A stretch of 64,000 nt of DNA from Phormidesmis priestleyi BC1401 (lineage in GTDB: Bacteria > Cyanobacteriota > Cyanobacteriia > Leptolyngbyales > Leptolyngbyaceae), in assembly GCF_001650195.1 (NCBI RefSeq), contig NZ_LXYR01000027.1, positions 1 to 64,000 on the forward strand, in the 5' to 3' direction. Position 1 is the first letter of the stretch. Every line of letters begins with the position of its first letter. The notes beneath the pieces are model-generated. The model was not told the origin of the DNA. It searched no databases and worked only from the letters and a program-made list of their open reading frames with translations. This document shows positions 1-64,000 of this stretch, in pieces. Position numbers and translations under genes: made by a program.

Positions 1-344
1 AGTGACTCGCCCTTTGTCCTCTCGATGACGAGTGTCAAACGGCGGGCGCTCACCGCTCATCTGCTCGACCGATTTATTACTCAGTTAGACTTGGAGCAAT
101 ACTCCGGACAAAATTTGAGCAGATTTTAAGGCTCAAACCCTTATTCTGCCGTGGACAAGATCTTTTTTTCCAAGTCAGAGGCAGAGCTAACTCTGAAAAA
201 ATAGCTCGATCCTTGAACCATAAACTCTGAAAGCCTTGTGGAACCGTTCAAAAAAATGTCCGGAGTATTGACTTGGAGCCGACTGCGATTAAATCTCACC
301 CCAACTATCCAACCCTACTGTCCTACGGCTCTATCGCTGCCTGA
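1..344 (+). pseudogene. 3' end of an unidentified gene split by a MITE
   Basis: Frame 1 is open from the window edge to a TAA at 127-129, but the last codons (from 97 on) lie inside a transposon-like insertion. If 97-270 and one copy of the 8-bp duplication ACTTGGAG are removed, the frame continues with PTAIKSHPNYPTLLSYGSIAA and stops at TGA 342-344. The rebuilt tail contains KRRALTAHLLDRFITQLDLE before the junction. I do not recognise the family because only about 53 residues are visible. The insertion replaces the last 21 residues by about ten element-encoded ones, so the product may still be made in altered form. Confidence 0.6.
97..270. mobile_element. MITE, 174 bp, 14-bp terminal inverted repeats
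   Basis: The left end CAATACTCCGGACA (97-110) is the exact reverse complement of the right end (257-270). The direct repeat ACTTGGAG flanks it at 89-96 and 271-278. There is no reading frame of useful length inside, so it is a non-autonomous element moved in trans. Eight-bp duplications are made by several IS families, and the ends do not tell me which. They do not resemble the CAGGGT ends of the ISAs1-type element at 29385. Confidence 0.85.
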
Positions 345-393
345 AATTGTCCGAACCATTGTCTAATAAAATCAATCCAAAACGATCGGAGAG

Positions 394-639
394 CTATATT
401 GCCATTTGTGATCGTAATTCCTGCATGAATGTTTCACCCTCGACGACTTCACCTCGATCGAGTTGAGCAATCCCAATCTCTACGTCTCGTCTCAGTTCTT
501 CAAACCGTCTTTGGTAAGTCTGTCGCTTTTCAAGCAGCCTGATTCCTGCATCAACCACTTCGCTAACCGATGAAAATCTGCCCGTTTCAAGTTGCTGCTG
601 GATGAAGTGTTCGGCTTCCGAAATTAGCAAAATATCCAT
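394..639 (-). CDS. ParD-like antitoxin (orphan)
   Basis: This is a ribbon-helix-helix antitoxin of the ParD/CopG type, which would bind DNA as a dimer and neutralise a ParE/RelE-type toxin. The N-terminus MDILLISEAEHFIQ followed by LETGRFSSVSEVVDAGIRLLE matches the family pattern of a beta strand, helix, 'G.f.s.sEvv..alrlle' and an acidic C-terminal toxin-binding tail. I chose the ATG at 639 because it aligns with the family N-terminus; an ATG at 654 would add five residues. No ParE gene is visible downstream on the same strand, where the MITE-damaged region lies, so the antitoxin looks orphaned. Confidence 0.75.
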   Translation of the reverse strand: MDILLISEAEHFIQQQLETGRFSSVSEVVDAGIRLLEKRQTYQRRFEELRRDVEIGIAQLDRGEVVEGETFMQELRSQMAI

Positions 640-776
640 AAGGTCACGAGTCATCTAGATTTTTTACAGTCTATCAATTCCTGTCGGTTGGGTGCGCCCA
701 ACCGATTAAAGACCCCAAGATCGGGCATAATCCCCAGCAAACTACAATAAGCCTACTCAATACTGTTAGAAAGTTT

Positions 777-1235
777 ATGGCTCTCGAAATTGGCGATGCT
801 GCACCTGATTTTAGTTTGTCCGACACCCACGGCAACCGGGTGCAACTTTCGGACTTAAAAGGCAAGCGCGTCGTGCTTTACTTCTACCCGCGTGACAGCA
901 CGCCGGGATGCATCAAAGAAGCCTGTGGTTTTCGAGATGCTTACGCAGAGTATCAAGCGCAAGATGCGATCGTGTTGGGCATCAGCACCGACGACGCAAA
1001 ATCTCATGCAAAATTTGTGACGAAATATGGTCTGCCGTTCCCGCTGCTGTGTGATCAGGGCGGAAAAGTGGCGGAAACCTATGAAAGCTATGGCTTGAAG
1101 AAGTTTATGGGCAAAGAATATTTGGGAATCAGTAGAAATACGTTTGTCGTCAGTGCGGATGGTACGATCGAGCAGATCTACAAAAAAGTCAAGCCAGAAA
1201 TTCACGCAGCTCAAGTTCTGAGCGATTTATCCTGA
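777..1235 (+). CDS. bcp: Thioredoxin-dependent peroxiredoxin, PrxQ/Bcp type
   Basis: This is a thiol peroxidase that reduces H2O2 and alkyl hydroperoxides using thioredoxin. The AhpC/TSA fold spans nearly all 152 residues. The peroxidatic Cys45 lies in STPGCIKEAC and the resolving Cys50 follows five residues later, the spacing that defines atypical 2-Cys PrxQ. The catalytic Pro and Thr are present in YPRDSTPGC. There is no signal peptide, so it is cytosolic. It stands alone ahead of a Nudix gene. Length is normal for the family. Confidence 0.92.
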   Translation: MALEIGDAAPDFSLSDTHGNRVQLSDLKGKRVVLYFYPRDSTPGCIKEACGFRDAYAEYQAQDAIVLGISTDDAKSHAKFVTKYGLPFPLLCDQGGKVAETYESYGLKKFMGKEYLGISRNTFVVSADGTIEQIYKKVKPEIHAAQVLSDLS

Positions 1236-1359
1236 TCGAGATCATATTCTGGGATCTTTTAAGATGAACTGCTCTACTTTTGAGATTCAGAACGATGGGC
1301 TTCTCGATCGGGCTGTGGTTCGTTTCTGCCTCTATAGTTTTGTCGTAACTTTTTAATCC

Positions 1360-1815
1360 ATGCAGCGGTTGTGGCACTTTACTCAAGCTGTTTTAGGGAT
1401 CATCTTTCGCCATCCCATCACAGGCACTAGCATTATTCCCATCTTGCCCGATGGTCGAATTGTGTTGATCCGTCGTCGCGATAATGGGCTGTGGAGCCTA
1501 CCCGGCGGCATGGTCGATTGGGGCGAAAATATCCCCACTGCCGTGCGGCGAGAATTGACGGAAGAAACGGGACTAGAGTTGGCTCAGATTCGTCGCCTCG
1601 TGGGGGTTTATTCAGCGCCCGATCGTGACCCCCGCATTCACTCAATCTGTGTCGTCGTCGAAGCCGATGTTCAGGGAACAATGCAGATTCGCGATCCGCT
1701 CGAAGTCTCTGATGTGCAGGCATTTGACCCCGATTCAATTCCTGAAGGTCGTCTGGCTCACGATCACCGACAGCAGTTGCAAGACTACTTTAAGGGGCAA
1801 ACCACGCTAGACTGA
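1360..1815 (+). CDS. Nudix hydrolase
   Basis: This 151-residue protein has a clear Nudix box, GGMVDWGENIPTAVRRELTEETGLEL (split here as GGMVDWGEN and RRELTEETGL), with the metal-binding REL.EE core near residues 65-75. The family cleaves nucleoside diphosphates linked to another moiety. The substrate cannot be read from the sequence. It may be a nucleotide-pool or NADH/ADP-ribose-type enzyme. Its last 9 bp overlap the end of the convergent coaX gene. Confidence 0.85.
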   Translation: MQRLWHFTQAVLGIIFRHPITGTSIIPILPDGRIVLIRRRDNGLWSLPGGMVDWGENIPTAVRRELTEETGLELAQIRRLVGVYSAPDRDPRIHSICVVVEADVQGTMQIRDPLEVSDVQAFDPDSIPEGRLAHDHRQQLQDYFKGQTTLD

Positions 1816-2574
1816 GCGCTTTCTAATTGATCGCAGTCCCCAAACCCATAAATTTGAGTCAACGATCATCTGACTTGCAAGTTTTGGCGATCGCGGCTGC
1901 ATACATCTATCCAGAAGATGACCGTCTCCCCCCGTGAAGACGATGACGCTTTGAGGAAACCGGGTTTGCCAATCTTCGATAAAACTTTGAACGCCCGCTA
2001 AAACCGTGTGCAGAATGCCGCTCTGAATCGCCTCGATCGTGGTCATCGCCCAACGATCGGGCAACGTCATCTCCTCGATCACAGGCAACGCAGAGGTTTT
2101 TTGCCCCAACATCCGAAACTGTAGCTGCAACCCTGGTAAGATTGCCCCGCCTACAAACCGCTGTTGCTCGGCTCCAGTAAACGTCAGGGCTGTGCCGCCA
2201 TCAATGACTAAAATCGGAGAGCCGTAAGTCTCGATCGCGCCCCAAACCGCCAAAGCCCGATCAACACCCAAGGTAAAGTAAGTGTTTTGGAGCGGAATCT
2301 GATCCAGCGCGATCGTCCTGAGGTGGGGATACGTCTCCCACAGTTGTGCCTGTTCAGCCACCACGGATACGATCCAGAGTTCGGGTAGCACCTCCCAAGT
2401 GGGCAAATTTGCTGGAGAAACGTCCTCAAAAGTGAACCGACTCTCAGTCAGCAACTCAATTGTTTCTATTGAACAATGAGGGGTATTCCAGGTTCGTCGC
2501 AGCGTGTCATCGGTCATCCAAGCCCAGTGCAACCGAGAATTTCCGACGTTCAACGCCAGCCAATTTTGAATCAT
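1807..2574 (-). CDS. coaX: Type III pantothenate kinase
   Basis: This enzyme phosphorylates pantothenate, the first step of coenzyme A synthesis. The ASKHA-fold signatures are visible: an N-terminal phosphate loop in LALNVGNSRLHWA, a central VLVIDGGTALTFT with the catalytic Asp, and GGAILPGLQLQ. It has 255 residues, the normal length for CoaX, and no ATP-binding P-loop of the type I enzyme. The gene is tail to tail with the Nudix gene, overlapping by 9 bp. Confidence 0.9.
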   Translation of the reverse strand: MIQNWLALNVGNSRLHWAWMTDDTLRRTWNTPHCSIETIELLTESRFTFEDVSPANLPTWEVLPELWIVSVVAEQAQLWETYPHLRTIALDQIPLQNTYFTLGVDRALAVWGAIETYGSPILVIDGGTALTFTGAEQQRFVGGAILPGLQLQFRMLGQKTSALPVIEEMTLPDRWAMTTIEAIQSGILHTVLAGVQSFIEDWQTRFPQSVIVFTGGDGHLLDRCMQPRSPKLASQMIVDSNLWVWGLRSIRKRSV

Positions 2575-2883
2575 ACCAAATTAACCAACAAACCCGACCC
2601 CGTAGAGACGTTTCGGTGAAGCGTCTCCCAAACGATCGTGCCATAACCGACCCTCGATCACATTCAAACATCGAAAACATCTCCCCGATCGTCCCACCCT
2701 CGATCGCCTTCAGAAACCCAAAGGGTTCCCCATTTCCTCTATTACTTTGATAGAGAAAGTTCTGGGTATAACATTTTTTGATAGGTACCTTTACTTATTA
2801 GAACTTTACAAAGTCGCGTTTTCTAAGGGAAGATTAGAATCAGAGGGAAATATAATTTCACAAAACGTTGTCGGGAGGCAATT
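2575..2883. other. Intergenic region upstream of flv3, with short hairpin
   Basis: This 309-bp gap separates divergent coaX and flv3. It holds a short inverted repeat, GAGACG (2605-2610) with CGTCTC (2622-2627), of a kind scattered in cyanobacterial intergenic DNA. A run of AT-rich sequence lies near 2750-2860, where the flv3 promoter should be. GGGAGG at 2873-2878 is a good ribosome-binding site for the ATG at 2884. I see no gene. Confidence 0.5.
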
Positions 2884-4635
2884 ATGGTAGCACTCATTGA
2901 TCGCGCAAGCGCTAGCCAGCCCGGTCGTCCTTTGCGACGGCTGACCATTCAGACCGTGGATGTTGTAACCGACACGACGACCCTACGATCGCTCGATTGG
3001 GATCGCGATCGCTTCGACATTGAGTTTGCCTTAGAGAATGGCACCACTTACAACTCGTTTCTAATTCGGGGCGAGAAAATTGCCCTCGTCGATACCTCTC
3101 ACGAAAAGTTTCGTCAACTCTATCTCGATGCCCTGCAAGGGCTGATTAACCCTGCTGACATCGACTATCTGATTATTAGTCACACCGAACCCGATCACAG
3201 CGGATTGGTGAAAGATGTTCTGCAGCTTAATCCTGAGATTACGGTGGTCGGCGCGAAAGTTGCGATTCAGTTTTTAGAAGAACTCGTGCATCAGCCGTTT
3301 AAGCGTCAGGTGGTCAAGAACGGCGATCGCCTAGATTTGGGCAACGGTCACGAGTTAGAATTTGTCGCCGCACCCAATTTGCACTGGCCTGACACCATTT
3401 TCACCTTCGACCACAAAACTCAGACCCTCTATACCTGTGACGCGTTTGGGATGCACTTCTGCGACGATCACACCTACGACGAAGACCTAGAGTTACTTGA
3501 GCACGACTATCGCTACTACTACGATTGTTTAATGGCACCCAACGCCCGATCGGTGCTGGCTGCCCTCAAGCGGATGGCGGCACTGCCCGAAATCACGACG
3601 ATCGCCACAGGTCACGGTCCTCTGCTGCGTCACAATCTTAAAGAACTCGTCGGACGTTACCAGGAATGGAGCCAGACCCAGGCGAAAGCGGCGACAACAG
3701 TTGGCATATTCTACGTGGCGGAGTATGGCTATAGTGACCAAATTGCGCAGGCGATCGCCAACGGCATCACTAAAACGGGTGTGTTGGTCGAACTGATGGA
3801 TCTGCGCGTTGCCGACCCTCAAGAGGTGCGGGAATTAGTCGAAACCTCTACAGGTCTCGTGATCGGCATGTCGCCTCAACTGGGAGACTTTGCTGCCAAC
3901 GCAAAAGCCGGACTCAGCACAATCTTTGCTGCGACGACTGCCAAACAATCCGTCGGCTTATTTGAGGCGGGTGGCGGCGATGATGAATCGGTCTATCCGA
4001 TTCGCAATCAGTTTCAGGAAATTGGGTTAACGGAGGTGTTTCCTCCAATTCAAATTAAAGAACTGCCCAGCGAGGCAACCTATCAACTCTGCGCTGAAGC
4101 CGGGACTGACTTGGGACAGTGGCTCACCCGCGATCGCACGGTCAAACAAATGAAGTCTCTTGATGGTGAACTCGATAAAGCGCTCGGTCGCCTCAGTGGT
4201 GGGCTTTACATCATCACTGCCAAAAAGGGCGATATTTCTAGCGCCATGTTAGCCTCCTGGGTGTCTCAAGCCAGCTTCGAGCCGTTGGGGATCACGATCG
4301 CCGTTGCCAAAGATCGCGCGATCGAATCGTTTATGCACTTGGGCGATCGCTTTGTGCTCAACGTCTTAGAAGAAGGCAACTATCAGATGTTGACGAAGCA
4401 CTTTTTAAGGCGATTTGCGCCCGGTGCCGATCGCTTTGCCGATGTGAAAACCTATCCCGCGACCAATGGTTCCCCCATCCTGGCAGACTCTTTGGCATAC
4501 ATTGAGTGCGAAGTCGTCAGCCGGATGGAATGCAGCGATCACTGGATCGTTTACAGCACAATTAACGCTGGGCGGGTCGCTAAATCTGAAGCGCTAACTG
4601 CCGTTCACCATCGCAAAGTCGGCAACCACTACTAA
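2884..4635 (+). CDS. flv3: Flavodiiron protein Flv3
   Basis: This is an A-type flavodiiron protein that works with Flv1 to pass photosynthetic electrons from the acceptor side of photosystem I to O2, giving water. The order is a metallo-beta-lactamase-like diiron domain (about 30-265), a flavodoxin domain (about 275-415) and the cyanobacterial C-terminal flavin-reductase domain (about 430-583). The iron ligands look complete: HTEPDH, the His in PNLHW, the Asp in TCDAFG and the His in TGHGP. Complete ligands, with flv1 directly downstream and no sll0218-like gene between, identify Flv3 rather than Flv4. The gap to flv1 is 10 bp, so the two are co-transcribed. Confidence 0.93.
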   Translation: MVALIDRASASQPGRPLRRLTIQTVDVVTDTTTLRSLDWDRDRFDIEFALENGTTYNSFLIRGEKIALVDTSHEKFRQLYLDALQGLINPADIDYLIISHTEPDHSGLVKDVLQLNPEITVVGAKVAIQFLEELVHQPFKRQVVKNGDRLDLGNGHELEFVAAPNLHWPDTIFTFDHKTQTLYTCDAFGMHFCDDHTYDEDLELLEHDYRYYYDCLMAPNARSVLAALKRMAALPEITTIATGHGPLLRHNLKELVGRYQEWSQTQAKAATTVGIFYVAEYGYSDQIAQAIANGITKTGVLVELMDLRVADPQEVRELVETSTGLVIGMSPQLGDFAANAKAGLSTIFAATTAKQSVGLFEAGGGDDESVYPIRNQFQEIGLTEVFPPIQIKELPSEATYQLCAEAGTDLGQWLTRDRTVKQMKSLDGELDKALGRLSGGLYIITAKKGDISSAMLASWVSQASFEPLGITIAVAKDRAIESFMHLGDRFVLNVLEEGNYQMLTKHFLRRFAPGADRFADVKTYPATNGSPILADSLAYIECEVVSRMECSDHWIVYSTINAGRVAKSEALTAVHHRKVGNHY

Positions 4636-4645
4636 CTTCTTTTTT

Positions 4646-6367
4646 ATGGCTGACATTAGACCTAAAGACGTTCAAGTTGCTGAGATTGGAGCAGAAACCC
4701 TGGTGCTGAGATCGCGCACCTGGGATCGGCTCAAATTTGAGATCGAGTACTCTCGCCAACGAGGAACGACCGCAAATTCTTACTTGATCCGGGGAGAAAA
4801 AACGGCGCTGATTGATCCGCCGGGTAGCTCTTTTACGGACATTTTTCTCAAAGAACTGCATGATCACCAATATTTTCAGAAGCTGGATTATGTGATTTTG
4901 GGGCACGTCAATGCCAATCGGCTAACGACGCTGAAGCGATTGATAGAGCTTGCGCCACAAATGACGATCGTCTGCTCAAAGCCCGCCGCGATCGCCCTCA
5001 AAGCCGCCTTCCCAGATCAAGACCTGCGGATCAATGCCGTCCGAGGTGAAGAAGTTTTAGATTTGGGCAAAGGGCACGAGCTACAGTTTGCCTTTGTCCC
5101 GACTCCTCGCTGGGTTGACGGACTCTGCACCTTTGACCCCGCGACTCGCATTCTTTACACTGACAAGCTGTTTGGTGCCCACCTTTGCGACGATCCCATC
5201 CTCGACGAAAACTGGAAGCAGCTAGACGAAGATCGTCACTATTATTTTGACTGTCTCCACGCGTCGCAGTCACGGCAGGTCGAAGCTGCCCTCGACAAAA
5301 TCGCTGCTTTCCCCGCCAAAATCTATGCCGTAGGTCACGGTCCGTTGGTGCGCTACAGTTTGAGCCGCTTTAACCTCGACTATCGGCAGTGGTGCGAGCA
5401 GCAAAAAACTCAAGAACTCTCGGTTGCGATTCTCTTCACATCCGCCTATGGCAACACTGCAACCGCAGGGCAAGCGATCGCCAAAGGACTGACTCAAGCC
5501 GAGGTCGCGATCGAGTCGATTAATTGCGAATTTGCTGCCCCGTCTGAAATTGTGGCGGCGATCGAGCAGTGTGACGGCTTCATCATTGGGTCGCCCACCC
5601 TCGGCGGACATGCTCCGACCCAAATTCAGACCGCACTAGGGCTAATTCTCTCAACTGCCTCCAAGACAAAACTGGCAGGGGTGTTTGGCTCCTATGGCTG
5701 GAGTGGAGAAGCGATCGACCTCCTCGAAAGCAAACTGCAAGATGCCGGATATGGTTTTGGGTTTGACTCAATTCGCGTCAAGTTTAAGCCGAGTGACGAA
5801 GTGCTAGAACAGTGTGAAGCCGCAGGTGCCGAATTTGCTCAAGCGTTGAAACGAGCAAAAAAGGTGCGGGCACCGCGTCAAGTGGCTTCGGCAGGGCAGG
5901 GCGATCGCACCGAGCAAGCCCTGGGGCGAGTCGTCGGTTCGCTCTGTGTGGTTACAGCCAAACAGGGAGACAGCGCTGCTGGAATGCTCACCTCTTGGGT
6001 TTCGCAAGCAACGTTTAGTCCGCCGGGGGTAACGGTGGCGATCGCTAAAGATCGGGCAGATGGCGTTCTTGATCATGCGGGCGATCGGTTTGTTCTCAAC
6101 ATTCTCAAAGAAGGGCGATCGCTCAGACGGCACTTTACCAAACCTGCTGCACCAGGAGAAGACCGATTTTCTGAAATCGAAACTGAGGAGGCGGCAAATG
6201 GTTGCCCTATCTTGCTAGATGGGTTGGCTTATCTGGAATGCACGGTGCAAAACCGCATGGAATGCGGCGATCACTGGTTACTTTATGCAGTGGTTGAAAG
6301 TGGCAAAGTTTTAGAGCAAAAAGGGGTCACTGCGGTGCAGCATCGTAAATCTGGCAGCTTTTATTAG
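4646..6367 (+). CDS. flv1: Flavodiiron protein Flv1
   Basis: This is the partner of Flv3, with the same three-domain plan (beta-lactamase-like, flavodoxin, flavin reductase; 573 residues). The diiron ligand set is altered: the HxExDH motif reads GHVNANR and the His of PNLHW is replaced in PTPRW, while the last His (VGHGP) remains. Loss of canonical ligands is typical of Flv1 and Flv2 in cyanobacteria. Order and sequence style favour Flv1. It probably acts as a hetero-oligomer with Flv3 in light-dependent O2 reduction under fluctuating light. Confidence 0.92.
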   Translation: MADIRPKDVQVAEIGAETLVLRSRTWDRLKFEIEYSRQRGTTANSYLIRGEKTALIDPPGSSFTDIFLKELHDHQYFQKLDYVILGHVNANRLTTLKRLIELAPQMTIVCSKPAAIALKAAFPDQDLRINAVRGEEVLDLGKGHELQFAFVPTPRWVDGLCTFDPATRILYTDKLFGAHLCDDPILDENWKQLDEDRHYYFDCLHASQSRQVEAALDKIAAFPAKIYAVGHGPLVRYSLSRFNLDYRQWCEQQKTQELSVAILFTSAYGNTATAGQAIAKGLTQAEVAIESINCEFAAPSEIVAAIEQCDGFIIGSPTLGGHAPTQIQTALGLILSTASKTKLAGVFGSYGWSGEAIDLLESKLQDAGYGFGFDSIRVKFKPSDEVLEQCEAAGAEFAQALKRAKKVRAPRQVASAGQGDRTEQALGRVVGSLCVVTAKQGDSAAGMLTSWVSQATFSPPGVTVAIAKDRADGVLDHAGDRFVLNILKEGRSLRRHFTKPAAPGEDRFSEIETEEAANGCPILLDGLAYLECTVQNRMECGDHWLLYAVVESGKVLEQKGVTAVQHRKSGSFY

Positions 6368-6707
6368 AGATCGGGCTGTGCGATCGTGCGTAAGGATCGT
6401 GAATTAAATCAAACTAAATTCTCCCTCACCCCAACCCTCTCTCTAAGGAGAGGGAGCAAACGTCTAGTTTCCCTTCTCCCCAGGGAGAAGGGGTTAGGGG
6501 AGGGCTTGCCCCACTTCGTGAGGAGGGCAACCCCGTTTTGCAATGACCGACCTTATTTAGTTCACGATCCTCAGAATAAAATCCTCGATCGCCGTTGTCT
6601 ATAGGTTTCGGCTCCGCTCACCTCACTTGATCTCTATCGACCCACTCACTGAACGTCGAGGGTTAAGCGAAGCCCGATCAGTTAAGAGTTTGTTAAGCTG
6701 CAATTTC
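6368..6707. other. Intergenic region with one copy of the hairpin repeat
   Basis: This 340-bp gap lies between flv1 and the convergent gene at 6708. It contains a repeat copy at 6423-6529. The rest (6530-6707) shows no gene. A stretch near 6610-6680 resembles scattered GACTTCGCTC-type intergenic sequence. Open frames here are short and are translations of the repeat. Confidence 0.5.
6423..6529. repeat. Dispersed hairpin repeat, copy 1 (core only)
   Basis: The core runs from CCCTCACCCCAACCCTC through two GC-rich hairpins, CTCTC..GAGAGG and CCCTTCTCCC..GGGAGAAGGG, to the signature AGGGCTTGCCCCACTTCGTGAGGAGGGCA. The same core recurs at 8174, 29318/30338, 41830, 43910, 60335 and 62260. Terminal inverted repeats are not recognisable around this copy. 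Confidence 0.9.
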
Positions 6708-7817
6708 CTAGCTAACCTGCTGTAGCGATCGGAAAAACCGTGAAAAAGGCACTTGCTTAAACTTGACTTCAGGAGGCATTTTGAGTTGAGCAATCTGAAA
6801 TAGCTTATTCGTGCGAGCTAGATAAGACATCGGGATAGAGTCTCGCTCACCTTGCAGTTGCTGACCATATAAGCCCGGCAGCATCAACACTAAGTCTCGT
6901 TTGACTTCTTGCCAATAGAGTTCAGGAAACTGCACATAGTCGTAGTCACAGCGCCGAAAGATTCGCTGAATGCGCTGATAGCGATTGAGTGACCAGTCGC
7001 GCAACATTTGCCAAGATGGATGCAAATCAGGTGCCAAAATGAATGGATAAGACTTTCGCTCTAGCTGCGGCAAATAGTCGTGAATCCAAAACTCCATCAT
7101 TGGGCGATAACCCGGATTGTCACACGCCCGCAGTTCTAGAATTTCGGCTCGGCTGACCTTAAACCGATCGAGCAATTCAGTCGGCAAATAACAGATTCCC
7201 TGTTCGGCATCTTCTCGCAGGTCGCGCAAAATATTGTAAAACTGATCCACTGCACCAAACGAACCAACCGCTTGCCACTGGTGAGGTTCTAAAAACGGCA
7301 GCATTTGAAAAAATGACCCCGCTAACTCTCTGAGCATCGTCTCAAAGTCAGCCATGTGCTCGATCGTCAGATGGTCTTGATGATAATCATCAATCGCCGT
7401 CAGATAGTGATCCCACGACTGAATCGAGAGCCGACTGACCGAATCAGACGGGTGGGCAAACCAGCGATCGCGCATCCGACAAAATTCTTTTCGATGACCA
7501 CAACCGGGCTGCACTTGACCCGTTGCCATCATCCATTTCCAATTGTTGTGAAATCGCTGAAACTCTGAGCTAGCCGATTCGAGCAATTCGTTTTCGGCAA
7601 GTCGATCGGCGAGCCTGATCCAGCCAATTCGCTCAATCCAGGCATCTCTAATAGGCGGTTCAAGTTCCATGACCCAAGCCGCGTTATCTTCATCTTTAAG
7701 CGCATCATCTGCGATCGCGCGATAGTCAGAAGAGCAAACCAGATGGGAAATAGTCGAGATAGTCATAAAAACGGCAAAGACGCGTGTGGACTGACTTAGA
7801 GCGGGTGATAGATTCAT
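6708..7817 (-). CDS. Squalene/phytoene synthase family protein
   Basis: Around residues 170-250 the pattern VGSFGAVDQFYNILRDLRED followed by GICYLPTELLDRF matches the second aspartate-rich region of head-to-head prenyl synthases (NILRD..ED..G..YLP). An upstream acidic patch, TAIDDYHQD, may stand for the first Asp motif but is not canonical. So the fold looks like squalene/phytoene synthase while the activity is uncertain. The ATG at 7817 follows GGGAA. A start at 7766 (MTISTISHLV) would be more compact. Cyanobacterial genomes usually have separate crtB and sqs genes, so this may be a divergent paralogue. Confidence 0.6.
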   Translation of the reverse strand: MNLSPALSQSTRVFAVFMTISTISHLVCSSDYRAIADDALKDEDNAAWVMELEPPIRDAWIERIGWIRLADRLAENELLESASSEFQRFHNNWKWMMATGQVQPGCGHRKEFCRMRDRWFAHPSDSVSRLSIQSWDHYLTAIDDYHQDHLTIEHMADFETMLRELAGSFFQMLPFLEPHQWQAVGSFGAVDQFYNILRDLREDAEQGICYLPTELLDRFKVSRAEILELRACDNPGYRPMMEFWIHDYLPQLERKSYPFILAPDLHPSWQMLRDWSLNRYQRIQRIFRRCDYDYVQFPELYWQEVKRDLVLMLPGLYGQQLQGERDSIPMSYLARTNKLFQIAQLKMPPEVKFKQVPFSRFFRSLQQVS

Positions 7818-7837
7818 GATTCCCACAATCTCTCAAG

Positions 7838-8107
7838 ATGCTCGAAGTAAAATTACGGTATGTCTCAGACCTCATCTACGTGAATTGGATTACGCTAAAA
7901 ACGGCTTCTACCCGCTGGGAAGCCGAGTTAATGGAGCAGGTTTTGCTGGCGCATGACATCCCCGCGAGAGTTTTGGATCTCGGCGCAATGTCCTATTTTG
8001 GGGTTGGCAGTCCTACTGCTTTGCAGGTTCGCCCCGAAGACCAGTGGATGGCGCTGCTGTTGCTCAGTGCGATCGACGAAGAATCTACAGAATCTGAAGC
8101 AGACTGA
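7838..8107 (+). CDS. DUF2007-like small protein
   Basis: This is a small soluble protein of up to 89 residues. The stretch TLKTASTRWEAELMEQVLLAHDIPARVLD matches the DUF2007 pattern, in which a domain compares strand-helix units and the helix carries 'eAel...L...gIpa'. DUF2007 is called a putative signal-transducing domain but has no proven function. A GTG at 7880 (VNWITLKT) fits the family N-terminus better than the ATG at 7838. It is divergent from the prenyl-synthase-like gene. Confidence 0.6.
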   Translation: MLEVKLRYVSDLIYVNWITLKTASTRWEAELMEQVLLAHDIPARVLDLGAMSYFGVGSPTALQVRPEDQWMALLLLSAIDEESTESEAD

Positions 8108-8516
8108 GAAACGCTAACCTTGTACAATGGATGCTGATTTAGGAACATGGATTGATTAAGGTGCAACTTCTCACCCTCACCCTAGCCCTCTCCCCAAGGA
8201 GAGGGAACAAGACTCTCACTCCCTTCTCCTGGGGAGAAGGGTTGGCTAGGGCTTGCCCCACTTTTTGAGGAGGGCAGAAGACGCTCACAAGTCTTATAGG
8301 TTCTTTAATCCACGATTCTTAGTGAACGTTCAGTGACATCCAAATTTCAATCAACTGTTCAATAGTGCAATCTGACTAATCAAAAATCACTATCATGAAT
8401 GATGCTACTAGGCATTTTTTCGCAATCCGACTCTTTGAGAATCGTCTCCTCATCCCCCTTCTCAGCCTGAGTTGATCAGACTTTTCATCCCCCACTTCAA
8501 AACATAAATTTTTACC
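8108..8516. other. Intergenic region upstream of accD with one repeat copy
   Basis: This 409-bp gap contains the hairpin repeat copy at 8174-8276. The 240 bp after it are AT-rich and should hold the accD promoter. I see no further gene, RNA or clear promoter box. Confidence 0.5.
8174..8276. repeat. Dispersed hairpin repeat, copy 2
   Basis: It has the same core as the other copies: CCCTCACCCTAGCCCTCTCC, the AAGGAGAGGG arm, CCCTTCTCCTGGGGAGAAGGG, then GGCTTGCCCCAC and GAGGAGGGCA. It is about 240 bp upstream of accD. No clear terminal repeats or target duplication are seen, so this copy may be old. Confidence 0.9.
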
Positions 8517-9440
8517 ATGTCACTATTTGATTGGTTTGCAAATCGACAAAAATCAGGCTCCACTACTCCACAAGGACAAGAACGAGAAATCGCTGACGGG
8601 CTATGGACAAAGTGTGAAGCCTGTGGAGCTTTGACCTACACCAAAGACTTGCGATCGAATCAAATGGTCTGCTTAGAGTGCGATCACCACATTCGCATCT
8701 TCAGCGACGAGCGGATTAGTCAAATGATTGATGCCGATACCTGGGTGGCGATCGACGAAGGACTCCAGCCCGTCGATCCGCTCAACTTTCGCGCTCGTAA
8801 GGCATACATCGACTATATCCGCGACACCCAAGAGAAAACAAAGCTGGCAGATGCCGTGCAGACCGGATTGGGGCAGATCGAAGGACACCCGATCGCTCTC
8901 GGCGTAATGGATTTCCGATTTATGGGGGGCAGCATGGGTTCTGTGGTCGGCGAAAAGCTGACCCGGCTGATCGAACGAGCCACTCAACAGCGTCTCCCCG
9001 TCGTGATTGTTTGCGCGTCGGGTGGAGCCAGAATGCAGGAAGGAATGCTGAGTTTAATGCAAATGGCAAAAATCTCTGGTGCATTGCAGCGACACCAAGA
9101 AAACCGTCTCCTCTACATTCCCGTGCTGACTCACCCCACCACAGGCGGAGTCACCGCTAGTTTTGCCATGCTGGGCGACATCATTCTGGCAGAACCCAAA
9201 GCCATGATTGCCTTTGCAGGTCGTCGCGTCGTCGAGCAAACGCTGCGAGAAAAACTCCCCGACGACTTCCAAACCTCTGAATATCTGCTGCAACATGGGC
9301 TAGTCGATGCGATCGTCTCTCGCACCCAACTCAAAAAGACCCTTGCTCAACTGATCCGCCTGCATCAGCCCGTTTCTTCAACGTCTCATGTTGTTCCGCG
9401 ATCAAGCATCAAAGCCCTCACTAAGATTGCGCCTGATTAA
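8517..9440 (+). CDS. accD: Acetyl-CoA carboxylase carboxyltransferase subunit beta
   Basis: This subunit transfers the carboxyl group from carboxybiotin to acetyl-CoA with AccA, in fatty-acid synthesis. An N-terminal zinc ribbon has Cys33, Cys36, Cys52 and Cys55 (CEAC..CLEC). The carboxyltransferase fold follows, with [17 protein letters not shown] and [11 protein letters not shown], which form the CoA/oxyanion site. It has 307 residues, normal length. accB is far away at 59763, as is usual for scattered cyanobacterial acc genes. Confidence 0.96.
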
Positions 9441-9635
9441 GTTTCTAGACGGTGATCCTGCGACTCGCTATCAATCTCAGAGATTGGCAGAGGATTGGGA
9501 CATCAACATGATATTGGTATTAAGGAGGGTAATCCTCACCATCAGCAACCATCATCGCTGGAATGCTGAGGTCGCCATCATCGACCGATTTGTTGTGTTG
9601 TGAATTCAACAACCGAGCTACCTTTAAGGAGAACT

Positions 9636-10127
9636 ATGCTTAAAAGATACGTCTGGTTTGCCATAGCCACTGTATTCTTTGCGTTTCAAATCTTTGTTCA
9701 AGATGTCAGCGCCGCAGAACTGGATAAAGCCATTCGCACAGTGCCCCTCAATGAGGGCGGCGACACCACCGTCTTGAGCCTCAAACAAGTCAAAGAAGGC
9801 AAGCGTCTGTTTCAATATGCCTGCGCTCAGTGCCACGCAGGTGGAGTCACTAAAACTGACCCTAACGTCGGTCTTGACCCCGAATCGCTGTCATTAGCAA
9901 CCCCCAACCGCAACAACATCGACGCTCTGGTGGACTATATGAAAAACCCCACCAGCTATGATGGCACCACCGAGATTTCTGAGATGCACCCCAGCCTCAA
10001 GAGCAAAGACACCTTCCCCACAATGCGGAACTTGACCAATGATGACCTCGTGGCGATCGCGGGTCACATCCTACTGCAACCTAAAGTGGTAGGGGACAAG
10101 TGGGGCGGCGGCAAAATCTACTACTAA
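9636..10127 (+). CDS. psbV: Cytochrome c550 of photosystem II (PsbV)
   Basis: This is an extrinsic lumenal subunit that stabilises the Mn4CaO5 cluster of photosystem II. A signal peptide covers about residues 1-26 (ending VSAAE). Haem is attached at C63-A-Q-C66-H67. The second axial ligand is expected to be the His in SEMHPSL. The C-terminus GGGKIYY is typical. AAGGAG at 9626-9631 selects the ATG at 9636; an earlier in-frame start would spoil the signal peptide. It is first in a run of four electron-carrier genes. Confidence 0.96.
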   Translation: MLKRYVWFAIATVFFAFQIFVQDVSAAELDKAIRTVPLNEGGDTTVLSLKQVKEGKRLFQYACAQCHAGGVTKTDPNVGLDPESLSLATPNRNNIDALVDYMKNPTSYDGTTEISEMHPSLKSKDTFPTMRNLTNDDLVAIAGHILLQPKVVGDKWGGGKIYY

Positions 10128-10175
10128 ATCCTGATCTCGGCTGATCACTGCTGTTTTCTCGCGCAGAATTATCGA

Positions 10176-10664
10176 ATGCTAAATCGAGTTTCGTGGATTC
10201 GAGGCGTCGTTCTCTTGACGATCGTCTGTCTAGGAGCGGTGGTCAGTTTCCCGGCTCACGCTGCCGACACGTATGTTGCGCGCTATTTGCAAGTGACCGA
10301 TCCCATTTCTTTAGAGTTAGACAAACAGGGGAACACCCGATCGTTTAACCTGCAAGAACTGACCGCCGGGAAAAAGCTGTTCGAGCAAAACTGCCTGAGC
10401 TGTCACGTAGGAGGCGCGACCTTGCCTGACCCTTCGGTGCCTTTGTCGCTAAAAGCTCTGCAAGGAGCGACTCCCTCACGAGACACCATCAAGGGTCTAG
10501 TCGCTTATTTGCGTCAGCCGATGACCTATGATGGCAGCGAAGAAACCTTCTCATGCCGGAAAGTCTCTGAAAATTGGCTCTCTCAGTCTGAAGTAGAAAC
10601 CGTAGCAGGATTTGTCTTACGGGCGGCTCAAAAGGCTCCTGGCTGGGGCACTGAAGAGTTTTAG
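10176..10664 (+). CDS. psbV2: Cytochrome c550-like protein PsbV2
   Basis: This is a paralogue of PsbV, 162 residues, with a signal peptide (about 1-29, cleavage near AHA-ADT) and a haem motif C73-L-S-C76-H77. The region where PsbV has its distal His reads GSEETFSCRKVSE. It has no His but has Cys127, consistent with the unusual His-Cys haem ligation known for PsbV2. The psbV-psbV2 tandem occurs in other cyanobacteria. Its physiological role is unclear. It lies 48 bp after psbV. Confidence 0.9.
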   Translation: MLNRVSWIRGVVLLTIVCLGAVVSFPAHAADTYVARYLQVTDPISLELDKQGNTRSFNLQELTAGKKLFEQNCLSCHVGGATLPDPSVPLSLKALQGATPSRDTIKGLVAYLRQPMTYDGSEETFSCRKVSENWLSQSEVETVAGFVLRAAQKAPGWGTEEF

Positions 10665-10787
10665 ATTTCTAGCAACTGGTGGAGCGACCGCCAAGTTGGG
10701 AGATCCGTCCTGAGGAAATTCTCTGTGTGGGTAACTACTGGTTTAAAATGTGAAGTAACTGGAAAATCTAGAATTCCACAGAAAAAT

Positions 10788-11201
10788 ATGAAACTTGTTG
10801 CTTCTGTTACGCGTCGTTTCTCTCTATTGCTCTGCACCGTTCTGCTGGTAGTGGGCAGCTTCTTTTTAGTAGCTAACCCTGCGTCGGCTGACACATACAC
10901 CGTCAAGATGGGTTCTGCTAAAGGGTTGGTGTTTGACCCCAAGGTAGTTACCGTTAAGCCGGGTGACACTATTAAGTGGGAAGTGGGCAATCTGCCTCCC
11001 CATAACGTCGTCTTTGATGTCAGCAAAATTCCGACTCAAGACAAAGCGTTAGCCGATAGCCTGTCACACAAAAAGCTAGAAGGCGCTGGTGGCTCATTTG
11101 AACTGATCATTCCGGCTGACGCTCCAGCGGGTGACTATTCCTACTTCTGTCTGCCTCACCGGGGCGCTGGCATGGTAGGCAAAGTCGTCATTGCAGTCTA
11201 G
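10788..11201 (+). CDS. petE: Plastocyanin
   Basis: This blue copper protein carries electrons from cytochrome b6f to photosystem I in the thylakoid lumen. A twin-Arg-like signal peptide (residues 1 to about 34, ending PASA-DTY) precedes the cupredoxin domain. The copper ligands are His72 (PPHNVVF), Cys121, His124 and Met129 (CLPHRGAGM). I chose the ATG at 10788 because it gives a proper signal peptide. Petf-type alternatives are excluded by the ligand pattern. In cyanobacteria copper usually favours petE over petJ; no operator is visible here. Confidence 0.96.
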   Translation: MKLVASVTRRFSLLLCTVLLVVGSFFLVANPASADTYTVKMGSAKGLVFDPKVVTVKPGDTIKWEVGNLPPHNVVFDVSKIPTQDKALADSLSHKKLEGAGGSFELIIPADAPAGDYSYFCLPHRGAGMVGKVVIAV

Positions 11202-11311
11202 TCTCTCTTAAGTCTCTCTGATCAGACGGTGATTAGAAACGCCTGGTAAAGCCCTAAAATGGTTTTATGGACGGATTGTTCATAACCTACGTTTGATCAG
11301 GGAGAACTGCC

Positions 11312-11641
11312 TTGCGAAAATTATTGCCTGCGCTGATGCTGGCGATCGCAATTCTGACCTTTACGTTTAACCGTCCCGCTCTAGCTAACAAACCTGACGG
11401 TCAACAAATTTTTACCGCCAGTTGTTCGGCTTGTCACATCGGCGGCAACAACGTGATCGTTGCAAATAAAACTCTACGAAAAGAAGCACTAGAGAAATAT
11501 GGAATGAACTCTCTAGCAGCGATTAAAAATCAGGTCACGAACGGCAAGAATGCTATGCCAGCGTTTGGTAGTCACCTTCAAGACGATGAGATCGTCGCAG
11601 TAGCCACCTATGTATTAGGTCAAGCTGAAAAAGGCTGGTAG
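11312..11641 (+). CDS. petJ: Cytochrome c6
   Basis: This soluble lumenal cytochrome can replace plastocyanin between b6f and photosystem I. It has a signal peptide (residues 1-26, ending ALA-NKP), haem motif C38-S-A-C41-H42 and axial Met82 in NAMPAFG. The start is TTG at 11312, seven bases after GGAG (11301-11304). No ATG gives the signal peptide. A terminator follows at 11667. Confidence 0.95.
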   Translation: MRKLLPALMLAIAILTFTFNRPALANKPDGQQIFTASCSACHIGGNNVIVANKTLRKEALEKYGMNSLAAIKNQVTNGKNAMPAFGSHLQDDEIVAVATYVLGQAEKGW

Positions 11642-11666
11642 CTCGCAAAACCTGCCGAATCAGTAG

Positions 11667-11695
11667 ACCCTCTAATGTTTCTGGAGGGTTTTTTA
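11667..11695 (+). terminator. Rho-independent terminator after petJ
   Basis: ACCCTC (11667-11672) pairs with GAGGGT (11684-11689), with an 11-base loop, followed by TTTTTT. It lies 26 bp after the petJ stop codon. Confidence 0.85.
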
Positions 11696-11806
11696 GTGAC
11701 TTCATAAAAATTCAACAATTCACACGCACGATAGATTTGTTTGTCTAAGCACTTAGGTTATGTTTTTTTAGGAAAGAATTACTGTCCTCGAATAGGAGAC
11801 TCGATC

Positions 11807-12559
11807 GTGATTGTTAACCCTGCAAAAGACGGATGGAACGTCATTTACCACCGTGCCCATGCACTACTCGCGGCTCAAATGGGTGGACAGTGGCGCAGAA
11901 AAGATGCCCCACCTCGCTTATATGAAACGATCGCGGCGATTTCTCATCATGACGACCTTGAGAAAGAGTGGGAGGAACAAAACCTCTCAGACGTAGGTAC
12001 CCCAATGGATTTCACTATGAACGAGGGCACCGACTACACTCTGTTGCGAAAGCACCTAGAAGGAGCGCTTTATCGCGGACGGTGGGTAGCTTTGATGAAC
12101 TCGATGCACCAAAGTCGTTTAGGAGAAAGCAGTCGCGGCGAATCGGCAGAAGGCGATGCTTTTTTAGATGAACAGCTAGACAATCAAAAGCGCTGGCGCA
12201 AAGAATTGGGGATTGCCAAGGAAGATGCTGAAAGTGCTTATGACTTTATGCAATGGTGCGATCGACTCTCACTCATTCTCTGTCAACAGCAGCTTCCCGA
12301 TGATGAACGAGCGCTGGAAATCAGTAAAGGTCCCGACGGGCAGCGATATGACATTCGGCAGTTTAGCGACGGAACAGTAACGGTCGAGCCGTGGTGTTTT
12401 GAGGATGATACGTTTGTAGTGAACGTCGAGGTATCTCACTTATCACAAGCTAAGTTTGATGACAATGCCAGTCTAACGGCGGCGCTCAAAGCGGCTCCCC
12501 GCAGCCTCTTTGAGTGGAATTTTGTGAAAAGTAAAGAGAAGTCAACCACAGCGAGATAA
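11807..12559 (+). CDS. DUF3891 family protein
   Basis: This is a soluble protein of about 250 residues. The start IVNPAKDGWNVIYHRAHALLA and the later TIAAISHHDDLEKEW, with a His-Asp cluster, fit the DUF3891 family, which may have an HD-like metal-binding helix bundle. The function is unknown. The GTG at 11807, eight bases after AGGAG (11794-11798), is preferred to a longer upstream start because the family begins at IVNP. Confidence 0.7.
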   Translation: MIVNPAKDGWNVIYHRAHALLAAQMGGQWRRKDAPPRLYETIAAISHHDDLEKEWEEQNLSDVGTPMDFTMNEGTDYTLLRKHLEGALYRGRWVALMNSMHQSRLGESSRGESAEGDAFLDEQLDNQKRWRKELGIAKEDAESAYDFMQWCDRLSLILCQQQLPDDERALEISKGPDGQRYDIRQFSDGTVTVEPWCFEDDTFVVNVEVSHLSQAKFDDNASLTAALKAAPRSLFEWNFVKSKEKSTTAR

Positions 12560-12659
12560 AATAATATCTCTCGTAGGAATGATGTAAATCTACTGTTAGT
12601 AGTCTTTATTAGATCAGTCGTTCTCGTAATTTGATAACTCGCGACTTCAGTTAAACTGC

Positions 12660-13769
12660 ATGAATCACTCGTCCTCCACAAGGTCAACGAAAGTCGATCG
12701 CATCTTAGTAGTAGACGACACGCCTGATAACTGCTTGCTGATCCAGGCAATCTTGCAAGACGAGGGTTATGACGTTGAGCTTTCTGAGAGTGGTCAAGAT
12801 GCGTTAGCTAAAATCGATCGATCGCCTCCTGATCTCATTTTGTTGGATGTGATGATGCCCGGAATGGATGGCTATGAAGTGACGCGTCGCATTCGTCAAA
12901 ACGCTGGGTTGCCCTTCATGCCCATTCTGCTTACGACCGCTTATGATCAGCCAAGTGTGGCTCAGGGGCTAGATTTAGGCGCTGACGATTTCATTCGCAA
13001 ACCCGTTCACTTTGATGAATTGCTGGCGCGGGTGCGGGCGTTGTTGCGTCTGAAGCACAGCGTTGACGAACGCGATCAGACTGCCCGTCAGCGAGAAGAT
13101 TTTGTCTCGCGACTCACCCACGATTTGCGGACTCCTTTAGTCGCTGCCGATCGGATGCTGGTTTTGCTGATTCAAGGCGCGATGGGTGAGTTGTCGGAAG
13201 ACGTGCTCGAAATCATGGCGACAATGGTTCGCAGTAACCAAAATCTGTTAACGATGGTGAACATGCTGCTAGAGGTCTATCGCTATGAGGCAGGGCGCAA
13301 GTCTCTAGTCTTCTCGCCTGTTGACCTATCAGCGATGATGGGTGAAGTTATCCAAGAGCTTTCATCGTTGGCGATCGACAAAGGGCTGGCGCTCAATTTT
13401 GAGGCTCAATCGGACAATAAATTTGAGATTAAGGGCGATCGCATCGAGCTACATCGAGTCTTTACCAACTTGATCGGCAATGCCATCAAATTCACCGATC
13501 AAGGCTTTGTGGACGTTCGTTTGTTTCTCGTTGATGAAAATAACAACTCTCAGGTTGAAGTTAAAATTCAAGACACCGGACCCGGAATTCCGCTAGAGGA
13601 GCAGTCTACGCTGTTTGAAAGCTTCTCTAGTGGAAAGCACAAGCGCGCTGGAAGCGGGCTGGGTCTGCAACTGTCTCGTCGCATTGCAGAGGCTCATGGC
13701 GGTACGGTCAGCGTTCAGTCAGAGGTAGGTCAGGGAAGTTGTTTCATCGTCCGTCTGCCTGTTGATTAA
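12660..13769 (+). CDS. Response regulator-histidine kinase hybrid
   Basis: A receiver domain (about 12-130) carries the phospho-acceptor Asp63 (LILLDVMMPG), acidic pair DD19-20 and Lys in IRKPV. It is followed by HisKA with His154 in LTHDLRTPL and a HATPase domain with N box NLIGNAIKFTD, G1 DTGPGIP and G2 GSGLGLQL. No membrane segment or other sensor is seen, so the input probably arrives through phosphorylation of the receiver, as in REC-HK hybrids common in cyanobacteria. The partner proteins are not nearby. Confidence 0.9.
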   Translation: MNHSSSTRSTKVDRILVVDDTPDNCLLIQAILQDEGYDVELSESGQDALAKIDRSPPDLILLDVMMPGMDGYEVTRRIRQNAGLPFMPILLTTAYDQPSVAQGLDLGADDFIRKPVHFDELLARVRALLRLKHSVDERDQTARQREDFVSRLTHDLRTPLVAADRMLVLLIQGAMGELSEDVLEIMATMVRSNQNLLTMVNMLLEVYRYEAGRKSLVFSPVDLSAMMGEVIQELSSLAIDKGLALNFEAQSDNKFEIKGDRIELHRVFTNLIGNAIKFTDQGFVDVRLFLVDENNNSQVEVKIQDTGPGIPLEEQSTLFESFSSGKHKRAGSGLGLQLSRRIAEAHGGTVSVQSEVGQGSCFIVRLPVD

Positions 13770-13831
13770 ACAAAGATGGGGATGTTCCGTTGAGCATTCC
13801 CCATTCTGGATGTGAAAGTTTTGGTGGACAA

Positions 13832-14428
13832 TTAGCGATCGCTATACCGTTCTTCTGCCCAGGGTTCTCCGCGACGATGATAGCCGTTGCGCTCCCAAAA
13901 GCCGAGTTCTTCGTGCGTGAGAAACTCTAGTCCGTTAATCCATTTGGCACTCTTCCAGGCGTAGATGTGAGGCACTACGAGTCTCATCGGTCCGCCGTGT
14001 TCTGCTGGAAGCGGTTCGCCAAATAGGGTGTGGGCGAAAAAGTTTGCCTCTCTCAAGAAATCATCCATCGAGATGTTGGTCGTATAGCCGCCGTAGCAGT
14101 GTTCTAAAACGTACTTAGCAGCGGGGTCAACCTCAATAGACTTCATGAAGTCTGTTACCTTAACCCCTGTCCACTGCACGTCAAGCTTTGACCAAGTAGT
14201 GACGCAGTGAAAATCGGCAGTGAAGTTGCTTTGAGGCAGATTCATAAAATCTGACCAGCTAAAGGTTTTTTCTTGAGCCAAGCCCCAAACCTTAAACTGC
14301 CAGGTTGCCCGATCGACACTAGGCGTATCGCCATACGTCAAAACCGGAAATCCATTCGTCAAATGTTGACCGGGAGGAACCCGATCAGCATATTCTGCTT
14401 CTGGTTTGCGAAAAAACTTCCCTACCAT
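13832..14428 (-). CDS. Sulfite-oxidase-like molybdopterin oxidoreductase
   Basis: This is an oxidoreductase molybdopterin-binding domain of the sulfite oxidase/MsrP (YedY) superfamily. Cys75 in DFHCVTTWSKLD is the expected Mo ligand, and LPAEHGGPMRLVVPHIYAWKSAKWI is the typical pterin-binding stretch. At about 198 residues from the ATG at 14428 it is the short single-domain form, without a dimerisation domain or Tat signal, so it is probably cytoplasmic. Its substrate is unknown. The upstream ATG-like start at 14479 adds residues not expected in the family. Confidence 0.8.
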   Translation of the reverse strand: MVGKFFRKPEAEYADRVPPGQHLTNGFPVLTYGDTPSVDRATWQFKVWGLAQEKTFSWSDFMNLPQSNFTADFHCVTTWSKLDVQWTGVKVTDFMKSIEVDPAAKYVLEHCYGGYTTNISMDDFLREANFFAHTLFGEPLPAEHGGPMRLVVPHIYAWKSAKWINGLEFLTHEELGFWERNGYHRRGEPWAEERYSDR

Positions 14429-14543
14429 TGATGTTGTCCTACAAAGTCTTGTTCTAACTGTGTAGCAAACGGGCTGCAATTATGGGTCTTCTCAAAGGCT
14501 GATGAATGATGAATTAACGGTTTCGCATTCATCATCCATCGCA

Positions 14544-14717
14544 TTATTCTTCTTCAGTCTCTTCGTCGGTGGGGTAAACAAAGCCTTGAGCGCGTCCGGT
14601 CAAAATCGACTTGCCCATCGATAATGCTTTTTGGGCTTGCACTCTAGCTTTCGCTTTCCAGGTGGCTTTGCGTTTGTCACGCTTAGACTTTGAAGTTTTC
14701 TTCTTAGGAACTGCCAT
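14544..14717 (-). CDS. rpmF: 50S ribosomal protein L32
   Basis: This 57-residue basic protein of the large ribosomal subunit begins [17 protein letters not shown] and continues with [19 protein letters not shown]. The Lys-rich start and the length match cyanobacterial and plastid L32. The tail DEETEEE is acidic. L32 proteins with a zinc knuckle have Cys pairs. This one has none, as in the plastid-type form. It is divergent from the gene at 15053. Confidence 0.92.
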
Positions 14718-14859
14718 GAGGTTAAACCGTGGTCGTTTTTGTCAACTTTCCTATCCTACGCTATTTCTCGACTTGTAGCGATCGGGCGTTTGGCAGAAGT
14801 TTTTAGAAAATAGGCTTGCTTTTTAGTACTATTGTACTGTTAATATAGAACAAACCTAT

Positions 14860-14953
14860 TACAGCCATCGCCACTTTGCTTAGGACATTTTTGGTAGTGT
14901 GCTTCGCGTGCTGCCAAAAATGTCCCTGTCCTAACCTATGTGGCGGTAGCTAT
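14860..14953. repeat. Near-perfect palindromic repeat (hairpin MITE)
   Basis: This 94-bp palindrome has an inner stem GGACATTTTTGGTAG (14883 on) pairing with CTGCCAAAAATGTCC, and outer arms ACAGCCATCGCCAC (14861) and GTGGCGGTAGCTAT (14940). It lies between rpmF and the gene at 15053 and is the main content of that 335-bp gap. The form suggests a small non-autonomous element or a folded RNA. An AT-rich stretch with TTAATATAG just left of it could be a promoter. Confidence 0.75.
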
Positions 14954-15052
14954 AAAACCCTTAACAACTTGAACTCGAAGCCCTTCGCACCACTTCATCA
15001 CGTTCCTTTGTCCTGTCACGTTCTCACTCCCTAGCCCCACAGGAGAAAGACT

Positions 15053-15439
15053 ATGAAATATCGCCGCTCTCGAAGACAGTCTGTGAAGTATTTGCTAGCA
15101 GCAGGCACCTTCGTTGCACTAGCAGGAATGTTAATCAACCCTCGCGATCTTTTAGGAGCCAAAGCGCCCGACGACCCCTGCCAGAGCGCTGTGAAGTCAA
15201 AAGTTACTCTCTCTAGAGATCGGCTGGCTCAACTGCTCACCGTTTCAGAAGGAGATCGCAAAGACAAAGTGCGATCGATTCTTAAAGAACCTTACTGCAC
15301 ATTAGCCATAGAGGTGCGAAGCGGGGTGAAGTCCGATCGGGAGGCATATCCCCTCGCGTTTGACCCTCAAACCTGGCTGATTGTTCTTTACGAAGGCAAT
15401 GAATATCGGGGCTATGCCTTTAGCTTCCGCAAGTCTTAA
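15053..15439 (+). CDS. Conserved secreted or membrane-anchored hypothetical protein
   Basis: This 128-residue protein has a basic N-terminus and a hydrophobic segment (about 11-29, VKYLLAAGTFVALAGMLI), then a small soluble domain with two Cys (in DDPCQSAV and KEPYCTLA) that could form a disulfide. I recognise the style of a conserved cyanobacterial unknown (SILKEPYC, REAYPLAFDPQTWL) but no named family. The RBS AGGAGA at 15041-15046 supports the ATG. A small MITE begins 4 bp after the stop codon. Confidence 0.6.
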   Translation: MKYRRSRRQSVKYLLAAGTFVALAGMLINPRDLLGAKAPDDPCQSAVKSKVTLSRDRLAQLLTVSEGDRKDKVRSILKEPYCTLAIEVRSGVKSDREAYPLAFDPQTWLIVLYEGNEYRGYAFSFRKS

Positions 15440-15442
15440 CTA

Positions 15443-15522
15443 GATTTTCTGCACGAATCAGAGCTGGACGTTGATCTCCTTTGAAATGATTTAGGGAGAT
15501 TCTCGAATTCATGCAGGAGGTC
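15443..15522. mobile_element. 80-bp MITE flanked by TA
   Basis: The left end GATTTTCTGCACGAATC (15443) and the right end GAATTCATGCAGGAGGTC (to 15522) form imperfect terminal inverted repeats. Both ends abut TA (15441-15442 and 15523-15524). The ends match the GACCTYCTGCRYGAAT ends of the element at 43888 and the left end at 29299. A TA target points to an IS630/Tc1-mariner-type transposase acting in trans. Confidence 0.75.
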
Positions 15523-15560
15523 TACCAATTTGATCGCCCTTATTGTTCTATCTACCAACT

Positions 15561-16496
15561 ATGAAAAAATTTCTCCTGGTTGCGGTGAGTTTAATCACGA
15601 TGTTCTTCGGCTCTGCGAAGATTGCTCATGCCTCCCAATCTGGACTACTAGACTTTGGAGACGCGATTAGCGCAAAGCCTGCCTCTGTAGGAATCGCTGC
15701 TAACCCTCCCTCTAATTCCTCTGCTTCAAGTTCGTCCGTTGCACAAGCCGCCACTCCAGAGCTAAGTTTCAGTCCGCCGAGTCAAAAAACTGCGAGACTG
15801 GAGAACAAGCAGCCTGAAAAGAAAGCAGCTCTAGTAACACCGCATCAGTCGTCTCGTCAGTCTTTTGCCTCATCAGCGATCGCAGACTCGATCAACGCAA
15901 TCTTTGAAGGCGGCAGCAACTCGATCGTAGCTAGAACGGTCGGACACGCGGAAGGGACTCGATCGGTCGATGGCAGCAAAACCCGTGCCTATTATGGACA
16001 CGTTGACCCCGGCAATGGCGTTTGGAACTTGGGCAGTTTCTCTTATCAGCACTGTGATGCAAGCTGCACACCAGATGAAGCCGACGATCGTCAGCTTCGA
16101 CGGCTCCGCAGTCAGAGTCAGGTTCTTGCTCAAAGAGCAGACAGCAACGGCATTCGGATGACGCTAGAAGAAAAACTCAACGGCATTGATCTTGCGAATC
16201 AAGCACCTTTAGCGGCGTTAGATCAAGGCGGTTATGTCGATTGGCTGAGAGCGGCTCATCAAAAAGGGCTGACTGGCTCCAACGCCGTTCTCTGGGCGCG
16301 CACTTATTCGTTTCTCAACCCTAGAACCCAGACGTGGGATGCGCCGGGATTAGGCAATCGCTATGACAGCATTGCGTATGATCAGGAGCGACGGAGAGCC
16401 GCGATCGCCAGTGCGCTAGAAAATCACAATCAGCAGCGATCTCAAACGGCGAGATCAGACTCAATGCCATCAACCGTGGCGCAGTTGAAATATTGA
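15561..16496 (+). CDS. Secreted protein of unknown function
   Basis: It has a signal peptide (about 1-24: MKKFLLVAVSLITMFFGSAK..AHAS) and a Ser/Ala/Gln-rich low-complexity linker (about 40-115). The folded C-terminal domain (about 120-290) has the motifs GHAEGTR, AYYGHVDPGNGVWNLG and the Cys pair SYQHCDASC. The His/Glu/Asp/Tyr-rich motif block looks like a metal or catalytic site, but I cannot name the family. The ATG at 15561 gives the signal peptide, and an upstream TTG at 15543 is less likely. Confidence 0.6.
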   Translation: MKKFLLVAVSLITMFFGSAKIAHASQSGLLDFGDAISAKPASVGIAANPPSNSSASSSSVAQAATPELSFSPPSQKTARLENKQPEKKAALVTPHQSSRQSFASSAIADSINAIFEGGSNSIVARTVGHAEGTRSVDGSKTRAYYGHVDPGNGVWNLGSFSYQHCDASCTPDEADDRQLRRLRSQSQVLAQRADSNGIRMTLEEKLNGIDLANQAPLAALDQGGYVDWLRAAHQKGLTGSNAVLWARTYSFLNPRTQTWDAPGLGNRYDSIAYDQERRRAAIASALENHNQQRSQTARSDSMPSTVAQLKY

Positions 16497-16512
16497 AATC
16501 AGTCGATCAACG

Positions 16513-16746
16513 CTAACGAAATTGGGAGGACATCGTAATGCCCATCACGCCCCAGGTGACAAAGAATTGTCGATAGAGTTCTTGACCTGCTTCGGTGAGA
16601 TCGCCATCGGGGTCGATCGTGCCTCCCTCAATCAGTGTGCCGCGCTCGCTCCGAAAACAAAGTTTCTGTCCCGTTTCGCTGGTTTGAATGAAGAGTCGCC
16701 CGATCGCTAACGTTTGCCCAGACCCGCTCGAAATTGTAAATCGCAT
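16513..16746 (-). CDS. Small hypothetical protein
   Basis: This is a 77-residue reading frame from ATG 16746, beginning MRFTISSGSGQTLAIGRLF and containing LCFRSERGTLIEGGTIDPDG. The composition looks like a real small protein and a longer form (start 16905) would run into the oppositely oriented DUF1823 gene. No family is recognised. Confidence 0.45.
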   Translation of the reverse strand: MRFTISSGSGQTLAIGRLFIQTSETGQKLCFRSERGTLIEGGTIDPDGDLTEAGQELYRQFFVTWGVMGITMSSQFR

Positions 16747-16834
16747 CGCGTGAGTATTGTGAATGCCATCGTTTATTGTGACAGCGATCGGAGACAACGT
16801 TGTATGCTGATCACAGCCTGATTCGCACCTCCTT

Positions 16835-17203
16835 ATGTCTGATCTGCCAGCTTTAACGATCGCTACAATTTGGGCAATTCTCGACGATACGCTGGATGAT
16901 GACACGGTGAATCGCTTAGTCTGGCGTTCTTTAGGCTATCGCTCTAGTGCCGAAATTTGGACGAGCGAGGGAGTTGACCCATCATGGCGCGAGGCGTATC
17001 CTCAGCCTCCCGATTTTATTGCGAGTCGCCCAGCCGTAGTGAAATTGACTCGATCGATTCCGGCTCAAAACAAGCAGTTGCTCAAAGAAAAGCTGGGATT
17101 TGCGGGCTATAAATTGGATGAATTGATTCCGCGCAAGACGCGACGAGCGACGATCGCTAACTGGTTATTGAGCGAAATGCAGCTTAACGACATTGACCAT
17201 TAA
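16835..17203 (+). CDS. DUF1823 family protein
   Basis: This is a 122-residue soluble protein. LTIATIWAILDDTLDDDTVNRLVWRSLGYR at the N-terminus and the C-terminal LDELIPRKTRRATIANWLL are the conserved parts of DUF1823, a family found in cyanobacteria and plants with no known function. It starts at ATG 16835. It sits just upstream of a Uma2 gene on the same strand, with a 33-bp gap, but there is no functional link I can see. Confidence 0.7.
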   Translation: MSDLPALTIATIWAILDDTLDDDTVNRLVWRSLGYRSSAEIWTSEGVDPSWREAYPQPPDFIASRPAVVKLTRSIPAQNKQLLKEKLGFAGYKLDELIPRKTRRATIANWLLSEMQLNDIDH

Positions 17204-17236
17204 ACTAGATGCAAGCTTGATCATTGGTGAGCAACT

Positions 17237-17959
17237 ATGGTTCTCAGCAGCCAACCTGATACTCCTATCTTTCCGCCTAGTGAGTTATTGAGCGACGAGC
17301 CGCCCTTGGAAACTACGCGACATCTCAGACAGCTAATTTTGTTATTGACCTGTTTAGAACGGCTGTGGAACGATCGCCACGACTTCTTTGCGGGGGGTAA
17401 TCTGAGCATTTATTACAGCATTCGCCAACGTAAATCTGAAGACGTGCGAGGACCTGATTTCTTCGTCGTTTTAGATACGGAGCGGCGAGAGCGCAAAAGC
17501 TGGGTCGTTTGGGCTGAAGATGGCAAGTATCCTAACTTTATTCTTGAAGTTCTCTCTGACAGCACTGCTCAGGTCGATCGCGGCTTAAAAAAGCAGCTTT
17601 ATCAAGATGTATTTCGCACGCCAGACTATTTTTGGTTTCATCCTTACACGTTGGAATTCAAAGGATTTAAGCTCAACTATCGTCACTATGAAGCGATCGA
17701 ACCGAACGATCGAGGCTGGCTCTGGAGTAATGAATTGCAGCTATTTCTGGGGGTTTTGAATGAGCAGCTACGATTCTTCACACCAGAAGGAGCGCTAGTC
17801 CCAACTCCCGAAGAAGCCGAAATTCAAGAACGTCAGCGAACTGAAGCAGCCCAACAGCAAGTTCAAACAGAGCGTCAACGGGCAGAGCAAGCCGAAGCTC
17901 AAGCAGCTATCTTTTTGAGAAAACTCCAAGAATTGGGAATCGATCCGGCTGATTTATAA
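17237..17959 (+). CDS. Uma2 family endonuclease-like protein (DUF820)
   Basis: This is a PD-(D/E)XK-type fold protein of the Uma2 family, which is greatly expanded in cyanobacteria. The core motif is visible as GPDFFVVLD (Asp) and PNFILEVLSDST (Glu), followed by KKQLYQDVFRTPDYFWF. A C-terminal Gln/Glu/Ala-rich coiled coil (about 190-225) follows. The family's biological role is not established; it has been linked to mobile DNA. The gene has no partner here. Confidence 0.85.
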   Translation: MVLSSQPDTPIFPPSELLSDEPPLETTRHLRQLILLLTCLERLWNDRHDFFAGGNLSIYYSIRQRKSEDVRGPDFFVVLDTERRERKSWVVWAEDGKYPNFILEVLSDSTAQVDRGLKKQLYQDVFRTPDYFWFHPYTLEFKGFKLNYRHYEAIEPNDRGWLWSNELQLFLGVLNEQLRFFTPEGALVPTPEEAEIQERQRTEAAQQQVQTERQRAEQAEAQAAIFLRKLQELGIDPADL

Positions 17960-17984
17960 CGTTTATGAAACAGGAGAATGAGTG

Positions 17985-18206
17985 ATGGCGATCGAGCGCA
18001 GAATGTCCCGCATGATGTTTTTACCCGGTGAGGAAGTGGTGCTTCGGCAGGTCTGTTTTACACCGGGGCGAGTCTTTCAGCCCGGAAAATATATCACCGG
18101 AGATTTACCCGATGTTGCCTTTGACATGGGCTTAGTCGATCGACTGCCTCCAGTGCGAGGTAAAAATGCCGAGATTCGACCTGATGAGCCGCCTGTGGAA
18201 TCGTGA
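17985..18206 (+). CDS. Small hypothetical protein upstream of bioF
   Basis: This 73-residue protein begins [25 protein letters not shown]. The ATG at 17985 is eight bases after CAGGAG (17971-17976). No family is recognised. Its stop codon overlaps the GTG start of bioF (GTGA at 18203-18206), so the two are translationally coupled. Confidence 0.6.
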
Positions 18207-19363
18207 TCAACCCTTACGATTGGATTGAGCAATCGTTGGCAACGATTCATCGGGCTGGCTGGCATCGGGCTGTAACGACGATCGAGAGTCGTCCCGGCGC
18301 GATCGTGCAAATTGAGGGGAAATCGTTTCTCAACTTCGCTAGCAATGATTATTTAGGATTAGCAGGAGACGATCGCTTAATTGAAGCCGCGATCGCTGCC
18401 ACTCAAGCCTATGGAACGGGAAGTACTGGATCTCGATTAATCACTGGACATCGCGAACTGCATCGGCAATTGGAATGCGCGATCGCACGGCTCAAACAAA
18501 CGGAAGATGCCATCGTCTTTAGTTCTGGCTATTTGGCAAATTTGGGAACGATCGCGGCGATCGTCGGCAAACGCGACTTAATTCTCTCTGATCAGTTTAA
18601 TCATTCCAGTTTGAGAAATGGCGCGATCGTCAGTGGTGCAACCATCTTAAATTATGCTCACTGCGATATGCAGGATTTGCGAACCAAACTAACTCAACAG
18701 CGCTCTCATTTTCAGCGATGTCTGATTCTCACTGACACCATTTTTAGCATGGATGGGAATCTGTGCCCATTACCCCAAATTCTCGACTTAGCAGACGAAT
18801 TTAACTGCATGGTGTTGGTCGATGAGGCACACGCCACAGGAGTTATGGGACGGACGGGTGCAGGTTGCGTCGAACACTTTGGATGCACCGGACGATCGAT
18901 CATCCAAATGGGAACGCTCAGTAAATCATTAGGCAGTTTGGGCGGTTATGTCACAGGATCTTCAGCGCTAATTGACTTTCTTCGCAATCGGGCTGCTAGC
19001 TGGATTTATACAACCGGATTATCACCCGCAGACACTGCTGCCGCAATTGCCGCGATCGAGATTTTACAACACGAGCCACAACGCCGAGAGAAACTCTGGC
19101 AAAACATTGCGTTATTCAAACAACACATCAACCAGCATTCATTGGAGCTTCTGCCGTCAGAGTCGGCGATCGTGTGTTTGCAATTATCAGACGTAGAAAC
19201 TGCTTTACGAGTTGGTCAAAGCCTTAGAGACGCTGGCATCTTTGCTCCTGCGATTCGTCCGCCCACAGTGCCCACGAGCCGAATTCGACTGACGATTATG
19301 GCAACGCACGATCGCCAACACATTGAGCAGTTAAGCAGTTCTTTAAATCGCGTTGTTCAATAG
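18203..19363 (+). CDS. bioF: 8-amino-7-oxononanoate synthase
   Basis: This PLP enzyme joins pimeloyl-ACP (or -CoA) with L-alanine in biotin synthesis. It is a fold-type I alpha-oxoamine synthase of 386 residues. It has the substrate loop [12 protein letters not shown], the Asp207 of [10 protein letters not shown] that binds the PLP pyridine and Lys241 in [12 protein letters not shown] that forms the Schiff base. The GTG start overlaps the preceding stop. The last 21 bp overlap the convergent phosphatase gene. A glycine C-acetyltransferase (Kbl) is less likely from the motif context. Confidence 0.9.
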
Positions 19364-19816
19364 TTCAGCGTTTAGCAACCCGTCACAGGCATCAAACAGC
19401 AGATCAATCACTTGATTAAAGCCCTCATCTCCGCCATAGTAAGGATCGGGAACCTCTTTGAGCGTATGGCGAGTGCAGAAATCACACATCAAGCGGACTT
19501 TATGCCGATATTGACCGGAACGATCGAGCGCACAAATGTTTTCATGGTTCTCTCGATCCATTGCCAAAATCAGATCAAATTCCTCAAAATCAGCCTTGGT
19601 AAACTGACGGGCATGACCGACTAGCTCAATGCCTCGCAGCTTGGCGGCGACATTCATTCGAAGATCGGGCGCACTGCCGATGTGATAGCTCGACGTTCCC
19701 GCCGAGTCGCACTGAATCTTATTCTCTAATCCAGCTTGGTGGATCAGATGATTCATAATATTTTCGGCTGAAGGCGATCGACAAATATTACCCAGACACA
19801 CAAAGAGGAGTTTCAT
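19343..19816 (-). CDS. Low-molecular-weight protein-tyrosine phosphatase
   Basis: The N-terminal P-loop CLGNICRS holds the nucleophile Cys7 and Arg13 (CX5R). The general acid is the Asp of VPDPYYGG near residue 123. The family removes phosphate from tyrosines of proteins such as exopolysaccharide BY-kinases; some relatives are arsenate reductases. No polysaccharide genes are nearby. Start at ATG 19816. Confidence 0.9.
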
Positions 19817-19828
19817 ACGCAAAATACA

Positions 19829-19871
19829 AAAACCGAGCTACCGTGTTTCAGATTAAGCGGTTTGCTCGGTT
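19829..19871 (-). terminator. Terminator downstream of ebfC
   Basis: Read on the minus strand, AACCGAGC (19871-19864) pairs with GCTCGGTT (19838-19831), followed by TTTG. It lies 27 bp after the ebfC stop and before the phosphatase start. Confidence 0.6.
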
Positions 19872-19897
19872 GAGGAAAGTATTTTTTGCCGAAAGGA

Positions 19898-20245
19898 CTA
19901 GCTTAGTCCTGGCAAATTCAATCCACCCGTCAGTTCTTCCATCCGTTCGCGCATGGTGGCGGTCGATTTGCCGTAAGCGTCTTGCATCGCGGCTAACACT
20001 AAATCTGCAACAAGTTCGGGCGACTCTTTCATCGCATCTGCTGAGACGGTGACATCGATCGGCTCTTGATTGCCACTCATCACAACTTTGACTAACCCAC
20101 CGCTCGATTCGCCTTCAATTCTCATCTGTTCGAGTTCTTCTTGAAGGCGCTTTGCTCCTTCTTGAACCTGTTGAGCTTTTTTGAAGGCTTCAGTCAGTTC
20201 CTTCATTTTGCCCAAACCAAAGCCAAATCCCTGTCCTTGTGACAT
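19898..20245 (-). CDS. YbaB/EbfC nucleoid-associated protein
   Basis: This is a small dimeric DNA-binding protein of 115 residues. It has the family features: an N-terminal Gly-rich start ([11 protein letters not shown]), a long helix [23 protein letters not shown], a strand [19 protein letters not shown] and a C-terminal [20 protein letters not shown]. It binds nucleoid DNA and may affect expression. It is not adjacent to dnaX here (38571), unlike in many bacteria where ybaB follows dnaX. Confidence 0.92.
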
Positions 20246-20448
20246 AACTTCCTACGTGGGGTTGAGTAGAGTGTGCATCAGACTGCTCTGATTTGATGAC
20301 GGTTCCATCGGTGCGCCATCCAGCCAATGAGAATAGCACACAATTTCGATGGCGATGGAAGCGAACGCAGTTTTCATTATGACATTGACTGAGACAGTCG
20401 GGGTGGAATCTCGATCAAATCCAGGTTGGCAGGCTCGAAGGACACAAG

Positions 20449-22401
20449 TCATTTGAGCAACGTCTCTTTGACATAGGTCACAGTAGCGTAAAACTGGAAA
20501 TCGACGTTTTTCTTTTTAGAAAATCCGTGTCCTTCATCTTTCGCCATTAGATACCAGACGGGAACTTGATTCTTTCGCACGGTTGCAACGATTTGTTCGG
20601 CTTCGTTGAGCGGCACACGCGGATCGTTTTTGCCGTGAATCACAAACAATGGTTTGCGAATGCGATCGGCGTTATTGACGGGCGAAATCTTCAGCAAAAA
20701 CTCCCGCATTTTGGGATCGCGTTCATCACCATATTCAACGCGGCGCAAATCTCGTCGATAGCCTTCGGTTCTTTCAAGAAACGTGACGAAGTTTGAGATG
20801 CCGACGATATCGATCGAGGCACGAATCCGATCGCTGTAGTGGGTCGCCACCGCTAGCGACATATAGCCGCCATAGCTGCCGCCCGTGACGAGAATTCGGT
20901 CGTGATCGAGGTCAGGTTGGGTGGCGATCCAATCGAGCAGTGCGCCGATGTCTTTGACGGAATCTTCGCGCAAAAAGCCGTTGTCTAACGTCAGAAACGT
21001 TTTGCCGTATCCAGTCGAGCCGCGCACATTGGGAAAGATCATCGCGACCCCCAACTCGTTTAAGTAATAGTTGGCGCGCCCTAAGAAAACGGGGCGAAAT
21101 TGTCCTTCAGGTCCGCCGTGGATGTCGATCATCACCGGACGTTTGCCCGTAAATTTGGCGGGCGGACGATAGAGAAATCCAGAGATCGATTTATCGTCAA
21201 AACTCTTCCACCGCAACAGTTCGGGTTCTGAAAACTGGGAGGTATTTAACCCGCCTGTCTCGCTTTCTGTCCAGCGATCGACCTTGTTTGTCACCAAATT
21301 TAATGAATAGACATCGGCGGTCGATCGAGCCGAAATCAACGTAAAGCCCAAATCTTGGTTGTTGCGGTGCCAGGTGATGCCATACGCCAATCCCACAGGC
21401 AATTTTGGCAGCGAAATCTCTTTTCTCGTAGCCGTGTCTAAAACGTGCAGAACGCTGGCTCCGTCTTCATTAGTGACAAAGGCGAGATGTTTGCCGTCTT
21501 CTGAGAGGTCAAAATCCTCTACATCCCAAGGAATTTGGCTCGTCAGGTAAGTTGGTTGAGAGGTCGCCAAATCAATGTAAGAAAGACGGGAAAACTCAGA
21601 GGCGCGATCGCTGACGACATATAAGCCTTTGCCATCTTTGCTGAATACACCGCCCTCATAGGAAATCTTTTCTTTGCCACCTTTGGGCGTGATCAGCGTT
21701 TTCTGACCCGATTGCGTGTCCAATAACCAAAGATAGCTTTCGTTAACCGAGACATATTCTTGAATCAGCAGTTGTCGATCGTCAGGCGACCAACTCAAAC
21801 CACCCCAGCCGCCGCCTTCGACAGTGGAGAGTAAGCGATCGCTCTGGGGATTGGCGGGATCGATGCTGTAAAAGTCGGTATCTTTGCCCGTCCGTCGCGT
21901 GGAGGTATAGATCATGCGATCGCCGCGATTTGACCAGGCACCGCGACTGTTTTTTGATTTGCCATCGGTCAGCAGCGTCACGTCGCCTGTCTTAAAGTCA
22001 TAGCGATAGTTTTGGTTAAACTCGTTACCGCCGATGTCTTTACTAAAAACAAAATAGTTCCCTTGGGTGGGCTGATAAGTTGCCCCACCTACCCGCTCAG
22101 GAAAGAACGTCATCTGCTGTCGGCTTCCGAGCAGAAACTTCACCAAATGCACCTGGGGCGTATCGGCAAAGCGAGTCGAAATCAACATTTCTCGCCGGGT
22201 CGGATGCCAACTCGATAAACTCGCCGATCGAAACTGCGTATAGCGATCGACCGTCTCTGCCAAAGCAGCCGGAATCGCAGGAATGCCTTCACTGACTAGA
22301 TTCTCGTTGGGAGCGATCGCAGCACTTTGAGCAAAAACCATACTAGATGACACCAAAACGACTGCAAGAATAGTGGCTAGGAACGTCGAGAAAAATTTCA
22401 T
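20449..22401 (-). CDS. S9 family peptidase (prolyl oligopeptidase-like), secreted
   Basis: This is a serine peptidase with a signal peptide (about 1-24, MKFFSTFLATILAVVLVSSSMVFA). A WD40-like beta-propeller of TolB/S9 type (about 60-390) is followed by an alpha/beta-hydrolase domain (about 420-650). The catalytic triad is Ser509 in GGSYGGY, Asp593 in HGKNDPRVP and His625 in DEGHGF. The propeller restricts entry to short peptides. Probably periplasmic. Length is normal for the dipeptidyl/acylaminoacyl peptidase group. Confidence 0.92.
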   Translation of the reverse strand: MKFFSTFLATILAVVLVSSSMVFAQSAAIAPNENLVSEGIPAIPAALAETVDRYTQFRSASLSSWHPTRREMLISTRFADTPQVHLVKFLLGSRQQMTFFPERVGGATYQPTQGNYFVFSKDIGGNEFNQNYRYDFKTGDVTLLTDGKSKNSRGAWSNRGDRMIYTSTRRTGKDTDFYSIDPANPQSDRLLSTVEGGGWGGLSWSPDDRQLLIQEYVSVNESYLWLLDTQSGQKTLITPKGGKEKISYEGGVFSKDGKGLYVVSDRASEFSRLSYIDLATSQPTYLTSQIPWDVEDFDLSEDGKHLAFVTNEDGASVLHVLDTATRKEISLPKLPVGLAYGITWHRNNQDLGFTLISARSTADVYSLNLVTNKVDRWTESETGGLNTSQFSEPELLRWKSFDDKSISGFLYRPPAKFTGKRPVMIDIHGGPEGQFRPVFLGRANYYLNELGVAMIFPNVRGSTGYGKTFLTLDNGFLREDSVKDIGALLDWIATQPDLDHDRILVTGGSYGGYMSLAVATHYSDRIRASIDIVGISNFVTFLERTEGYRRDLRRVEYGDERDPKMREFLLKISPVNNADRIRKPLFVIHGKNDPRVPLNEAEQIVATVRKNQVPVWYLMAKDEGHGFSKKKNVDFQFYATVTYVKETLLK

Positions 22402-22483
22402 CTCTCAATCATCGCAAATTAGGCAATTAGCCAAACGCCGCGCTTCACAAACTGCAACATCTGGCTTAATCTGCGCTCACCGC

Positions 22484-22771
22484 TTAGACTCCTGCAAAAT
22501 CTCGCACCTGTGCCTCGTAGGGAGAATTATGGGATTTTTCTATCCAGTTAACGTTCCGCAGCCACTTCCAAACTCCCGTCGATCGTCTCACCATCGCTTC
22601 CTGACTCAACTCTCGAATTAAGGCTTCAAGCTCTGTGGTCGTAAAGCAATAGCCCATCTGATCAGAGACTTGGAGAAACTCGGCTGGGGAGTTTGCCGCC
22701 GCAAATTTCTCGCGAATCGTTTGGTCTTGAGCCGCTGCTCTTAAAAATCGAGATGCACTTTCTATAGACAC
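22484..22771 (-). CDS. Nif11-like leader family protein (orphan)
   Basis: This is a 95-residue protein. The first 55 residues, ESASRFLRAAAQDQTIREKF...SPAEFLQVSDQMGYCFTTTELEALI, match the Nif11-like leader: helix with FL..a..D..l, then GY.FT..El. In peptide-toxin systems this leader ends in a Gly-Gly or similar cleavage site before a core peptide. Here the tail (MVRRSTGVWKWLRNVNWIEK) is not Cys-rich and has no GG. No lanthionine synthetase, nitrile hydratase-like gene or exporter is nearby, so it may be a non-secreted Nif11 relative. Confidence 0.75.
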   Translation of the reverse strand: MSIESASRFLRAAAQDQTIREKFAAANSPAEFLQVSDQMGYCFTTTELEALIRELSQEAMVRRSTGVWKWLRNVNWIEKSHNSPYEAQVRDFAGV

Positions 22772-23119
22772 CTTTAAAGTCTCCTGAGTCGTAAGTATTT
22801 TTGACCTGATGGCTAGTGCGGCAAGCTTGGTTAATGAACTTTTTGAGAACGGTCTACGGGTGCTTCACCAAAAATTGCTTTTGACTATAAGTATAAAATA
22901 CTACATAACATCAGTGCTTAGGTAAATTTGACAGCAATTCATCGAAATTTATCAGTTGCAAAATGATGTTACAGGAGACGTGGGAGAAAATCATCATCCG
23001 TTAAGTCTTAGTCTCTACTCACTCTAGGAGCATTCGATCGTCGCCGCCAACCATTTTGAGCGCGATCGTCATCACCTTGAATCTTCTAGAACTCGGTGAG
23101 ACTGTAACGTTAAAATTGG
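22772..23119. other. Gap between divergent genes
   Basis: This 348-bp stretch lies between the Nif11-like gene (minus) and the hydrolase (plus). I see no gene, repeat or RNA. TATAAAAT near 22890 could be a -10 element, but strand and gene cannot be assigned. Confidence 0.4.
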
Positions 23120-23983
23120 ATGAAGTTTGGCAAAACCTCCGTAGAAATGTCTGTAACTCAAAAGCACCTGCTGCAAATCCACTTAGACTTTGACTCTCTC
23201 GATCGGACTCCTCAAACCGCCGCTTATTTGGAAGCCGGACAAGGCACACCGCTTCTGATGCTGCACGGCTTTTTTGGGAATGGCACCAACTGGCTCCCGT
23301 TAATGGAGCAGCTAAACCCTCAGTTTCGCTGCATTGGCTTAGATCTGCTGGGGTTTGGAGAATCTGCCAAACCTGACATCCGCTATGATGTTGCCAAAGA
23401 AGTTGCGTTTGTGCAGCAAGTCGTCGAAGCGTTGCAGATCGATCCTTGCTATATCGTGGGGCACTCGTTTGGCGGCTGGGTTGCGTCTGCTTATGCGCTG
23501 CGCTATCCCAATGCGGTCAAAGGCTTGTTTTTAGCGGCTCCGGCAGGCATTCGAGACGATAGCTTTGCGGGGCGATATGATCATTTGCGTCCGCTATTGT
23601 GGCAGACCCCGATCGTCGATTGGGCACTCGCTCTCGCTAAACCTCTGGTTCGACTAGCCGGACAAAGCCAAGCGCTAGAAACGATTTATTGGGCACGACG
23701 CGAGTTAAATGCTCAACCTGCCGCCCGATCGTTCCTCGTCGATCGGATTCGCCCTGAAGATGCGATCGATACGGTCGAGAAAGAAATTCATCGACTGCGG
23801 GTGCCAACCTTGGTGATGACGGGCGATCGTGACGAAACCATTCCGCTTTGGCACAGTCAAACTTATGCGACTGAGATCCCAAACGCGCAAATCGCCATTA
23901 TTCAGAATGCCGATCACGCTCTGCCGCAACACTACTCTTTTGAAATGGCAGAACTAATAACTCAATTTTTGTCAAAATTCTGA
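23120..23983 (+). CDS. Alpha/beta hydrolase
   Basis: This hydrolase of about 287 residues has an oxyanion region MLHGFFGNGTNW, nucleophile Ser116 in VGHSFGGW, Asp in MTGDRDETIP and His in NADHALPQ. The lid region is about 140-200. The substrate is unknown; esterase or C-C hydrolase types are possible. A start at MSVTQK (23147) is an alternative. There is no signal peptide. Confidence 0.85.
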   Translation: MKFGKTSVEMSVTQKHLLQIHLDFDSLDRTPQTAAYLEAGQGTPLLMLHGFFGNGTNWLPLMEQLNPQFRCIGLDLLGFGESAKPDIRYDVAKEVAFVQQVVEALQIDPCYIVGHSFGGWVASAYALRYPNAVKGLFLAAPAGIRDDSFAGRYDHLRPLLWQTPIVDWALALAKPLVRLAGQSQALETIYWARRELNAQPAARSFLVDRIRPEDAIDTVEKEIHRLRVPTLVMTGDRDETIPLWHSQTYATEIPNAQIAIIQNADHALPQHYSFEMAELITQFLSKF

Positions 23984-24070
23984 TACAGAGATTAAAATCG
24001 GATCAAAGGGTCTTATCAGTGCAGTTTCTAGCATCAGTAATGATATTTCACAAGTTTTTGAAGTGCTCCT

Positions 24071-24652
24071 ATGAAACTATTCAAGTTATGTTTTTATATC
24101 ATTTTCCCAACACTAACAGCTTTACAAGGTTGCCAAGAATTTATTAGTTTTGCGAACATTCCTCGTGTTCCTAACAATACTTTGCCAAGTAATTCATCTC
24201 TCAATCAAGCTATTGAGAAATATGTGGACAACTACCTCTCAGAGATTATTAGAATCAGAAATTTTAACCCTGAAAGAGTCAAAAAAGTATTTTGTACACA
24301 TCACACCTTCTATGCTGAAACGCTTGTATCTAATCCTGGTAGCAGTGATGTCTACGTAAAACTGTTATGTGTTGAAGGAACGCCATCAACCTCAAGTCCT
24401 CAACTACCTGTAACTATAATTAGTTTTGCTTCTAAGTTGGTTGTGCAACAGTATCCAAATCAAAATCGCTTTCGTGTCATTAGCGATGAAACACCACGCG
24501 ATACTCCCTTCTATACAGACGATGTTCGCCAGATTTTCCGGGAAGATATTATGAGCCGACTAAATGCTACTGGGTTTGATAATAATACTGATTATGGGGT
24601 GATTCGTAGAAAGGAATCGAACTATTATCAAAATAAAAAAGGAACCTGTTAA
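24071..24652 (+). CDS. Putative lipoprotein, unknown function
   Basis: This 193-residue protein has an N-terminal hydrophobic stretch ending in a lipobox-like TALQGC (Cys21), so it is probably a lipoprotein. The rest shows no known domain and has a Lys- and Asn-rich composition. The gene is clearly more AT-rich than its neighbours, lacks HIP1 sites and lies in a decayed region, which suggests recent transfer. Confidence 0.55.
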   Translation: MKLFKLCFYIIFPTLTALQGCQEFISFANIPRVPNNTLPSNSSLNQAIEKYVDNYLSEIIRIRNFNPERVKKVFCTHHTFYAETLVSNPGSSDVYVKLLCVEGTPSTSSPQLPVTIISFASKLVVQQYPNQNRFRVISDETPRDTPFYTDDVRQIFREDIMSRLNATGFDNNTDYGVIRRKESNYYQNKKGTC

Positions 24653-24859
24653 CGTTACGGAGTGACAACACCCTTAAAACCTATTCTTTATTCGCATGTT
24701 CTCTAACAAATAGGAGGCAGATGGTGAAAGACCGAAAATCCTACTAGGAGGACATTTTGGGAATGAGGAAAAGGCTGAGGTTCGGGAATTTGCAAGACAT
24801 TATTCTCAATACTGCGAAGAACGATGAATCGGGTAGCCGAGGAGTTGCGGTATCTAGAT
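24653..24859. other. Decayed coding remnants
   Basis: Short fragments on the plus strand read like broken protein: GGHFGNEEKAEVREFARHYS near 24751 and MNRVAEELRYLDLDWHYLNL from 24823, each ended by a stop. I do not recognise them. They lie beside a frameshifted DUF4926 gene and an AT-rich lipoprotein gene, so the whole stretch looks like eroded accessory DNA. Confidence 0.35.
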
Positions 24860-25056
24860 TTAGATTGGCATTATCTCAATTTGTGACTCCGACACCTCGA
24901 TCGTATCTTGAGGGACAATCCTTCAAGGCTATAGCCGTCTTCCTGACCTTCTGGCATAGGATAAAATTCAACAACCGTTCCTACAGATCCTCTACGCAGA
25001 TTGTATTTGGGGATGTCTTGACTCAATGCCACTCGACTAAATAATGCAAATTTCAT
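24860..25056 (-). pseudogene. DUF4926 family gene, frameshifted
   Basis: The first 48 residues are MKFALFSRVALSQDIPKYNL followed by RRGSVGTVVEFYP, typical of DUF4926, a small SH3-like domain family often found near toxin-antitoxin-like genes. After EDGYSLEG the frame runs into unrelated residues, while the next frame reads VPQDTIEVSESQIEIMPI with a stop at 24860, the family-like C-terminus. A single missing base near 24935 explains this. The usual DUF6883-type neighbour is not seen. Confidence 0.65.
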
Positions 25057-25075
25057 CGCAGCTTTAGTAAATTTT

Positions 25076-25756
25076 TCAAAGCTTTGCCGCTTGACCTAAT
25101 TCTTCTTTCAACATTTGGCGATAAACCCTGGGTAACTCACTGGTGTTTGCATTATCTTCGATGCCATATCCTAAGCTCGTCCAGGTGCCAGAAAGTCGCT
25201 GTAAAACTGTGCTGATTTGTCCTTTTTTTAACGACTGGCGTAAATCAACGCCCCAGGCTTGAGAATCATTCAGCCAACGATAGACGACTTGATCTTGATA
25301 TTCGGGCGAGAAACTGTAGCCTTGCCAAAACAACAGAGTCGGCGGGTCAAGGTGGTAGCGTCGAGCCTCCTCTAGCCAGGTAGACGTGATGAACTGGTAG
25401 CGCCCAGCAGCCGTGGTGCAATTGCCTGTGTTGGGTCCTGCGACGATCGTCACACAGCGATCGGGGTGTTTGCTCAAATCGGCGGCATAGTCTCCCCCAT
25501 AGAGAACCGCGTAGGGATTGCGAACATTTGACTCACTCGCCGAAATGGTTCGCATCAGTGCTCGAATGTAGGGGTCGCCGCCACGCATCACTAGAGGCGT
25601 TTTAGCACCGATCGCCGAGTCAGGCACCCAAAACGAGGGACGTTTATCGAGCAGGTACATCATCAAAAAGACGATCCCGAATAGAATCACACTGCGAACA
25701 AGAAGTTTTTCAACAAATTGTTCTAAAAAATCGGGTTTTGACTCAGTATTTGACAT
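25076..25756 (-). CDS. GH104-type muramidase with N-terminal membrane anchor
   Basis: A transmembrane helix (about residues 24-40 from MSNTES) anchors a lambda-endolysin-like lysozyme domain of family GH104. Diagnostic parts are ISASESNVRNPYAVLYGG (the catalytic Glu lies in SE), SKHPDRC and TTAAGRYQFITSTWLEEA. GH104 enzymes act as lytic transglycosylases on peptidoglycan. Bacterial versions with a membrane anchor occur outside phages; no phage gene is near. An ATG at 25774 would add six residues. Confidence 0.8.
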   Translation of the reverse strand: MSNTESKPDFLEQFVEKLLVRSVILFGIVFLMMYLLDKRPSFWVPDSAIGAKTPLVMRGGDPYIRALMRTISASESNVRNPYAVLYGGDYAADLSKHPDRCVTIVAGPNTGNCTTAAGRYQFITSTWLEEARRYHLDPPTLLFWQGYSFSPEYQDQVVYRWLNDSQAWGVDLRQSLKKGQISTVLQRLSGTWTSLGYGIEDNANTSELPRVYRQMLKEELGQAAKL

Positions 25757-25848
25757 AAGTTGCCGTTCTAACATGAGGCACCAGAAAGCATTCTAACCGC
25801 AGAAGTTGAGAAACGTTTTGCGATTAGTCATGTTCAACCCAAATTCTT

Positions 25849-27483
25849 TTATCCGGTCATTCGACTGAGCAGAGGTGCAGCCGCGAGAAGAGTCTTCGTG
25901 TAAGGATGCTGAGGATTGCTAAAAATCTCTTTCGTTAACCCCAATTCAACGATCTTTCCGGCATTCATCACGGCAATGCGATCGCAGAAAAATCTCGCCA
26001 CCCACAGATCATGCGTAATAAACAAATAGGTCAAATCAAAGTCTCGTTTTAACTCTCGCATCAGTTGCAGCACTTGCGTTTGCACGGTCGCATCTAACAT
26101 ACTCACAGGCTCATCACAAATCACCAGGCTGGGACGCGTGATCAGAGCACGAGCGATCGCGACTCGTTGCTGCTGTCCGCCAGACAACTCGGCAGGATAG
26201 CGATGATAAAAATCCTCGACGGGCGTTAAGCCAACTCGCGCTAACATCGCCTCGACTTCTGGCTTTGCTTTTTCAGCCGTGGCTAACTGATGAATCAAGA
26301 GTGGATCGGCGATGCTTTGTCCGATCGTCATTCTAGGATTCAAACACGCTAACGGATCTTGAAACACCATTTGAATCTGACGACGCTGTTGACGAAGCTG
26401 TTGGCGATCGAGTTCTGTCAATTCGTGATCTAAGAATTTGACTTTGCCAGCCGTAGGGCGAAGCAATTGCAAAATCGTCCGCGAGAGCGTGCTTTTGCCG
26501 CAGCCAGACTCACCCACCAGTCCTAGCGTTTCACCGGGATAGAGATTTAAATTAATACCGTCAACCGCTCGAATCGTGTGATCGGTTTTATCAAACAGTC
26601 GCGAAATAAAATTTTGCTCTAGCGTGTAGTGTTGTTTTAAGTCTTGCAATTGCAAAATCGGCGCGTTTTGCTTGAGGACTGCTCGATCGTCCGTGTCGTC
26701 TTTTTGGATATGCAGAGCAGCCGTTAACAACGATTTTGTGTAGTCATGCTGCGGATTTTGAAATACCGATTGCGTGGTTCCCGTTTCGACAATCTTTCCG
26801 GTGTGCATCACAGCGATGCGATCGCAATATTCTGACACCATCGCTAAATCGTGAGAAATCAGAATTAACGCCATTTGCCGCTCACTGCACAGACGAGTCA
26901 ACTCTTGCAAAATCTGAGCCGACACCGTGACATCTAAACTCGTTGTCGGCTCATCTGCCACGATTAGTTTAGGATTCAGCAAAAGCGCTAGAGCGATCGC
27001 GACTCGCTGCCGCATTCCGCCGCTAAATTCGTGGGGATATTGTGCCCAGCGGATTGCAGGAATTTTAACCGCTTCTAGTGTCGCGATCGCACGTTCTTTT
27101 GCCTGTTTAGTCGAAAGATTTGGCTCGTGAGATTTGAGGGTTTCTAAACAGTGATCGCCGATCGTCATCAACGGATCAAGCCGCGTCATCGGATCTTGAA
27201 AAATTAGCGCCACCGCCTCGCCTCGAAACTTCCGCAATTGCGACGGTGACAGCCTAAACACTGATCGCCCCTCAAACGTCACCTCTCCTTCAACCCTAGC
27301 GGAGTCAGACAGCAGCCTCATTGCTGCCCGTCCCAACGTTGATTTGCCGCAGCCAGACTCGCCCACCAGCCCCAATCGCTCACCGGGTTGCAGCGTGAAT
27401 GACACATCATCTACCACCCAACTGGCATAAATCTTTGAATAAGCGACGCGGAGATTTTTAACGCAAAAAAGAGGTTCGTTCAT
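25849..27483 (-). CDS. Double ABC ATPase for a peptide/nickel-type importer
   Basis: Two ABC domains are fused in one 544-residue chain. The first (about 1-260) has Walker A GESGCGKST, signature LSGGMRQ-type (FSGGMRQRVA) and Walker B LIVADEPTT. The second (about 275-540) has GESGCGKST, LSGGQQQRVA and LVICDEPVS. The 'HDYTKSLL' and 'HPYTKTLL' C-terminal oligopeptide-transporter motifs are present. This is the DppD-DppF/YejF-like pair that powers an Opp/Dpp importer. The permease and binding protein genes are not in the window. Confidence 0.92.
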   Translation of the reverse strand: MNEPLFCVKNLRVAYSKIYASWVVDDVSFTLQPGERLGLVGESGCGKSTLGRAAMRLLSDSARVEGEVTFEGRSVFRLSPSQLRKFRGEAVALIFQDPMTRLDPLMTIGDHCLETLKSHEPNLSTKQAKERAIATLEAVKIPAIRWAQYPHEFSGGMRQRVAIALALLLNPKLIVADEPTTSLDVTVSAQILQELTRLCSERQMALILISHDLAMVSEYCDRIAVMHTGKIVETGTTQSVFQNPQHDYTKSLLTAALHIQKDDTDDRAVLKQNAPILQLQDLKQHYTLEQNFISRLFDKTDHTIRAVDGINLNLYPGETLGLVGESGCGKSTLSRTILQLLRPTAGKVKFLDHELTELDRQQLRQQRRQIQMVFQDPLACLNPRMTIGQSIADPLLIHQLATAEKAKPEVEAMLARVGLTPVEDFYHRYPAELSGGQQQRVAIARALITRPSLVICDEPVSMLDATVQTQVLQLMRELKRDFDLTYLFITHDLWVARFFCDRIAVMNAGKIVELGLTKEIFSNPQHPYTKTLLAAAPLLSRMTG

Positions 27484-27521
27484 GGTGGCGAGTCTGCTTT
27501 CAGCTACTTTAGCAGACTCGA

Positions 27522-28121
27522 TTACGGCTCCTCGATCGCTTTTGATTTCTGCATTTGCACGATCGCCTCAAATCGTCGCATCAAATAAGCGACTCCAAAA
27601 TCGCCATTCGGATTTTTCTCCAACGCTTCAGCTAGGGCAAAGACTTGCTGGGCGAGGTCTTCACCCAATTTATCTACGGTCGCCTGTTTTTCTTGGGCAA
27701 AGTGCTCTCGTTCGCGAGACAGCGACTGCCATTCGCTCGTGAATAGTTGCTCGATCGCCGTATGCAAGCCCATTTTCTCTAACGCATCCCATTCGCCACG
27801 ATCGCACCAGATACCACCACAGCTTGGGCACCGCTCCACATAAAACGGGGTTTTCATGCCGATTTTGGTTCTCGCCAGATAGCTGCGGCACTCTGGGCAG
27901 AGAGACGCTTTTGCATCAAACGGCGACTGCACAAATTCCACATCTAAAACGTTTGGCACTAGCTCTGCTGCCGTGGTGGGGTGTGTTTTTTGGCGTTGCC
28001 AAGTCTGATAGTCTTCTGACGGAATCCACGTTCCTTTGCAGTCAGGACAATCTTTGACTTTCAACTGATCGGCTAAAGTGCCGTCTATTAGCGCAATCTT
28101 GCGGTCTTTGGGACATTGCAC
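27522..28121 (-). CDS. TFIIB-type zinc-ribbon protein
   Basis: This protein of 199 residues has two zinc ribbons. The first is CPKDR...CPDCKGTW (3-30) and the second is CPECRSYL...CPSCGGIWCDRGEWDAL (about 74-115). The 'C..C.G.w...e' pattern defines the zf-TFIIB family, of unknown function. A C-terminal helical region (about 120-190) follows with no known domain. It is upstream of the ABC ATPase on the same strand, 39 bp apart. Confidence 0.8.
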   Translation of the reverse strand: MQCPKDRKIALIDGTLADQLKVKDCPDCKGTWIPSEDYQTWQRQKTHPTTAAELVPNVLDVEFVQSPFDAKASLCPECRSYLARTKIGMKTPFYVERCPSCGGIWCDRGEWDALEKMGLHTAIEQLFTSEWQSLSREREHFAQEKQATVDKLGEDLAQQVFALAEALEKNPNGDFGVAYLMRRFEAIVQMQKSKAIEEP

Positions 28122-28195
28122 AGCGATGCTCTCAATGCGACAATCTCCATTTAATCAAGCTCTCGTCACGTTTGGCAGATAGCCGTAAAAATTGG

Positions 28196-28558
28196 CTATT
28201 CTTTCTGCAATAGAGCATCGCAGTAGCGGATTAGCGTGTTGACTCGATCGCCAACTTGCTCTAGTCTCTGCTGGCTGGTCGCTGCCTGTTTAGCAGCTTG
28301 CAAAAACATCACGTCGGTTGCTAAGAGCCGCAGTTGCTTGTTGATCTCGACGTGGAAAGAGCGCGATCGCTGCCCCACCGCTGCGTCCAGTTCGTCTAAG
28401 TCGAGACATCTCACCTGGTCTTGAAAAAACTGCTGTGCTAGAGAAATCTCTGCTTTTAGCAAGGCTTTCTCACAGTTGGGTTGAGAAATTAGACGGCGCA
28501 GCCGCTCTAAAATCTGCTGAAAGTCTTGATATCGGTGACGATGAATCTCCGGCAGCAT
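28196..28558 (-). CDS. PatD-like protein
   Basis: This is a 120-residue helical protein. HRYQDFQQILERLRR, the long amphipathic helices and INKQLRLLATDVMFLQAAKQ resemble my recollection of PatD, which influences heterocyst frequency in Anabaena. PatD homologues occur also in cyanobacteria that do not form heterocysts, so the presence does not prove differentiation. The ATG at 28558 is preferred to 28573. The call rests on pattern memory, not on an alignment. Confidence 0.5.
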   Translation of the reverse strand: MLPEIHRHRYQDFQQILERLRRLISQPNCEKALLKAEISLAQQFFQDQVRCLDLDELDAAVGQRSRSFHVEINKQLRLLATDVMFLQAAKQAATSQQRLEQVGDRVNTLIRYCDALLQKE

Positions 28559-28608
28559 TGTGGCACCCGTCAAGAAATCTGCCTTAACGTCGATAGCTTG
28601 TCTAAAAC

Positions 28609-28679
28609 TGGGGCGCTAGGATTCGAACCTAGGAATGCCGGGACCAAAACCCGGTGCCTTACCACTTGGCGACGCCCCA
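28609..28679 (-). tRNA. tRNA-Gln (UUG)
   Basis: The 71-nt cloverleaf on the minus strand has acceptor stem TGGGGCG/CGCCCCA. The anticodon stem CCGGG/CCCGG encloses the loop TTTTGGT, anticodon TTG. The T arm CCTAG-GTTCGAA-CTAGG-like sequence follows (GGTTCGAATCC). CCA is not encoded. Confidence 0.93.
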
Positions 28680-28867
28680 TCGCGTTACCGATTTGTATTC
28701 TAGCAGCTTATCGCCCAAGTCTGTCAAGCAAATGATTACGTTGGCGATTTAACCCAGCTCTATCGCTGTATCAATCGGTACTGCTGATCGAGGTAGAGTC
28801 GATTATGATCATGAAAAAGATTAAGTTCCAGAATGTGTGAGCATCTCAACCAAGGGTAAGAAGTGGA

Positions 28868-29284
28868 GTGAACGCAGCAGACCAAGCAACCACCCTTGAA
28901 ACGACAAGCAAAATCGCAACGGTGGTCAATCTCTTTAAGTCTGAGTTTCCTGATGTGCGGGCAGACTTAAAACCGTGGGCAAACGACGCAGACACGCGAG
29001 AACTCGTTGATCCCGACTCGATCGACATTGGCTTTCACTTTCCAGGTCGCAGTCGCCTGTTTCAAAGTCGCAGCATTTTGGTGCAAATTCGGTTTCACCA
29101 AGATTTAGACAGTCAGACTCGTCGAGCGATCGGAGTCGAGGCAGCGGGTTTTGATCACGAGGGCAACCAGTGGCGATTTTCAACTGTGCAAGACTGGGGT
29201 TTTGAAGGCATGAGCAGCCCGACTCCAGACATTTGCGATCGCCTGAGAGGATTTTGTCGCAAAATCTTAGACGTGTTTAACTGA
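28868..29284 (+). CDS. Hypothetical protein
   Basis: This 138-residue soluble protein starts with GTG at 28868, preceded by a purine-rich AGAAGTGGAG. SEFPDVRADLKPWANDADTRELVDPDSID and the C-terminal RLRGFCRKILDVF look like a conserved cyanobacterial unknown, but I cannot name a family. It lies between tRNA-Gln and the ISAs1 remnant. Confidence 0.6.
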   Translation: MNAADQATTLETTSKIATVVNLFKSEFPDVRADLKPWANDADTRELVDPDSIDIGFHFPGRSRLFQSRSILVQIRFHQDLDSQTRRAIGVEAAGFDHEGNQWRFSTVQDWGFEGMSSPTPDICDRLRGFCRKILDVFN

Positions 29285-29298
29285 CAGCCGTTTGGCTA

Positions 29299-29384
29299 GA
29301 CCTCCTGCACGAATACTTCGCCCTCGCCCTCTCCCCAAGGAGAGGGAACAAGAAGTTCTAGCTGCCTTCTCCTTGGGGAAAAGG
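29299..29384. repeat. Dispersed hairpin repeat, left half cut by an IS
   Basis: The half begins after TA (29297-29298) with GACCTCCTGCACGAATACTTCG, matching the right end of the element at 43888 in inverted orientation. It runs through the CCTCTCCCCAAGGAGAGGG hairpin to CTTCTCCTTGGGGAAAAGG (29366-29384). The matching right half resumes at 30338 after the IS. Confidence 0.85.
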
Positions 29385-30337
29385 CAGGGTGGTTTCATAC
29401 AAGGAAATGAAAGACCTGATGCAGTTGATTCGCCCAAGACCTGAGGGCTTGTGGAACGGTGCGCCACCGCTGCCGTCTTGCCAAGGTGATGCAGAACGTA
29501 TTGAGAACTGCCCAATTCACGGGCGCATGTCCCCCTTTGCGAACCGGATCATCTTCCTCGAAGGTGAACATCTTTGACCCAATGTAAGCTACTTTCAATT
29601 TGCCAATGCTGACGGGTAGCTTTGAGCAAGTCCGAAGCCGACCAACGGCGACTGCTGAGATAGCGAACCGTCTCGCAGAAGGGCTGCTGGGCGCGGATGC
29701 CATCTCACGTCACGACCCCGATCGAGGCGAGGCGGGCGTATTTCGCTTGCAGGGTTGGGGGTGAGGTAAACAACTTGCACAGGGCGCTGGACGCTGCGCC
29801 CATGAGAGTGATCTTGCTCTACGGCGACTGCCAAAGCGGGTTCAGTTTAGGTCAGAGTCTCAACGGCGGCATCGGTCTCGGCTTGACTAGATTTGAGTGC
29901 CAGAAGATAGTCCTGTTCGATGGCATTCACCTCGTTTCGGGCAAGGTTGCCAGTGCCCACTGATTAAACGTCTCAATCCATCCCTGAGGCTCGACTTGCA
30001 GAAAACTGTGCCGAAAGGTCGAATAGGACGGCATCGCTTGCCTATTGGGTAAGTCCAGCAGATGACCAAACTCGATTGATGGTGCCAGCAAAAGTCTGCC
30101 AAGGGGCGATACCCGCGGTAGCCGCACAGAAACCCCAGGAGGCTGAGAAATAGAATCATCCGCCAGGGATGTCGACGACCTTTGATCTTTCGAGGGTCGG
30201 GAATTTGCTTTAATTGCTCTATGAGGGTCATGGACTGAATCGATGAATCACTACTCAGTCCATCCTCATTTTCCTACGACTGAGCAGTATCTATTCAGTT
30301 CATTCTCATTTCCTTGCTCTTATATGAAACCACCCTG
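29385..30337 (-). mobile_element. ISAs1-family insertion sequence, decayed (953 bp)
   Basis: The ends CAGGGTGGTTTCATA (29385-29399) and its reverse complement (30323-30337) are perfect 15-bp terminal inverted repeats. A shared CAAGGAAATGA lies just inside both. CAGGG ends are typical of the ISAs1 family. The element splits a dispersed hairpin repeat. It is flanked by a 19-nt direct repeat differing at one position (29366-29384 and 30338-30356), longer than the usual 8-10 bp duplication of this family. The transposase inside is broken. Confidence 0.85.
29395..30231 (-). pseudogene. ISAs1-family transposase, multiply frameshifted
   Basis: The start MTLIEQLKQIPDPRKIKGRRHP and LSLLGFLCGYRGYRPLADF (ATG 30231) is the N-terminus of ISAs1-type DDE transposases. 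The reading then moves to another frame near 30080 (FGHLLDLPNRQAMPSYSTFR, WALATLPET), and again for NAIEQDYLLALKSSQAE. Near the end FTFEEDDPVRKGGHAPVNWAVL is the family's C-terminal 'fREDa.r.rkGnaP.nlavlr' motif. At least three frame changes and internal losses make it inactive. Confidence 0.85.
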
Positions 30338-30420
30338 CTTCTCCTTGGGGAGAAGGGTCGAGGGTGAGGGCTTGCCCCACTTCGTGAAGAGGGCAATTCA
30401 TAGTTGTGTTCAGCAACGCC
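30338..30420. repeat. Dispersed hairpin repeat, right half
   Basis: From CTTCTCCTTGGGGAGAAGG (30338) through GAGGGCTTGCCCCACTTCGTGAAGAGGGC to the terminal TTCAGCAACGCC (30409-30420). This right end belongs to the GGCGTTGCTGAA type, whereas the left half at 29299 has the GACCTCCTGC type, so the composite is chimeric. It ends 8 bp from the recJ stop codon. Confidence 0.85.
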
Positions 30421-30427
30421 AGAATCT

Positions 30428-32467
30428 TTAAACATTCTCTAATGCTTGCATCGCAGCCCTAATTAAGTGGTAGAACTGCGGCTGAGACACGTCTATCTCC
30501 TTCGAGGTTTGGGGAGTTTTACCCAACGTTCCAATCCTTTGACCTTTTTGAATCGCTAGAATCTCGCCTTTGAAATTGCGGATTCTGAGTTCTTGAGTGT
30601 TGTCTCGCTCCACGATCGTGCAAGTGTAGTTTCGCTGGCTGTGGGAAAACTCAACGCCAGACCCAGACTGAGACGGCAACCTCACCCCAATAATTTCTAA
30701 CTGCACCGAAACATCGCCGTTCCATTCATTAGTTCTGACTCGGTAGGCAATGTCTAGATATTTCGGGAAAGGATAATATTCGCCCCAACGCCACGCGATC
30801 GCGGTCAGTTTGTGACCGACTGAAAACTCATCTGCCGCCAAATCTTCTTGACACACCATTAACTTGAGGTGCCCTTTGCCAATCAATTTTTGGTCACTAA
30901 TGCGAACGTTGGGAGTCCAAAAAACAGGATCGGGGTTCTCCATCCCGCACGGGTGAAGGGCATCAATTTGAGTATAAAAACTGAGATCAATTTGATTGAG
31001 ATTTGCTTGAGCATCGACGGTGACGAGGGGCTTGAGATGTTCGACTTTGAGAGATTGGTGAGCAAACGTGCGGAGGCGCGATCGAATCGCATCCAACTGA
31101 CTCGCCTCAAACGAAAATCCTCCGGCTGCCTTGTGTCCGCCCGACTTGATCATCAGATCTTTGCAAAACTCCAGCGCCTCGAAAACGTGAAACTCTGGAA
31201 TGCTGCGCGCTGACCCGCGAATGTGCTGTTGGGCTTCGTCTTCGTAGGTGCCGATAAACACCGGAACGCCATAGCGCTCGACTAATCGAGATGCCACGAT
31301 GCCAATCACGCCGTGATGCCAGCCAGGTTGCACAAGCAGCAGCACCCGATCGTCCTTAGCATCCAGCGACCCGTGTTCATATGCCTCGATCGCGTCTCGC
31401 TCAATTTGTTCGCAGAGTTGCTGACGCTGTTTGTTGATCTGTTCGCACTTCATTGCCTGTTCTAAAGCAACGCCATCATCGTCTGTGATCAACAGTTCAA
31501 TCACAATCTGAGGATCAGCTAGCCGACCGACTGCGTTAATGCGAGGACCTAAGCGGAACCCGATCGCTTCGGGCTTGAGATTTTTCTCACCGCTCAATCC
31601 CGCGACTTGAATGAGTGCCTGAACGCCTGCGAGTTTGGATTTTGGCAATAGCTGCAAGCCACGTTTGACCCAGCGACGATTTACGCCTAACAGTGGAGCA
31701 AGATCCGCGATCGTGCCCAGGGTAAAGAGTTCGAGTAAGATGTCTCGCAGTTCTCGCGTTTGGTCAAAGCTTTGTGCCAATGACAGCGCCAAAACATACG
31801 CCACTCCGACTCCTGCCATGCTGCGATAGGGAGACGTTTCGGCGATCAGTTTGGGGTTGAGAATGGCGTTTGCGTCGGGCAATATTGGCGGTAAATCGTG
31901 GTGGTCGGTGATGATCACCGCTAACCCAAGCTCGCGCGCTCTGGCGATCGGTTTGTGAGCCGCAATGCCGTTATCGACGGTGAGAATCAGCGAAACGCCT
32001 TCATCGTGAAAGTCTTCAACAATTCGCTCATTGATGCCGTAGCCTTCATTCATCCGACTGGGGATTGCATAATCAACTCGCGCCCCCAAAAACCGCAGCG
32101 CCCGCAGCAGCAGCGCCGTACTGGTCATGCCGTCTGCATCATAGTCTCCACAAATGGCGATGCGCTGTCGTTGATTAATGGCGTTGATCAACAGTTCTAA
32201 ACTGATGGGCAAATCGGGAAAATCTTCGAGCGGCGAGGGCAACTCTTGAGAGTCGGGATCTAAATAAACCCTGATCTGCTCTGGGGTTTCGATGCCGCGG
32301 TTGAGCAACACCTGAGTCAACAAGGGAGACAACCCCGTCGTTTGAGCCAGTTGTTCTGCCCGCTCTGCCTGACTCGCAAAAATATTCCAACGTTGGTCAG
32401 GAATCGCAGGACGGGAAGACGAACTCGATCGAGAAACAGGAAGCTCTAACACAGGCGATCGATCCAA
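30428..32467 (-). CDS. recJ: Single-stranded-DNA-specific exonuclease RecJ
   Basis: RecJ degrades single-stranded DNA 5' to 3' in recombination, mismatch and gap repair. DHH motifs are visible: AICGDYDADGMTSTALL (motif I), LTVDNG, IITDHHDLPP (motif III, DHH) and SMAGVGVAY. The DHHA1 part carries SGGHKAAGGFSF, and the OB-like nucleic-acid-binding part follows (about 480-600). Length 679 is within the cyanobacterial range. A repeat element abuts the 3' end. Confidence 0.93.
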   Translation of the reverse strand: MDRSPVLELPVSRSSSSSRPAIPDQRWNIFASQAERAEQLAQTTGLSPLLTQVLLNRGIETPEQIRVYLDPDSQELPSPLEDFPDLPISLELLINAINQRQRIAICGDYDADGMTSTALLLRALRFLGARVDYAIPSRMNEGYGINERIVEDFHDEGVSLILTVDNGIAAHKPIARARELGLAVIITDHHDLPPILPDANAILNPKLIAETSPYRSMAGVGVAYVLALSLAQSFDQTRELRDILLELFTLGTIADLAPLLGVNRRWVKRGLQLLPKSKLAGVQALIQVAGLSGEKNLKPEAIGFRLGPRINAVGRLADPQIVIELLITDDDGVALEQAMKCEQINKQRQQLCEQIERDAIEAYEHGSLDAKDDRVLLLVQPGWHHGVIGIVASRLVERYGVPVFIGTYEDEAQQHIRGSARSIPEFHVFEALEFCKDLMIKSGGHKAAGGFSFEASQLDAIRSRLRTFAHQSLKVEHLKPLVTVDAQANLNQIDLSFYTQIDALHPCGMENPDPVFWTPNVRISDQKLIGKGHLKLMVCQEDLAADEFSVGHKLTAIAWRWGEYYPFPKYLDIAYRVRTNEWNGDVSVQLEIIGVRLPSQSGSGVEFSHSQRNYTCTIVERDNTQELRIRNFKGEILAIQKGQRIGTLGKTPQTSKEIDVSQPQFYHLIRAAMQALENV

Positions 32468-32524
32468 AAAGACTCAAATCATCTTACAGATATAAGTGGG
32501 CAAACGGCAGAATGTCGTTACCCT

Positions 32525-32947
32525 TTAGAAAACGTCGACTCGACCATCATTGCGAATATAGACAGAGCGATCGCCCGGTGGATAATTGCGCTCTGATTTG
32601 AGTTCGATTCGCAAAGTGTTGGGGTTGGGCTTAGAAAGAGACGATTTTATCGCCAGCGACGTGATATCCCAAAACACCACAGAAAGATTGGGAGTGGTGC
32701 TGCTATCTCGCTCAAATTCGATCTGCTGCCCTGGTGAAACCGAGAGAGGTTGAGTACCCGCCACCTTTTCGACTTCAACTCGGTTCTCGGTTCGGTTTAA
32801 CACTTGCACTTTAATGCGCTGCCCCGGCGTGAACTGAAGGACTGGGGCAGGACAGGTATTTTGACAAGTCCGGGCGTTGACGGTAAAGCCGATCGAACCT
32901 GCAAATAGGGTCGTTGTCAGGACGATCGTCACCAGCTTAAAAGACAT
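32525..32947 (-). CDS. Secreted hypothetical protein
   Basis: From ATG 32947 there is a signal peptide (MSFKLVTIVLTTTLFAGSIGFTVNA) and about 115 mature residues. A Cys pair is near the new N-terminus (RTCQNTCPAP), followed by a beta-rich region (GQRIKVQVLNRTENRVEVEK) that may form one sandwich domain. No family is recognised. The gene is 41 bp downstream of the CRR6-like gene. Confidence 0.6.
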   Translation of the reverse strand: MSFKLVTIVLTTTLFAGSIGFTVNARTCQNTCPAPVLQFTPGQRIKVQVLNRTENRVEVEKVAGTQPLSVSPGQQIEFERDSSTTPNLSVVFWDITSLAIKSSLSKPNPNTLRIELKSERNYPPGDRSVYIRNDGRVDVF

Positions 32948-32988
32948 GGCAGCCATTTTGGGTAGAGTGTGCAGGTTGGAGTCCGTCA

Positions 32989-33462
32989 TTAGTTTCCGAC
33001 TAATACATCAAAAAACGCATCATCTAACTCATAGCCCAGCATTTGAGTCAGCGATTTCAGGCGTGACTTGCTCTCAATGCCCTGATGTTTCAGCCAATTC
33101 ATCAGCACGAATGTTTTGTTCATCACAAAAATCTCCAGCGCTTCGGGATTGTATTGAATCCCCTCTTTGGGCTGAAACTGATGAGGCACTAGCATCGCCG
33201 TATAGCGTCCTAATTCCCCAGCTTTCCAATCGACCAAAAACGGCAGCCAGGGATACAACGCATCTAGTCGAATAAACCATAGACGCACCTCTGGAATCTC
33301 GGACAACTCTCTGGGATCGTCGGCTTCGAGCGGATAGTCGATCGTGAATTGAAGCTGCTGTTCGTGGGCAAGAATCTCAGGCAGAACTGGGTTGATGATG
33401 GCGATCGCAGGAGAAAGATCTAACGTATTGATCTGATCGGCAGTGAGGATGATCGAGATAGC
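32989..33462 (-). CDS. CRR6-like NdhI maturation factor
   Basis: This 157-residue protein has the pattern DPRELSEIPEVRLWFIRLDALYPWLPFLVDWKAGELGRY and GIQYNPEALEIFVM, which I recall as the CRR6 (formerly DUF1817) family. In cyanobacteria and plants CRR6 helps mature NdhI for the photosynthetic NDH-1 complex. The ATG at 33462 (MAISIILTADQIN) fits the family start better than 33498. The name is a recollection of the pattern; no ndh gene is nearby. Confidence 0.65.
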   Translation of the reverse strand, partial: AISIILTADQINTLDLSPAIAIINPVLPEILAHEQQLQFTIDYPLEADDPRELSEIPEVRLWFIRLDALYPWLPFLVDWKAGELGRYTAMLVPHQFQPKEGIQYNPEALEIFVMNKTFVLMNWLKHQGIESKSRLKSLTQMLGYELDDAFFDVLVGN

Positions 33463-33553
33463 CATAAATAATGATGAGTTTTGAGTCAGCGAATCCACCC
33501 TTCAATAGTCTCACTGTTCTCAGCCGACAGACTCATTTCAAAACTCAAAATTC

Positions 33554-35047
33554 TTACAGATCTTCCTTCTCGACCTGTGCGCGATAGATCGGAAACAATA
33601 CATTAAAAGTGGACCCTTCACCAATTCGACTTTTGACCGAGATTGAGCCGCCACAGTGCAGCAAGAGTTGTTGAACGATCGTCAGCCCCAAACCCGATCC
33701 GCCAGTGTCTTCTGCGATCGTTTGGCGCACCCGATAGAAGCGATCGAAGATTTTAGGAATCTCATTTGCCGCAATCCCGATCCCCGTATCGCGAAATTCA
33801 AGCTGCACATAGTCACCCTGCTGTTTTGCTCGCACCCAAACCTGTCCACCTGTGGGAGTAAATTTGACTCCATTGTGCAAGAGGTTAATGACGATTTGCT
33901 TGAGCCACATACTCAAACACGCCACGGGCGGCAGATCTTCTGGCACCGTGTAAGCCAATCTCACACCTTTTTCTTCTGCCAGCGGCTGGTAGGTGCTGAC
34001 GACCCCCGGCACCACATCGCTCAGTTTGAGCGACTGAATCGTCGTTTGTTCTGCCATTTGGTCGAGGCTCACCAAGTCGAGCAGACTCGTGATCAGAGAG
34101 CTTTGACGATCGCACTCCTTCACTAGCAGATCCATATATCGCTGCTTTTGAGGTGCTTTGAGATTGGGCGAATTGAGCAGCGTCATCGCCGTTTTCATGT
34201 TGGTCAAGGGTGTTCTCAGCTCTTGCCCGACATTGTTGAGAAACTCATCCTTTAGCCGAATTGCCGTCAACAGCTCCTCGTTTTGCATTTGCAGCAGTGA
34301 GGCGAGTTCTGCCTGTTTACGATAAGTGGTCGATCGCTGCCAGAGTTCGTCTTGACGCTGCATTTGCTTTGTGAAAATCTGCCCAATCAGCGCTGCATTC
34401 AAAGCGGAGGGTTGAATCTGATTGATCAACGTCTCCCAGGATGCCCGCTTGTCGATAGACCCATCTGCATCGGTTGGTAATTCTAGACTCAACTGAGCTA
34501 GAAACTGCTGGATCATCTCCTGATCGAGTGAGAATAGAACCTTTACCTTTGGTAACTGTTTTTTGTCGGGAGACTCTTCTTGCCCGTTAGAAGGCTCGAT
34601 CGCGCTTTGAGACGATCGAACGCGGTGCGCCATTAGCAAACAGCAAAGCTGCTCTGACCAAATCAGCAAGAAATATTCGCGTCTAAGCTGATTTTCAGGA
34701 GCCAGCGCGATCGAGTGAATAAGGGGATGCTCTGCGAGATCATACTCACTCTGCTCAGATAGCTGAAGGCTGCTCTTCTCAGAGGCTTCTTCTCGCTGAT
34801 TTTTTAATAAGTAAACGGCTTGAGGAAGGTCATCAAGCTCACAGTAGCGATCAATCTCAGCTTGCCAAGCTTTACCATGAGGCACCTTTGCCCAAACCAC
34901 GGCAGAAATCTGCTGCTCAATCAATAGATTGAGTAGGTTACCCATCATCGACTTGAAGGTAGCCGGACTAACTTGAAGAGCAAAGGGGGTGTGCTCAGAG
35001 TTAGCCGCTAATTCATAGAGAGACATTGGGGCGACTAATGGAGTCAT
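33554..35047 (-). CDS. DICT-type sensor kinase with altered phospho-acceptor
   Basis: This protein of 497 residues begins with a DICT-like sensory domain (about 1-150; MSLYELAANSEHTPFALQVSPATFKSMM, then VVWAKVPHGKAW). A helical linker (about 165-260) leads to HisKA (about 262-330) and HATPase (about 370-485). The ATP site looks complete: NLLHNGVKF, DTGIGI, GGSGLGLTI. In HisKA the position of the phosphorylated His is Gln275 (NNVGQELRTPL; codon CAA at 34225-34223). So autophosphorylation on the standard residue is not possible unless another residue is used. There is no transmembrane segment. Confidence 0.88.
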   Translation of the reverse strand: MTPLVAPMSLYELAANSEHTPFALQVSPATFKSMMGNLLNLLIEQQISAVVWAKVPHGKAWQAEIDRYCELDDLPQAVYLLKNQREEASEKSSLQLSEQSEYDLAEHPLIHSIALAPENQLRREYFLLIWSEQLCCLLMAHRVRSSQSAIEPSNGQEESPDKKQLPKVKVLFSLDQEMIQQFLAQLSLELPTDADGSIDKRASWETLINQIQPSALNAALIGQIFTKQMQRQDELWQRSTTYRKQAELASLLQMQNEELLTAIRLKDEFLNNVGQELRTPLTNMKTAMTLLNSPNLKAPQKQRYMDLLVKECDRQSSLITSLLDLVSLDQMAEQTTIQSLKLSDVVPGVVSTYQPLAEEKGVRLAYTVPEDLPPVACLSMWLKQIVINLLHNGVKFTPTGGQVWVRAKQQGDYVQLEFRDTGIGIAANEIPKIFDRFYRVRQTIAEDTGGSGLGLTIVQQLLLHCGGSISVKSRIGEGSTFNVLFPIYRAQVEKEDL

Positions 35048-35359
35048 AAGATTGGGAAAGGGCAGGGTATACGATCAATACTTAAATTTTTCTACGATTA
35101 CATCCGGGCTTCTCGGTATATTGACTAGATAAATCGCCATCCTTAATCTGAGTATCCCGTTTACTCAGTAAATTCACTGAAGCGCCTCGCGATCGGTAGA
35201 CTTCTCAATCTATCTTTAGAGGAATTCTCTAGCTACACAAGTCTGTCTTTTTATCAATTCACTTTAACAAAGAGTTACATATTCTAGGCATAACTCGATC
35301 GTAGCCCTGTGAAGTTTAGGATAACGCTCGGATTATATCTCTAGAAACCAAGTCACTCC
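35048..35359. other. Divergent promoter region
   Basis: This 312-bp gap lies between the sensor kinase (minus) and a small membrane protein (plus). It is AT-rich and should carry two promoters. I see no gene or repeat and cannot place the boxes with confidence. Confidence 0.4.
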
Positions 35360-35599
35360 ATGAATCAGAAACACTCATTAGAAGTCGCTGCATTTTTAGC
35401 CAGCTTGAGAAAGGGAATTTGGATACTCTGCATTCCAGCATGGCTCTTTGGCGCGTTAGAACGAGGGGCAACGGTTTTCTCTGACCACATGATTACCCCA
35501 CCAGAGTTGCTTCAAATTTTGACCGCTGTCTTTTTTCTCGTAGGTTGGCTGCTTTTGAGACCCAAAAACTTCACCCAGCCTTTGACGCAAGCTGAATAA
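35360..35599 (+). CDS. Small membrane protein, unknown
   Basis: This 79-residue protein has two hydrophobic segments (about 19-33, IWILCIPAWLFGALE; and about 52-66, ILTAVFFLVGWLLL) and a short acidic/polar tail. No family is recognised. It precedes another small gene on the same strand by 44 bp. Confidence 0.5.
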   Translation: MNQKHSLEVAAFLASLRKGIWILCIPAWLFGALERGATVFSDHMITPPELLQILTAVFFLVGWLLLRPKNFTQPLTQAE

Positions 35600-35643
35600 T
35601 CGGGGTCAGAAAGAATTTGTCGAATACTTTAAGGAGAAAAATT

Positions 35644-35919
35644 ATGAATGGACAAATGTGTTGGCTATCTGGCTTGGGTGGCGGAAACAAAATCCTGCAC
35701 CTGAGAGAACACGCCAATAGACCCTGGCAGCCCTACAGCGCGTTCCCTCATTATCGAGTCCCTGATTTAACGATCCCTGGTGCTTCTAAAGGTTGGACCA
35801 CTTATCAGCGGCTCCGACAAGCAGGCTGGACTCTTGTACCCACTGCACAGGCACACGCGATCGCTCCCACACAAGCAGCCTCAGCGATCGTAGAGCGCCA
35901 AGGGTCTCTGAATTTCTAA
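35644..35919 (+). CDS. Small soluble hypothetical protein
   Basis: This is a 91-residue protein beginning MNGQMCWLSGLGGGNKILHLREH. AAGGAG at 35631-35636, seven bases ahead, selects the ATG at 35644. The parts FPHYRVPDLTIPGASKGWTTYQRL look conserved-style but I know no family. Its stop overlaps the end of the convergent hydrolase by 4 bp. Confidence 0.55.
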   Translation: MNGQMCWLSGLGGGNKILHLREHANRPWQPYSAFPHYRVPDLTIPGASKGWTTYQRLRQAGWTLVPTAQAHAIAPTQAASAIVERQGSLNF

Positions 35920-36806
35920 TGCTCTATCTTTTTAAGCCAGTTCAGAATCAAAGGGTTGACCACTTCAGGTCGCTCATCGTGAGGACAGTGCCCCGTGTTT
36001 GGAATTCCGACAAACTGAACGTCGTGGGTTTCGGTCATTTGTTGATAGACTTGCGCTCCGGCGATCGGAGTCCACGGATCGGCTTCTCCCCAGAGAACCA
36101 GAAGCGGAACCTGAATGCGGGGTAACAACTCGGTGGGTCTAGGTCCGGCGGGGGCAGTCAAGATAGACGCAAACACGGCTTGAGCACCCGGATCACACGA
36201 GGGAGCGTGCAGCAAATCGACCAACTCATCGGTAATGGCTTCAGGATTTTTGTAAACCTGTTTGAGACTGCCGCGGATTCGAGCTTTTTGACGAACTCGA
36301 TTAAACAGCCAGGGTCCCAGCGTTTTAGAACTGACCAGTTTGGCAAAGCTGCCCATCACAAACCGCAGGGGCAAGTTTAATTCATCAGGACGATGATTGA
36401 GTCCTCCGGCTGAGTTGAGCAAAACTCCTCCTGCCGCGATTTCAGGGTGTTCTGCGAGAATCATTAGGCAGATCAGACCGCCGATCGAGTTGCCGACAAA
36501 CACCGCAGGTCGCTGAATCTTGGCTACCCAAAAGTCACGAATCAGTTCTACCCAGACATCTAGCGTGTACTCTAAGGCAGGTTTTGCAGAGCCACCAAAC
36601 CCCAGCAAATCAAGCGCAAAAACCTGATAGCCAGCGGCAGCAAGAACGGGAATATTTTTACGCCAGTGCCCGATCGAGGCTCCAAAGCCATGAATCAACA
36701 CCAAAGGTTGCCCAGTACCAACAGACGCATATTGAATCTGGTGCCCTTGCCATTCCCAGATTTGCGTCTCTAAGGGAACTGAGGTTGGAAGTTGCTCTAC
36801 AGTCAC
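35916..36806 (-). CDS. Alpha/beta hydrolase
   Basis: This hydrolase of 296 residues has the oxyanion region LIHGFGASIGHW, nucleophile Ser in VGNSIGGLI (near 107), Asp in LWGEADPWTP and His in NTGHCPHDE. The GNSIGG nucleophile elbow and PHDERPE ending occur in plant/cyanobacterial hydrolases of the pheophytinase or esterase type, but the substrate is open. No signal peptide is seen. Confidence 0.85.
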   Translation of the reverse strand: MTVEQLPTSVPLETQIWEWQGHQIQYASVGTGQPLVLIHGFGASIGHWRKNIPVLAAAGYQVFALDLLGFGGSAKPALEYTLDVWVELIRDFWVAKIQRPAVFVGNSIGGLICLMILAEHPEIAAGGVLLNSAGGLNHRPDELNLPLRFVMGSFAKLVSSKTLGPWLFNRVRQKARIRGSLKQVYKNPEAITDELVDLLHAPSCDPGAQAVFASILTAPAGPRPTELLPRIQVPLLVLWGEADPWTPIAGAQVYQQMTETHDVQFVGIPNTGHCPHDERPEVVNPLILNWLKKIEH

Positions 36807-36909
36807 GGCAGTTGTGTGAAGTTTTTTTAAGATAACTTCATCATAATATTTTAATCCTCAGAATTTCCAGATCTCGTCAAAAACTAGCTCTCGTCAGAAA
36901 GAGTTAGCC

Positions 36910-37413
36910 TTACCCTTTGCCCTTTTGAGACTTTGGCTCTGGCGGTGATTGCAGCGCCTGGTCTAACACCGCACGAGCTTCTTCTGCCTGAGCGCGCGCT
37001 TCTCGATAGCGCAAGTTGACTTGAGCATAGGCTTTGAGAACTTTGAAGCCATCCTTGAGTTGAGTGACTTCTTCCTCGCTGACGAGATCGTCTGAAAACA
37101 AAATATCAATCTGCTCACGGACTTGCATCGCCTCGTTGCGTGACTCTTGAGCCTTTAGCTTCAGCGTCGCGAGACTGCTCAAAATCTGGACGGCTTGATT
37201 GAGCGAATCGTCATCTCCGGTGGCGATCGCTCCTGGATCTTTGACTTCAATAAACTGTTTTGGACTGAACCCATCTGTGAGATCAGTTGGGAGTTTGCCG
37301 TCATCCATCAGTTCCATGAGTTGATCCATCGCCTTTTCACGGGCTTTTGCAGAATCTTTACCTGGAACGGTAAGAATGACTTCGGGACTTTGGGCAAGCG
37401 TGTATTGAACCAT
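36910..37413 (-). CDS. Hypothetical coiled-coil protein
   Basis: This 167-residue acidic protein starts MVQYTLAQSPEVILTVPGKDSA. It has a central part with PKQFIEVKDPG and a long C-terminal coiled coil (about 75-150) ending in PPEPKSQKGKG. I do not recognise the family. There is no signal peptide. Confidence 0.55.
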   Translation of the reverse strand: MVQYTLAQSPEVILTVPGKDSAKAREKAMDQLMELMDDGKLPTDLTDGFSPKQFIEVKDPGAIATGDDDSLNQAVQILSSLATLKLKAQESRNEAMQVREQIDILFSDDLVSEEEVTQLKDGFKVLKAYAQVNLRYREARAQAEEARAVLDQALQSPPEPKSQKGKG

Positions 37414-37555
37414 TGGAGAATCTAATCAGCAAAGCACTGACTCGATCTTAGAACGTGAGTCAGAAATATCGACAGAAAATTACGTTCAGACACAAATATA
37501 GAACATTTGTATTGAAAAAAGGCGATAAGATTAGTTCGCTTGAACTATTTGATTT

Positions 37556-38503
37556 ATGTCAAAGAAACGTGCTGATTTAGACTCGCCCTGGAAGAAAATT
37601 CTGCGGCAATATTTTCCAGAAGCGATTCACTTTTTCTTTCCTCTAGTGGCTCAAGTGATTGATTGGGAGAAACCATATGAATTTCTCGACAAAGAATTCC
37701 AGCAAATTGCTCCCGATGCAGAACAGGGCAAACGCTATGCTGACAAGCTCGTTAAAGTTCGACTTAAAAGCGGCAAAGCGACCTATTTGTTGGTTCACGT
37801 CGAGATCCAAGCTCAGAAGGAAGACGAGTTTGCGGAGCGGATGCTGACCTATAGTATTCGGATCTTCGATCGCTTTCAGACCCTAGCGACCAGTTTGGCA
37901 ATTTTGTGTGACGAAAACTCAGCTTGGCGACCTCAGGCTTGTGTTCTCGAACGTCCGGCGACTCGGCTATAGTTTGAGTTTGGCATGGTTAAACTATTGG
38001 ATTATCGATCTCAGTGGTCAGAACTCGAAGCCAGCGATAACCTGTTCGCAACGGTTGTAATGGCGCATCTCAAAACTCAAGAGACGAAACGGCATCCGCA
38101 ACGACGCAAAGAGTGGAAGTTTGGTCTGCTGCGTCGCCTATATGAGCAAGGCTGGAGTCGGCAAGACATCCGCCATCTCTATGAATTTACCGATTGGGTT
38201 ATGATCTTGCCAGAGGCTCTAGAGGAAGAGTTTTGGAAAGAACTAAAGCAATTTGAGGAGGCACAAAGGATGGCTTATGTCACAAATGCTGAACGAATTG
38301 GAATGCGTAAGGGACTAGAACGAGGACTAGAACGAGGACTAGAACGAGGACTAGAACGGGGACGACAGAGCGCGCAATTTGGTATTGCTCAGAAGATGTT
38401 GCAAGAGGGGATGCCGATCGAGACGATCGCTCGAATAACCGATCTCTCGATCGAGCAAATTCAGCAGCTACAGACCTCGCAATCTCAAGGTACTGACGAC
38501 TGA
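37556..38503 (+). pseudogene. Rpn-family nuclease/transposase-like gene with in-frame TAG
   Basis: The N-terminal PD-(D/E)XK part (MSKKRADLDSPWKKILRQYF, LVKVRLKSGKATYLLVHVEIQ with the catalytic E-x-Q) belongs to the Rpn/YhgA family. At 37970-37972 a TAG interrupts the same frame, after which FEFGMVKLLDYRSQWSELE to TSQSQGTDD continues without shift to 38503. The downstream half also has its own ATG (37985). The break is one codon, so suppression or a recent nonsense mutation are both possible. A Gly-Leu-Glu-Arg tandem repeat lies near the end. Confidence 0.75.
38312..38359 (+). repeat. 12-bp tandem repeat in the Rpn-family gene
   Basis: Four units of GGACTAGAACGA (the last ends CGG) give the peptide repeat GLERGLERGLERGLER. 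Such short repeats before the C-terminal helix are common in this family and probably vary by slippage. Confidence 0.9.
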
Positions 38504-38570
38504 TTTAACTAGTGCGTTTGTTCTACTACAATCTCGCTTACTCTAAAAGATAGGAATCTGATCTACACCG

Positions 38571-41500
38571 ATGACCTATCAACCGCTCCATCACAAATAT
38601 CGTCCACAAACCTTTGCCCAACTGGTCGGGCAAGACGCGATCTCGACCACGCTTTCTAACGCACTTTGCCAAAGACGAATTGCACCCGCCTACTTATTCA
38701 CCGGGGCACGAGGAACGGGGAAAACGTCCAGCGCTCGAATCTTTGCAAAATCGCTGAACTGCGTCGCTGTAAACGAGCCGACCGATGCCCCTTGCGGCGT
38801 GTGTGAAACCTGTCGAACTATCACCAATGGCTCTGCGTTGGATGTAATTGAGATCGATGCGGCAAGTAACACTGGGGTTGATAACATCCGCGAATTGATC
38901 GAGAGAGCGCAGTTTGCCCCAGTGCAGTGTCGATACAAAGTGTATGTGATTGACGAATGTTTAACGGGAGACACTTTAATCGAGACGAGCGAAGGACTGG
39001 TCAGAATTGATGATGCAAGTCTTAAGGGTAAGCAAGTTCTCAGCTACAGCGATGTATCAAACAAGTGGGAGTACAAAAAAGTTCTGAGATGGCTAGACCA
39101 AGGAGAGCGGCAAACCCTGGTTATTAAAACTACACACCGTGAGATTCGCTGCACTGACAACCATTTGATTAGAACTGACAACGGATGGATAGCCGCAAAA
39201 GACGTGAAAGAAGGAGTGAAGATACTATCCCCTGTGAATGTGGCTGTGGCACCTCCATCTACAGATACGGGATGGATGGCAGAATCCGCAGATTTTACAC
39301 AGGTCATCAATTCAAGAGAAACGCTTACGGGCGGAAAGAGTACAACTTGGATGCAATCCTTGACCAAGCTGAAGTCTTTTGCCCATTTTGTGCCTGTGGC
39401 TGCGGTGACAAACTTGACTTGCCTGCCTTTCTCCAGAAAAAAGGGGCAGGAATTCTCACCATCAAATCTTATTGGCAGAAGCATCCCTACAAAAAAGGGC
39501 ATGGAGTTTGGGACTACCGAACCACGCAGTTTATTGCAAACTCTGAAGAACTGGATGCAGAAATCTTGGGGCTTGTTTACGGAACTCTCTTGGGAGATGG
39601 TGCCATCACTTATCCAAACCCTCGCAGCAGATTTCCTAGATTATCTTGGACACACGGGATTAAGCAGCAAGATTGGATGGTATATAAAGCCTCTCGCCTT
39701 TCAGCCTTACGCCCTATCCTCCGCATCGTCCCTAATGCTGGATACGGGGATGTCTCCGTTTGCTGCCAAACCTTTTGCCACCCCAGTCTCAAACCAATCT
39801 CTGACGTTATTAAATCTACCTACGATCGCAAGATCGTTTCAGAGAAATGGCTTCGCCAGATTACGCCTGAAGGATTGGCTTGGTGGTATATGGACGACGG
39901 TTCTCTCTCACTCACACCCCACGGATGCCCTCAAATTCAATTTCATACAGAAGGATATTCTGCTGAAGAAAATCAACTCATCGCTGATTGGGTTACTGGG
40001 TTGGGATACTCTACCAAAGTCCGATCGTACAAAAGGGCAAGTGGAGGAAAGACCTATTTCTACACTGCTATGGGAGCAGACGCGTCTAAAAACTGGTTGT
40101 CAGACCTTAAACCTTTCTCAATCCCCTCAATGGAATACAAGTTTGGAGACGATCGAGTCTGTTCACCTCGCTGGAGTTGAGCGGGTGTATGACATTGAAG
40201 TCGAGGATAACCATAACTTTGTCGCCAATGGTCTGCTCGTTCACAACTGTCACATGCTTAGTTCAGCGGCATTCAATGCGTTGTTGAAGACATTAGAAGA
40301 GCCGCCCGATCGCGTCGTTTTCATCTTGGCAACCACTGACCCTCAGCGAGTGTTGCCGACCATTATTTCTCGCTGTCAGCGCTTTGACTATCGCCGAATT
40401 CCGTTAGAGCCAATGGTGCAGCATCTAGCGATGATTGCCGAAAAAGAGGACATCTCGATCGCGGACGATGCCCTACACCTAGTGGCTCAGATTTCTCAAG
40501 GCGGATTGCGCGATGCCGAAAGTCTGCTGGATCAGCTTAGTTTGTTAGCAGGCGAAGTTACCGTCGATCGAGTCTGGGATTTAGTCGGTGCGGTGCCAGA
40601 ACAAGACTTGATGGCATTGGCAGAAGCGATCGCGACGAGCCACTCAGAAGCCGTTCTTGACCACACGCGTCGGTTAATGGATCGAGGACGAGAGCCGCTT
40701 ATTGTGCTGCAAAACCTCGCGAGTTTCTACCGAGATTTGCTGATTGCTAAGACTTCACCCACTCGCAGCGATTTAGTGGCGCTCACGTCGCCCACTTGGA
40801 AAAAGCTCTGCACTTTTGCCCAAACGCAAGACTTAGGAACCATTCTCGTGGGGCAGCAGCATTTACGCAGCAGTGAACTACAGCTTAAAAATACGACTCA
40901 GCCCCGCTTGTGGTTAGAATTGACGCTGCTGGGGTTGATGCCTGCCGCGATCGTCGGTCAATCCAGTGAGACTTACCCAGTTCAGCCGTCGATCGTGCCT
41001 ACCGCTCAAGAGCCGCTGCCACAAATCTCTAAGCCTATCGTGCGAGAAGCCGCTCCCGAATTTCCTCAGGCTGCTGCGACTCTGCCTGAAACCACAGCAA
41101 CTCCGAAGGATGCTGATGACGAACTAGCCGGAACTTGGCAGCAGATTCTCAGCTATGTTGACATCCCGTCTACAAAAGGGATTGTCAGTGCAAATTGTCA
41201 CCTCTTAGCCGTGAGCAAAGACGAGGTGATAGTCGGCGTTCGGGGCGAGTCGATGGTTAAAATGATTCAACGGATGTTGCCGCAGATTGGCAAGGCATCG
41301 GCTAAGGCGCTTAAGAGAGCCGTGAAAGTGAGCCTGCAAGTGTCAGAGGTCGGCACATCAAATTCTGCGTGGTCGATCGCCGATCAAGATGCTTCTAGAA
41401 CACCTGAGCAGCCTTCGACCAATCGCCCTCCAGAACCTAATCGGCAACCCCAGCCTGAAGTGTCTCCAATTCCTACCGTCAGCGAGATTGTTGAGACAGC

Positions 41501-41750
41501 TCCTGCCGTGGTCAAGCCGCCTGAAGAAGTGACTGCGCCTGATTTGACTCAAACAAAGGGTTGGGAAGAAGATGAAGCCACCAAAGGTGCAAAAAGCCTT
41601 GCCTACGCGTTTAACGGTGCCGTTGTCAACCTAGACGATGACCTAGAGGTGCCTATTGATTCTGATTTGACGGTGATTAGTCCTCTAGCAGCAGACACGA
41701 TCGAGCCAGAAGAACCCGAAGATGACGACGAGGAAGATGTCGATTTCTAA
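38571..41750 (+). CDS. dnaX: DNA polymerase III subunit gamma/tau with intein
   Basis: This is the clamp-loader ATPase. The N-terminal AAA+ domain has Walker A TGARGTGKTS (about 44-53) and a zinc knuckle CGVCETC. Walker B VYVIDE is split from CHMLSSAAFNALLKTLEEPP by a 430-residue intein (residues 130-559). After removal the host protein is 629 residues, ending in an acidic tail (EPEEPEDDDEEDVDF). The intein sits at VIDE^C, a known site for cyanobacterial dnaX inteins, and must splice out for an active clamp loader. A nested reading frame lies inside (39185-40180). Confidence 0.95.
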   Translation: MTYQPLHHKYRPQTFAQLVGQDAISTTLSNALCQRRIAPAYLFTGARGTGKTSSARIFAKSLNCVAVNEPTDAPCGVCETCRTITNGSALDVIEIDAASNTGVDNIRELIERAQFAPVQCRYKVYVIDECLTGDTLIETSEGLVRIDDASLKGKQVLSYSDVSNKWEYKKVLRWLDQGERQTLVIKTTHREIRCTDNHLIRTDNGWIAAKDVKEGVKILSPVNVAVAPPSTDTGWMAESADFTQVINSRETLTGGKSTTWMQSLTKLKSFAHFVPVAAVTNLTCLPFSRKKGQEFSPSNLIGRSIPTKKGMEFGTTEPRSLLQTLKNWMQKSWGLFTELSWEMVPSLIQTLAADFLDYLGHTGLSSKIGWYIKPLAFQPYALSSASSLMLDTGMSPFAAKPFATPVSNQSLTLLNLPTIARSFQRNGFARLRLKDWLGGIWTTVLSHSHPTDALKFNFIQKDILLKKINSSLIGLLGWDTLPKSDRTKGQVEERPISTLLWEQTRLKTGCQTLNLSQSPQWNTSLETIESVHLAGVERVYDIEVEDNHNFVANGLLVHNCHMLSSAAFNALLKTLEEPPDRVVFILATTDPQRVLPTIISRCQRFDYRRIPLEPMVQHLAMIAEKEDISIADDALHLVAQISQGGLRDAESLLDQLSLLAGEVTVDRVWDLVGAVPEQDLMALAEAIATSHSEAVLDHTRRLMDRGREPLIVLQNLASFYRDLLIAKTSPTRSDLVALTSPTWKKLCTFAQTQDLGTILVGQQHLRSSELQLKNTTQPRLWLELTLLGLMPAAIVGQSSETYPVQPSIVPTAQEPLPQISKPIVREAAPEFPQAAATLPETTATPKDADDELAGTWQQILSYVDIPSTKGIVSANCHLLAVSKDEVIVGVRGESMVKMIQRMLPQIGKASAKALKRAVKVSLQVSEVGTSNSAWSIADQDASRTPEQPSTNRPPEPNRQPQPEVSPIPTVSEIVETAPAVVKPPEEVTAPDLTQTKGWEEDEATKGAKSLAYAFNGAVVNLDDDLEVPIDSDLTVISPLAADTIEPEEPEDDDEEDVDF
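38958..40247 (+). other. DnaX intein (430 codons)
   Basis: It begins with Cys130 (CLTGDTLIETSEGLVRIDD, block A). Block B is HREIRCTDNHLIRTDNGW with the TxxH pattern TDNH. It ends with blocks F and G, GVERVYDIEVEDNHNFVANG then LLVHN, followed by Cys as +1 residue. All standard splicing residues are present. Between about residues 222 and 534 the dnaX frame shows no endonuclease motif or other known domain; the LAGLIDADG endonuclease lies in the -1 frame of the same DNA. Confidence 0.93.
39185..40180 (+). CDS. LAGLIDADG homing endonuclease nested out of frame in the intein
   Basis: This 331-codon frame is in the -1 register relative to dnaX. Two Cys-rich knuckles (PCECGCGTSIYRYG near 16-29; CPFCACGCGDKL near 66-77) precede LAGLIDADG motif P1, ILGLVYGTLLGDG (127-139), and P2, GLAWWYMDDGSLS (229-242). 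The latter suggests the LAGLIDADG_2 type found in free-standing and intron-encoded enzymes. Later HTEGYSAEENQLIADWV and the KPFSIPSMEYKFGD ending fit. It would cut an intein-less dnaX allele. A TGA at 39176-39178 closes the frame upstream, so translation must start inside, at ATG 39185 or later. No strong Shine-Dalgarno is seen there. Confidence 0.88.
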   Translation: MDSRKRRERRSEDTIPCECGCGTSIYRYGMDGRIRRFYTGHQFKRNAYGRKEYNLDAILDQAEVFCPFCACGCGDKLDLPAFLQKKGAGILTIKSYWQKHPYKKGHGVWDYRTTQFIANSEELDAEILGLVYGTLLGDGAITYPNPRSRFPRLSWTHGIKQQDWMVYKASRLSALRPILRIVPNAGYGDVSVCCQTFCHPSLKPISDVIKSTYDRKIVSEKWLRQITPEGLAWWYMDDGSLSLTPHGCPQIQFHTEGYSAEENQLIADWVTGLGYSTKVRSYKRASGGKTYFYTAMGADASKNWLSDLKPFSIPSMEYKFGDDRVCSPRWS

Positions 41751-41805
41751 TCTTCGGAATACATTGTGGACATCGCTGACAAAAGCGTGTGGAAGTAGAT
41801 TTCTT

Positions 41806-41975
41806 AGCGTTGCTGAATGCAGATGTGAAATGCCCTCCTCACGAAGTGGGGCAAGCCCTCCCCAACCCTTCTCCTCAGGAAGAAGGGAGCCAGAATTCTC
41901 GTTCCCTCTCCTTTGGGGAGAGGGCTAGGGTGAGGGTCAATCTAGAAGAAGTTTATCCACCAGTTCAGCAACGCC
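41806..41975. repeat. Dispersed hairpin repeat, copy with GCGTTGCTGAA ends
   Basis: The left end AGCGTTGCTGAATGC and the right end CAGTTCAGCAACGCC form terminal inverted repeats around the common core (GCCCTCCTCACGAAGTGGGG, CCCTTCTCCTCAGG, GGGAGAGGGCTAGGGTGAGGG). It lies 56 bp after the dnaX stop codon. A clear 8-bp target duplication is not found for this copy. Confidence 0.9.
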
Positions 41976-42009
41976 GTTACTTCTATCCATCATCCAGCGT
42001 TAGAAAATC

Positions 42010-43191
42010 CTAGTGGTGATGATGTCCATGATCGTGACCGTGATCGTGCTCTGCGTGACTATGACCGTGATGATCATGATGATGGGGCTGCGAACCCGCC
42101 AACGATGGATTCACCGCCATTGCTTGCTCTGACATCAGCGCCTCAATTTGCGGATGCGCCCAGTCTGCCACCATTTGCAAGAATTCAGGGTCGTCGTTTG
42201 CGCACGCCATCTGCACATAGGTCACATCAGGACGCTTTTTACGCAGCCCGTGAATGATGTGATCGACATCTAACAGCGTCTCGTGATTTTCGGTGGCAAA
42301 CCCGATCGGCATAAACACCAGCGCAGTTGCTCCCAAATCGATCAGGTTTCGTGCCGCTAAGTCTGCGTTGGGTTGAGTCCAATCGATCAGGGGAGTTTGG
42401 TGGTTGAGCCAGCCCACCGAGATTAAAGGATACTTGTAAAGTAGACGTTCGCGAACCCGATCGTAGAGTTTTTGACTCTCATCAATGCCTGACGTAAAGC
42501 CTTTCGCCTTGTGCGGACACCCGTGATTCATCAGCACGATCCCGATTTGAGAGGGCAGGTGCGCCACCGCTAAATCAGACTTAATTTTGTCTTCGACAAG
42601 CTTCGCCATCAAATTGATATACTCTGGCTCTGCATAAAAAGAAGGAATGTAGCGGGTTCCTTTCAGCCAGTGTTCTTGACCCGGATCTGCCAGAGATGAC
42701 AGGGCATTATTGACTTGCTCAACGGCAATTCCACTGGTAAAAATCGAATCTACGACCAAAAGCGGGTAGATCAGAATCTTGTCAAATCCTTCTGCTTTGA
42801 CTTCTTCTAAAACTTGATCAGGTAAGAAAGGCTTACAGAAGTTGAAGGCTTTAAAGACTTTGACGCGATCGCCCCAACGCTCTTGCAGCGCTTTCTCAAC
42901 GCCTGCTCGCTGCTGCTCAAAAATGGCGTTGTGGGGCGAAATAAAGTGATCGTGTTGGTGGCTCCATTCGTGCAGGTCAAACACCGCTAAAAGCTTTGCC
43001 AAAGGTGGATAAACCCAAGTCGGAACTGGAGCAAATTTGGCGGTCAACAGGTTTAGCGCCTGCTCGTTATAGTTGGCAAAATCTTCATAGCTCTCGACCT
43101 CGCCGTAGCCCATTAACAAGACGGCAACGCGATCGCTAGGGGTCGAGGCTTCTAATTTAGATTGGTAGATTTTTTCGGGGGTAGCGACCAC
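42010..43191 (-). CDS. Ferrochelatase-family protein with His-rich tail
   Basis: This protein of 393 residues has the chelatase fold: VAVLLMGYGEVESYEDF near the start, LIYPLLVVDSIFTSGIA, VLMNHGCPHKAKGF with a candidate metal-site His, and FMPIGFATENHETLLDVDH near the end, close to the ferrochelatase 'GF..DHlETL..id' pattern. It ends in a stretch of about 24 residues with 14 His plus Asp/Gly/Glu. Sequence style differs from the usual cyanobacterial HemH, so it could be a second chelatase (iron, cobalt or nickel). The His tail resembles the metal-storing tails of CbiX-type chelatases. Confidence 0.7.
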   Translation of the reverse strand: MVATPEKIYQSKLEASTPSDRVAVLLMGYGEVESYEDFANYNEQALNLLTAKFAPVPTWVYPPLAKLLAVFDLHEWSHQHDHFISPHNAIFEQQRAGVEKALQERWGDRVKVFKAFNFCKPFLPDQVLEEVKAEGFDKILIYPLLVVDSIFTSGIAVEQVNNALSSLADPGQEHWLKGTRYIPSFYAEPEYINLMAKLVEDKIKSDLAVAHLPSQIGIVLMNHGCPHKAKGFTSGIDESQKLYDRVRERLLYKYPLISVGWLNHQTPLIDWTQPNADLAARNLIDLGATALVFMPIGFATENHETLLDVDHIIHGLRKKRPDVTYVQMACANDDPEFLQMVADWAHPQIEALMSEQAMAVNPSLAGSQPHHHDHHGHSHAEHDHGHDHGHHHH

Positions 43192-43332
43192 TTTTGATTC
43201 CTCAAATAAACGTAGATGGTACTAACTTGTCATGACGCGAAATATGGTGCAAATCTTCACCTATCCAAGGCTAACATTCCCCATAGGGCGTTAAAATCAC
43301 CTTAAAGCGAGAGAAATGATGATTCAGCACAG

Positions 43333-44007
43333 ATGCACCTGATGAATATTGTGATCTGTCCGGGGATTCATTCATCAGAACTCACTCAATGCTTTATTGC
43401 AGACTTGCAGTTCAGCCACAGTCCTCTTATTTTTCCAGCCGAAAAAGCGCCTGCCTATTCTCCTCTCCACATTTTAAAGTTTTTGTTAGATGCGGATTCG
43501 ATCGAGCCTTTGCTTTTCGTGGCATTTAGCGCTGGGGTTGTGGGCGCGATTGGGGCGGCTCGTCTCTGGCAAAACCAGGGTGGCAGAATTAAAGCATTGA
43601 TTGCGCTGGATGGATGGGGCGTTCCTCTCGCTGGAAACTTTCCGATTCATCGCGTCAGTCACGATCGCTTGACGGCTTGGAGTTCGGCGCTGCTTGACGG
43701 AGATAGCTCAGACAATTTCTATGCTGACCCTGCCGTGGATCATTTGACATTATGGCGATCGCCCCAGACCGTTCAAGGGCAATGGACACCTGCACACAAA
43801 GACTCCCGCTCAATCTCAACTACTGCCGCCAGTTTTATAACTGCGCTAGTGCAGCGATATGAGACCTCTGAACTAAGCGCAACATTAGACCTTCTGCGTG
43901 AATCTGGACAGCCCTCCTCACGCAGTGGGGCAAGCCCTCGCCAACCCTTCTCCCTGGGGAGAAGGGAGCTAGAACCTCCTGTTCCCTCTCCTTGGGGAGA
44001 GGACTAG
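43333..44007 (+). CDS. Alpha/beta-hydrolase-like protein, C-terminus replaced by a repeat
   Basis: The N-terminal region has MNIVICPGIHSSELTQCF and a nucleophile-elbow-like VAFSAGVVGAIGAA, so it is an alpha/beta-hydrolase-like protein of unknown substrate. From about residue 186 on (LLRESGQPSSRSGASPRQPF to SPWGED) the sequence is the translation of a hairpin repeat inserted at 43888. If the element is removed the frame continues LLQRISALRPLQESSGQTV to a TAG at 44133-44135. The encoded protein therefore has an element-derived tail of about 38 residues. Confidence 0.6.
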   Translation: MHLMNIVICPGIHSSELTQCFIADLQFSHSPLIFPAEKAPAYSPLHILKFLLDADSIEPLLFVAFSAGVVGAIGAARLWQNQGGRIKALIALDGWGVPLAGNFPIHRVSHDRLTAWSSALLDGDSSDNFYADPAVDHLTLWRSPQTVQGQWTPAHKDSRSISTTAASFITALVQRYETSELSATLDLLRESGQPSSRSGASPRQPFSLGRRELEPPVPSPWGED

Positions 44008-44037
44008 GGTGAGGGCGAAGTATTCACGCAGGAGGTC
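43888..44037. mobile_element. Hairpin repeat with GACCTYCTGC ends, TA target
   Basis: The left end GACCTTCTGCGTGAAT (43888-43903) matches the right end ATTCACGCAGGAGGTC (to 44037) in inverted orientation with one mismatch. TA flanks both sides (43886-43887 and 44038-44039). The interior is the common hairpin core shared with the GGCGTTGCTGAA-type copies. It lies in the 3' end of the gene at 43333. Confidence 0.88.
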
Positions 44038-44205
44038 TATTACAACGTATCTCGGCTTTACGTCCTCTTCAAGAGTCATCTGGGCAGACTGTCGCTAGAG
44101 TGTATTTCAGATACAGTTGTGATGGGTCTAACTAGACACTGCATAATGTTTAGACTTGACCCACAGAGAGGGGTTTCACCTGATTTTTAGGCGATTATTG
44201 ATTCT

Positions 44206-45501
44206 ATGCTTCCCACTCGTTCTCAGCCCTCTCGAACTGGCTTTTTAGCGCTGCTTCACAATCGTCCCTTCATGCTGTTGTGGACTGGTCAAATCTTGTC
44301 TCAACTGGCAGACAAAGTATTTTTTGTGTTGTTGATTGCGTTGCTAAATGACTATGGCTCTTCTCCCGAAACCGCCAACTCAATGCGCTCTGCGGTGATG
44401 ATTTCAGCCACGTTACCCGCCATTTTTTTTGGATCTGCGGCAGGCATTTTTGTCGATCGTTACGATAAGAAGGCAATCTTGAGCGGCTGCAACATTTGGC
44501 GCGGAGTGATGCTGTTGTTGCTACCCCTACCATTTTTGCCAAAAGCATTCGGGATTTTATTGGCGATCGCCTTTTTAGAGTCGGTGCTGACTCAGTTTTT
44601 TGCACCAGCCGAACAAGCGGCGATTCCCTTATTGGTCAAGCGAGAGAATCTGCTAACAGCGAATGCAGTCTTCACCACGACAATGATGGGTTCGTTGATT
44701 GTAGGATTCGCGATCGGTGATTCTCTGCTAGTCAAGGCGGTTGAGTTTAATGCTGATTGGGGGCGAGAAATTTTAGTCGGTGGGCTATATTTCTTGGCTG
44801 GAACTGTGCTTTATTTGGTTCCTCTCAAAGAGGGAAAGCGGCAAACCGAGACGGCGGTTGTGCATCCGTGGAGCGACTTTAAAGAGGGGTTAGCCTACTT
44901 GAGGAAAGATCGGTTGGTCAGCTATGCGATGCTGCAACTCATGATTCTTTACTCGGTGCTGGCGGCTCTAGTGGTCTTAACGGTCAACTTGACGAGCAAA
45001 ATTGGGCTAGAGCCAACGCAGTTTGGGCTATTGCTGGCTGCGGCAGGCGTAGGCATGGTGTTTGGGGCAGGAGCACTGGGTCATTGGGGCGATCGCTTCC
45101 GCCACAAGCCGCTTCCTCTGGTGGGGTTTGTCTGCATGGCATTTGTGCTGACGATGTTTTCGTTTACCTCCAACAAAGAGCTGAGTTTCATACTATCTAG
45201 CTTCTTTGGGTTAGGAGCCTCCTTGGTTGCGGTGCCAATGCAGACTGTAATTCAGCAACGCACTCCAGAGGCGATGCGCGGCAAAGTATTTGGCTTTCAA
45301 AATAACATTGTAAATATTGCACTCAGCCTGCCTCTGGCGATCACAGGACCGCTCATTGACGCGATTAATAATCTGGTTGCCCGAAATCCTCAAGCTGAAC
45401 TGGGGCTACGATCGGTGCTGATTGGTATGAGTGTTGTCGTGACGATCGTGGGCGTTTGGGCATGGCGCAGCACTCGACAAGTTTTGCGAGATGTAGTTTG
45501 A
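44206..45501 (+). CDS. MFS transporter
   Basis: This is a 431-residue integral membrane protein with about 12 helices. Major-facilitator signs are the first cytoplasmic loop GIFVDRYDKKAIL, the amphipathic start FMLLWTGQILSQLADKVFF and the symmetrical second half (LGHWGDRFRHKPLPLVGF). It resembles the MFS_3/EnteroSin-type multidrug or lysophospholipid exporters. The substrate is unknown. Confidence 0.88.
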   Translation: MLPTRSQPSRTGFLALLHNRPFMLLWTGQILSQLADKVFFVLLIALLNDYGSSPETANSMRSAVMISATLPAIFFGSAAGIFVDRYDKKAILSGCNIWRGVMLLLLPLPFLPKAFGILLAIAFLESVLTQFFAPAEQAAIPLLVKRENLLTANAVFTTTMMGSLIVGFAIGDSLLVKAVEFNADWGREILVGGLYFLAGTVLYLVPLKEGKRQTETAVVHPWSDFKEGLAYLRKDRLVSYAMLQLMILYSVLAALVVLTVNLTSKIGLEPTQFGLLLAAAGVGMVFGAGALGHWGDRFRHKPLPLVGFVCMAFVLTMFSFTSNKELSFILSSFFGLGASLVAVPMQTVIQQRTPEAMRGKVFGFQNNIVNIALSLPLAITGPLIDAINNLVARNPQAELGLRSVLIGMSVVVTIVGVWAWRSTRQVLRDVV

Positions 45502-45698
45502 GATGATGAGAATGTCAGCATAATTTGACACAATCACCAAAGCATAAATTGACTAGACTGTAGAGGTAGGTAGGGTCGTGGCTCGATCGTCCACAATGAG
45601 TCTCGACAGGGATCAGAATCGGCACTACACTGGATCTCTATCTATTGCATCTTTAAGATACAAAATTATCCACTTAGACGGTTTGGCGAGGTTCCCCA

Positions 45699-47534
45699 GT
45701 GCAATTGCAACGAGTGGCAGTACAGCGGGTGACAGGTGGCTTTGCGCTCATTGACAGCCTTAGACGGCACGGCGTTAAGCACATCTTCGGGTATCCAGGT
45801 GGAGCGATTCTGCCGATTTATGATGAGCTTTATAAGGCAGAAGCGATCGGCGGCATTCAGCACATCTTGGTTAGACATGAGCAGGGGGCAGCCCACGCCG
45901 CCGACGGATATGCTCGTGCAACAGGGCAGGTTGGCGTGTGTTTTGCCACGTCAGGTCCCGGTGCGACCAATCTGGTTACTGGAATCGCGACCGCACACAT
46001 GGATTCGATTCCGATGGTGGTAGTGACAGGGCAAGTGCCTCGATCTGCGATCGGCAGTGATGCCTTTCAAGAAACGGATATTTACGGAATTACGCTGCCG
46101 ATCGTCAAACATTCCTATGTGGTGCGTGACCCTAGAGACATGGGGCGGATTATCGCAGAAGCGTTCTACATCGCCAGCACAGGCAGACCAGGACCTGTGT
46201 TAGTCGATATTCCTAAAGATGTCGGCACTGAGATCTTTGACTATGAGCCTGTTGAGCCGGGTTCTGTGCGACTGCCAGGATATCGCCCGACGGTAAAGGG
46301 CAACCCGCGCCAGATTGGACAGGCATTGAAGCTGATTCGGCAGGCTAAACAGCCGCTGCTGTACGTAGGGGGTGGCGCGATCGCTGCCAATGCTCACGCT
46401 GAAGTCAAAGAACTCGCGGAACGCTTTCAGCTTCCCGTCACGACTACTTTAATGGGCATTGGTGCGTTTGATGAGCATCATCCACTCGCCGTTGGAATGC
46501 TGGGAATGCACGGCACTGCTTACGCCAACTTCTCGGTGACAGAGTGTGATTTGCTGATTGCAGTTGGGGCGCGATTTGACGATCGAGTCACAGGCAAACT
46601 CGACGAATTTGCTTCGCGTGCCAAGGTGATTCACATCGACATCGACCCGGCAGAAGTGGGCAAGACGCGATTGCCCGACGTGCCGATCGTCGGCGATGTC
46701 CGTCAGGTTCTGCTCGATTTGCTGGAGCGCAGTCACGAAGACGGTGACCCTGCTACATCCGATCACACGAGCCAATGGTTGGAGAGAATCGATCGCTGGC
46801 GCGAAGATTATCCGCTCGAAGTGCCTCGCTACCCTGATAAACTGTCTCCTCAAGAAGTCATTGTCGAATTGGCGCAGCAGGCTCCCAACGCGTTCTACAC
46901 GACCGATGTTGGGCAGCATCAAATGTGGTCGGCGCAATTTCTCAAAAACGGTCCTCGTCGCTGGATTTCTAGCGCAGGTCTGGGCACAATGGGCTTTGGG
47001 CTTCCGGCGGCGATGGGTGCCAAGGTTGCGGTCGGGGACGAGCAGGTCATCTGCATTAGCGGCGATGCCAGTTTTCAGATGAACTTGCAGGAGTTGGGCA
47101 CGCTGTCACAGTATGGAATTGCTGCCAAAATTGTGATTATCAACAACGGCTGGCAGGGCATGGTGCGTCAGTGGCAAGAAGCTTTCTGGGAAGGGCGCTA
47201 TTCGTCGTCGAATATGGAGCCGTCAATGCCTGATTTTGTCAAGCTAGCAGAGGCGTATGACATTAAAGGCATGATGATTAGCTCTCGCGACGAGTTGAGC
47301 AGTGCAGTTGCCGAAATGCTGGCGCACGATGGACCTGTGCTGATGGATGCACGAGTCAAGCGAGACGAAAACTGCTACCCGATGGTGGCTCCGGGCAAGA
47401 GCAATGCTCAGATGTTGGGGTTGCCCGATCGCAAGAGTCTAGAACGCGCTACTGAACTGATGTATTGCAGCAGTTGCGGGGCAAAGAATGTCACCAGTAA
47501 CAAGTTCTGCCCTGAGTGTGGCACCAAACTATAG
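45699..47534 (+). CDS. ilvB: Acetolactate synthase large subunit, with C-terminal zinc ribbon
   Basis: This ThDP/FAD enzyme makes 2-acetolactate or 2-aceto-2-hydroxybutyrate for Val, Leu and Ile. Glu61 in [16 protein letters not shown] activates ThDP. The Mg-ThDP motif is [20 protein letters not shown] near 440-480. Three TPP-enzyme domains are in normal order. After residue 585 there is an extra ribbon [20 protein letters not shown] (Cys590, 593, 604, 607), absent from enterobacterial IlvB. GTG start at 45699. The small subunit ilvH is not in the window. Confidence 0.94.
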
Positions 47535-47542
47535 GGAGTTTG

Positions 47543-47582
47543 AACCGCCCTAGCTCTCAGCAATTGGGAACTCAGGGCGGTT
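47543..47582. terminator. Bidirectional terminator-like hairpin
   Basis: AACCGCCCT (47543-47551) pairs with AGGGCGGTT (47574-47582) between the convergent ilvB and C39 peptidase genes. The T run is short, so it may serve both strands weakly. Confidence 0.6.
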
Positions 47583-47586
47583 TGGG

Positions 47587-48405
47587 TCAGGCTTTGGTAA
47601 GTCGATGCAGCCACATGAAATTTACGCCTTCGGGTGAACTTTTGCTTTGAATCAGATTATTTGAGTAGTGCAAATTCTCGCCCGTGAGGTCTTTGCGATA
47701 TCCGTAGGCTGTCCACTCGCCGTAGGGATCGTTGACAAAAAATCCAGTGCGATCGTAGCCTCGAATCACGATGATATGACCAAAACTGGTGAAATATCCG
47801 TGGAGGATGCAAGGGCGACCTTCGGCGATCGCTTTGCGAATATCGGAGAGTCTGCCCTGCGTCGTAAAGTCGTCTCTAACCCCGTAAGCGCGTGCCATTC
47901 TCGCCAAATCTTCTGGGTCGTGGCGACTTAACCGATTTTGCTCCATATAGCGATAGAGTTCGTCTTCAAACTGCACCGCATTGGTCTTCTGCCGAATCTG
48001 AAGATAGCGCATCACCATTGCAAAACTGGTGACATTACACGCGCCCCCCGGATTTTCAGCATTGTCTAACTGACTTCGATAGGGCACGTTTAAACGCTTG
48101 GCTGCGGGAAGCCCGATCGTCGGCAGGGCGATCGGCAGAGACGGTCTGCGCGTGGCGGTTGTGACCTGTCCCTGACTGTTAATCAACTGAACGTGGGGCA
48201 GATAGACAAACCAGGTATTGCGCGGCGGATTGCTCAAAAATTCAATGACTAGCGCAATCTTGAGGTGATTGTTGCCCACCAGTTTCCAAGAGTGAATCTC
48301 GAAGACCCGTCCCGCTTCGATATTGACTTTATCTTGAGCCGATAGCCGTGCGGAATCTTCGGTAGACTGCTTGAATGTGGTGGTTTGGAGAACTTTCAGC
48401 TTCAT
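47587..48405 (-). CDS. C39-like cysteine peptidase family protein
   Basis: The peptidase_C39_2-type fold occupies about residues 105-270. The catalytic Cys123 is in NPGGACNVTSFAMVM, His210 in TSFGHIIVIRGYD and the Asp/Asn in VNDPYGEW. The first 100 residues form a beta-rich domain (about 1-85), possibly for binding. There is no signal peptide and no exporter, so this is not a bacteriocin-processing ABC peptidase. The substrate is unknown. Confidence 0.82.
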   Translation of the reverse strand: MKLKVLQTTTFKQSTEDSARLSAQDKVNIEAGRVFEIHSWKLVGNNHLKIALVIEFLSNPPRNTWFVYLPHVQLINSQGQVTTATRRPSLPIALPTIGLPAAKRLNVPYRSQLDNAENPGGACNVTSFAMVMRYLQIRQKTNAVQFEDELYRYMEQNRLSRHDPEDLARMARAYGVRDDFTTQGRLSDIRKAIAEGRPCILHGYFTSFGHIIVIRGYDRTGFFVNDPYGEWTAYGYRKDLTGENLHYSNNLIQSKSSPEGVNFMWLHRLTKA

Positions 48406-48535
48406 AGTGTAACCGTTGATCCAATAGAATGCCTCAAAGATTTTGTCAAAGAGGACTGAGAGTACAGATTACCCGATTGGCAACTGCGATGTTGAGGAGA
48501 CGTTCCGCTGGAAAGTCTCTGCGGGGTTTGGGGGG

Positions 48536-49648
48536 TTATGACTCGATCGAGCTAGCCGCTAACTGTTTGAGGGGCGATCGCTCAAATTGCGCCAACAAAT
48601 CTGCGGGATTGTCGTAAATCGCTAGTGCGCCCGCTAGTTGAGAATCGTCGAAACCGCCACACCGGAACGCAATTACATCTACGCCTGCCGCGTTTGCAGC
48701 TTGGATATCGTAAGGGGTATCTCCTAACATAATTGCCCGATCGGAGTCTAATTTTGCTTTTTTTAACGCCGCTTGCACCAAATCAGGAGCAGGCTTTGAG
48801 GTATCAGTATCATCCGACGTTGTAATCGGTTCCTCTTCTAATAAATCATCCACTTGGGCAGCTTTGAGCAACACTGAAAGTTCCTCGCTAGTTGCCGAGC
48901 TGGCAACGACCAGCTTAAATTCTTCTTGCTTGAGTTTTAGAATCAAATCCCGTGATCCGGGTGCAGGAGACAAGCTAGAACCGAACTTGTGGATGATCAG
49001 TTCTTTGCGACGATCGGCGATTTGTTTTCCTACGCCTTCGTCACCCGAAAGTTCTGAAGCCATACGCGGAACCACCTGATCGGCACCCATACCAATCAAT
49101 GGACGCACCTGCTCAAACGAAATGTCGTAGCCAAATGCGGCAAACGCCTCGACCCAAGCGTGGGCGTGAGCATCGTTGCTGATCACCAGCGTGCCATCAA
49201 CATCGAGAAGAATGCCTTTTTTTGAGCCTGTGAGATCTGAGAGATTGTCGCCCACTTTAGCGATCGTCGCCTTAGCATTTGAGGCAAGATCCGATGCCCC
49301 TTGCTGAATCCCGGCGGCAACTCCGCTAGTATCTTGAGTCAGTTCTTTTTTGACATCTAGTAAAGCATCTAACGGTTGCCCAGACTGCATTGAGCCGATT
49401 CTGCTGCGGGTGGTGTAGTAACCTGATTTATGGGATTTTGTGTTTTCGAGAGATGCCCCATACGCGCTCAGCGTGCCGCCCAAAATCGCGCCGATCGGAC
49501 CTGCCACTAGCGCACCGAGAAATCCTCCGATCGTGCTGACTCCTGCGACTCCAACGACTGGATGAACAGGAGGAGTTTTGACTTCTTCGACCGTAGAATC
49601 AACCGTTGTGTCGATGGAGTTTGTGATAGTTTCAGTCTCATTGGTCAT
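48536..49648 (-). CDS. HAD family hydrolase with Gly-rich N-terminal extension
   Basis: The C-terminal half (about 144-360) is a HAD phosphatase of the phosphoglycolate-phosphatase type. Motif I is LLDVDGTLVISND, motif II VVASSAT, and motif IV IMLGDTPYDIQAA. The N-terminal 120 residues have a hydrophobic Gly/Ala-rich segment (GVSTIGGFLGALVAGPIGAI) that may pack in membranes or act as a glycine-zipper. The substrate is unknown. Length is greater than a plain HAD protein because of the extension. Confidence 0.82.
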   Translation of the reverse strand: MTNETETITNSIDTTVDSTVEEVKTPPVHPVVGVAGVSTIGGFLGALVAGPIGAILGGTLSAYGASLENTKSHKSGYYTTRSRIGSMQSGQPLDALLDVKKELTQDTSGVAAGIQQGASDLASNAKATIAKVGDNLSDLTGSKKGILLDVDGTLVISNDAHAHAWVEAFAAFGYDISFEQVRPLIGMGADQVVPRMASELSGDEGVGKQIADRRKELIIHKFGSSLSPAPGSRDLILKLKQEEFKLVVASSATSEELSVLLKAAQVDDLLEEEPITTSDDTDTSKPAPDLVQAALKKAKLDSDRAIMLGDTPYDIQAANAAGVDVIAFRCGGFDDSQLAGALAIYDNPADLLAQFERSPLKQLAASSIES

Positions 49649-49810
49649 GCCGCCCTCCAGATGTTCAACATCTCATTCTAGAACGCCTCATTTTAGAAAG
49701 TCTGACCGAATACGATGTCTACTTTAGGAGCGATCTTGTCAGATCTGTTGAGAGGCATTCAACGATCGGGAATACAATAGACCTAGATGACGCTGGCAAA
49801 AGCGGCGTTA

Positions 49811-50021
49811 GAGGATGTTTTAAAAGTAGTCGTTGGTGGCATGACCCGCCCGTGATTGAAAATCACGGTCTAACGGTGCGAAGTCCACCAAAGGGACTAA
49901 AAGCTTAATGTCGTCTCGATTCAACCCGTTTCAACGGGTTTCGCACCGTTAGCCCCGACTTTCAGTCCGGGGCGGAACGCAATCGTAGCGAAGAGACTTT
50001 CCATACTTTTCAAATATCCTC
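49811..50021. mobile_element. 211-bp MITE with TTA target duplication
   Basis: The ends GAGGATGTTTTAAAAGT (49811) and, inverted, GAGGATATTTGAAAAGT (to 50021) are terminal repeats. TTA flanks both sides (49808-49810 and 50022-50024), which fits IS5-family (IS1031-type) elements that duplicate TNA. The inside holds several hairpins: CCGTGATT/AATCACGG, AACCCGTTTCAACGGGTT, TAACGGTGCGA with TCGCACCGTTA, and GCCCCGACTTTCAGTCCGGGGC. It fills most of the 512-bp gap upstream of ppsA and could be transcribed as a structured RNA. No coding frame is seen. Confidence 0.85.
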
Positions 50022-50160
50022 TTAGACTCGCAGATATTAAAGAGTTATTTAGGTCACAAGATTTAACGCTTGCAATCCTCCTCGTAAAGCTAGCGTGCAC
50101 CTCTATTTCGCTCCATCAAACTCTACAAACAATTAGATTCAATAATTGGGAGAGCCTGCA

Positions 50161-52674
50161 ATGTTTACTGCCAAAAAATTAGAGATTTCTACTATAAATT
50201 CAGATCTTAAAGAAAAAGCATTTGTGCTGTGGTTTGAGCAAGTAGGAATTGCAGATGTGCCGTTAGTGGGCGGTAAAAATGCCTCACTGGGAGAAATGAT
50301 CCAACAGCTAACTCCCAAAGGTGTGAATGTCCCGACTGGGTTTGCGACGACTTCCTATGCGTTTCGCCACTTCATCGAAAAAGCAGGATTGAAAATCCGT
50401 CTTCAGCGGCTCTTAGCAGATTTGGATGTATCGGATGTCAACTTGTTGAGAGAGCGAGGCAGACAGGCGCGAACTCTGATTTTAAACACCCCTTTTTCGT
50501 CAGAGTTAAATGAAGCGATCGCCGCTAGCTATGTGCAGTTATCTCAACGCTATGGGGTTGAGGTTGAGATGTGCGACGCGTCTGACGATTTAGAAGCCTG
50601 TCTCAGTCGCCATAGCGGAGTTGACGTGGCAGTCCGATCGAGCGCAACGGCTGAAGATCTCCCCGACGCAAGCTTTGCCGGACAGCAAGAAACCTATTTG
50701 AACATCAACGGCATCGATCGTGTTCTCAAAGCCTGTCATCTGTGCTTTGCATCGCTGTTTACCGATCGGGCGATTTCTTATCGCGCCACTAAAGGCTTTG
50801 ATCATTTTGAGATTGCTTTATCGGTCGGTGTGCAAAAAATGGTGCGATCGGACTTGGCAGCATCGGGCGTGATGTTCTCGATCGACACCGAAACTGGATT
50901 TAGAGACACGGCTCTAATCACAGCCGCTTATGGTTTGGGCGAATCTGTCGTGCAAGGAGTCGTTAACCCCGATGAGTATGTCGTGTTTAAGCCTACGCTC
51001 AAGCAGGGATTCCGTCCGCTTTTAGAGAAGCGGTTGGGCAGCAAAGAGATCAAAATGATCTATGACATCGGCGGCGGAAAATCGACAACCAACGTTTTAG
51101 TGCCCAAATCAGAACAGATAAAATATGCGCTGCAAGATGACGAAATTCTCAAACTGGCAGCGTGGGCGTGCATCATCGAAGATCACTACGCCAACGTGAG
51201 AGGAACGGATAGCCCAATGGATATTGAATGGGCAAAAGATGGCGAAACAGGCGATTTATTTATCGTGCAGGCTCGACCTGAAACCATTCATTCTCAAAAA
51301 ACTGGGAACGTCCTTAAAACATACAAATTAACCAGTAAACAAACAGTTGAACCTCTGTTAGTCGGTCGCGCTGTTGGTGAAATGATTGGACAGGGAAGAG
51401 TCAGAACGATTGTCGATCTTCGCAAACTCGACGAATTTCAAGAAGGCGAAATCTTAGTCACTACGCGCACCGATCCCGATTGGGAACCGATCATGAAAAA
51501 AGCTAGTGCGGTGATTACCAATCAAGGCGGACGCACCTGTCACGCTGCGATCATTGCGAGAGAATTGGGCATTCCGGCGATCGTCGGCTGTGATAACGCC
51601 ACAGACATCCTCAAAAATGGACAAGCAGTCACCGTTTCGTGTGCTGAAGGCGAAGACGGGCGTGTGTATGACGGGTTATTACCTTTCGCGATCGAGCACC
51701 TCGAACTCGATGCCCTGCCTCCTACCCATACTAAGATCATGATGAATGTGGGCAACCCGCGTGAGGCGTTTAGACTCTCACTCATTCCCAACGATGGGGT
51801 CGGGCTAGCGCGCACTGAATTCATCATCGCCAATTACATTAAAGTGCATCCCCTAGCGCTGCTGAATTTCGACACCCTCAAAGACAACGGGGCAAAATGG
51901 GAGATCAGTCAGTTGACTTCTCAATATCGCGACCTCTCCGACTATTTTGTAGACAAACTCGCATCGGGAATCGGCATCTTAGCCGCCGCGTTTTATCCCA
52001 AACCAGTGATCGCGCGAATGTCAGATCTCAAAAGCAACGAATATGCAAATTTGATCGGCGGCAGCGAATTTGAGCCACACGAAGAAAACCCGATGATGGG
52101 CTGGCGAGGAGCATCGCGCTACTACGATCCTAAATATCGAGACGCATTTGGGCTAGAGTGCAAAGCCTTTAAACGAGTCCGCGATGAGATGGGGTTGACG
52201 AATATAATTCCGATGATCCCGTTTTGCCGCACCCCGGACGAGGGGCGAAAAGTCTTAGCAGAGATGGCAAAACACGGACTGATTCGGGGCGAAAATGGGC
52301 TGCAGGTTTATGTTATGTGTGAGATTCCCAGCAACGTCGAACTCGCCGATCGCTTCAGTGAGATTTTTGACGGTTTCTCGATCGGGTCAAACGATCTCAC
52401 CCAGTTGACGTTAGGACTCGATCGCGATTCTGCCCTAGTGTCTCACTTATTTGACGAGCGCGACGAAGCCGTTAAACGCACATTACGGCGAGTGATTGCT
52501 ACCGCTAAAGAATTCGATCGCAAGATTGGCATCTGTGGACAAGCACCCAGTGACTATCCTGAGTTTGCAGAGTTTTTGGTCGAGTTGGGCATCGACTCGA
52601 TGAGCTTAAATCCCGATTCGGTGCTGAAGACGCGACTGGCGATCGCTAAAACCGAAGCGGCAATTCTCAAATAA
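50161..52674 (+). CDS. ppsA: Phosphoenolpyruvate synthase
   Basis: This enzyme converts pyruvate, ATP and water to PEP, AMP and phosphate, for gluconeogenesis. The N-terminal ATP-grasp domain (about 20-355) has VAVRSSATAEDLPDASFAGQ and DIEWAKDG. The phosphohistidine domain (about 385-500) carries the catalytic His in GGRTCHAAIIAREL. The PEP-binding TIM-barrel (about 520-830) ends with EFAEFLVELGIDSMSLNPDS. The ATG at 50161 follows GGGAG; TTG 50146 is less likely. Length normal. Confidence 0.93.
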   Translation: MFTAKKLEISTINSDLKEKAFVLWFEQVGIADVPLVGGKNASLGEMIQQLTPKGVNVPTGFATTSYAFRHFIEKAGLKIRLQRLLADLDVSDVNLLRERGRQARTLILNTPFSSELNEAIAASYVQLSQRYGVEVEMCDASDDLEACLSRHSGVDVAVRSSATAEDLPDASFAGQQETYLNINGIDRVLKACHLCFASLFTDRAISYRATKGFDHFEIALSVGVQKMVRSDLAASGVMFSIDTETGFRDTALITAAYGLGESVVQGVVNPDEYVVFKPTLKQGFRPLLEKRLGSKEIKMIYDIGGGKSTTNVLVPKSEQIKYALQDDEILKLAAWACIIEDHYANVRGTDSPMDIEWAKDGETGDLFIVQARPETIHSQKTGNVLKTYKLTSKQTVEPLLVGRAVGEMIGQGRVRTIVDLRKLDEFQEGEILVTTRTDPDWEPIMKKASAVITNQGGRTCHAAIIARELGIPAIVGCDNATDILKNGQAVTVSCAEGEDGRVYDGLLPFAIEHLELDALPPTHTKIMMNVGNPREAFRLSLIPNDGVGLARTEFIIANYIKVHPLALLNFDTLKDNGAKWEISQLTSQYRDLSDYFVDKLASGIGILAAAFYPKPVIARMSDLKSNEYANLIGGSEFEPHEENPMMGWRGASRYYDPKYRDAFGLECKAFKRVRDEMGLTNIIPMIPFCRTPDEGRKVLAEMAKHGLIRGENGLQVYVMCEIPSNVELADRFSEIFDGFSIGSNDLTQLTLGLDRDSALVSHLFDERDEAVKRTLRRVIATAKEFDRKIGICGQAPSDYPEFAEFLVELGIDSMSLNPDSVLKTRLAIAKTEAAILK

Positions 52675-52875
52675 CACTTGCATTCTGAACAGCTAAAGTT
52701 TGTAGAGAAACCACTCTCTAGAAGTGACTATCTGAAAGTCAGAAAATAAACTCGGAAGACCTCGCTCTACAGATAATCTAGCGATCGAACGGTACTGTTG
52801 CAGCCAATGTGACCAAATCGAAGCACAAAAACTATGCTTGCCGCTCCAACAGAATTGTTAGACAAAGCCTCGGTT

Positions 52876-53082
52876 TTACTGCCCACGCCCCGGTTTGCAA
52901 TCTACAAAACCTAATGCTTCCGTATCGAGAAAACTGGCAATCGCCATCTCAACCACCGCTTCGATCGGGTATTCAATTTCCGCAGCACGAGAAACGAGAG
53001 CCGCTTGAATGCGTTCTGGCAAACGCGCCAAAATGACTTCAGCATCAGCGGAAGAAAGTTGCTCTTGAAGTTTGGCTTGCAT
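52876..53082 (-). CDS. Small hypothetical protein, possible DNA-binding
   Basis: This 68-residue protein is in the same transcription unit as the GIY-YIG gene (5-bp gap). VILARLPERIQAALVSRAAEIEYPIEAVVEMAIASFLD has a helical pattern compatible with a ribbon-helix-helix-like or antitoxin-like fold, but I cannot assign a family. Confidence 0.45.
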   Translation of the reverse strand: MQAKLQEQLSSADAEVILARLPERIQAALVSRAAEIEYPIEAVVEMAIASFLDTEALGFVDCKPGRGQ

Positions 53083-53086
53083 GGCT

Positions 53087-53521
53087 TTACCTCTCGGTTG
53101 GAATTTGAACGTTGTATGGGGGTTCAGTGGCTCTCAGTATGATGGCTTCTAGCTCCAATACTAACGCGGGGTTTTCCCAGTAAGAGATAAACTGCGCCGC
53201 AATCCGTACATCTTCATCGTTGTACTTATCGAGCCAAGCCCACAAAAAAGCCTTGTGTCCACCGCCGAACCGTCCTTTTAGGCTCTTGGTTTTACCGATA
53301 TAAAGTGATCCATCAGTTCTGTGCCTGACTGCATAGATGCCGGGACGAGCAGGAATGGTATCAAATTCACGGGTTAGGGGATGGCATTGCTCAAAAGGAA
53401 TGAACGCGATCGCATCCAAAATCTTCCGAGCTTGAGCCTGAAGTTCAGCATTGTTCGTTGGCATGAAAGCAAGAAGGCGAATTGAACAGAAATCAGGCTC
53501 CCACAAGTTCTGCAAATTCAT
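53087..53521 (-). CDS. GIY-YIG nuclease family protein
   Basis: A GIY-YIG core lies at about 57-110: PGIYAVRHRTDGSLYIGKTKSLKGRF, with the catalytic Arg in SLKGRF and Glu in WENPALVLELEAIIL. The family includes UvrC-like and homing nucleases. Stand-alone small members have unknown roles. Its ATG overlaps the stop of the GNAT gene upstream (ATGA at 53521-53518), which fixes the start and suggests coupling. Confidence 0.75.
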   Translation of the reverse strand: MNLQNLWEPDFCSIRLLAFMPTNNAELQAQARKILDAIAFIPFEQCHPLTREFDTIPARPGIYAVRHRTDGSLYIGKTKSLKGRFGGGHKAFLWAWLDKYNDEDVRIAAQFISYWENPALVLELEAIILRATEPPYNVQIPTER

Positions 53522-54008
53522 AATTTGCGTCGCATCTCGATTTGAAAGGTCTCAAATCCCAAATCCTCATAAAGCGATTTTGCTGATGAATTTTGCAAGA
53601 CATGAAGATCAGCTTCTGTGCAGCCCTTGTCATGTTCCCATTTGAATGCTGCTTCTATCAGCGATCGCGCAACTCCAGAGCGGCAAATTCAGGCTCACCG
53701 TAAATCGCGTGGATATGGATGGATAATTTTGGTAGGAATACAGGAGGTAAATTGGCAATGCTGGCTTCGAGGATGCCAATCATTTGGTTTGATGGAGCGT
53801 TGAGTTCTACACCCAGAAAAAGATGATCAGGAGATTCGATCTGGACTTGGATGCGATCGCGGAACCATTTTGAACCAGAATCCGAGTTTTGCAAAACATG
53901 ACCGCCGAAGGATGCCATCTCGTCTAGCATTGCTTGAAGAAATTCAATAACCGCATCGATTTCCTGATGAAAGAGCGTTCGGATCTGCATATCGAGCATT
54001 GACTTCAT
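53518..54008 (-). pseudogene. GNAT acetyltransferase-like gene, frameshifted
   Basis: The first part (MKSMLDMQIRTLFHQEIDAV to SIHIHAIYGEPEF) and the second part, in another frame (RSGVARSLIEAAFKWEHDKG, ADLHVLQNSSAKSLYEDLGF, then ETFQIEMRRKL) together give a GNAT domain. The second part has the acetyl-CoA loop RSGVARSL and the C-terminal 'N..a.. lYe.lGF' signature. One base is missing near 53685, where the first frame ends in AALELRDR with TGA. The second frame ends exactly at the GIY-YIG start, which supports a formerly single gene. Confidence 0.75.
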
Positions 54009-54022
54009 AAATATCGGTCTAA

Positions 54023-55360
54023 CTATTTACTTAGCCGTTGATAGACTGTTGCGAGCGCCGTTTCATCGCCGACATTGCCAGGAAACAACACCACAGGCAA
54101 ATTGGGGAACTGAGGATGATCGGCGGGAGTCCTCACCATCGAAACGCCTGCTAACACTTGCCCTAAAAGACTTGCCGTTCTCAATGACAACCCCTGACTC
54201 AAGGTGTCATTTGACGTGATGCCGCCTTTGCTGATCAAAAAGCCCACATCCGACGGAAGTTGACGCAGCACTTTCATCAACAGCTTAGAAACCGCTTCGC
54301 CAAACTCTAGCCGCGTCTGAACGCTGCCAAACGTGAGTTCTTGCCGACTCGTAAAAATCACAGGCGTTTTGCCAGCCCGATGAATCTCATGGACTTTTTG
54401 AACCGTTTCGGTCAGCAAGCCAGAATCATCCGATTGGTTGAGCAGTCGCGCCACGTCTATCTCAACGCCCACGGTTCCCGGCTGCTGTAAAAGCGTCTGC
54501 AACTGTCCGGTCGTTTTTTTGACGTGAGAACCGACGATCACCGCTCCCGGCTTGCCTCCTCGCACATATTGCGCCATCGCTTCAGGCGACACTGGCTGAG
54601 GCGGCAAGTTTGCCAACGCAGTCAACAAACTGGCGGCACTGCGAAACAGAAATCGTTTGCCCTCAGATGCGGCAGCCAGCACCTCGATCGCAAATCGGTT
54701 CAAATCGTCTTGCGTCTCAGCATCGACCACACAGCATTGATTATTGTGCAAGTGCATCAGCCGATCACGAAGCAAACTGTCTTCAGAATTGCCTCCGCTC
54801 GATCGCAGATCTGCCAATAAAAATCGCGTCACCTGAGATGCTTTAATCTTGCCGTGAGTCTTCTCTTCGACATAGTTGGGGAGATAGCTATGCTGATATC
54901 CAAACACCGAGTCTCGCGCAAACTCCGTCTCATGCACTGGAATATCGACTCCATTCACCTTGAGATAGTGCACACTTTCGCGGGTGGTGCGTCCTCCTTC
55001 AAAAAAGGCGGGAACCAGAAAATGAGCGTCAAACGAGCCGAGTTCTTCGGCGATCGCATCGGTCTCGATCGGATAGTGTCCACGTAAAGTCGAGTCTGAT
55101 CTGCTGACGACTAGAAAATCTTGAATGTCTTCTAAAGCCAATGCCTGCTTGAGGTTGTGACAAACCTCTCGTGTGATCGCTGCGGCTTTATCAGGTGTCA
55201 GCGCCCGCGTATTAGTGAGGATAAAGAAAATCGGCGCTTGGTCTGCCAGCCCTAATCGAAGGGTTTCGACATCCCACTGCATCAACAGCAAACAACTGTG
55301 AACTGTCTGCGAACCCGTAGGATCGTCATCCAGAACAATGATCTTGGGTCGAATATCCAT
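54023..55360 (-). CDS. Four-carbon acid sugar kinase family protein (DUF1537)
   Basis: This 445-residue protein has an N-terminal domain with VLDDDPTGSQTVHSC (the conserved DDDPTG), FILTNTRALTPDKA and VVSRSDSTLRGHYP, and a C-terminal nucleotide-binding domain with LISKGGITSNDTLSQGL and GVSMVRT. The DUF1537/OtnK family phosphorylates acid sugars such as 3-oxo-tetronate. No matching catabolic genes are nearby, so its substrate is unknown. It is 14 bp upstream of the GNAT gene on the same strand. Confidence 0.85.
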   Translation of the reverse strand: MDIRPKIIVLDDDPTGSQTVHSCLLLMQWDVETLRLGLADQAPIFFILTNTRALTPDKAAAITREVCHNLKQALALEDIQDFLVVSRSDSTLRGHYPIETDAIAEELGSFDAHFLVPAFFEGGRTTRESVHYLKVNGVDIPVHETEFARDSVFGYQHSYLPNYVEEKTHGKIKASQVTRFLLADLRSSGGNSEDSLLRDRLMHLHNNQCCVVDAETQDDLNRFAIEVLAAASEGKRFLFRSAASLLTALANLPPQPVSPEAMAQYVRGGKPGAVIVGSHVKKTTGQLQTLLQQPGTVGVEIDVARLLNQSDDSGLLTETVQKVHEIHRAGKTPVIFTSRQELTFGSVQTRLEFGEAVSKLLMKVLRQLPSDVGFLISKGGITSNDTLSQGLSLRTASLLGQVLAGVSMVRTPADHPQFPNLPVVLFPGNVGDETALATVYQRLSK

Positions 55361-55459
55361 CGCTCACCTGGCAGTCTTTCATCGCTCAATCTACCAGGAA
55401 ACGATCGCCAAAAAGTAAGGGAGAAAATAGAATCTCTCACCGCGTTGTTCACAGATTTT

Positions 55460-55505
55460 GACTTCGCTCAACCCACTAGATGAGAGTCGAAGACTGAGCG
55501 AAGTC
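55460..55505. repeat. Intergenic inverted repeat
   Basis: GACTTCGCTCA (55460-55470) pairs with TGAGCGAAGTC (55495-55505), loop 24 bases. This GACTTCGCTCA motif is common in cyanobacterial intergenic DNA. It lies between two genes transcribed leftward, so it could end transcription of the one at 55546. Confidence 0.6.
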
Positions 55506-55545
55506 GAAGTCCGATCGGTTGGGACTCTATCAAGCCGCGATTCAC

Positions 55546-55968
55546 TTACTTGCGAAGATCTTTCGCCATGTTGCGGAACATATCCATGCTGCTGTCGCTG
55601 CTGCGGCGCTGTTGAGTCTCGTTGTTTTGCGGAACGGAGGATTGAGGCTCAGAGGCAGGATTCGGAGCAGTAGAGCCGTTATTTCCTAGCGAAATCTTTC
55701 CGTTTAGGGCAGAGATTTCTTTCACTTGCTCTACGTGATCTGGACTCTCCACCGTTTTAGCGTAGGTGCGCTTCACCTTTTTGACCGTCCGCATATATTC
55801 CACATTGCCCATACTGACAGCGGAATCTGCGTCTAGAAAGAAGGCACCTGTCGGACTAGGATCTGCGGCAGGTCGCTCTTTTTTTGCAGGGGCAGGGGCT
55901 TCGGCTTTGGTCTCTTTTTCAACCGCTTTGTCTTTAGATCCAAACAATCTGCCAATAAATCCAGTCAT
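55546..55968 (-). CDS. Hypothetical cyanobacterial protein
   Basis: This protein of 140 residues begins MTGFIGRLFGSKDKAVEKET, then has a Pro/Ala/Lys-rich linker, a conserved-looking block FFLDADSAVSMGNVEYMRTV with KKVKRTYAKT, and a Ser/Asn/Gln-rich tail ending MFRNMAKDLRK. It is probably soluble or weakly membrane-associated. Family unknown to me. Confidence 0.6.
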   Translation of the reverse strand: MTGFIGRLFGSKDKAVEKETKAEAPAPAKKERPAADPSPTGAFFLDADSAVSMGNVEYMRTVKKVKRTYAKTVESPDHVEQVKEISALNGKISLGNNGSTAPNPASEPQSSVPQNNETQQRRSSDSSMDMFRNMAKDLRK

Positions 55969-56248
55969 CGTTGTCTCTCAACCCAAATGCAATACATTTA
56001 TTTATCTTATGTTAAGTTTTGTCAAAAACCTGAGTTAGCTTGAAATTTGTTGAGCGCTTCAAACGTTTGAGCGAATAGAACATTCCCGTCCAGCCGCAGA
56101 AACCTGTCCCTTGGAGTAGGTAAATTTCTTCTATTAGAGTCACGACTTCCTCACGTTTTTTCGGTTGAATGGAGTCAGTCGATGAACCTATCGATTTCAA
56201 CTTTAAAAACTTTTTAAACAAGCCGCTTGATTTTTTGGAGGAAGACTC

Positions 56249-56680
56249 ATGAAAGGGAAATTTATTGGAGCGATCGGGCTTTTATCAGCGCTCTGTTTCG
56301 CTCTGCCAGCAGGAGCCGCAAACCCTGACCAGGTAAACCAACTTTTAGAAACGGGTGCATGTCCCAACTGTGATTTATCGGGGGCAAATTTGAGCAGCGC
56401 TCACCTGCTAGGAGCCGATTTGAGAAACGCTAACCTCCAGGGCGCAAATTTAGCAGACGCAAATTTAGAGGGAGCAGACCTGACAGGCGCAAACCTCAAA
56501 GCCGCGAATCTCACGGGCGCGTTTATGACCAATGCTAGTCTCGATCGTGCCAACATGAGTCAAGCCAATCTAGCGAGCGTCAGAATGTATAACGCTGACA
56601 CGGCGGGGGCGGTGTTGACAGGCATCAACACTCAAAACGCTGAACTGTTTAACAGTGGAATCAATGTCGGAGGCGATTAG
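56249..56680 (+). CDS. Pentapeptide-repeat protein, secreted
   Basis: A signal peptide (about 1-23, ending PAGAA-NPD) is followed by CPNCDLSGANLSSAHLLGA and about twelve A(D/N)L-x-x repeats through residue 130. The repeats form a right-handed quadrilateral beta-helix. The Cys pair CPNC near residue 40 occurs in several lumenal pentapeptide proteins. Function unknown, probably periplasm or thylakoid lumen. RBS GGAGGA is 8 bp ahead of the ATG. Confidence 0.88.
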   Translation: MKGKFIGAIGLLSALCFALPAGAANPDQVNQLLETGACPNCDLSGANLSSAHLLGADLRNANLQGANLADANLEGADLTGANLKAANLTGAFMTNASLDRANMSQANLASVRMYNADTAGAVLTGINTQNAELFNSGINVGGD

Positions 56681-56712
56681 TATGAGCTTGTCATCTGGGA
56701 AGTGTCACATCT

Positions 56713-56850
56713 ATGACGAAAGCTCTACGGGCTTACTGTGTGGCGCATCCTAACGATGAGACAGCCTTTCACGCGCTTGTCGATCGCTTCACGTCTGACG
56801 CATCTTCAGAAATAGCTGCCCGATCGATTCTCAAACAGATATTGAGGTAA
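56713..56850 (+). CDS. Short DUF6887-like protein (45 residues)
   Basis: The frame ALRAYCVAHPNDETAFHALVD followed by RFTSDASSEIA resembles the DUF6887 pattern 'elraYvl.HrdDeeAf.a.vDR', small proteins often near DUF6888. It is too short for routine ORF lists. It lies 32 bp after the pentapeptide gene. No strong RBS is seen, and it could be a remnant. Confidence 0.4.
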   Translation: MTKALRAYCVAHPNDETAFHALVDRFTSDASSEIAARSILKQILR

Positions 56851-56858
56851 TTAACCAG

Positions 56859-57851
56859 CTAGTCGCTGACAAAGTGCTGAAATCCTCGCTCTAGGGTCAA
56901 AATCTCATCAGGTGTCTCATTTTTAGGATCGATGACGCGGATATCAAAATCAGAGGTGATGGTGCCCACGATCGCTGCCGCTCCTCCCAATTGCTCGACT
57001 AACCTTTGCGCCGCTTCTCTCTGCAAACACAGCACTAATTCAAAATCTTCTCCTCCATAAAGCGCCCAGCTCAGCGCCTTGTCTGGAGACCAGCGTTTTA
57101 AAGCAGGATGAATTGGGATTTTGTGACAATCGAGCCTCGCCCCCACGCTACTCGATCGACAAATTTGCACGATCGCATCCGCCAATCCGTCACTGCTATC
57201 CATTCCAGAAATTCGCGTTTGAGGAAGAAACGGCAGGATATCTAATCGAGGGTTGGGATATTGATGGGCTTGAATGAGTGAGGCGCGATCGTCCTGACCC
57301 AATTCTTGACCCGATTCAGGATGCAGCAAGAGTTCCAATCCTGCTCGCGAGGAGCCGTGAAAGCCTGTGACTAAAATTGCGTCTCCGGGTTGAGCCGTGG
57401 CGCGACGAATAACCCGATCGGGATCGACTTGTCCCAATGCAGTGATGGCAACGGTAATGGTGGGCGATCGACAAACATCACCTCCGACAATCACAGTTCC
57501 ATAGTTCTGCAAACAGCCCGTGATGCCGCGATATAAGTCTTCTACCCAACTGACTAAGACTCCGCCCGGAAGCGCTAACCCAATGGTGATTCCTAGCGGC
57601 GACGCGCCCATTGCGGCGAGATCAGAGAGATTTGCCGCCGCCGATCGCCAGCCTACCGATTTAGGAGGCGTGGTTCGATCGCTGAAATGAACCCGATCGA
57701 CCAACACATCGGAGGTGACAACGAGCCGTTTTCCAGGTTCGGTGGGCAAGACGGCTGCATCATCGCCTACTACATCTGGCGGACAAAAGGACTGCAATTT
57801 TTTCAGCAGCCGTTGTTCGCCGATTGCTTGAACCGTTTGAGAATCACTCAT
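56859..57851 (-). CDS. thiL: Thiamine-monophosphate kinase
   Basis: ThiL phosphorylates thiamine monophosphate to thiamine pyrophosphate. It belongs to the PurM/ThiL fold: VGDDAAVLP near the start, VTSDVLVDRVHF, AAANLSDLAAMGA, VGGDVCRSPTI and GMDSSDGLADAI (metal and ATP sites). It has 330 residues, normal. Its ATG directly follows the stop of the cyclophilin gene (TAAATG), so both are in one operon. Confidence 0.93.
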   Translation of the reverse strand: MSDSQTVQAIGEQRLLKKLQSFCPPDVVGDDAAVLPTEPGKRLVVTSDVLVDRVHFSDRTTPPKSVGWRSAAANLSDLAAMGASPLGITIGLALPGGVLVSWVEDLYRGITGCLQNYGTVIVGGDVCRSPTITVAITALGQVDPDRVIRRATAQPGDAILVTGFHGSSRAGLELLLHPESGQELGQDDRASLIQAHQYPNPRLDILPFLPQTRISGMDSSDGLADAIVQICRSSSVGARLDCHKIPIHPALKRWSPDKALSWALYGGEDFELVLCLQREAAQRLVEQLGGAAAIVGTITSDFDIRVIDPKNETPDEILTLERGFQHFVSD

Positions 57852-58967
57852 TTAAGCGGCTTTGGGTTCGACCAAGTTATCTAAGCCGTCGATTACTTTC
57901 ATCGACTCGATCGTGTCGCCTGCTTTCAGTTTTTCTAACACGTCTCGTCCGCTAGTCACAAATCCAAAAATGGCGTAACGACCGTCGAGCAAGTTTAAGC
58001 CTGCGGGAGTCAGTTCTGGTTCAAACAAGAAGAAGAAAAACTGCGAAGAACCGCCGTTTGGGTCTTCACCCGGACGAGCCATCGCTAGAGCGCCATAGGC
58101 TGAGAAAGGCAGAACAGGCTGATCTAAATAGCGTCCTGCATCCTCTAGCGTGATGCCGTAGAGAGGCTCTTTGTCGCCCTTCACCAAAATCTCTAGAGGC
58201 ACTGAGCGATATTTTTTAGTGGCAGGGTCAACAAAGCCAACGTCGGCTCCAGGCGGATCACCGATTTGCAGCACATAGGAATCTTCGGCTCGTGTAAACT
58301 GCAAGCCATCGTAGAAGCCGCGCTGCACCAGGTCTGCAAAGTTTCCTGCTGTCACCGGGGCGCTAAAGCCGTCGAGGACGATCGTCAAATCTCCTTGATT
58401 GGTCTTTGCCGTGACGGTAGCGCGTCCTTTAAGCTGCGGCAGATTGCTATATTCTTCAGGCACCTCATACGGAAATTTCTGCACCATTAATTCTTCAAGG
58501 CGTGAGACTAGAGTCAGCAAATCGGCACGCTGCGATCGGGTTTGCTCTTTGTCTTTTGCCTCTGCGCTGATTTGGAGTTGCTCAACGCCCGTCTTTAATT
58601 TCTCGATGAATGCCTCTGCTTGAGGTTTTTTGTCATCAGGAATCGAGGCTAATAGCTGAGTGGGGCGATCGCTGAGAATGCGATATGCCTGTTTGACATC
58701 GCTAACCACGGCTCCCCAGCGACGATTTGCCCGCAGTTGCGTCGTGATGTCTTCTAAGCTCGATTGCAGCTTGCGAACATCGGGGTTGTCGATCGGCAGC
58801 GAGTAGCGAAGCAGCGCTTCAGGGTTGACGATCGGGTTTCCGGGAGGCAGCGCCTGAGCCGGAAGACTCCATAGGCTCAAGCAAACTATAAGCGCCATCC
58901 CTTTGAGCAAGCGACTTGCAAATCGACCTAGACCTTGAGTCAGCATCCAACTATTCCCAAAAGACAT
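57852..58967 (-). CDS. TLP40-like cyclophilin (peptidyl-prolyl isomerase)
   Basis: From ATG 58967 it has a signal sequence (about 10-40, GMALIVCLSLWSLPAQALP). A helical N-terminal part (about 50-180, NPEALLRYSLPIDNPDVRKLQ) precedes a cyclophilin domain (about 190-370: FADLVQRGFYDGLQFTR, GGSSQFFFF, GRYAIFGFVTSG). This architecture matches plant TLP40/CYP38, a thylakoid lumen protein needed for photosystem II assembly. Isomerase activity may be low. It heads the thiL operon. Confidence 0.85.
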   Translation of the reverse strand: MSFGNSWMLTQGLGRFASRLLKGMALIVCLSLWSLPAQALPPGNPIVNPEALLRYSLPIDNPDVRKLQSSLEDITTQLRANRRWGAVVSDVKQAYRILSDRPTQLLASIPDDKKPQAEAFIEKLKTGVEQLQISAEAKDKEQTRSQRADLLTLVSRLEELMVQKFPYEVPEEYSNLPQLKGRATVTAKTNQGDLTIVLDGFSAPVTAGNFADLVQRGFYDGLQFTRAEDSYVLQIGDPPGADVGFVDPATKKYRSVPLEILVKGDKEPLYGITLEDAGRYLDQPVLPFSAYGALAMARPGEDPNGGSSQFFFFLFEPELTPAGLNLLDGRYAIFGFVTSGRDVLEKLKAGDTIESMKVIDGLDNLVEPKAA

Positions 58968-59119
58968 CTCTACTTTCCCCGCGTGCGTTAAACCCCTTTC
59001 AGATTGTGCCATGTTAGGGGTCGCTGATTCGTCGTCGATCGTCATCAACAACCCTAATCAAAAGCGGGCACTGAGCGGTAAAATAAAGTGCCGAACATTC
59101 TCCCCAACTGTCATCACTC

Positions 59120-59680
59120 ATGATTTCTAGTAATGATTTTCGACCTGGCGTAAGTATTGAGCTAGATGGAGCCATCTGGCGGGTAGTCAGTTTTTTGCAT
59201 GTCAAGCCAGGGAAAGGATCGGCATTTGTCAGAACTGAGCTAAAAAATGTTCGCACTGGCAAAACCTTAGAGCGGACGTTTCGCGCTGGAGAGTCGGTGC
59301 CGCAAGCCAATCTCGAAAAAAGCACGATGCAGCACACCTATAAAGATGGCGATCAATACGTCTTTATGGATATGGAAACCTATGAAGAAGGGCAACTCAG
59401 CGTGTCTCAGATCGGTGAACGCGTCAAATATCTCAAAGAAGGCATGGAAGTCAACGTCATCAAATGGGGCGAACAAGTCCTAGAAGTTGAACTGCCCAAC
59501 GCGGTCGTTCTCGAAGTCACTCAGACCGATCCGGGCGTGAAAGGCGACACCGCGACGGGCGGCACCAAACCTGCAATTGTAGAGACGGGCGCTCAGGTCA
59601 TGGTTCCTTTGTTCATCACGATCGGGGAAAAAATCAAGATAGACACCCGCGACGATTCTTATCTAGGTCGAGAAAATTAA
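59120..59680 (+). CDS. efp: Elongation factor P
   Basis: EF-P relieves ribosome stalling at poly-proline. KOW-like N-terminal domain [20 protein letters not shown] with the tip loop [21 protein letters not shown], two OB domains and the C-terminal [15 protein letters not shown] are typical. The residue modified in other bacteria corresponds to the Lys in PGKGSAF. It has 186 residues. It is followed by accB, a pairing common in cyanobacteria. Confidence 0.96.
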
Positions 59681-59762
59681 TCGGTGGGTTGAGTCGCAGA
59701 GATTGAAGACGACTCGCGGCTGACAACTGACCGATAGCTTATTTAACTGGAGCGATAACACT

Positions 59763-60278
59763 GTGCCACTCGACCTAAGCGAACTCCGCGAACTCCTCAC
59801 GGCTCTCAATCAAACCGACATTGCGGAGTTGATCTTAAAAAGCGAAGATTTTGAGCTAACCGTTCGTCGAGGGTCACGAATCGAGCCAGCCGATGGGTCT
59901 CAACTCAGTTCGCGGGAGAGAATGTCTCTTAGCCCGATCGTGACTCCGCTCCCGGCAGCAGACTTGTCTAGAGGCACGGCTGATACTCCCAACGGTGCGC
60001 CTTCTCAATCAGTGCCGCCTCCAACCAGCGATCGCCGCTTGGTTGAAATTCTTTCGCCGATGGTGGGCACGTTTTATCGCTCACCCGCGCCCGATGAGTC
60101 ACCGTTTGTCGATGTGGGCGATCGCATTCGCTCTGGGCAGACGGTGTGCATTATTGAAGCGATGAAGTTGCTCAATGAGATCGATGCCGAAGTCTCTGGC
60201 GAAATTGTCGAGATTTTGGTGCAAAACTCTGAGCCTGTCGAATATGGGCAGCCGTTGATGCGCGTCAACCCGTCATAA
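59763..60278 (+). CDS. accB: Biotin carboxyl carrier protein of acetyl-CoA carboxylase
   Basis: The N-terminal region (about 1-35) pairs with AccC, a Pro/Ser-rich linker (about 38-90) follows, then the biotinyl domain with Lys135 in [15 protein letters not shown]. The GTG start at 59763 is 7 bases after a weak GGAG. It probably shares a transcript with efp (82-bp gap). A repeat element begins 23 bp after the stop. Confidence 0.94.
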
Positions 60279-60300
60279 TTTTTGATTCCTTGCATCTTTC

Positions 60301-60508
60301 AGCGTTGCTGAACCGATGGATGAAGCACAGATTTTGCCCTCACCCTAGCCCTCTCCCCAAGGAGAGGGGACAATAGTTCTGGCTCCCTCCTCCCCGGTTC
60401 TGGCTCCCTTCTTCCCAGTTCTGGCTCCCTTCTTCCCAGGGAGAAGGGTTGGCGAGGGCTTGCCCCACTTCGTGAGGAGGGCATTTCATATCTGCATTCA
60501 CCAACACC
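60301..60508. mobile_element. Hairpin repeat with internal triplication and CATCTTTC duplication
   Basis: The left end AGCGTTGCTGAACC and the right end, inverted, GGTGTTGGTGAATGC are terminal repeats. The 8-bp direct repeat CATCTTTC flanks both sides (60293-60300 and 60509-60516). Inside, a 21-bp unit (GTTCTGGCTCCCTTCTTCCCA and variants) is repeated three times at 60376-60438, making this copy longer than the others. Confidence 0.9.
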
Positions 60509-60574
60509 CATCTTTCTTCGCTCCCCAGGAGAGGTAGAGTTAATAGAAGTCGCGACAGTTTGGGAGCAGCCAAT

Positions 60575-61609
60575 ATGCTGACGTTTATTCTTGCTTTGGT
60601 GGTTGGTTTAGCCAGTCTTGCCCTTTATCTTGCTGCATTCTTCTATCCAGAGCTTCATCGCAAGGGCGATCTGATTTGGAGTGGAGTTGGTTTATTTTAT
60701 GCGTTGGTGCTGTGGATTTGTGCAGAACGAATCACGGGCGGCGTTTTGCTGGGGCAAATGGCAAGCGTTTCGCTGATTGGCTGGCTTGGATGGCAGACGT
60801 TATTGGCTCGATCGGGGCAAACGCCCACAGAGTTACGATCGACGACGGGCGATCTTTCTACCGATCTGCAAGCTGGGGTAAACCGAGTGCTTTCGCCTGA
60901 AAACACTGCCAAGGTTAAGCAGCAGGTGGTGAATTTGCGCGATCGGGCACAGTCGCTGATCAACAAAACCGCTCAACCGCAAGATTCGGCAGAGATTCCT
61001 ACGCCTCAATCTTACGAGCCTCTGAAACCCGAAGATTTTGGCAATCCTCCTACAACTGTAGACGCACCGATCGCACCCTCTGCTCCTCAGCCGATCGTCT
61101 CATCTACTTCTAAAGCCACTCAACCCGCTAGTCCTTCAAGAACGACGTTTGTTCAACCTGCATCCTCAAAAGCGGCTGATAAGGCGAACCCGTTTGCGGT
61201 GCTCACCGATGCGGCTAAGTCAGTGATTGCTGGGTTTAACAAGCCCAAGAAAAACGTAGAAACTTACGTTAGAAAAGATTTTCGTGATACAGCCCCGATT
61301 GCTGAAGCAGAAGACTTTGATGATGAAGAGGATCAGCCTAGTATGGGAGACTTGACTCCTCACACGATCGTCTCAGTGGATCAAAATGCGACATCTGACT
61401 CGACTATTTGTTCTGACGAGATTATGCAAGAAGAGATGGAGTTTGAAGCCAGTCGAGCCTCGGCAGCAACGACCCAGCCAGAGACAGAAGCGATTCAGCC
61501 GATCCATCCCAATCCCCCGACTTCTGATTTGGTCGAGGCAGCGATCGCCGATGCTGAAGAGAAGCATCTCCCTGCCCATCCTCCTGAGCCTGCTGGATCT
61601 GACGAATAA
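60575..61609 (+). CDS. Ycf66-like membrane protein
   Basis: Three hydrophobic segments at the N-terminus (about 3-22, 33-50 and 57-75: LTFILALVVGLASLALYLAA, IWSGVGLFYALVLWI, MASVSLIGWLGWQTLL) match the Ycf66 family of plastids and cyanobacteria. A long Pro/Thr/Glu-rich cytosolic part follows (about 85-344) without known domain. The ATG at 60575 after GGGAG is preferred to TTG 60560. Ycf66 has no established function. Confidence 0.65.
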   Translation: MLTFILALVVGLASLALYLAAFFYPELHRKGDLIWSGVGLFYALVLWICAERITGGVLLGQMASVSLIGWLGWQTLLARSGQTPTELRSTTGDLSTDLQAGVNRVLSPENTAKVKQQVVNLRDRAQSLINKTAQPQDSAEIPTPQSYEPLKPEDFGNPPTTVDAPIAPSAPQPIVSSTSKATQPASPSRTTFVQPASSKAADKANPFAVLTDAAKSVIAGFNKPKKNVETYVRKDFRDTAPIAEAEDFDDEEDQPSMGDLTPHTIVSVDQNATSDSTICSDEIMQEEMEFEASRASAATTQPETEAIQPIHPNPPTSDLVEAAIADAEEKHLPAHPPEPAGSDE

Positions 61610-61660
61610 GAGTTGGCTCCGAGAGGGACTATTTGCTCGATCGGAGCCATCGCCGACCCT

Positions 61661-61765
61661 GTGCTAACAAACGGATCGCTTGTGGTAACGAACGGGTCGC
61701 CTGTGCTAACAAACGGGTCGCCTGTGCTAACGAACGATCTGCCTGTGCTAACGAACGGGCTACCT
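61661..61765. repeat. 21-bp tandem repeat (five units)
   Basis: Five head-to-tail units of GTGCTAACAAACGGGTCGCCT-type sequence begin at 61661, 61682, 61703, 61724 and 61745, with degenerate copies to about 61840. It follows the ycf66 stop codon. The unit length is a multiple of three and contains no stop in several frames, so short open frames on both strands arise by chance. It occupies the gap 61610-61949, in which I see no gene. Confidence 0.9.
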
Positions 61766-61949
61766 TTCCTTGTGAATCCCGCAGTGTTGCTTACGACAGA
61801 GAATCCCGTCGTTACAAACGGGTTCCCGTTTCCTACCAACGGGCTAATTTTTTCAGTAAAGCCACTGATCGGCGCTACTGGTACGATCGTCGATTACACA
61901 ATGTTGATTCCGTAAACTCGTAGGCTGTGGATCGCAGCTAACCCTTCTT

Positions 61950-62638
61950 CTAGCCAATTATTCGACTCATGTTCTTTAGCACCTGTGCCGCATTATAGAG
62001 TTCTCTTGATGACGCAAAAGGTGCAAATGTTCGAGAGATGGCGTACTGAGGATTTCCTGTCTGTACGAGTTTTACGAAGAAAATGTCATCTCCATTTGTC
62101 ACCACTCCAAAAATGGGTTGCTGAGGATGCGGTGCCATTATGTAAGCCAGCGTTTGCGGTAAAGCGGTTGTTGCAGAAATGGTGGTTCGTTTTGACTCTA
62201 AAATCACAACCCAAAATCGATTTTGGGCGTTGCTGGATCGATCTATGAATCACAGATTTTACCCTCACCCTAGCCCTCTCCTTTAGGGAGAGGGGAAAAG
62301 AGTTCTGGCTCCCTTCTCCCTAGGGAGAAGGGTTGGCGAGGGCTTGCCCCACTTCGTGAGGAGGGCATTTCATGTCTGCATTCAGCAACGCCCGATTTTG
62401 CATCGTCAAAATATCGATTCGTCCGCGCAACGGCTCGACTTCTTCATCGTCTTGATTCAGCACAAGCTCGATCGATGCCTCGCCTCGCATCTTGACGATG
62501 GTCAATAAATCCACGTCGAATCAAATCTAGAGAAGCCCTTTCAGCATCAGTTAGAGGCGGCAGGTTGTTGCACCATTCAGGGAAGAAATCCTCAGCTTCA
62601 GTGCGTCTCAAGCCAAATCGAGTTTCAGTGTCAGCCAC
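61950..62638 (-). pseudogene. HsdR N-terminal-like gene, broken by a repeat insertion
   Basis: The N-terminal part (MADTETRFGLRRTEAEDFFP, LTDAERASLDLIRRGF), a middle part in another frame (GEASIELVLNQDDEEVEPLR, GRIDILTMQNR) and a C-terminal part (VVILESKRTTISATTALPQT, FGVVTNGDDIFFVKLVQTG) resemble cyanobacterial proteins with a type I restriction R-subunit N-terminal nuclease domain. The repeat at 62226-62392 splits DILTMQNR from VVILESK. A separate frame change, probably with a deletion, lies near 62500. Confidence 0.65.
62226..62392. mobile_element. Hairpin repeat with CGATTTTG duplication
   Basis: It begins GGCGTTGCTGGAT and ends CATTCAGCAACGCC as terminal inverted repeats. The 8-bp direct repeat CGATTTTG flanks it at 62218-62225 and 62393-62400. 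The 167-bp length, the core hairpins and the exact duplication show that this family transposes as a discrete unit. It lies inside the HsdR-like gene. Confidence 0.92.
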
Positions 62639-62858
62639 ACTTCTAAAGACCTCTGTAATTGCCGTTTTTTCGACCCTGTTTTGTAATGGGTCGTGATTAT
62701 TTTCTGTACCTGATTAGAAATCTCGCGATCGCTGACCTCCGATCGTGACTTATTCTCCACGCTAGACTTGAAGCGGGTGAGATTCTCACGGATAATGGCT
62801 CAATGCAGAGAGGGTGTTGCCCCTTTGCTGATTTTCTATATTCTGACACTTGTGTATC

Positions 62859-64000
62859 ATGGCGCTAACAGAACCCGGATCTTATAAAGACACCGTTAAT
62901 TTGCCTAAAACCGATTTTGATATGCGGGCAAACGCAGTCAAGCGGGAACCCGAATTGCAGAAATTTTGGGCAGAGCAGCAGATTTACGAGCAACTGTCTC
63001 AGAACAATCCTGGGGATCTGTTTATTTTGCATGACGGTCCTCCTTATGCAAATGGGGCGCTGCACATTGGGCACGCGCTGAACAAAATTCTCAAAGACAC
63101 CATCAATAAATATCAACTGCTGCAAGGGCGAAAAGTCCGCTATGTAGCGGGATGGGACTGTCATGGGCTGCCGATCGAGCTTAAAGTTCTGCAAACGCTC
63201 AAACCAGAAGAACGTAAGCAGTTAACGCCCTTATCGCTGCGGCAAAAAGCCAAGGAGTTTGCGCTTAATGCCGTAGAGAACCAGCTTCAAAGCTTTAAAC
63301 GATATGGGATCTGGGGCGATTGGGAGCATCCTTATCTGACGTTAACGCCGGATTATGAGGCAGCTCAAATCGGTGTGTTTGGGCAGATGGTGCTAAAAGG
63401 CTATATCTATCGCGGCTTAAAGCCTGTTCACTGGAGTCCGAGTTCTAAGACGGCGCTGGCAGAAGCCGAACTCGAATATCCTGAAGGGCACACGTCGCGG
63501 AGCATCTATGCTGCGTTTGAAGTGACAAGTTTGTCGAAAGAGTTGCAGATGCCGCTCGATCCCTTTTTGGGTGAGTTGGGCGTTGCGATTTGGACGACGA
63601 CTCCCTGGACGATTCCGGCAAATTTGGGAGTCAGCGTCAATCCAGACTTGGTTTACGCCGTGGTGGAAGTCGGGGCGGATTTTCCCTCTAAGTTCAAATA
63701 CCTGATCGTCGCCAAGGATCTCATCGGTCGCCTGTCAGATCTATTAGGAACGACTCTAACCGAGAAAGCCACAATGATGGGTCGGCTGCTCGAACACTGC
63801 ACGTATCGGCATCCATTGTTCGATCGTCAAAGTGAGATCTTAATCGGCGGCGATTATGTCACGACTGATTCGGGAACGGGGTTAGTGCATACGGCTCCGG
63901 GTCACGGTCAAGAAGACTATCAGGTCGGACTGCGCTATGGGTTGCCGCTGCTTTCACCTGTGGATGATAACGGCGACTTCACCGAAGAAGCGGGACAGTT
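62859..64000 (+). CDS. ileS: Isoleucyl-tRNA synthetase (5' part, continues beyond window)
   Basis: This is a class I synthetase that charges tRNA-Ile. The start MALTEPGSYKDTVNLPKTDF is followed by DGPPYANGALHIGHALNKIL with the HIGH motif. The editing (CP1) domain includes WTTTPWTIPANLGV and the conserved GTGLVHTAPGHGQEDY. The frame is open to the window end (about 380 codons of roughly 950). The KMSKS part and any C-terminal zinc region lie outside. The 220 bp upstream show no recognisable leader element. Confidence 0.95.
   Translation, partial: MALTEPGSYKDTVNLPKTDFDMRANAVKREPELQKFWAEQQIYEQLSQNNPGDLFILHDGPPYANGALHIGHALNKILKDTINKYQLLQGRKVRYVAGWDCHGLPIELKVLQTLKPEERKQLTPLSLRQKAKEFALNAVENQLQSFKRYGIWGDWEHPYLTLTPDYEAAQIGVFGQMVLKGYIYRGLKPVHWSPSSKTALAEAELEYPEGHTSRSIYAAFEVTSLSKELQMPLDPFLGELGVAIWTTTPWTIPANLGVSVNPDLVYAVVEVGADFPSKFKYLIVAKDLIGRLSDLLGTTLTEKATMMGRLLEHCTYRHPLFDRQSEILIGGDYVTTDSGTGLVHTAPGHGQEDYQVGLRYGLPLLSPVDDNGDFTEEAGQ

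Follow-up and report, generated by a model that had tools for sequence, protein, structure and literature searches.

MITEs with IS1-type ends and a hairpin core common to several MITE types in Phormidesmis priestleyi BC1401

The interrupted gene and the units of the window

The window, the whole 64,000-nucleotide stretch analysed here (positions 1 to 64,000 of NZ_LXYR01000027.1), lies in contig 27 of the 5.55-Mb genome of Phormidesmis priestleyi BC1401, which is assembled in 213 contigs, and its relatives in the sequence collections are cyanobacteria. A minus-strand gene towards its right-hand edge is split by a MITE, one of several units in the window that carry a hairpin core or the ends associated with it. 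These features are as follows.

61953 to 62520, minus strand: gene split by a MITE, with an HSDR_N-type domain (PF04313); the pieces 62520-62389 and 62228-61953 form one open reading frame
62226 to 62392, plus strand: IS1-type MITE of 167 bp with ends GGCGTTGCTGGATC and GGCGTTGCTGAATG (sequence reading and genome search)
62262 to 62366, plus strand: hairpin core, consisting of a triplex-motif-like half, a second hairpin and GCTTGCCCCACTTCGTGAGGAGGGC
62218 to 62225, no strand: left target duplication CGATTTTG, encoding QNR in the interrupted frame (sequence reading)
62393 to 62400, no strand: right target duplication CGATTTTG (sequence reading)
60301 to 60508, plus strand: IS1-type MITE of 208 bp (sequence reading)
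60293 to 60300, no strand: left target duplication CATCTTTC (sequence reading)
60509 to 60516, no strand: right target duplication CATCTTTC (sequence reading)
41806 to 41975, minus strand: IS1-type MITE of 170 bp with two ends, its duplication gone (GATTTCTT / GTTACTTC)
29298 to 30420, plus strand: recombinant or interrupted unit with an IS5-like left end (AGACCTCCTGCACGAAT) and an IS1-type right end (30409-30420)
43888 to 44037, minus strand: IS5-like MITE with core, ends GACCTTCTGCGTGAATC and GACCTCCTGCGTGAAT, TA on either side
6394 to 6570, plus strand: ISAzo13-type MITE with core (GGATCGTGAATTAAAT end), flanked by TAA and TCA
8142 to 8318, plus strand: ISAzo13-type MITE with core (GGAACATGGATTGATT end), flanked by TTA and TTA
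15441 to 15524, no strand: core-free IS5-like MITE with TA-type ends

The copy at 62226-62392 has the termini GGCGTTGCTGGA...TTCAGCAACGCC and the copy at 60301-60508 the termini AGCGTTGCTGAA...TTCACCAACACC; the latter is longer through an internal tandem duplication of about 21 bp (GTTCTGGCTCCCTTCTTCCCA). IS1 ends are present on both sides of three of the seven core-bearing units (41806, 60301, and 62226), while the remaining four comprise one with a single IS1 end and three with other ends. The unit at 29298-30420 contains an ISAs1-like IS remnant of about 950 bp inside the second hairpin of its core; this remnant (29384-30330) has inverted GGGTGGTTTCATA ends and an ISAs1-like open reading frame piece (PF13808). 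A similar insertion in the second hairpin was seen at locus L237 and another insert at L211, and it is possible that ISs target this hairpin. Tandem 21-bp repeats (CCTGTGCTAACAAACGGGTCG-like) occupy 61658-61762, immediately past an open reading frame.

Removal of 62226-62392 together with one CGATTTTG restores a minus-strand reading frame of 131 codons, the product of which matches PF04313 (E value of 3.7e-6). At the occupied site the frame is broken and QNR is encoded on either side of the insertion. Homologs in three other genomes (G029, G006, and G009; 55 to 62% identity) align without a gap across the junction. The reconstructed site thus fits the homologs with a single copy of the repeat; an empty site carrying both copies, which the first-pass annotation had named as evidence against transposition, was not seen.

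Target duplications and the IS1 family

The GGCGTTGCTGAA-ended units are short, noncoding, 45 to 238 bp in length, and bounded by terminal inverted repeats, and they have target duplications of constant length (8 bp), all of which are traits of MITEs. The exact 13-mer GGCGTTGCTGAAT occurs 93 times in the 5.55-Mb genome (reversed pattern, 0), and the 167-bp element used as a genome query gave at least 44 matches, with 40 of 268 candidates scored. As a genome-wide control, nonredundant pairs of ends were collected from the fetched loci, allowing up to 2 mismatches per end, up to 3 summed, and a spacing of 40 to 260 bp. This set comprised 56 paired units, including the copy at 62226 but not that at 60301. 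Perfect 8-bp duplications flanked 16 of the 56 units, compared with 0.04 expected when left flanks were matched to right flanks of different units; with up to one mismatch allowed, the count rose to 33 (0.33 expected). The maximum in 20,000 shuffles was 4 matches. No clear 8-bp duplication was found at the other 23 units, and among all 56 there were no perfect flank matches at lengths of 5 to 7 or 10 to 12. The first-pass annotation had reported exact 8-bp duplications at 62226-62392 and 60301-60508 and had taken the copies for mobile units rather than REP sequences spread by recombination. The duplications are indeed present in the sequence at both copies, and the statistics uphold mobility for the GGCGTTGCTGAA-ended copies; a consistent lack of duplications at intact copies, which would have spoken against it, was not encountered, as many intact copies carry one.

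Three further units are of note. The only 9-bp duplication (CCCCAATTT) was found at L003:1501-1667. A 45-bp unit at L035:1469-1513 amounts to approximately two IS1-type ends alone and has a perfect 8-bp duplication (GATTTTTG). At L143:207-572, in a member of the same genus, two IS1-type units have one end in common, and CACAAAGT lies before both left ends and also after the common right end, as if one unit had arisen by tandem duplication or by insertion beside the other.

Annotated plasmids searched with the extended end yielded a Microcystis plasmid element of 757 bp with a 10-bp duplication, annotated as "IS1 family transposase". Searches with PF03400 found IS1-family genes in 12 of 12 relatives tested. 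A genome of the same genus (G001, locus L176) contains a 755-bp IS flanked by an 8-bp duplication (ATGAAATG), with the left terminus GGCGTTGCATAATGGAGGGATGAATT (the GGCGTTGCATAAT end) and the right terminus GGCGTTGCTGAATGGCGGGATGAATT (the GGCGTTGCTGAAT end). It has an insA-like open reading frame of 127 amino acids and an insB-like one of 99 amino acids (PF03400; E value of 2.4e-15), the latter in the -1 frame downstream of an A7C run; by analogy with IS1, a fused InsAB' protein would be made by -1 frameshifting. Copies of 755 bp in G019 (9-bp duplication) and 781 bp in G003 (8-bp duplication) agree with it. IS1 copies without a duplication are present in G008 and G021, and G005 has two internally deleted copies that each keep one ATAAT and one TGAAT end. 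An IS with these ends and 8-bp duplications, to which the first-pass annotation had looked as the source of transposase, thus exists in the same genus and belongs to the IS1 family.

The match between the MITE and IS1 ends covers 13 bp and ATGAA at positions 20 to 24, and the duplication length fits. In the known IS1 copies an ATAAT end is paired with a TGAAT end, whereas the MITEs of the window have the TGAAT type at both; exact ATAAT ends (GGCGTTGCATAAT) number 0 in the host genome, against the 93 exact TGAAT ends. Because both MITE ends resemble the right end of the IS, the MITEs are not simple internal deletions of the IS copies seen. No intact IS of the relevant IS1 subgroup was found in the host assembly, a draft of 213 contigs. 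It does contain a 124-bp transposase fragment of the right subgroup (76% identity) and five further IS1 genes matching PF03400, all broken or partial. No parent IS was found between pairs of ends up to 6 kb apart in the fetched host loci. The MITEs of the host may now be orphans, or the IS may have been lost in assembly gaps. A broken piece of an IS1-family transposase lies about 130 bp from an IS1-type MITE at L195 (genome C21:54912-55106). No IS1-type ends (24-bp pattern) were found in viral contigs.

A hairpin core common to several MITE types

A core of about 105 bp is common to MITEs whose ends are of five kinds or more. Its 24-nt 3' part occurs 137 times with up to 3 mismatches (reversed control, 0). 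The surroundings of 119 core copies were fetched, mostly by means of the core and some by means of the IS1-type end, so that type 1 may be over-represented among them. Type 1 ends (GGCGTTGCTGAAT) are present on both sides of 42 of the 119 copies. Type 2 ends (TA-GACCTCCTGCRYGAAT) bound 26 of the 119, mostly between TA dinucleotides, and type 3 ends (GGATCGTGGATTAAAT or GGAACGTGGATTTATT) bound 17 of the 119, mostly between TNA trinucleotides. Type 4 ends (TA-GCAATCCTAATTAA) are found at three copies (L061, L239, and L246) and at two more mislabelled by the script, and type 5 ends (ACGCGATGTGCAACT) at four (L232, L238, L256, and L264). The ends of the rest are damaged or mixed. The core borders are identical across types (CCCTCACCC and GAGGAGGGC), and the flanks beyond them are dissimilar. 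Inspection of the sequences did not bear out the script's labels "4/1" and "1/5": the units concerned belong to types 4 and 1 and have an end that is damaged or set at a different spacing. Some type 3 labels at an ISAs1-like insert were dismissed likewise.

Matching ISs were found for three kinds of ends, namely, IS1 (8 bp), IS5-like (TA), and ISAzo13 (TNA). For type 2 ends, G022 has an IS5-like IS with HTH_Tnp_4 and DDE_Tnp_4/DDE_Tnp_1 open reading frames (PF13613/PF13359/PF01609). For type 3 ends, a Calothrix plasmid carries an IS that lies between TTA and TTA and encodes a transposase of the ISAzo13 type (PF07592). In the plasmid collection, type 2 ends gave only weak matches at chance level, and the whole core gave no match. 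Core-free units include the 45-bp unit at L035, 91-bp units in G022, a 68-bp unit in G006, and the window unit at 15441-15524. The first-pass annotation had counted about eight copies in 64 kb as one transposing hairpin family. That density is right for the hairpin core, about half of whose copies in the window have non-IS1 end types, but only three units of the window have both IS1 ends; likewise, transposition stands for the GGCGTTGCTGAA-ended copies, but a single family with a single transposase does not, since the hairpin is a module within several end types that have different duplications.

A tree of 97 cores required 8 changes of end type, compared with a mean of 38.8 for shuffled labels, although the tree rests on a short alignment and most of its branchings lack resolution; this indicates that the core entered each type few times and that the composites expanded afterwards. 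Ends of two types occur together in five units (L024, L083, and L253, types 1/2; L109, types 2/1; and L241, types 3/2), as recombination between cores at separate sites would produce, which shows that recombination between copies also occurs. These five probably mark places where the chromosome was once rearranged through the core.

The exact 21-mer CCCTCACCCTARCCCTCTCCC is the reverse complement of an intrastrand triplex motif (PMC4666352), and the first half of the core is identical at 33 of 35 positions to the Escherichia coli MG1655 motif between lldD and trmL. The boxC-type pattern CCCTCTCCC-loop-GGGAGAGGG-loop-GGGTGAGGG (or its complement) is present, in strict form in 69 of 97 cores. 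By sequence, the first half is thus the intrastrand triplex motif and a candidate for triplex formation. This 21-mer occurs in at least 119 stretches from at least 15 named phyla, mostly Pseudomonadota and Chloroflexota and including some MAGs; the hairpin partner follows in 100 of the 136 matches listed. The 21-mer in question is CCCTCACCCTARCCCTCTCCC. In viral contigs, there are at least 120 occurrences of CCCTCACCCTARCCCTCTCCC and 0 of the reversed pattern. In Cyanomargarita calcarea (L344) the motif lies within an IS1-type unit. In a Caldithrix MAG (Calditrichota; DYKB01000040.1, L390), inverted CTACCGTACACTTTTT-like sequences flank the core in two units, at about 3988-4063 and about 7874, which suggests that MITEs carry it in a phylum other than the cyanobacteria as well. 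Folding of the element is much stronger than that of shuffled sequence (z score of -6.9 as RNA and -5.0 as DNA). No compensatory changes were found in the core among 42 sequences and hence no evidence of selection on RNA structure. The only Rfam match in the window was one tRNA, and the core is thus absent from the curated RNA families.

Holder et al. (2015) described the triplex motif in E. coli and in over 260 further genomes of bacteria, noting its abundance in cyanobacteria and a link to instability; they found no transposon association and left its origin open (PMC4666352). Here the motif lies inside mobile units, so that both the way it spreads and its influence on rearrangement can be tested directly; its position within transposed units here does not imply the same elsewhere.

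Origin of the units and comparison with known systems

The units at 62226-62392 and 60301-60508 are most probably (roughly 0.9) nonautonomous MITEs whose ends (GGCGTTGC) would be recognized by an IS1-family transposase and whose core is a passenger in several MITE systems. An InsAB' transposase, probably produced through -1 frameshifting at the A7C run, would act on both MITE ends and join them to a target cut with an 8-bp stagger, giving the 8-bp duplication. The inner 105 bp or so is a double-hairpin passenger with sharp borders, now present in MITEs of the IS1, IS5-like, ISAzo13, and at least two other systems in this genome; each composite family would then have multiplied, and copies would occasionally have recombined through the common core. 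The ends, the duplications, the empty-site logic, the parent IS in relatives, the presence of one core within several end types, and the units with two end types are direct observations; transposition in trans by that IS and the mode by which the core entered each end type are inferred.

If the mobilizer came instead from another IS family whose duplications are 8 bp long, such as IS6, ISL3, or IS1595, and had GGCGTTGCTGAAT at both ends, the IS1 match would be coincidental. Such an IS would account for the ATAAT end that known IS1 copies have in place of a TGAAT end, and the absence of the IS from the host assembly is in its favor; we nevertheless consider it improbable, as the match to IS1 extends over the 13 bp and the ATGAA, comes with a fitting duplication length, and recurs in several genomes, and no other transposase gene was found within a pair of these ends at the loci fetched. 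There is hardly any likelihood that the copies are REP- or BIME-like hairpins, dispersed through recombination or a REP-associated transposase, with duplications that arose by chance. The high copy number, the strong hairpins (with the z scores given above), and the kinship of the core's first half with the E. coli triplex motif are what such repeats would lead one to expect, but the duplication statistics, the empty site, and the terminal inverted repeats in common with IS1 copies argue against them. The duplications already contradict REP-like spread for the IS1-ended copies, although the core itself may first have moved in that way, and the REP-transposase class was ruled out for these units given that terminal inverted repeats and target duplications are present.

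For the core alone, homologous recombination or gene conversion might have been the main means of exchange among end types, in place of insertion as a module. The five mixed-end units are in keeping with this, yet exchange is unable to put a core into a core-less type, core-free type 1 and type 2 MITEs exist, and each end type has a separate core lineage; we hold this account to be a serious but unlikely one. The preferred reading, a passenger core in MITEs of several transposases, might extend further: it is conceivable, if rather doubtful, that a pan-bacterial triplex module has repeatedly entered MITEs of different transposases as a passenger and that hitchhiking spreads it within genomes and perhaps between phyla. 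If so, recombination between common cores would explain the genome instability reported for the triplex module. MITE carriage is a testable vehicle for a motif present in many bacterial phyla, the mode of spread of which lacked explanation.

IS-derived MITEs with 8-bp duplications are of a known kind. What is unusual is that a single genome holds one conserved double-hairpin module in MITEs belonging to three or more transposase families, together with recombinants between them. That several transposition systems carry the hairpin family as a whole as a passenger is the more interesting result. Cyanobacterial IS1 ISs, such as the Microcystis NIES-2481 plasmid copy, resemble the window elements in their GGCGTTGC ends and 8- to 10-bp duplications but encode a DDE_Tnp_IS1 transposase in two frames, whereas the window elements are transposase-free and have two TGAAT-type ends. 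The small dispersed repeats of 21 to 27 nt described by Elhai et al. in 2008 are reportedly nested in cyanobacterial minitransposons; they resemble the core in being small structured repeats in several host elements but are much shorter than the approximately 105 bp found here. An IS1-like element of Microcystis has been named ISMae3 (PMC11448079). The 187-nt MITE of Microcystis PCC 7806 is, like the window MITEs, a cyanobacterial element with 8-nt duplications and a stem-loop, but its ends start with GGCTCTTCG and match ISL3, whereas those in the window match IS1 (PMC11448079). Nezha (Zhou et al. 2008, cited in PMC10969869) is likewise a cyanobacterial MITE. The triplex motif TM_ECO is of the boxC type (PMC4666352); in contrast to that description, the motif here lies within units that have terminal inverted repeats and target duplications.
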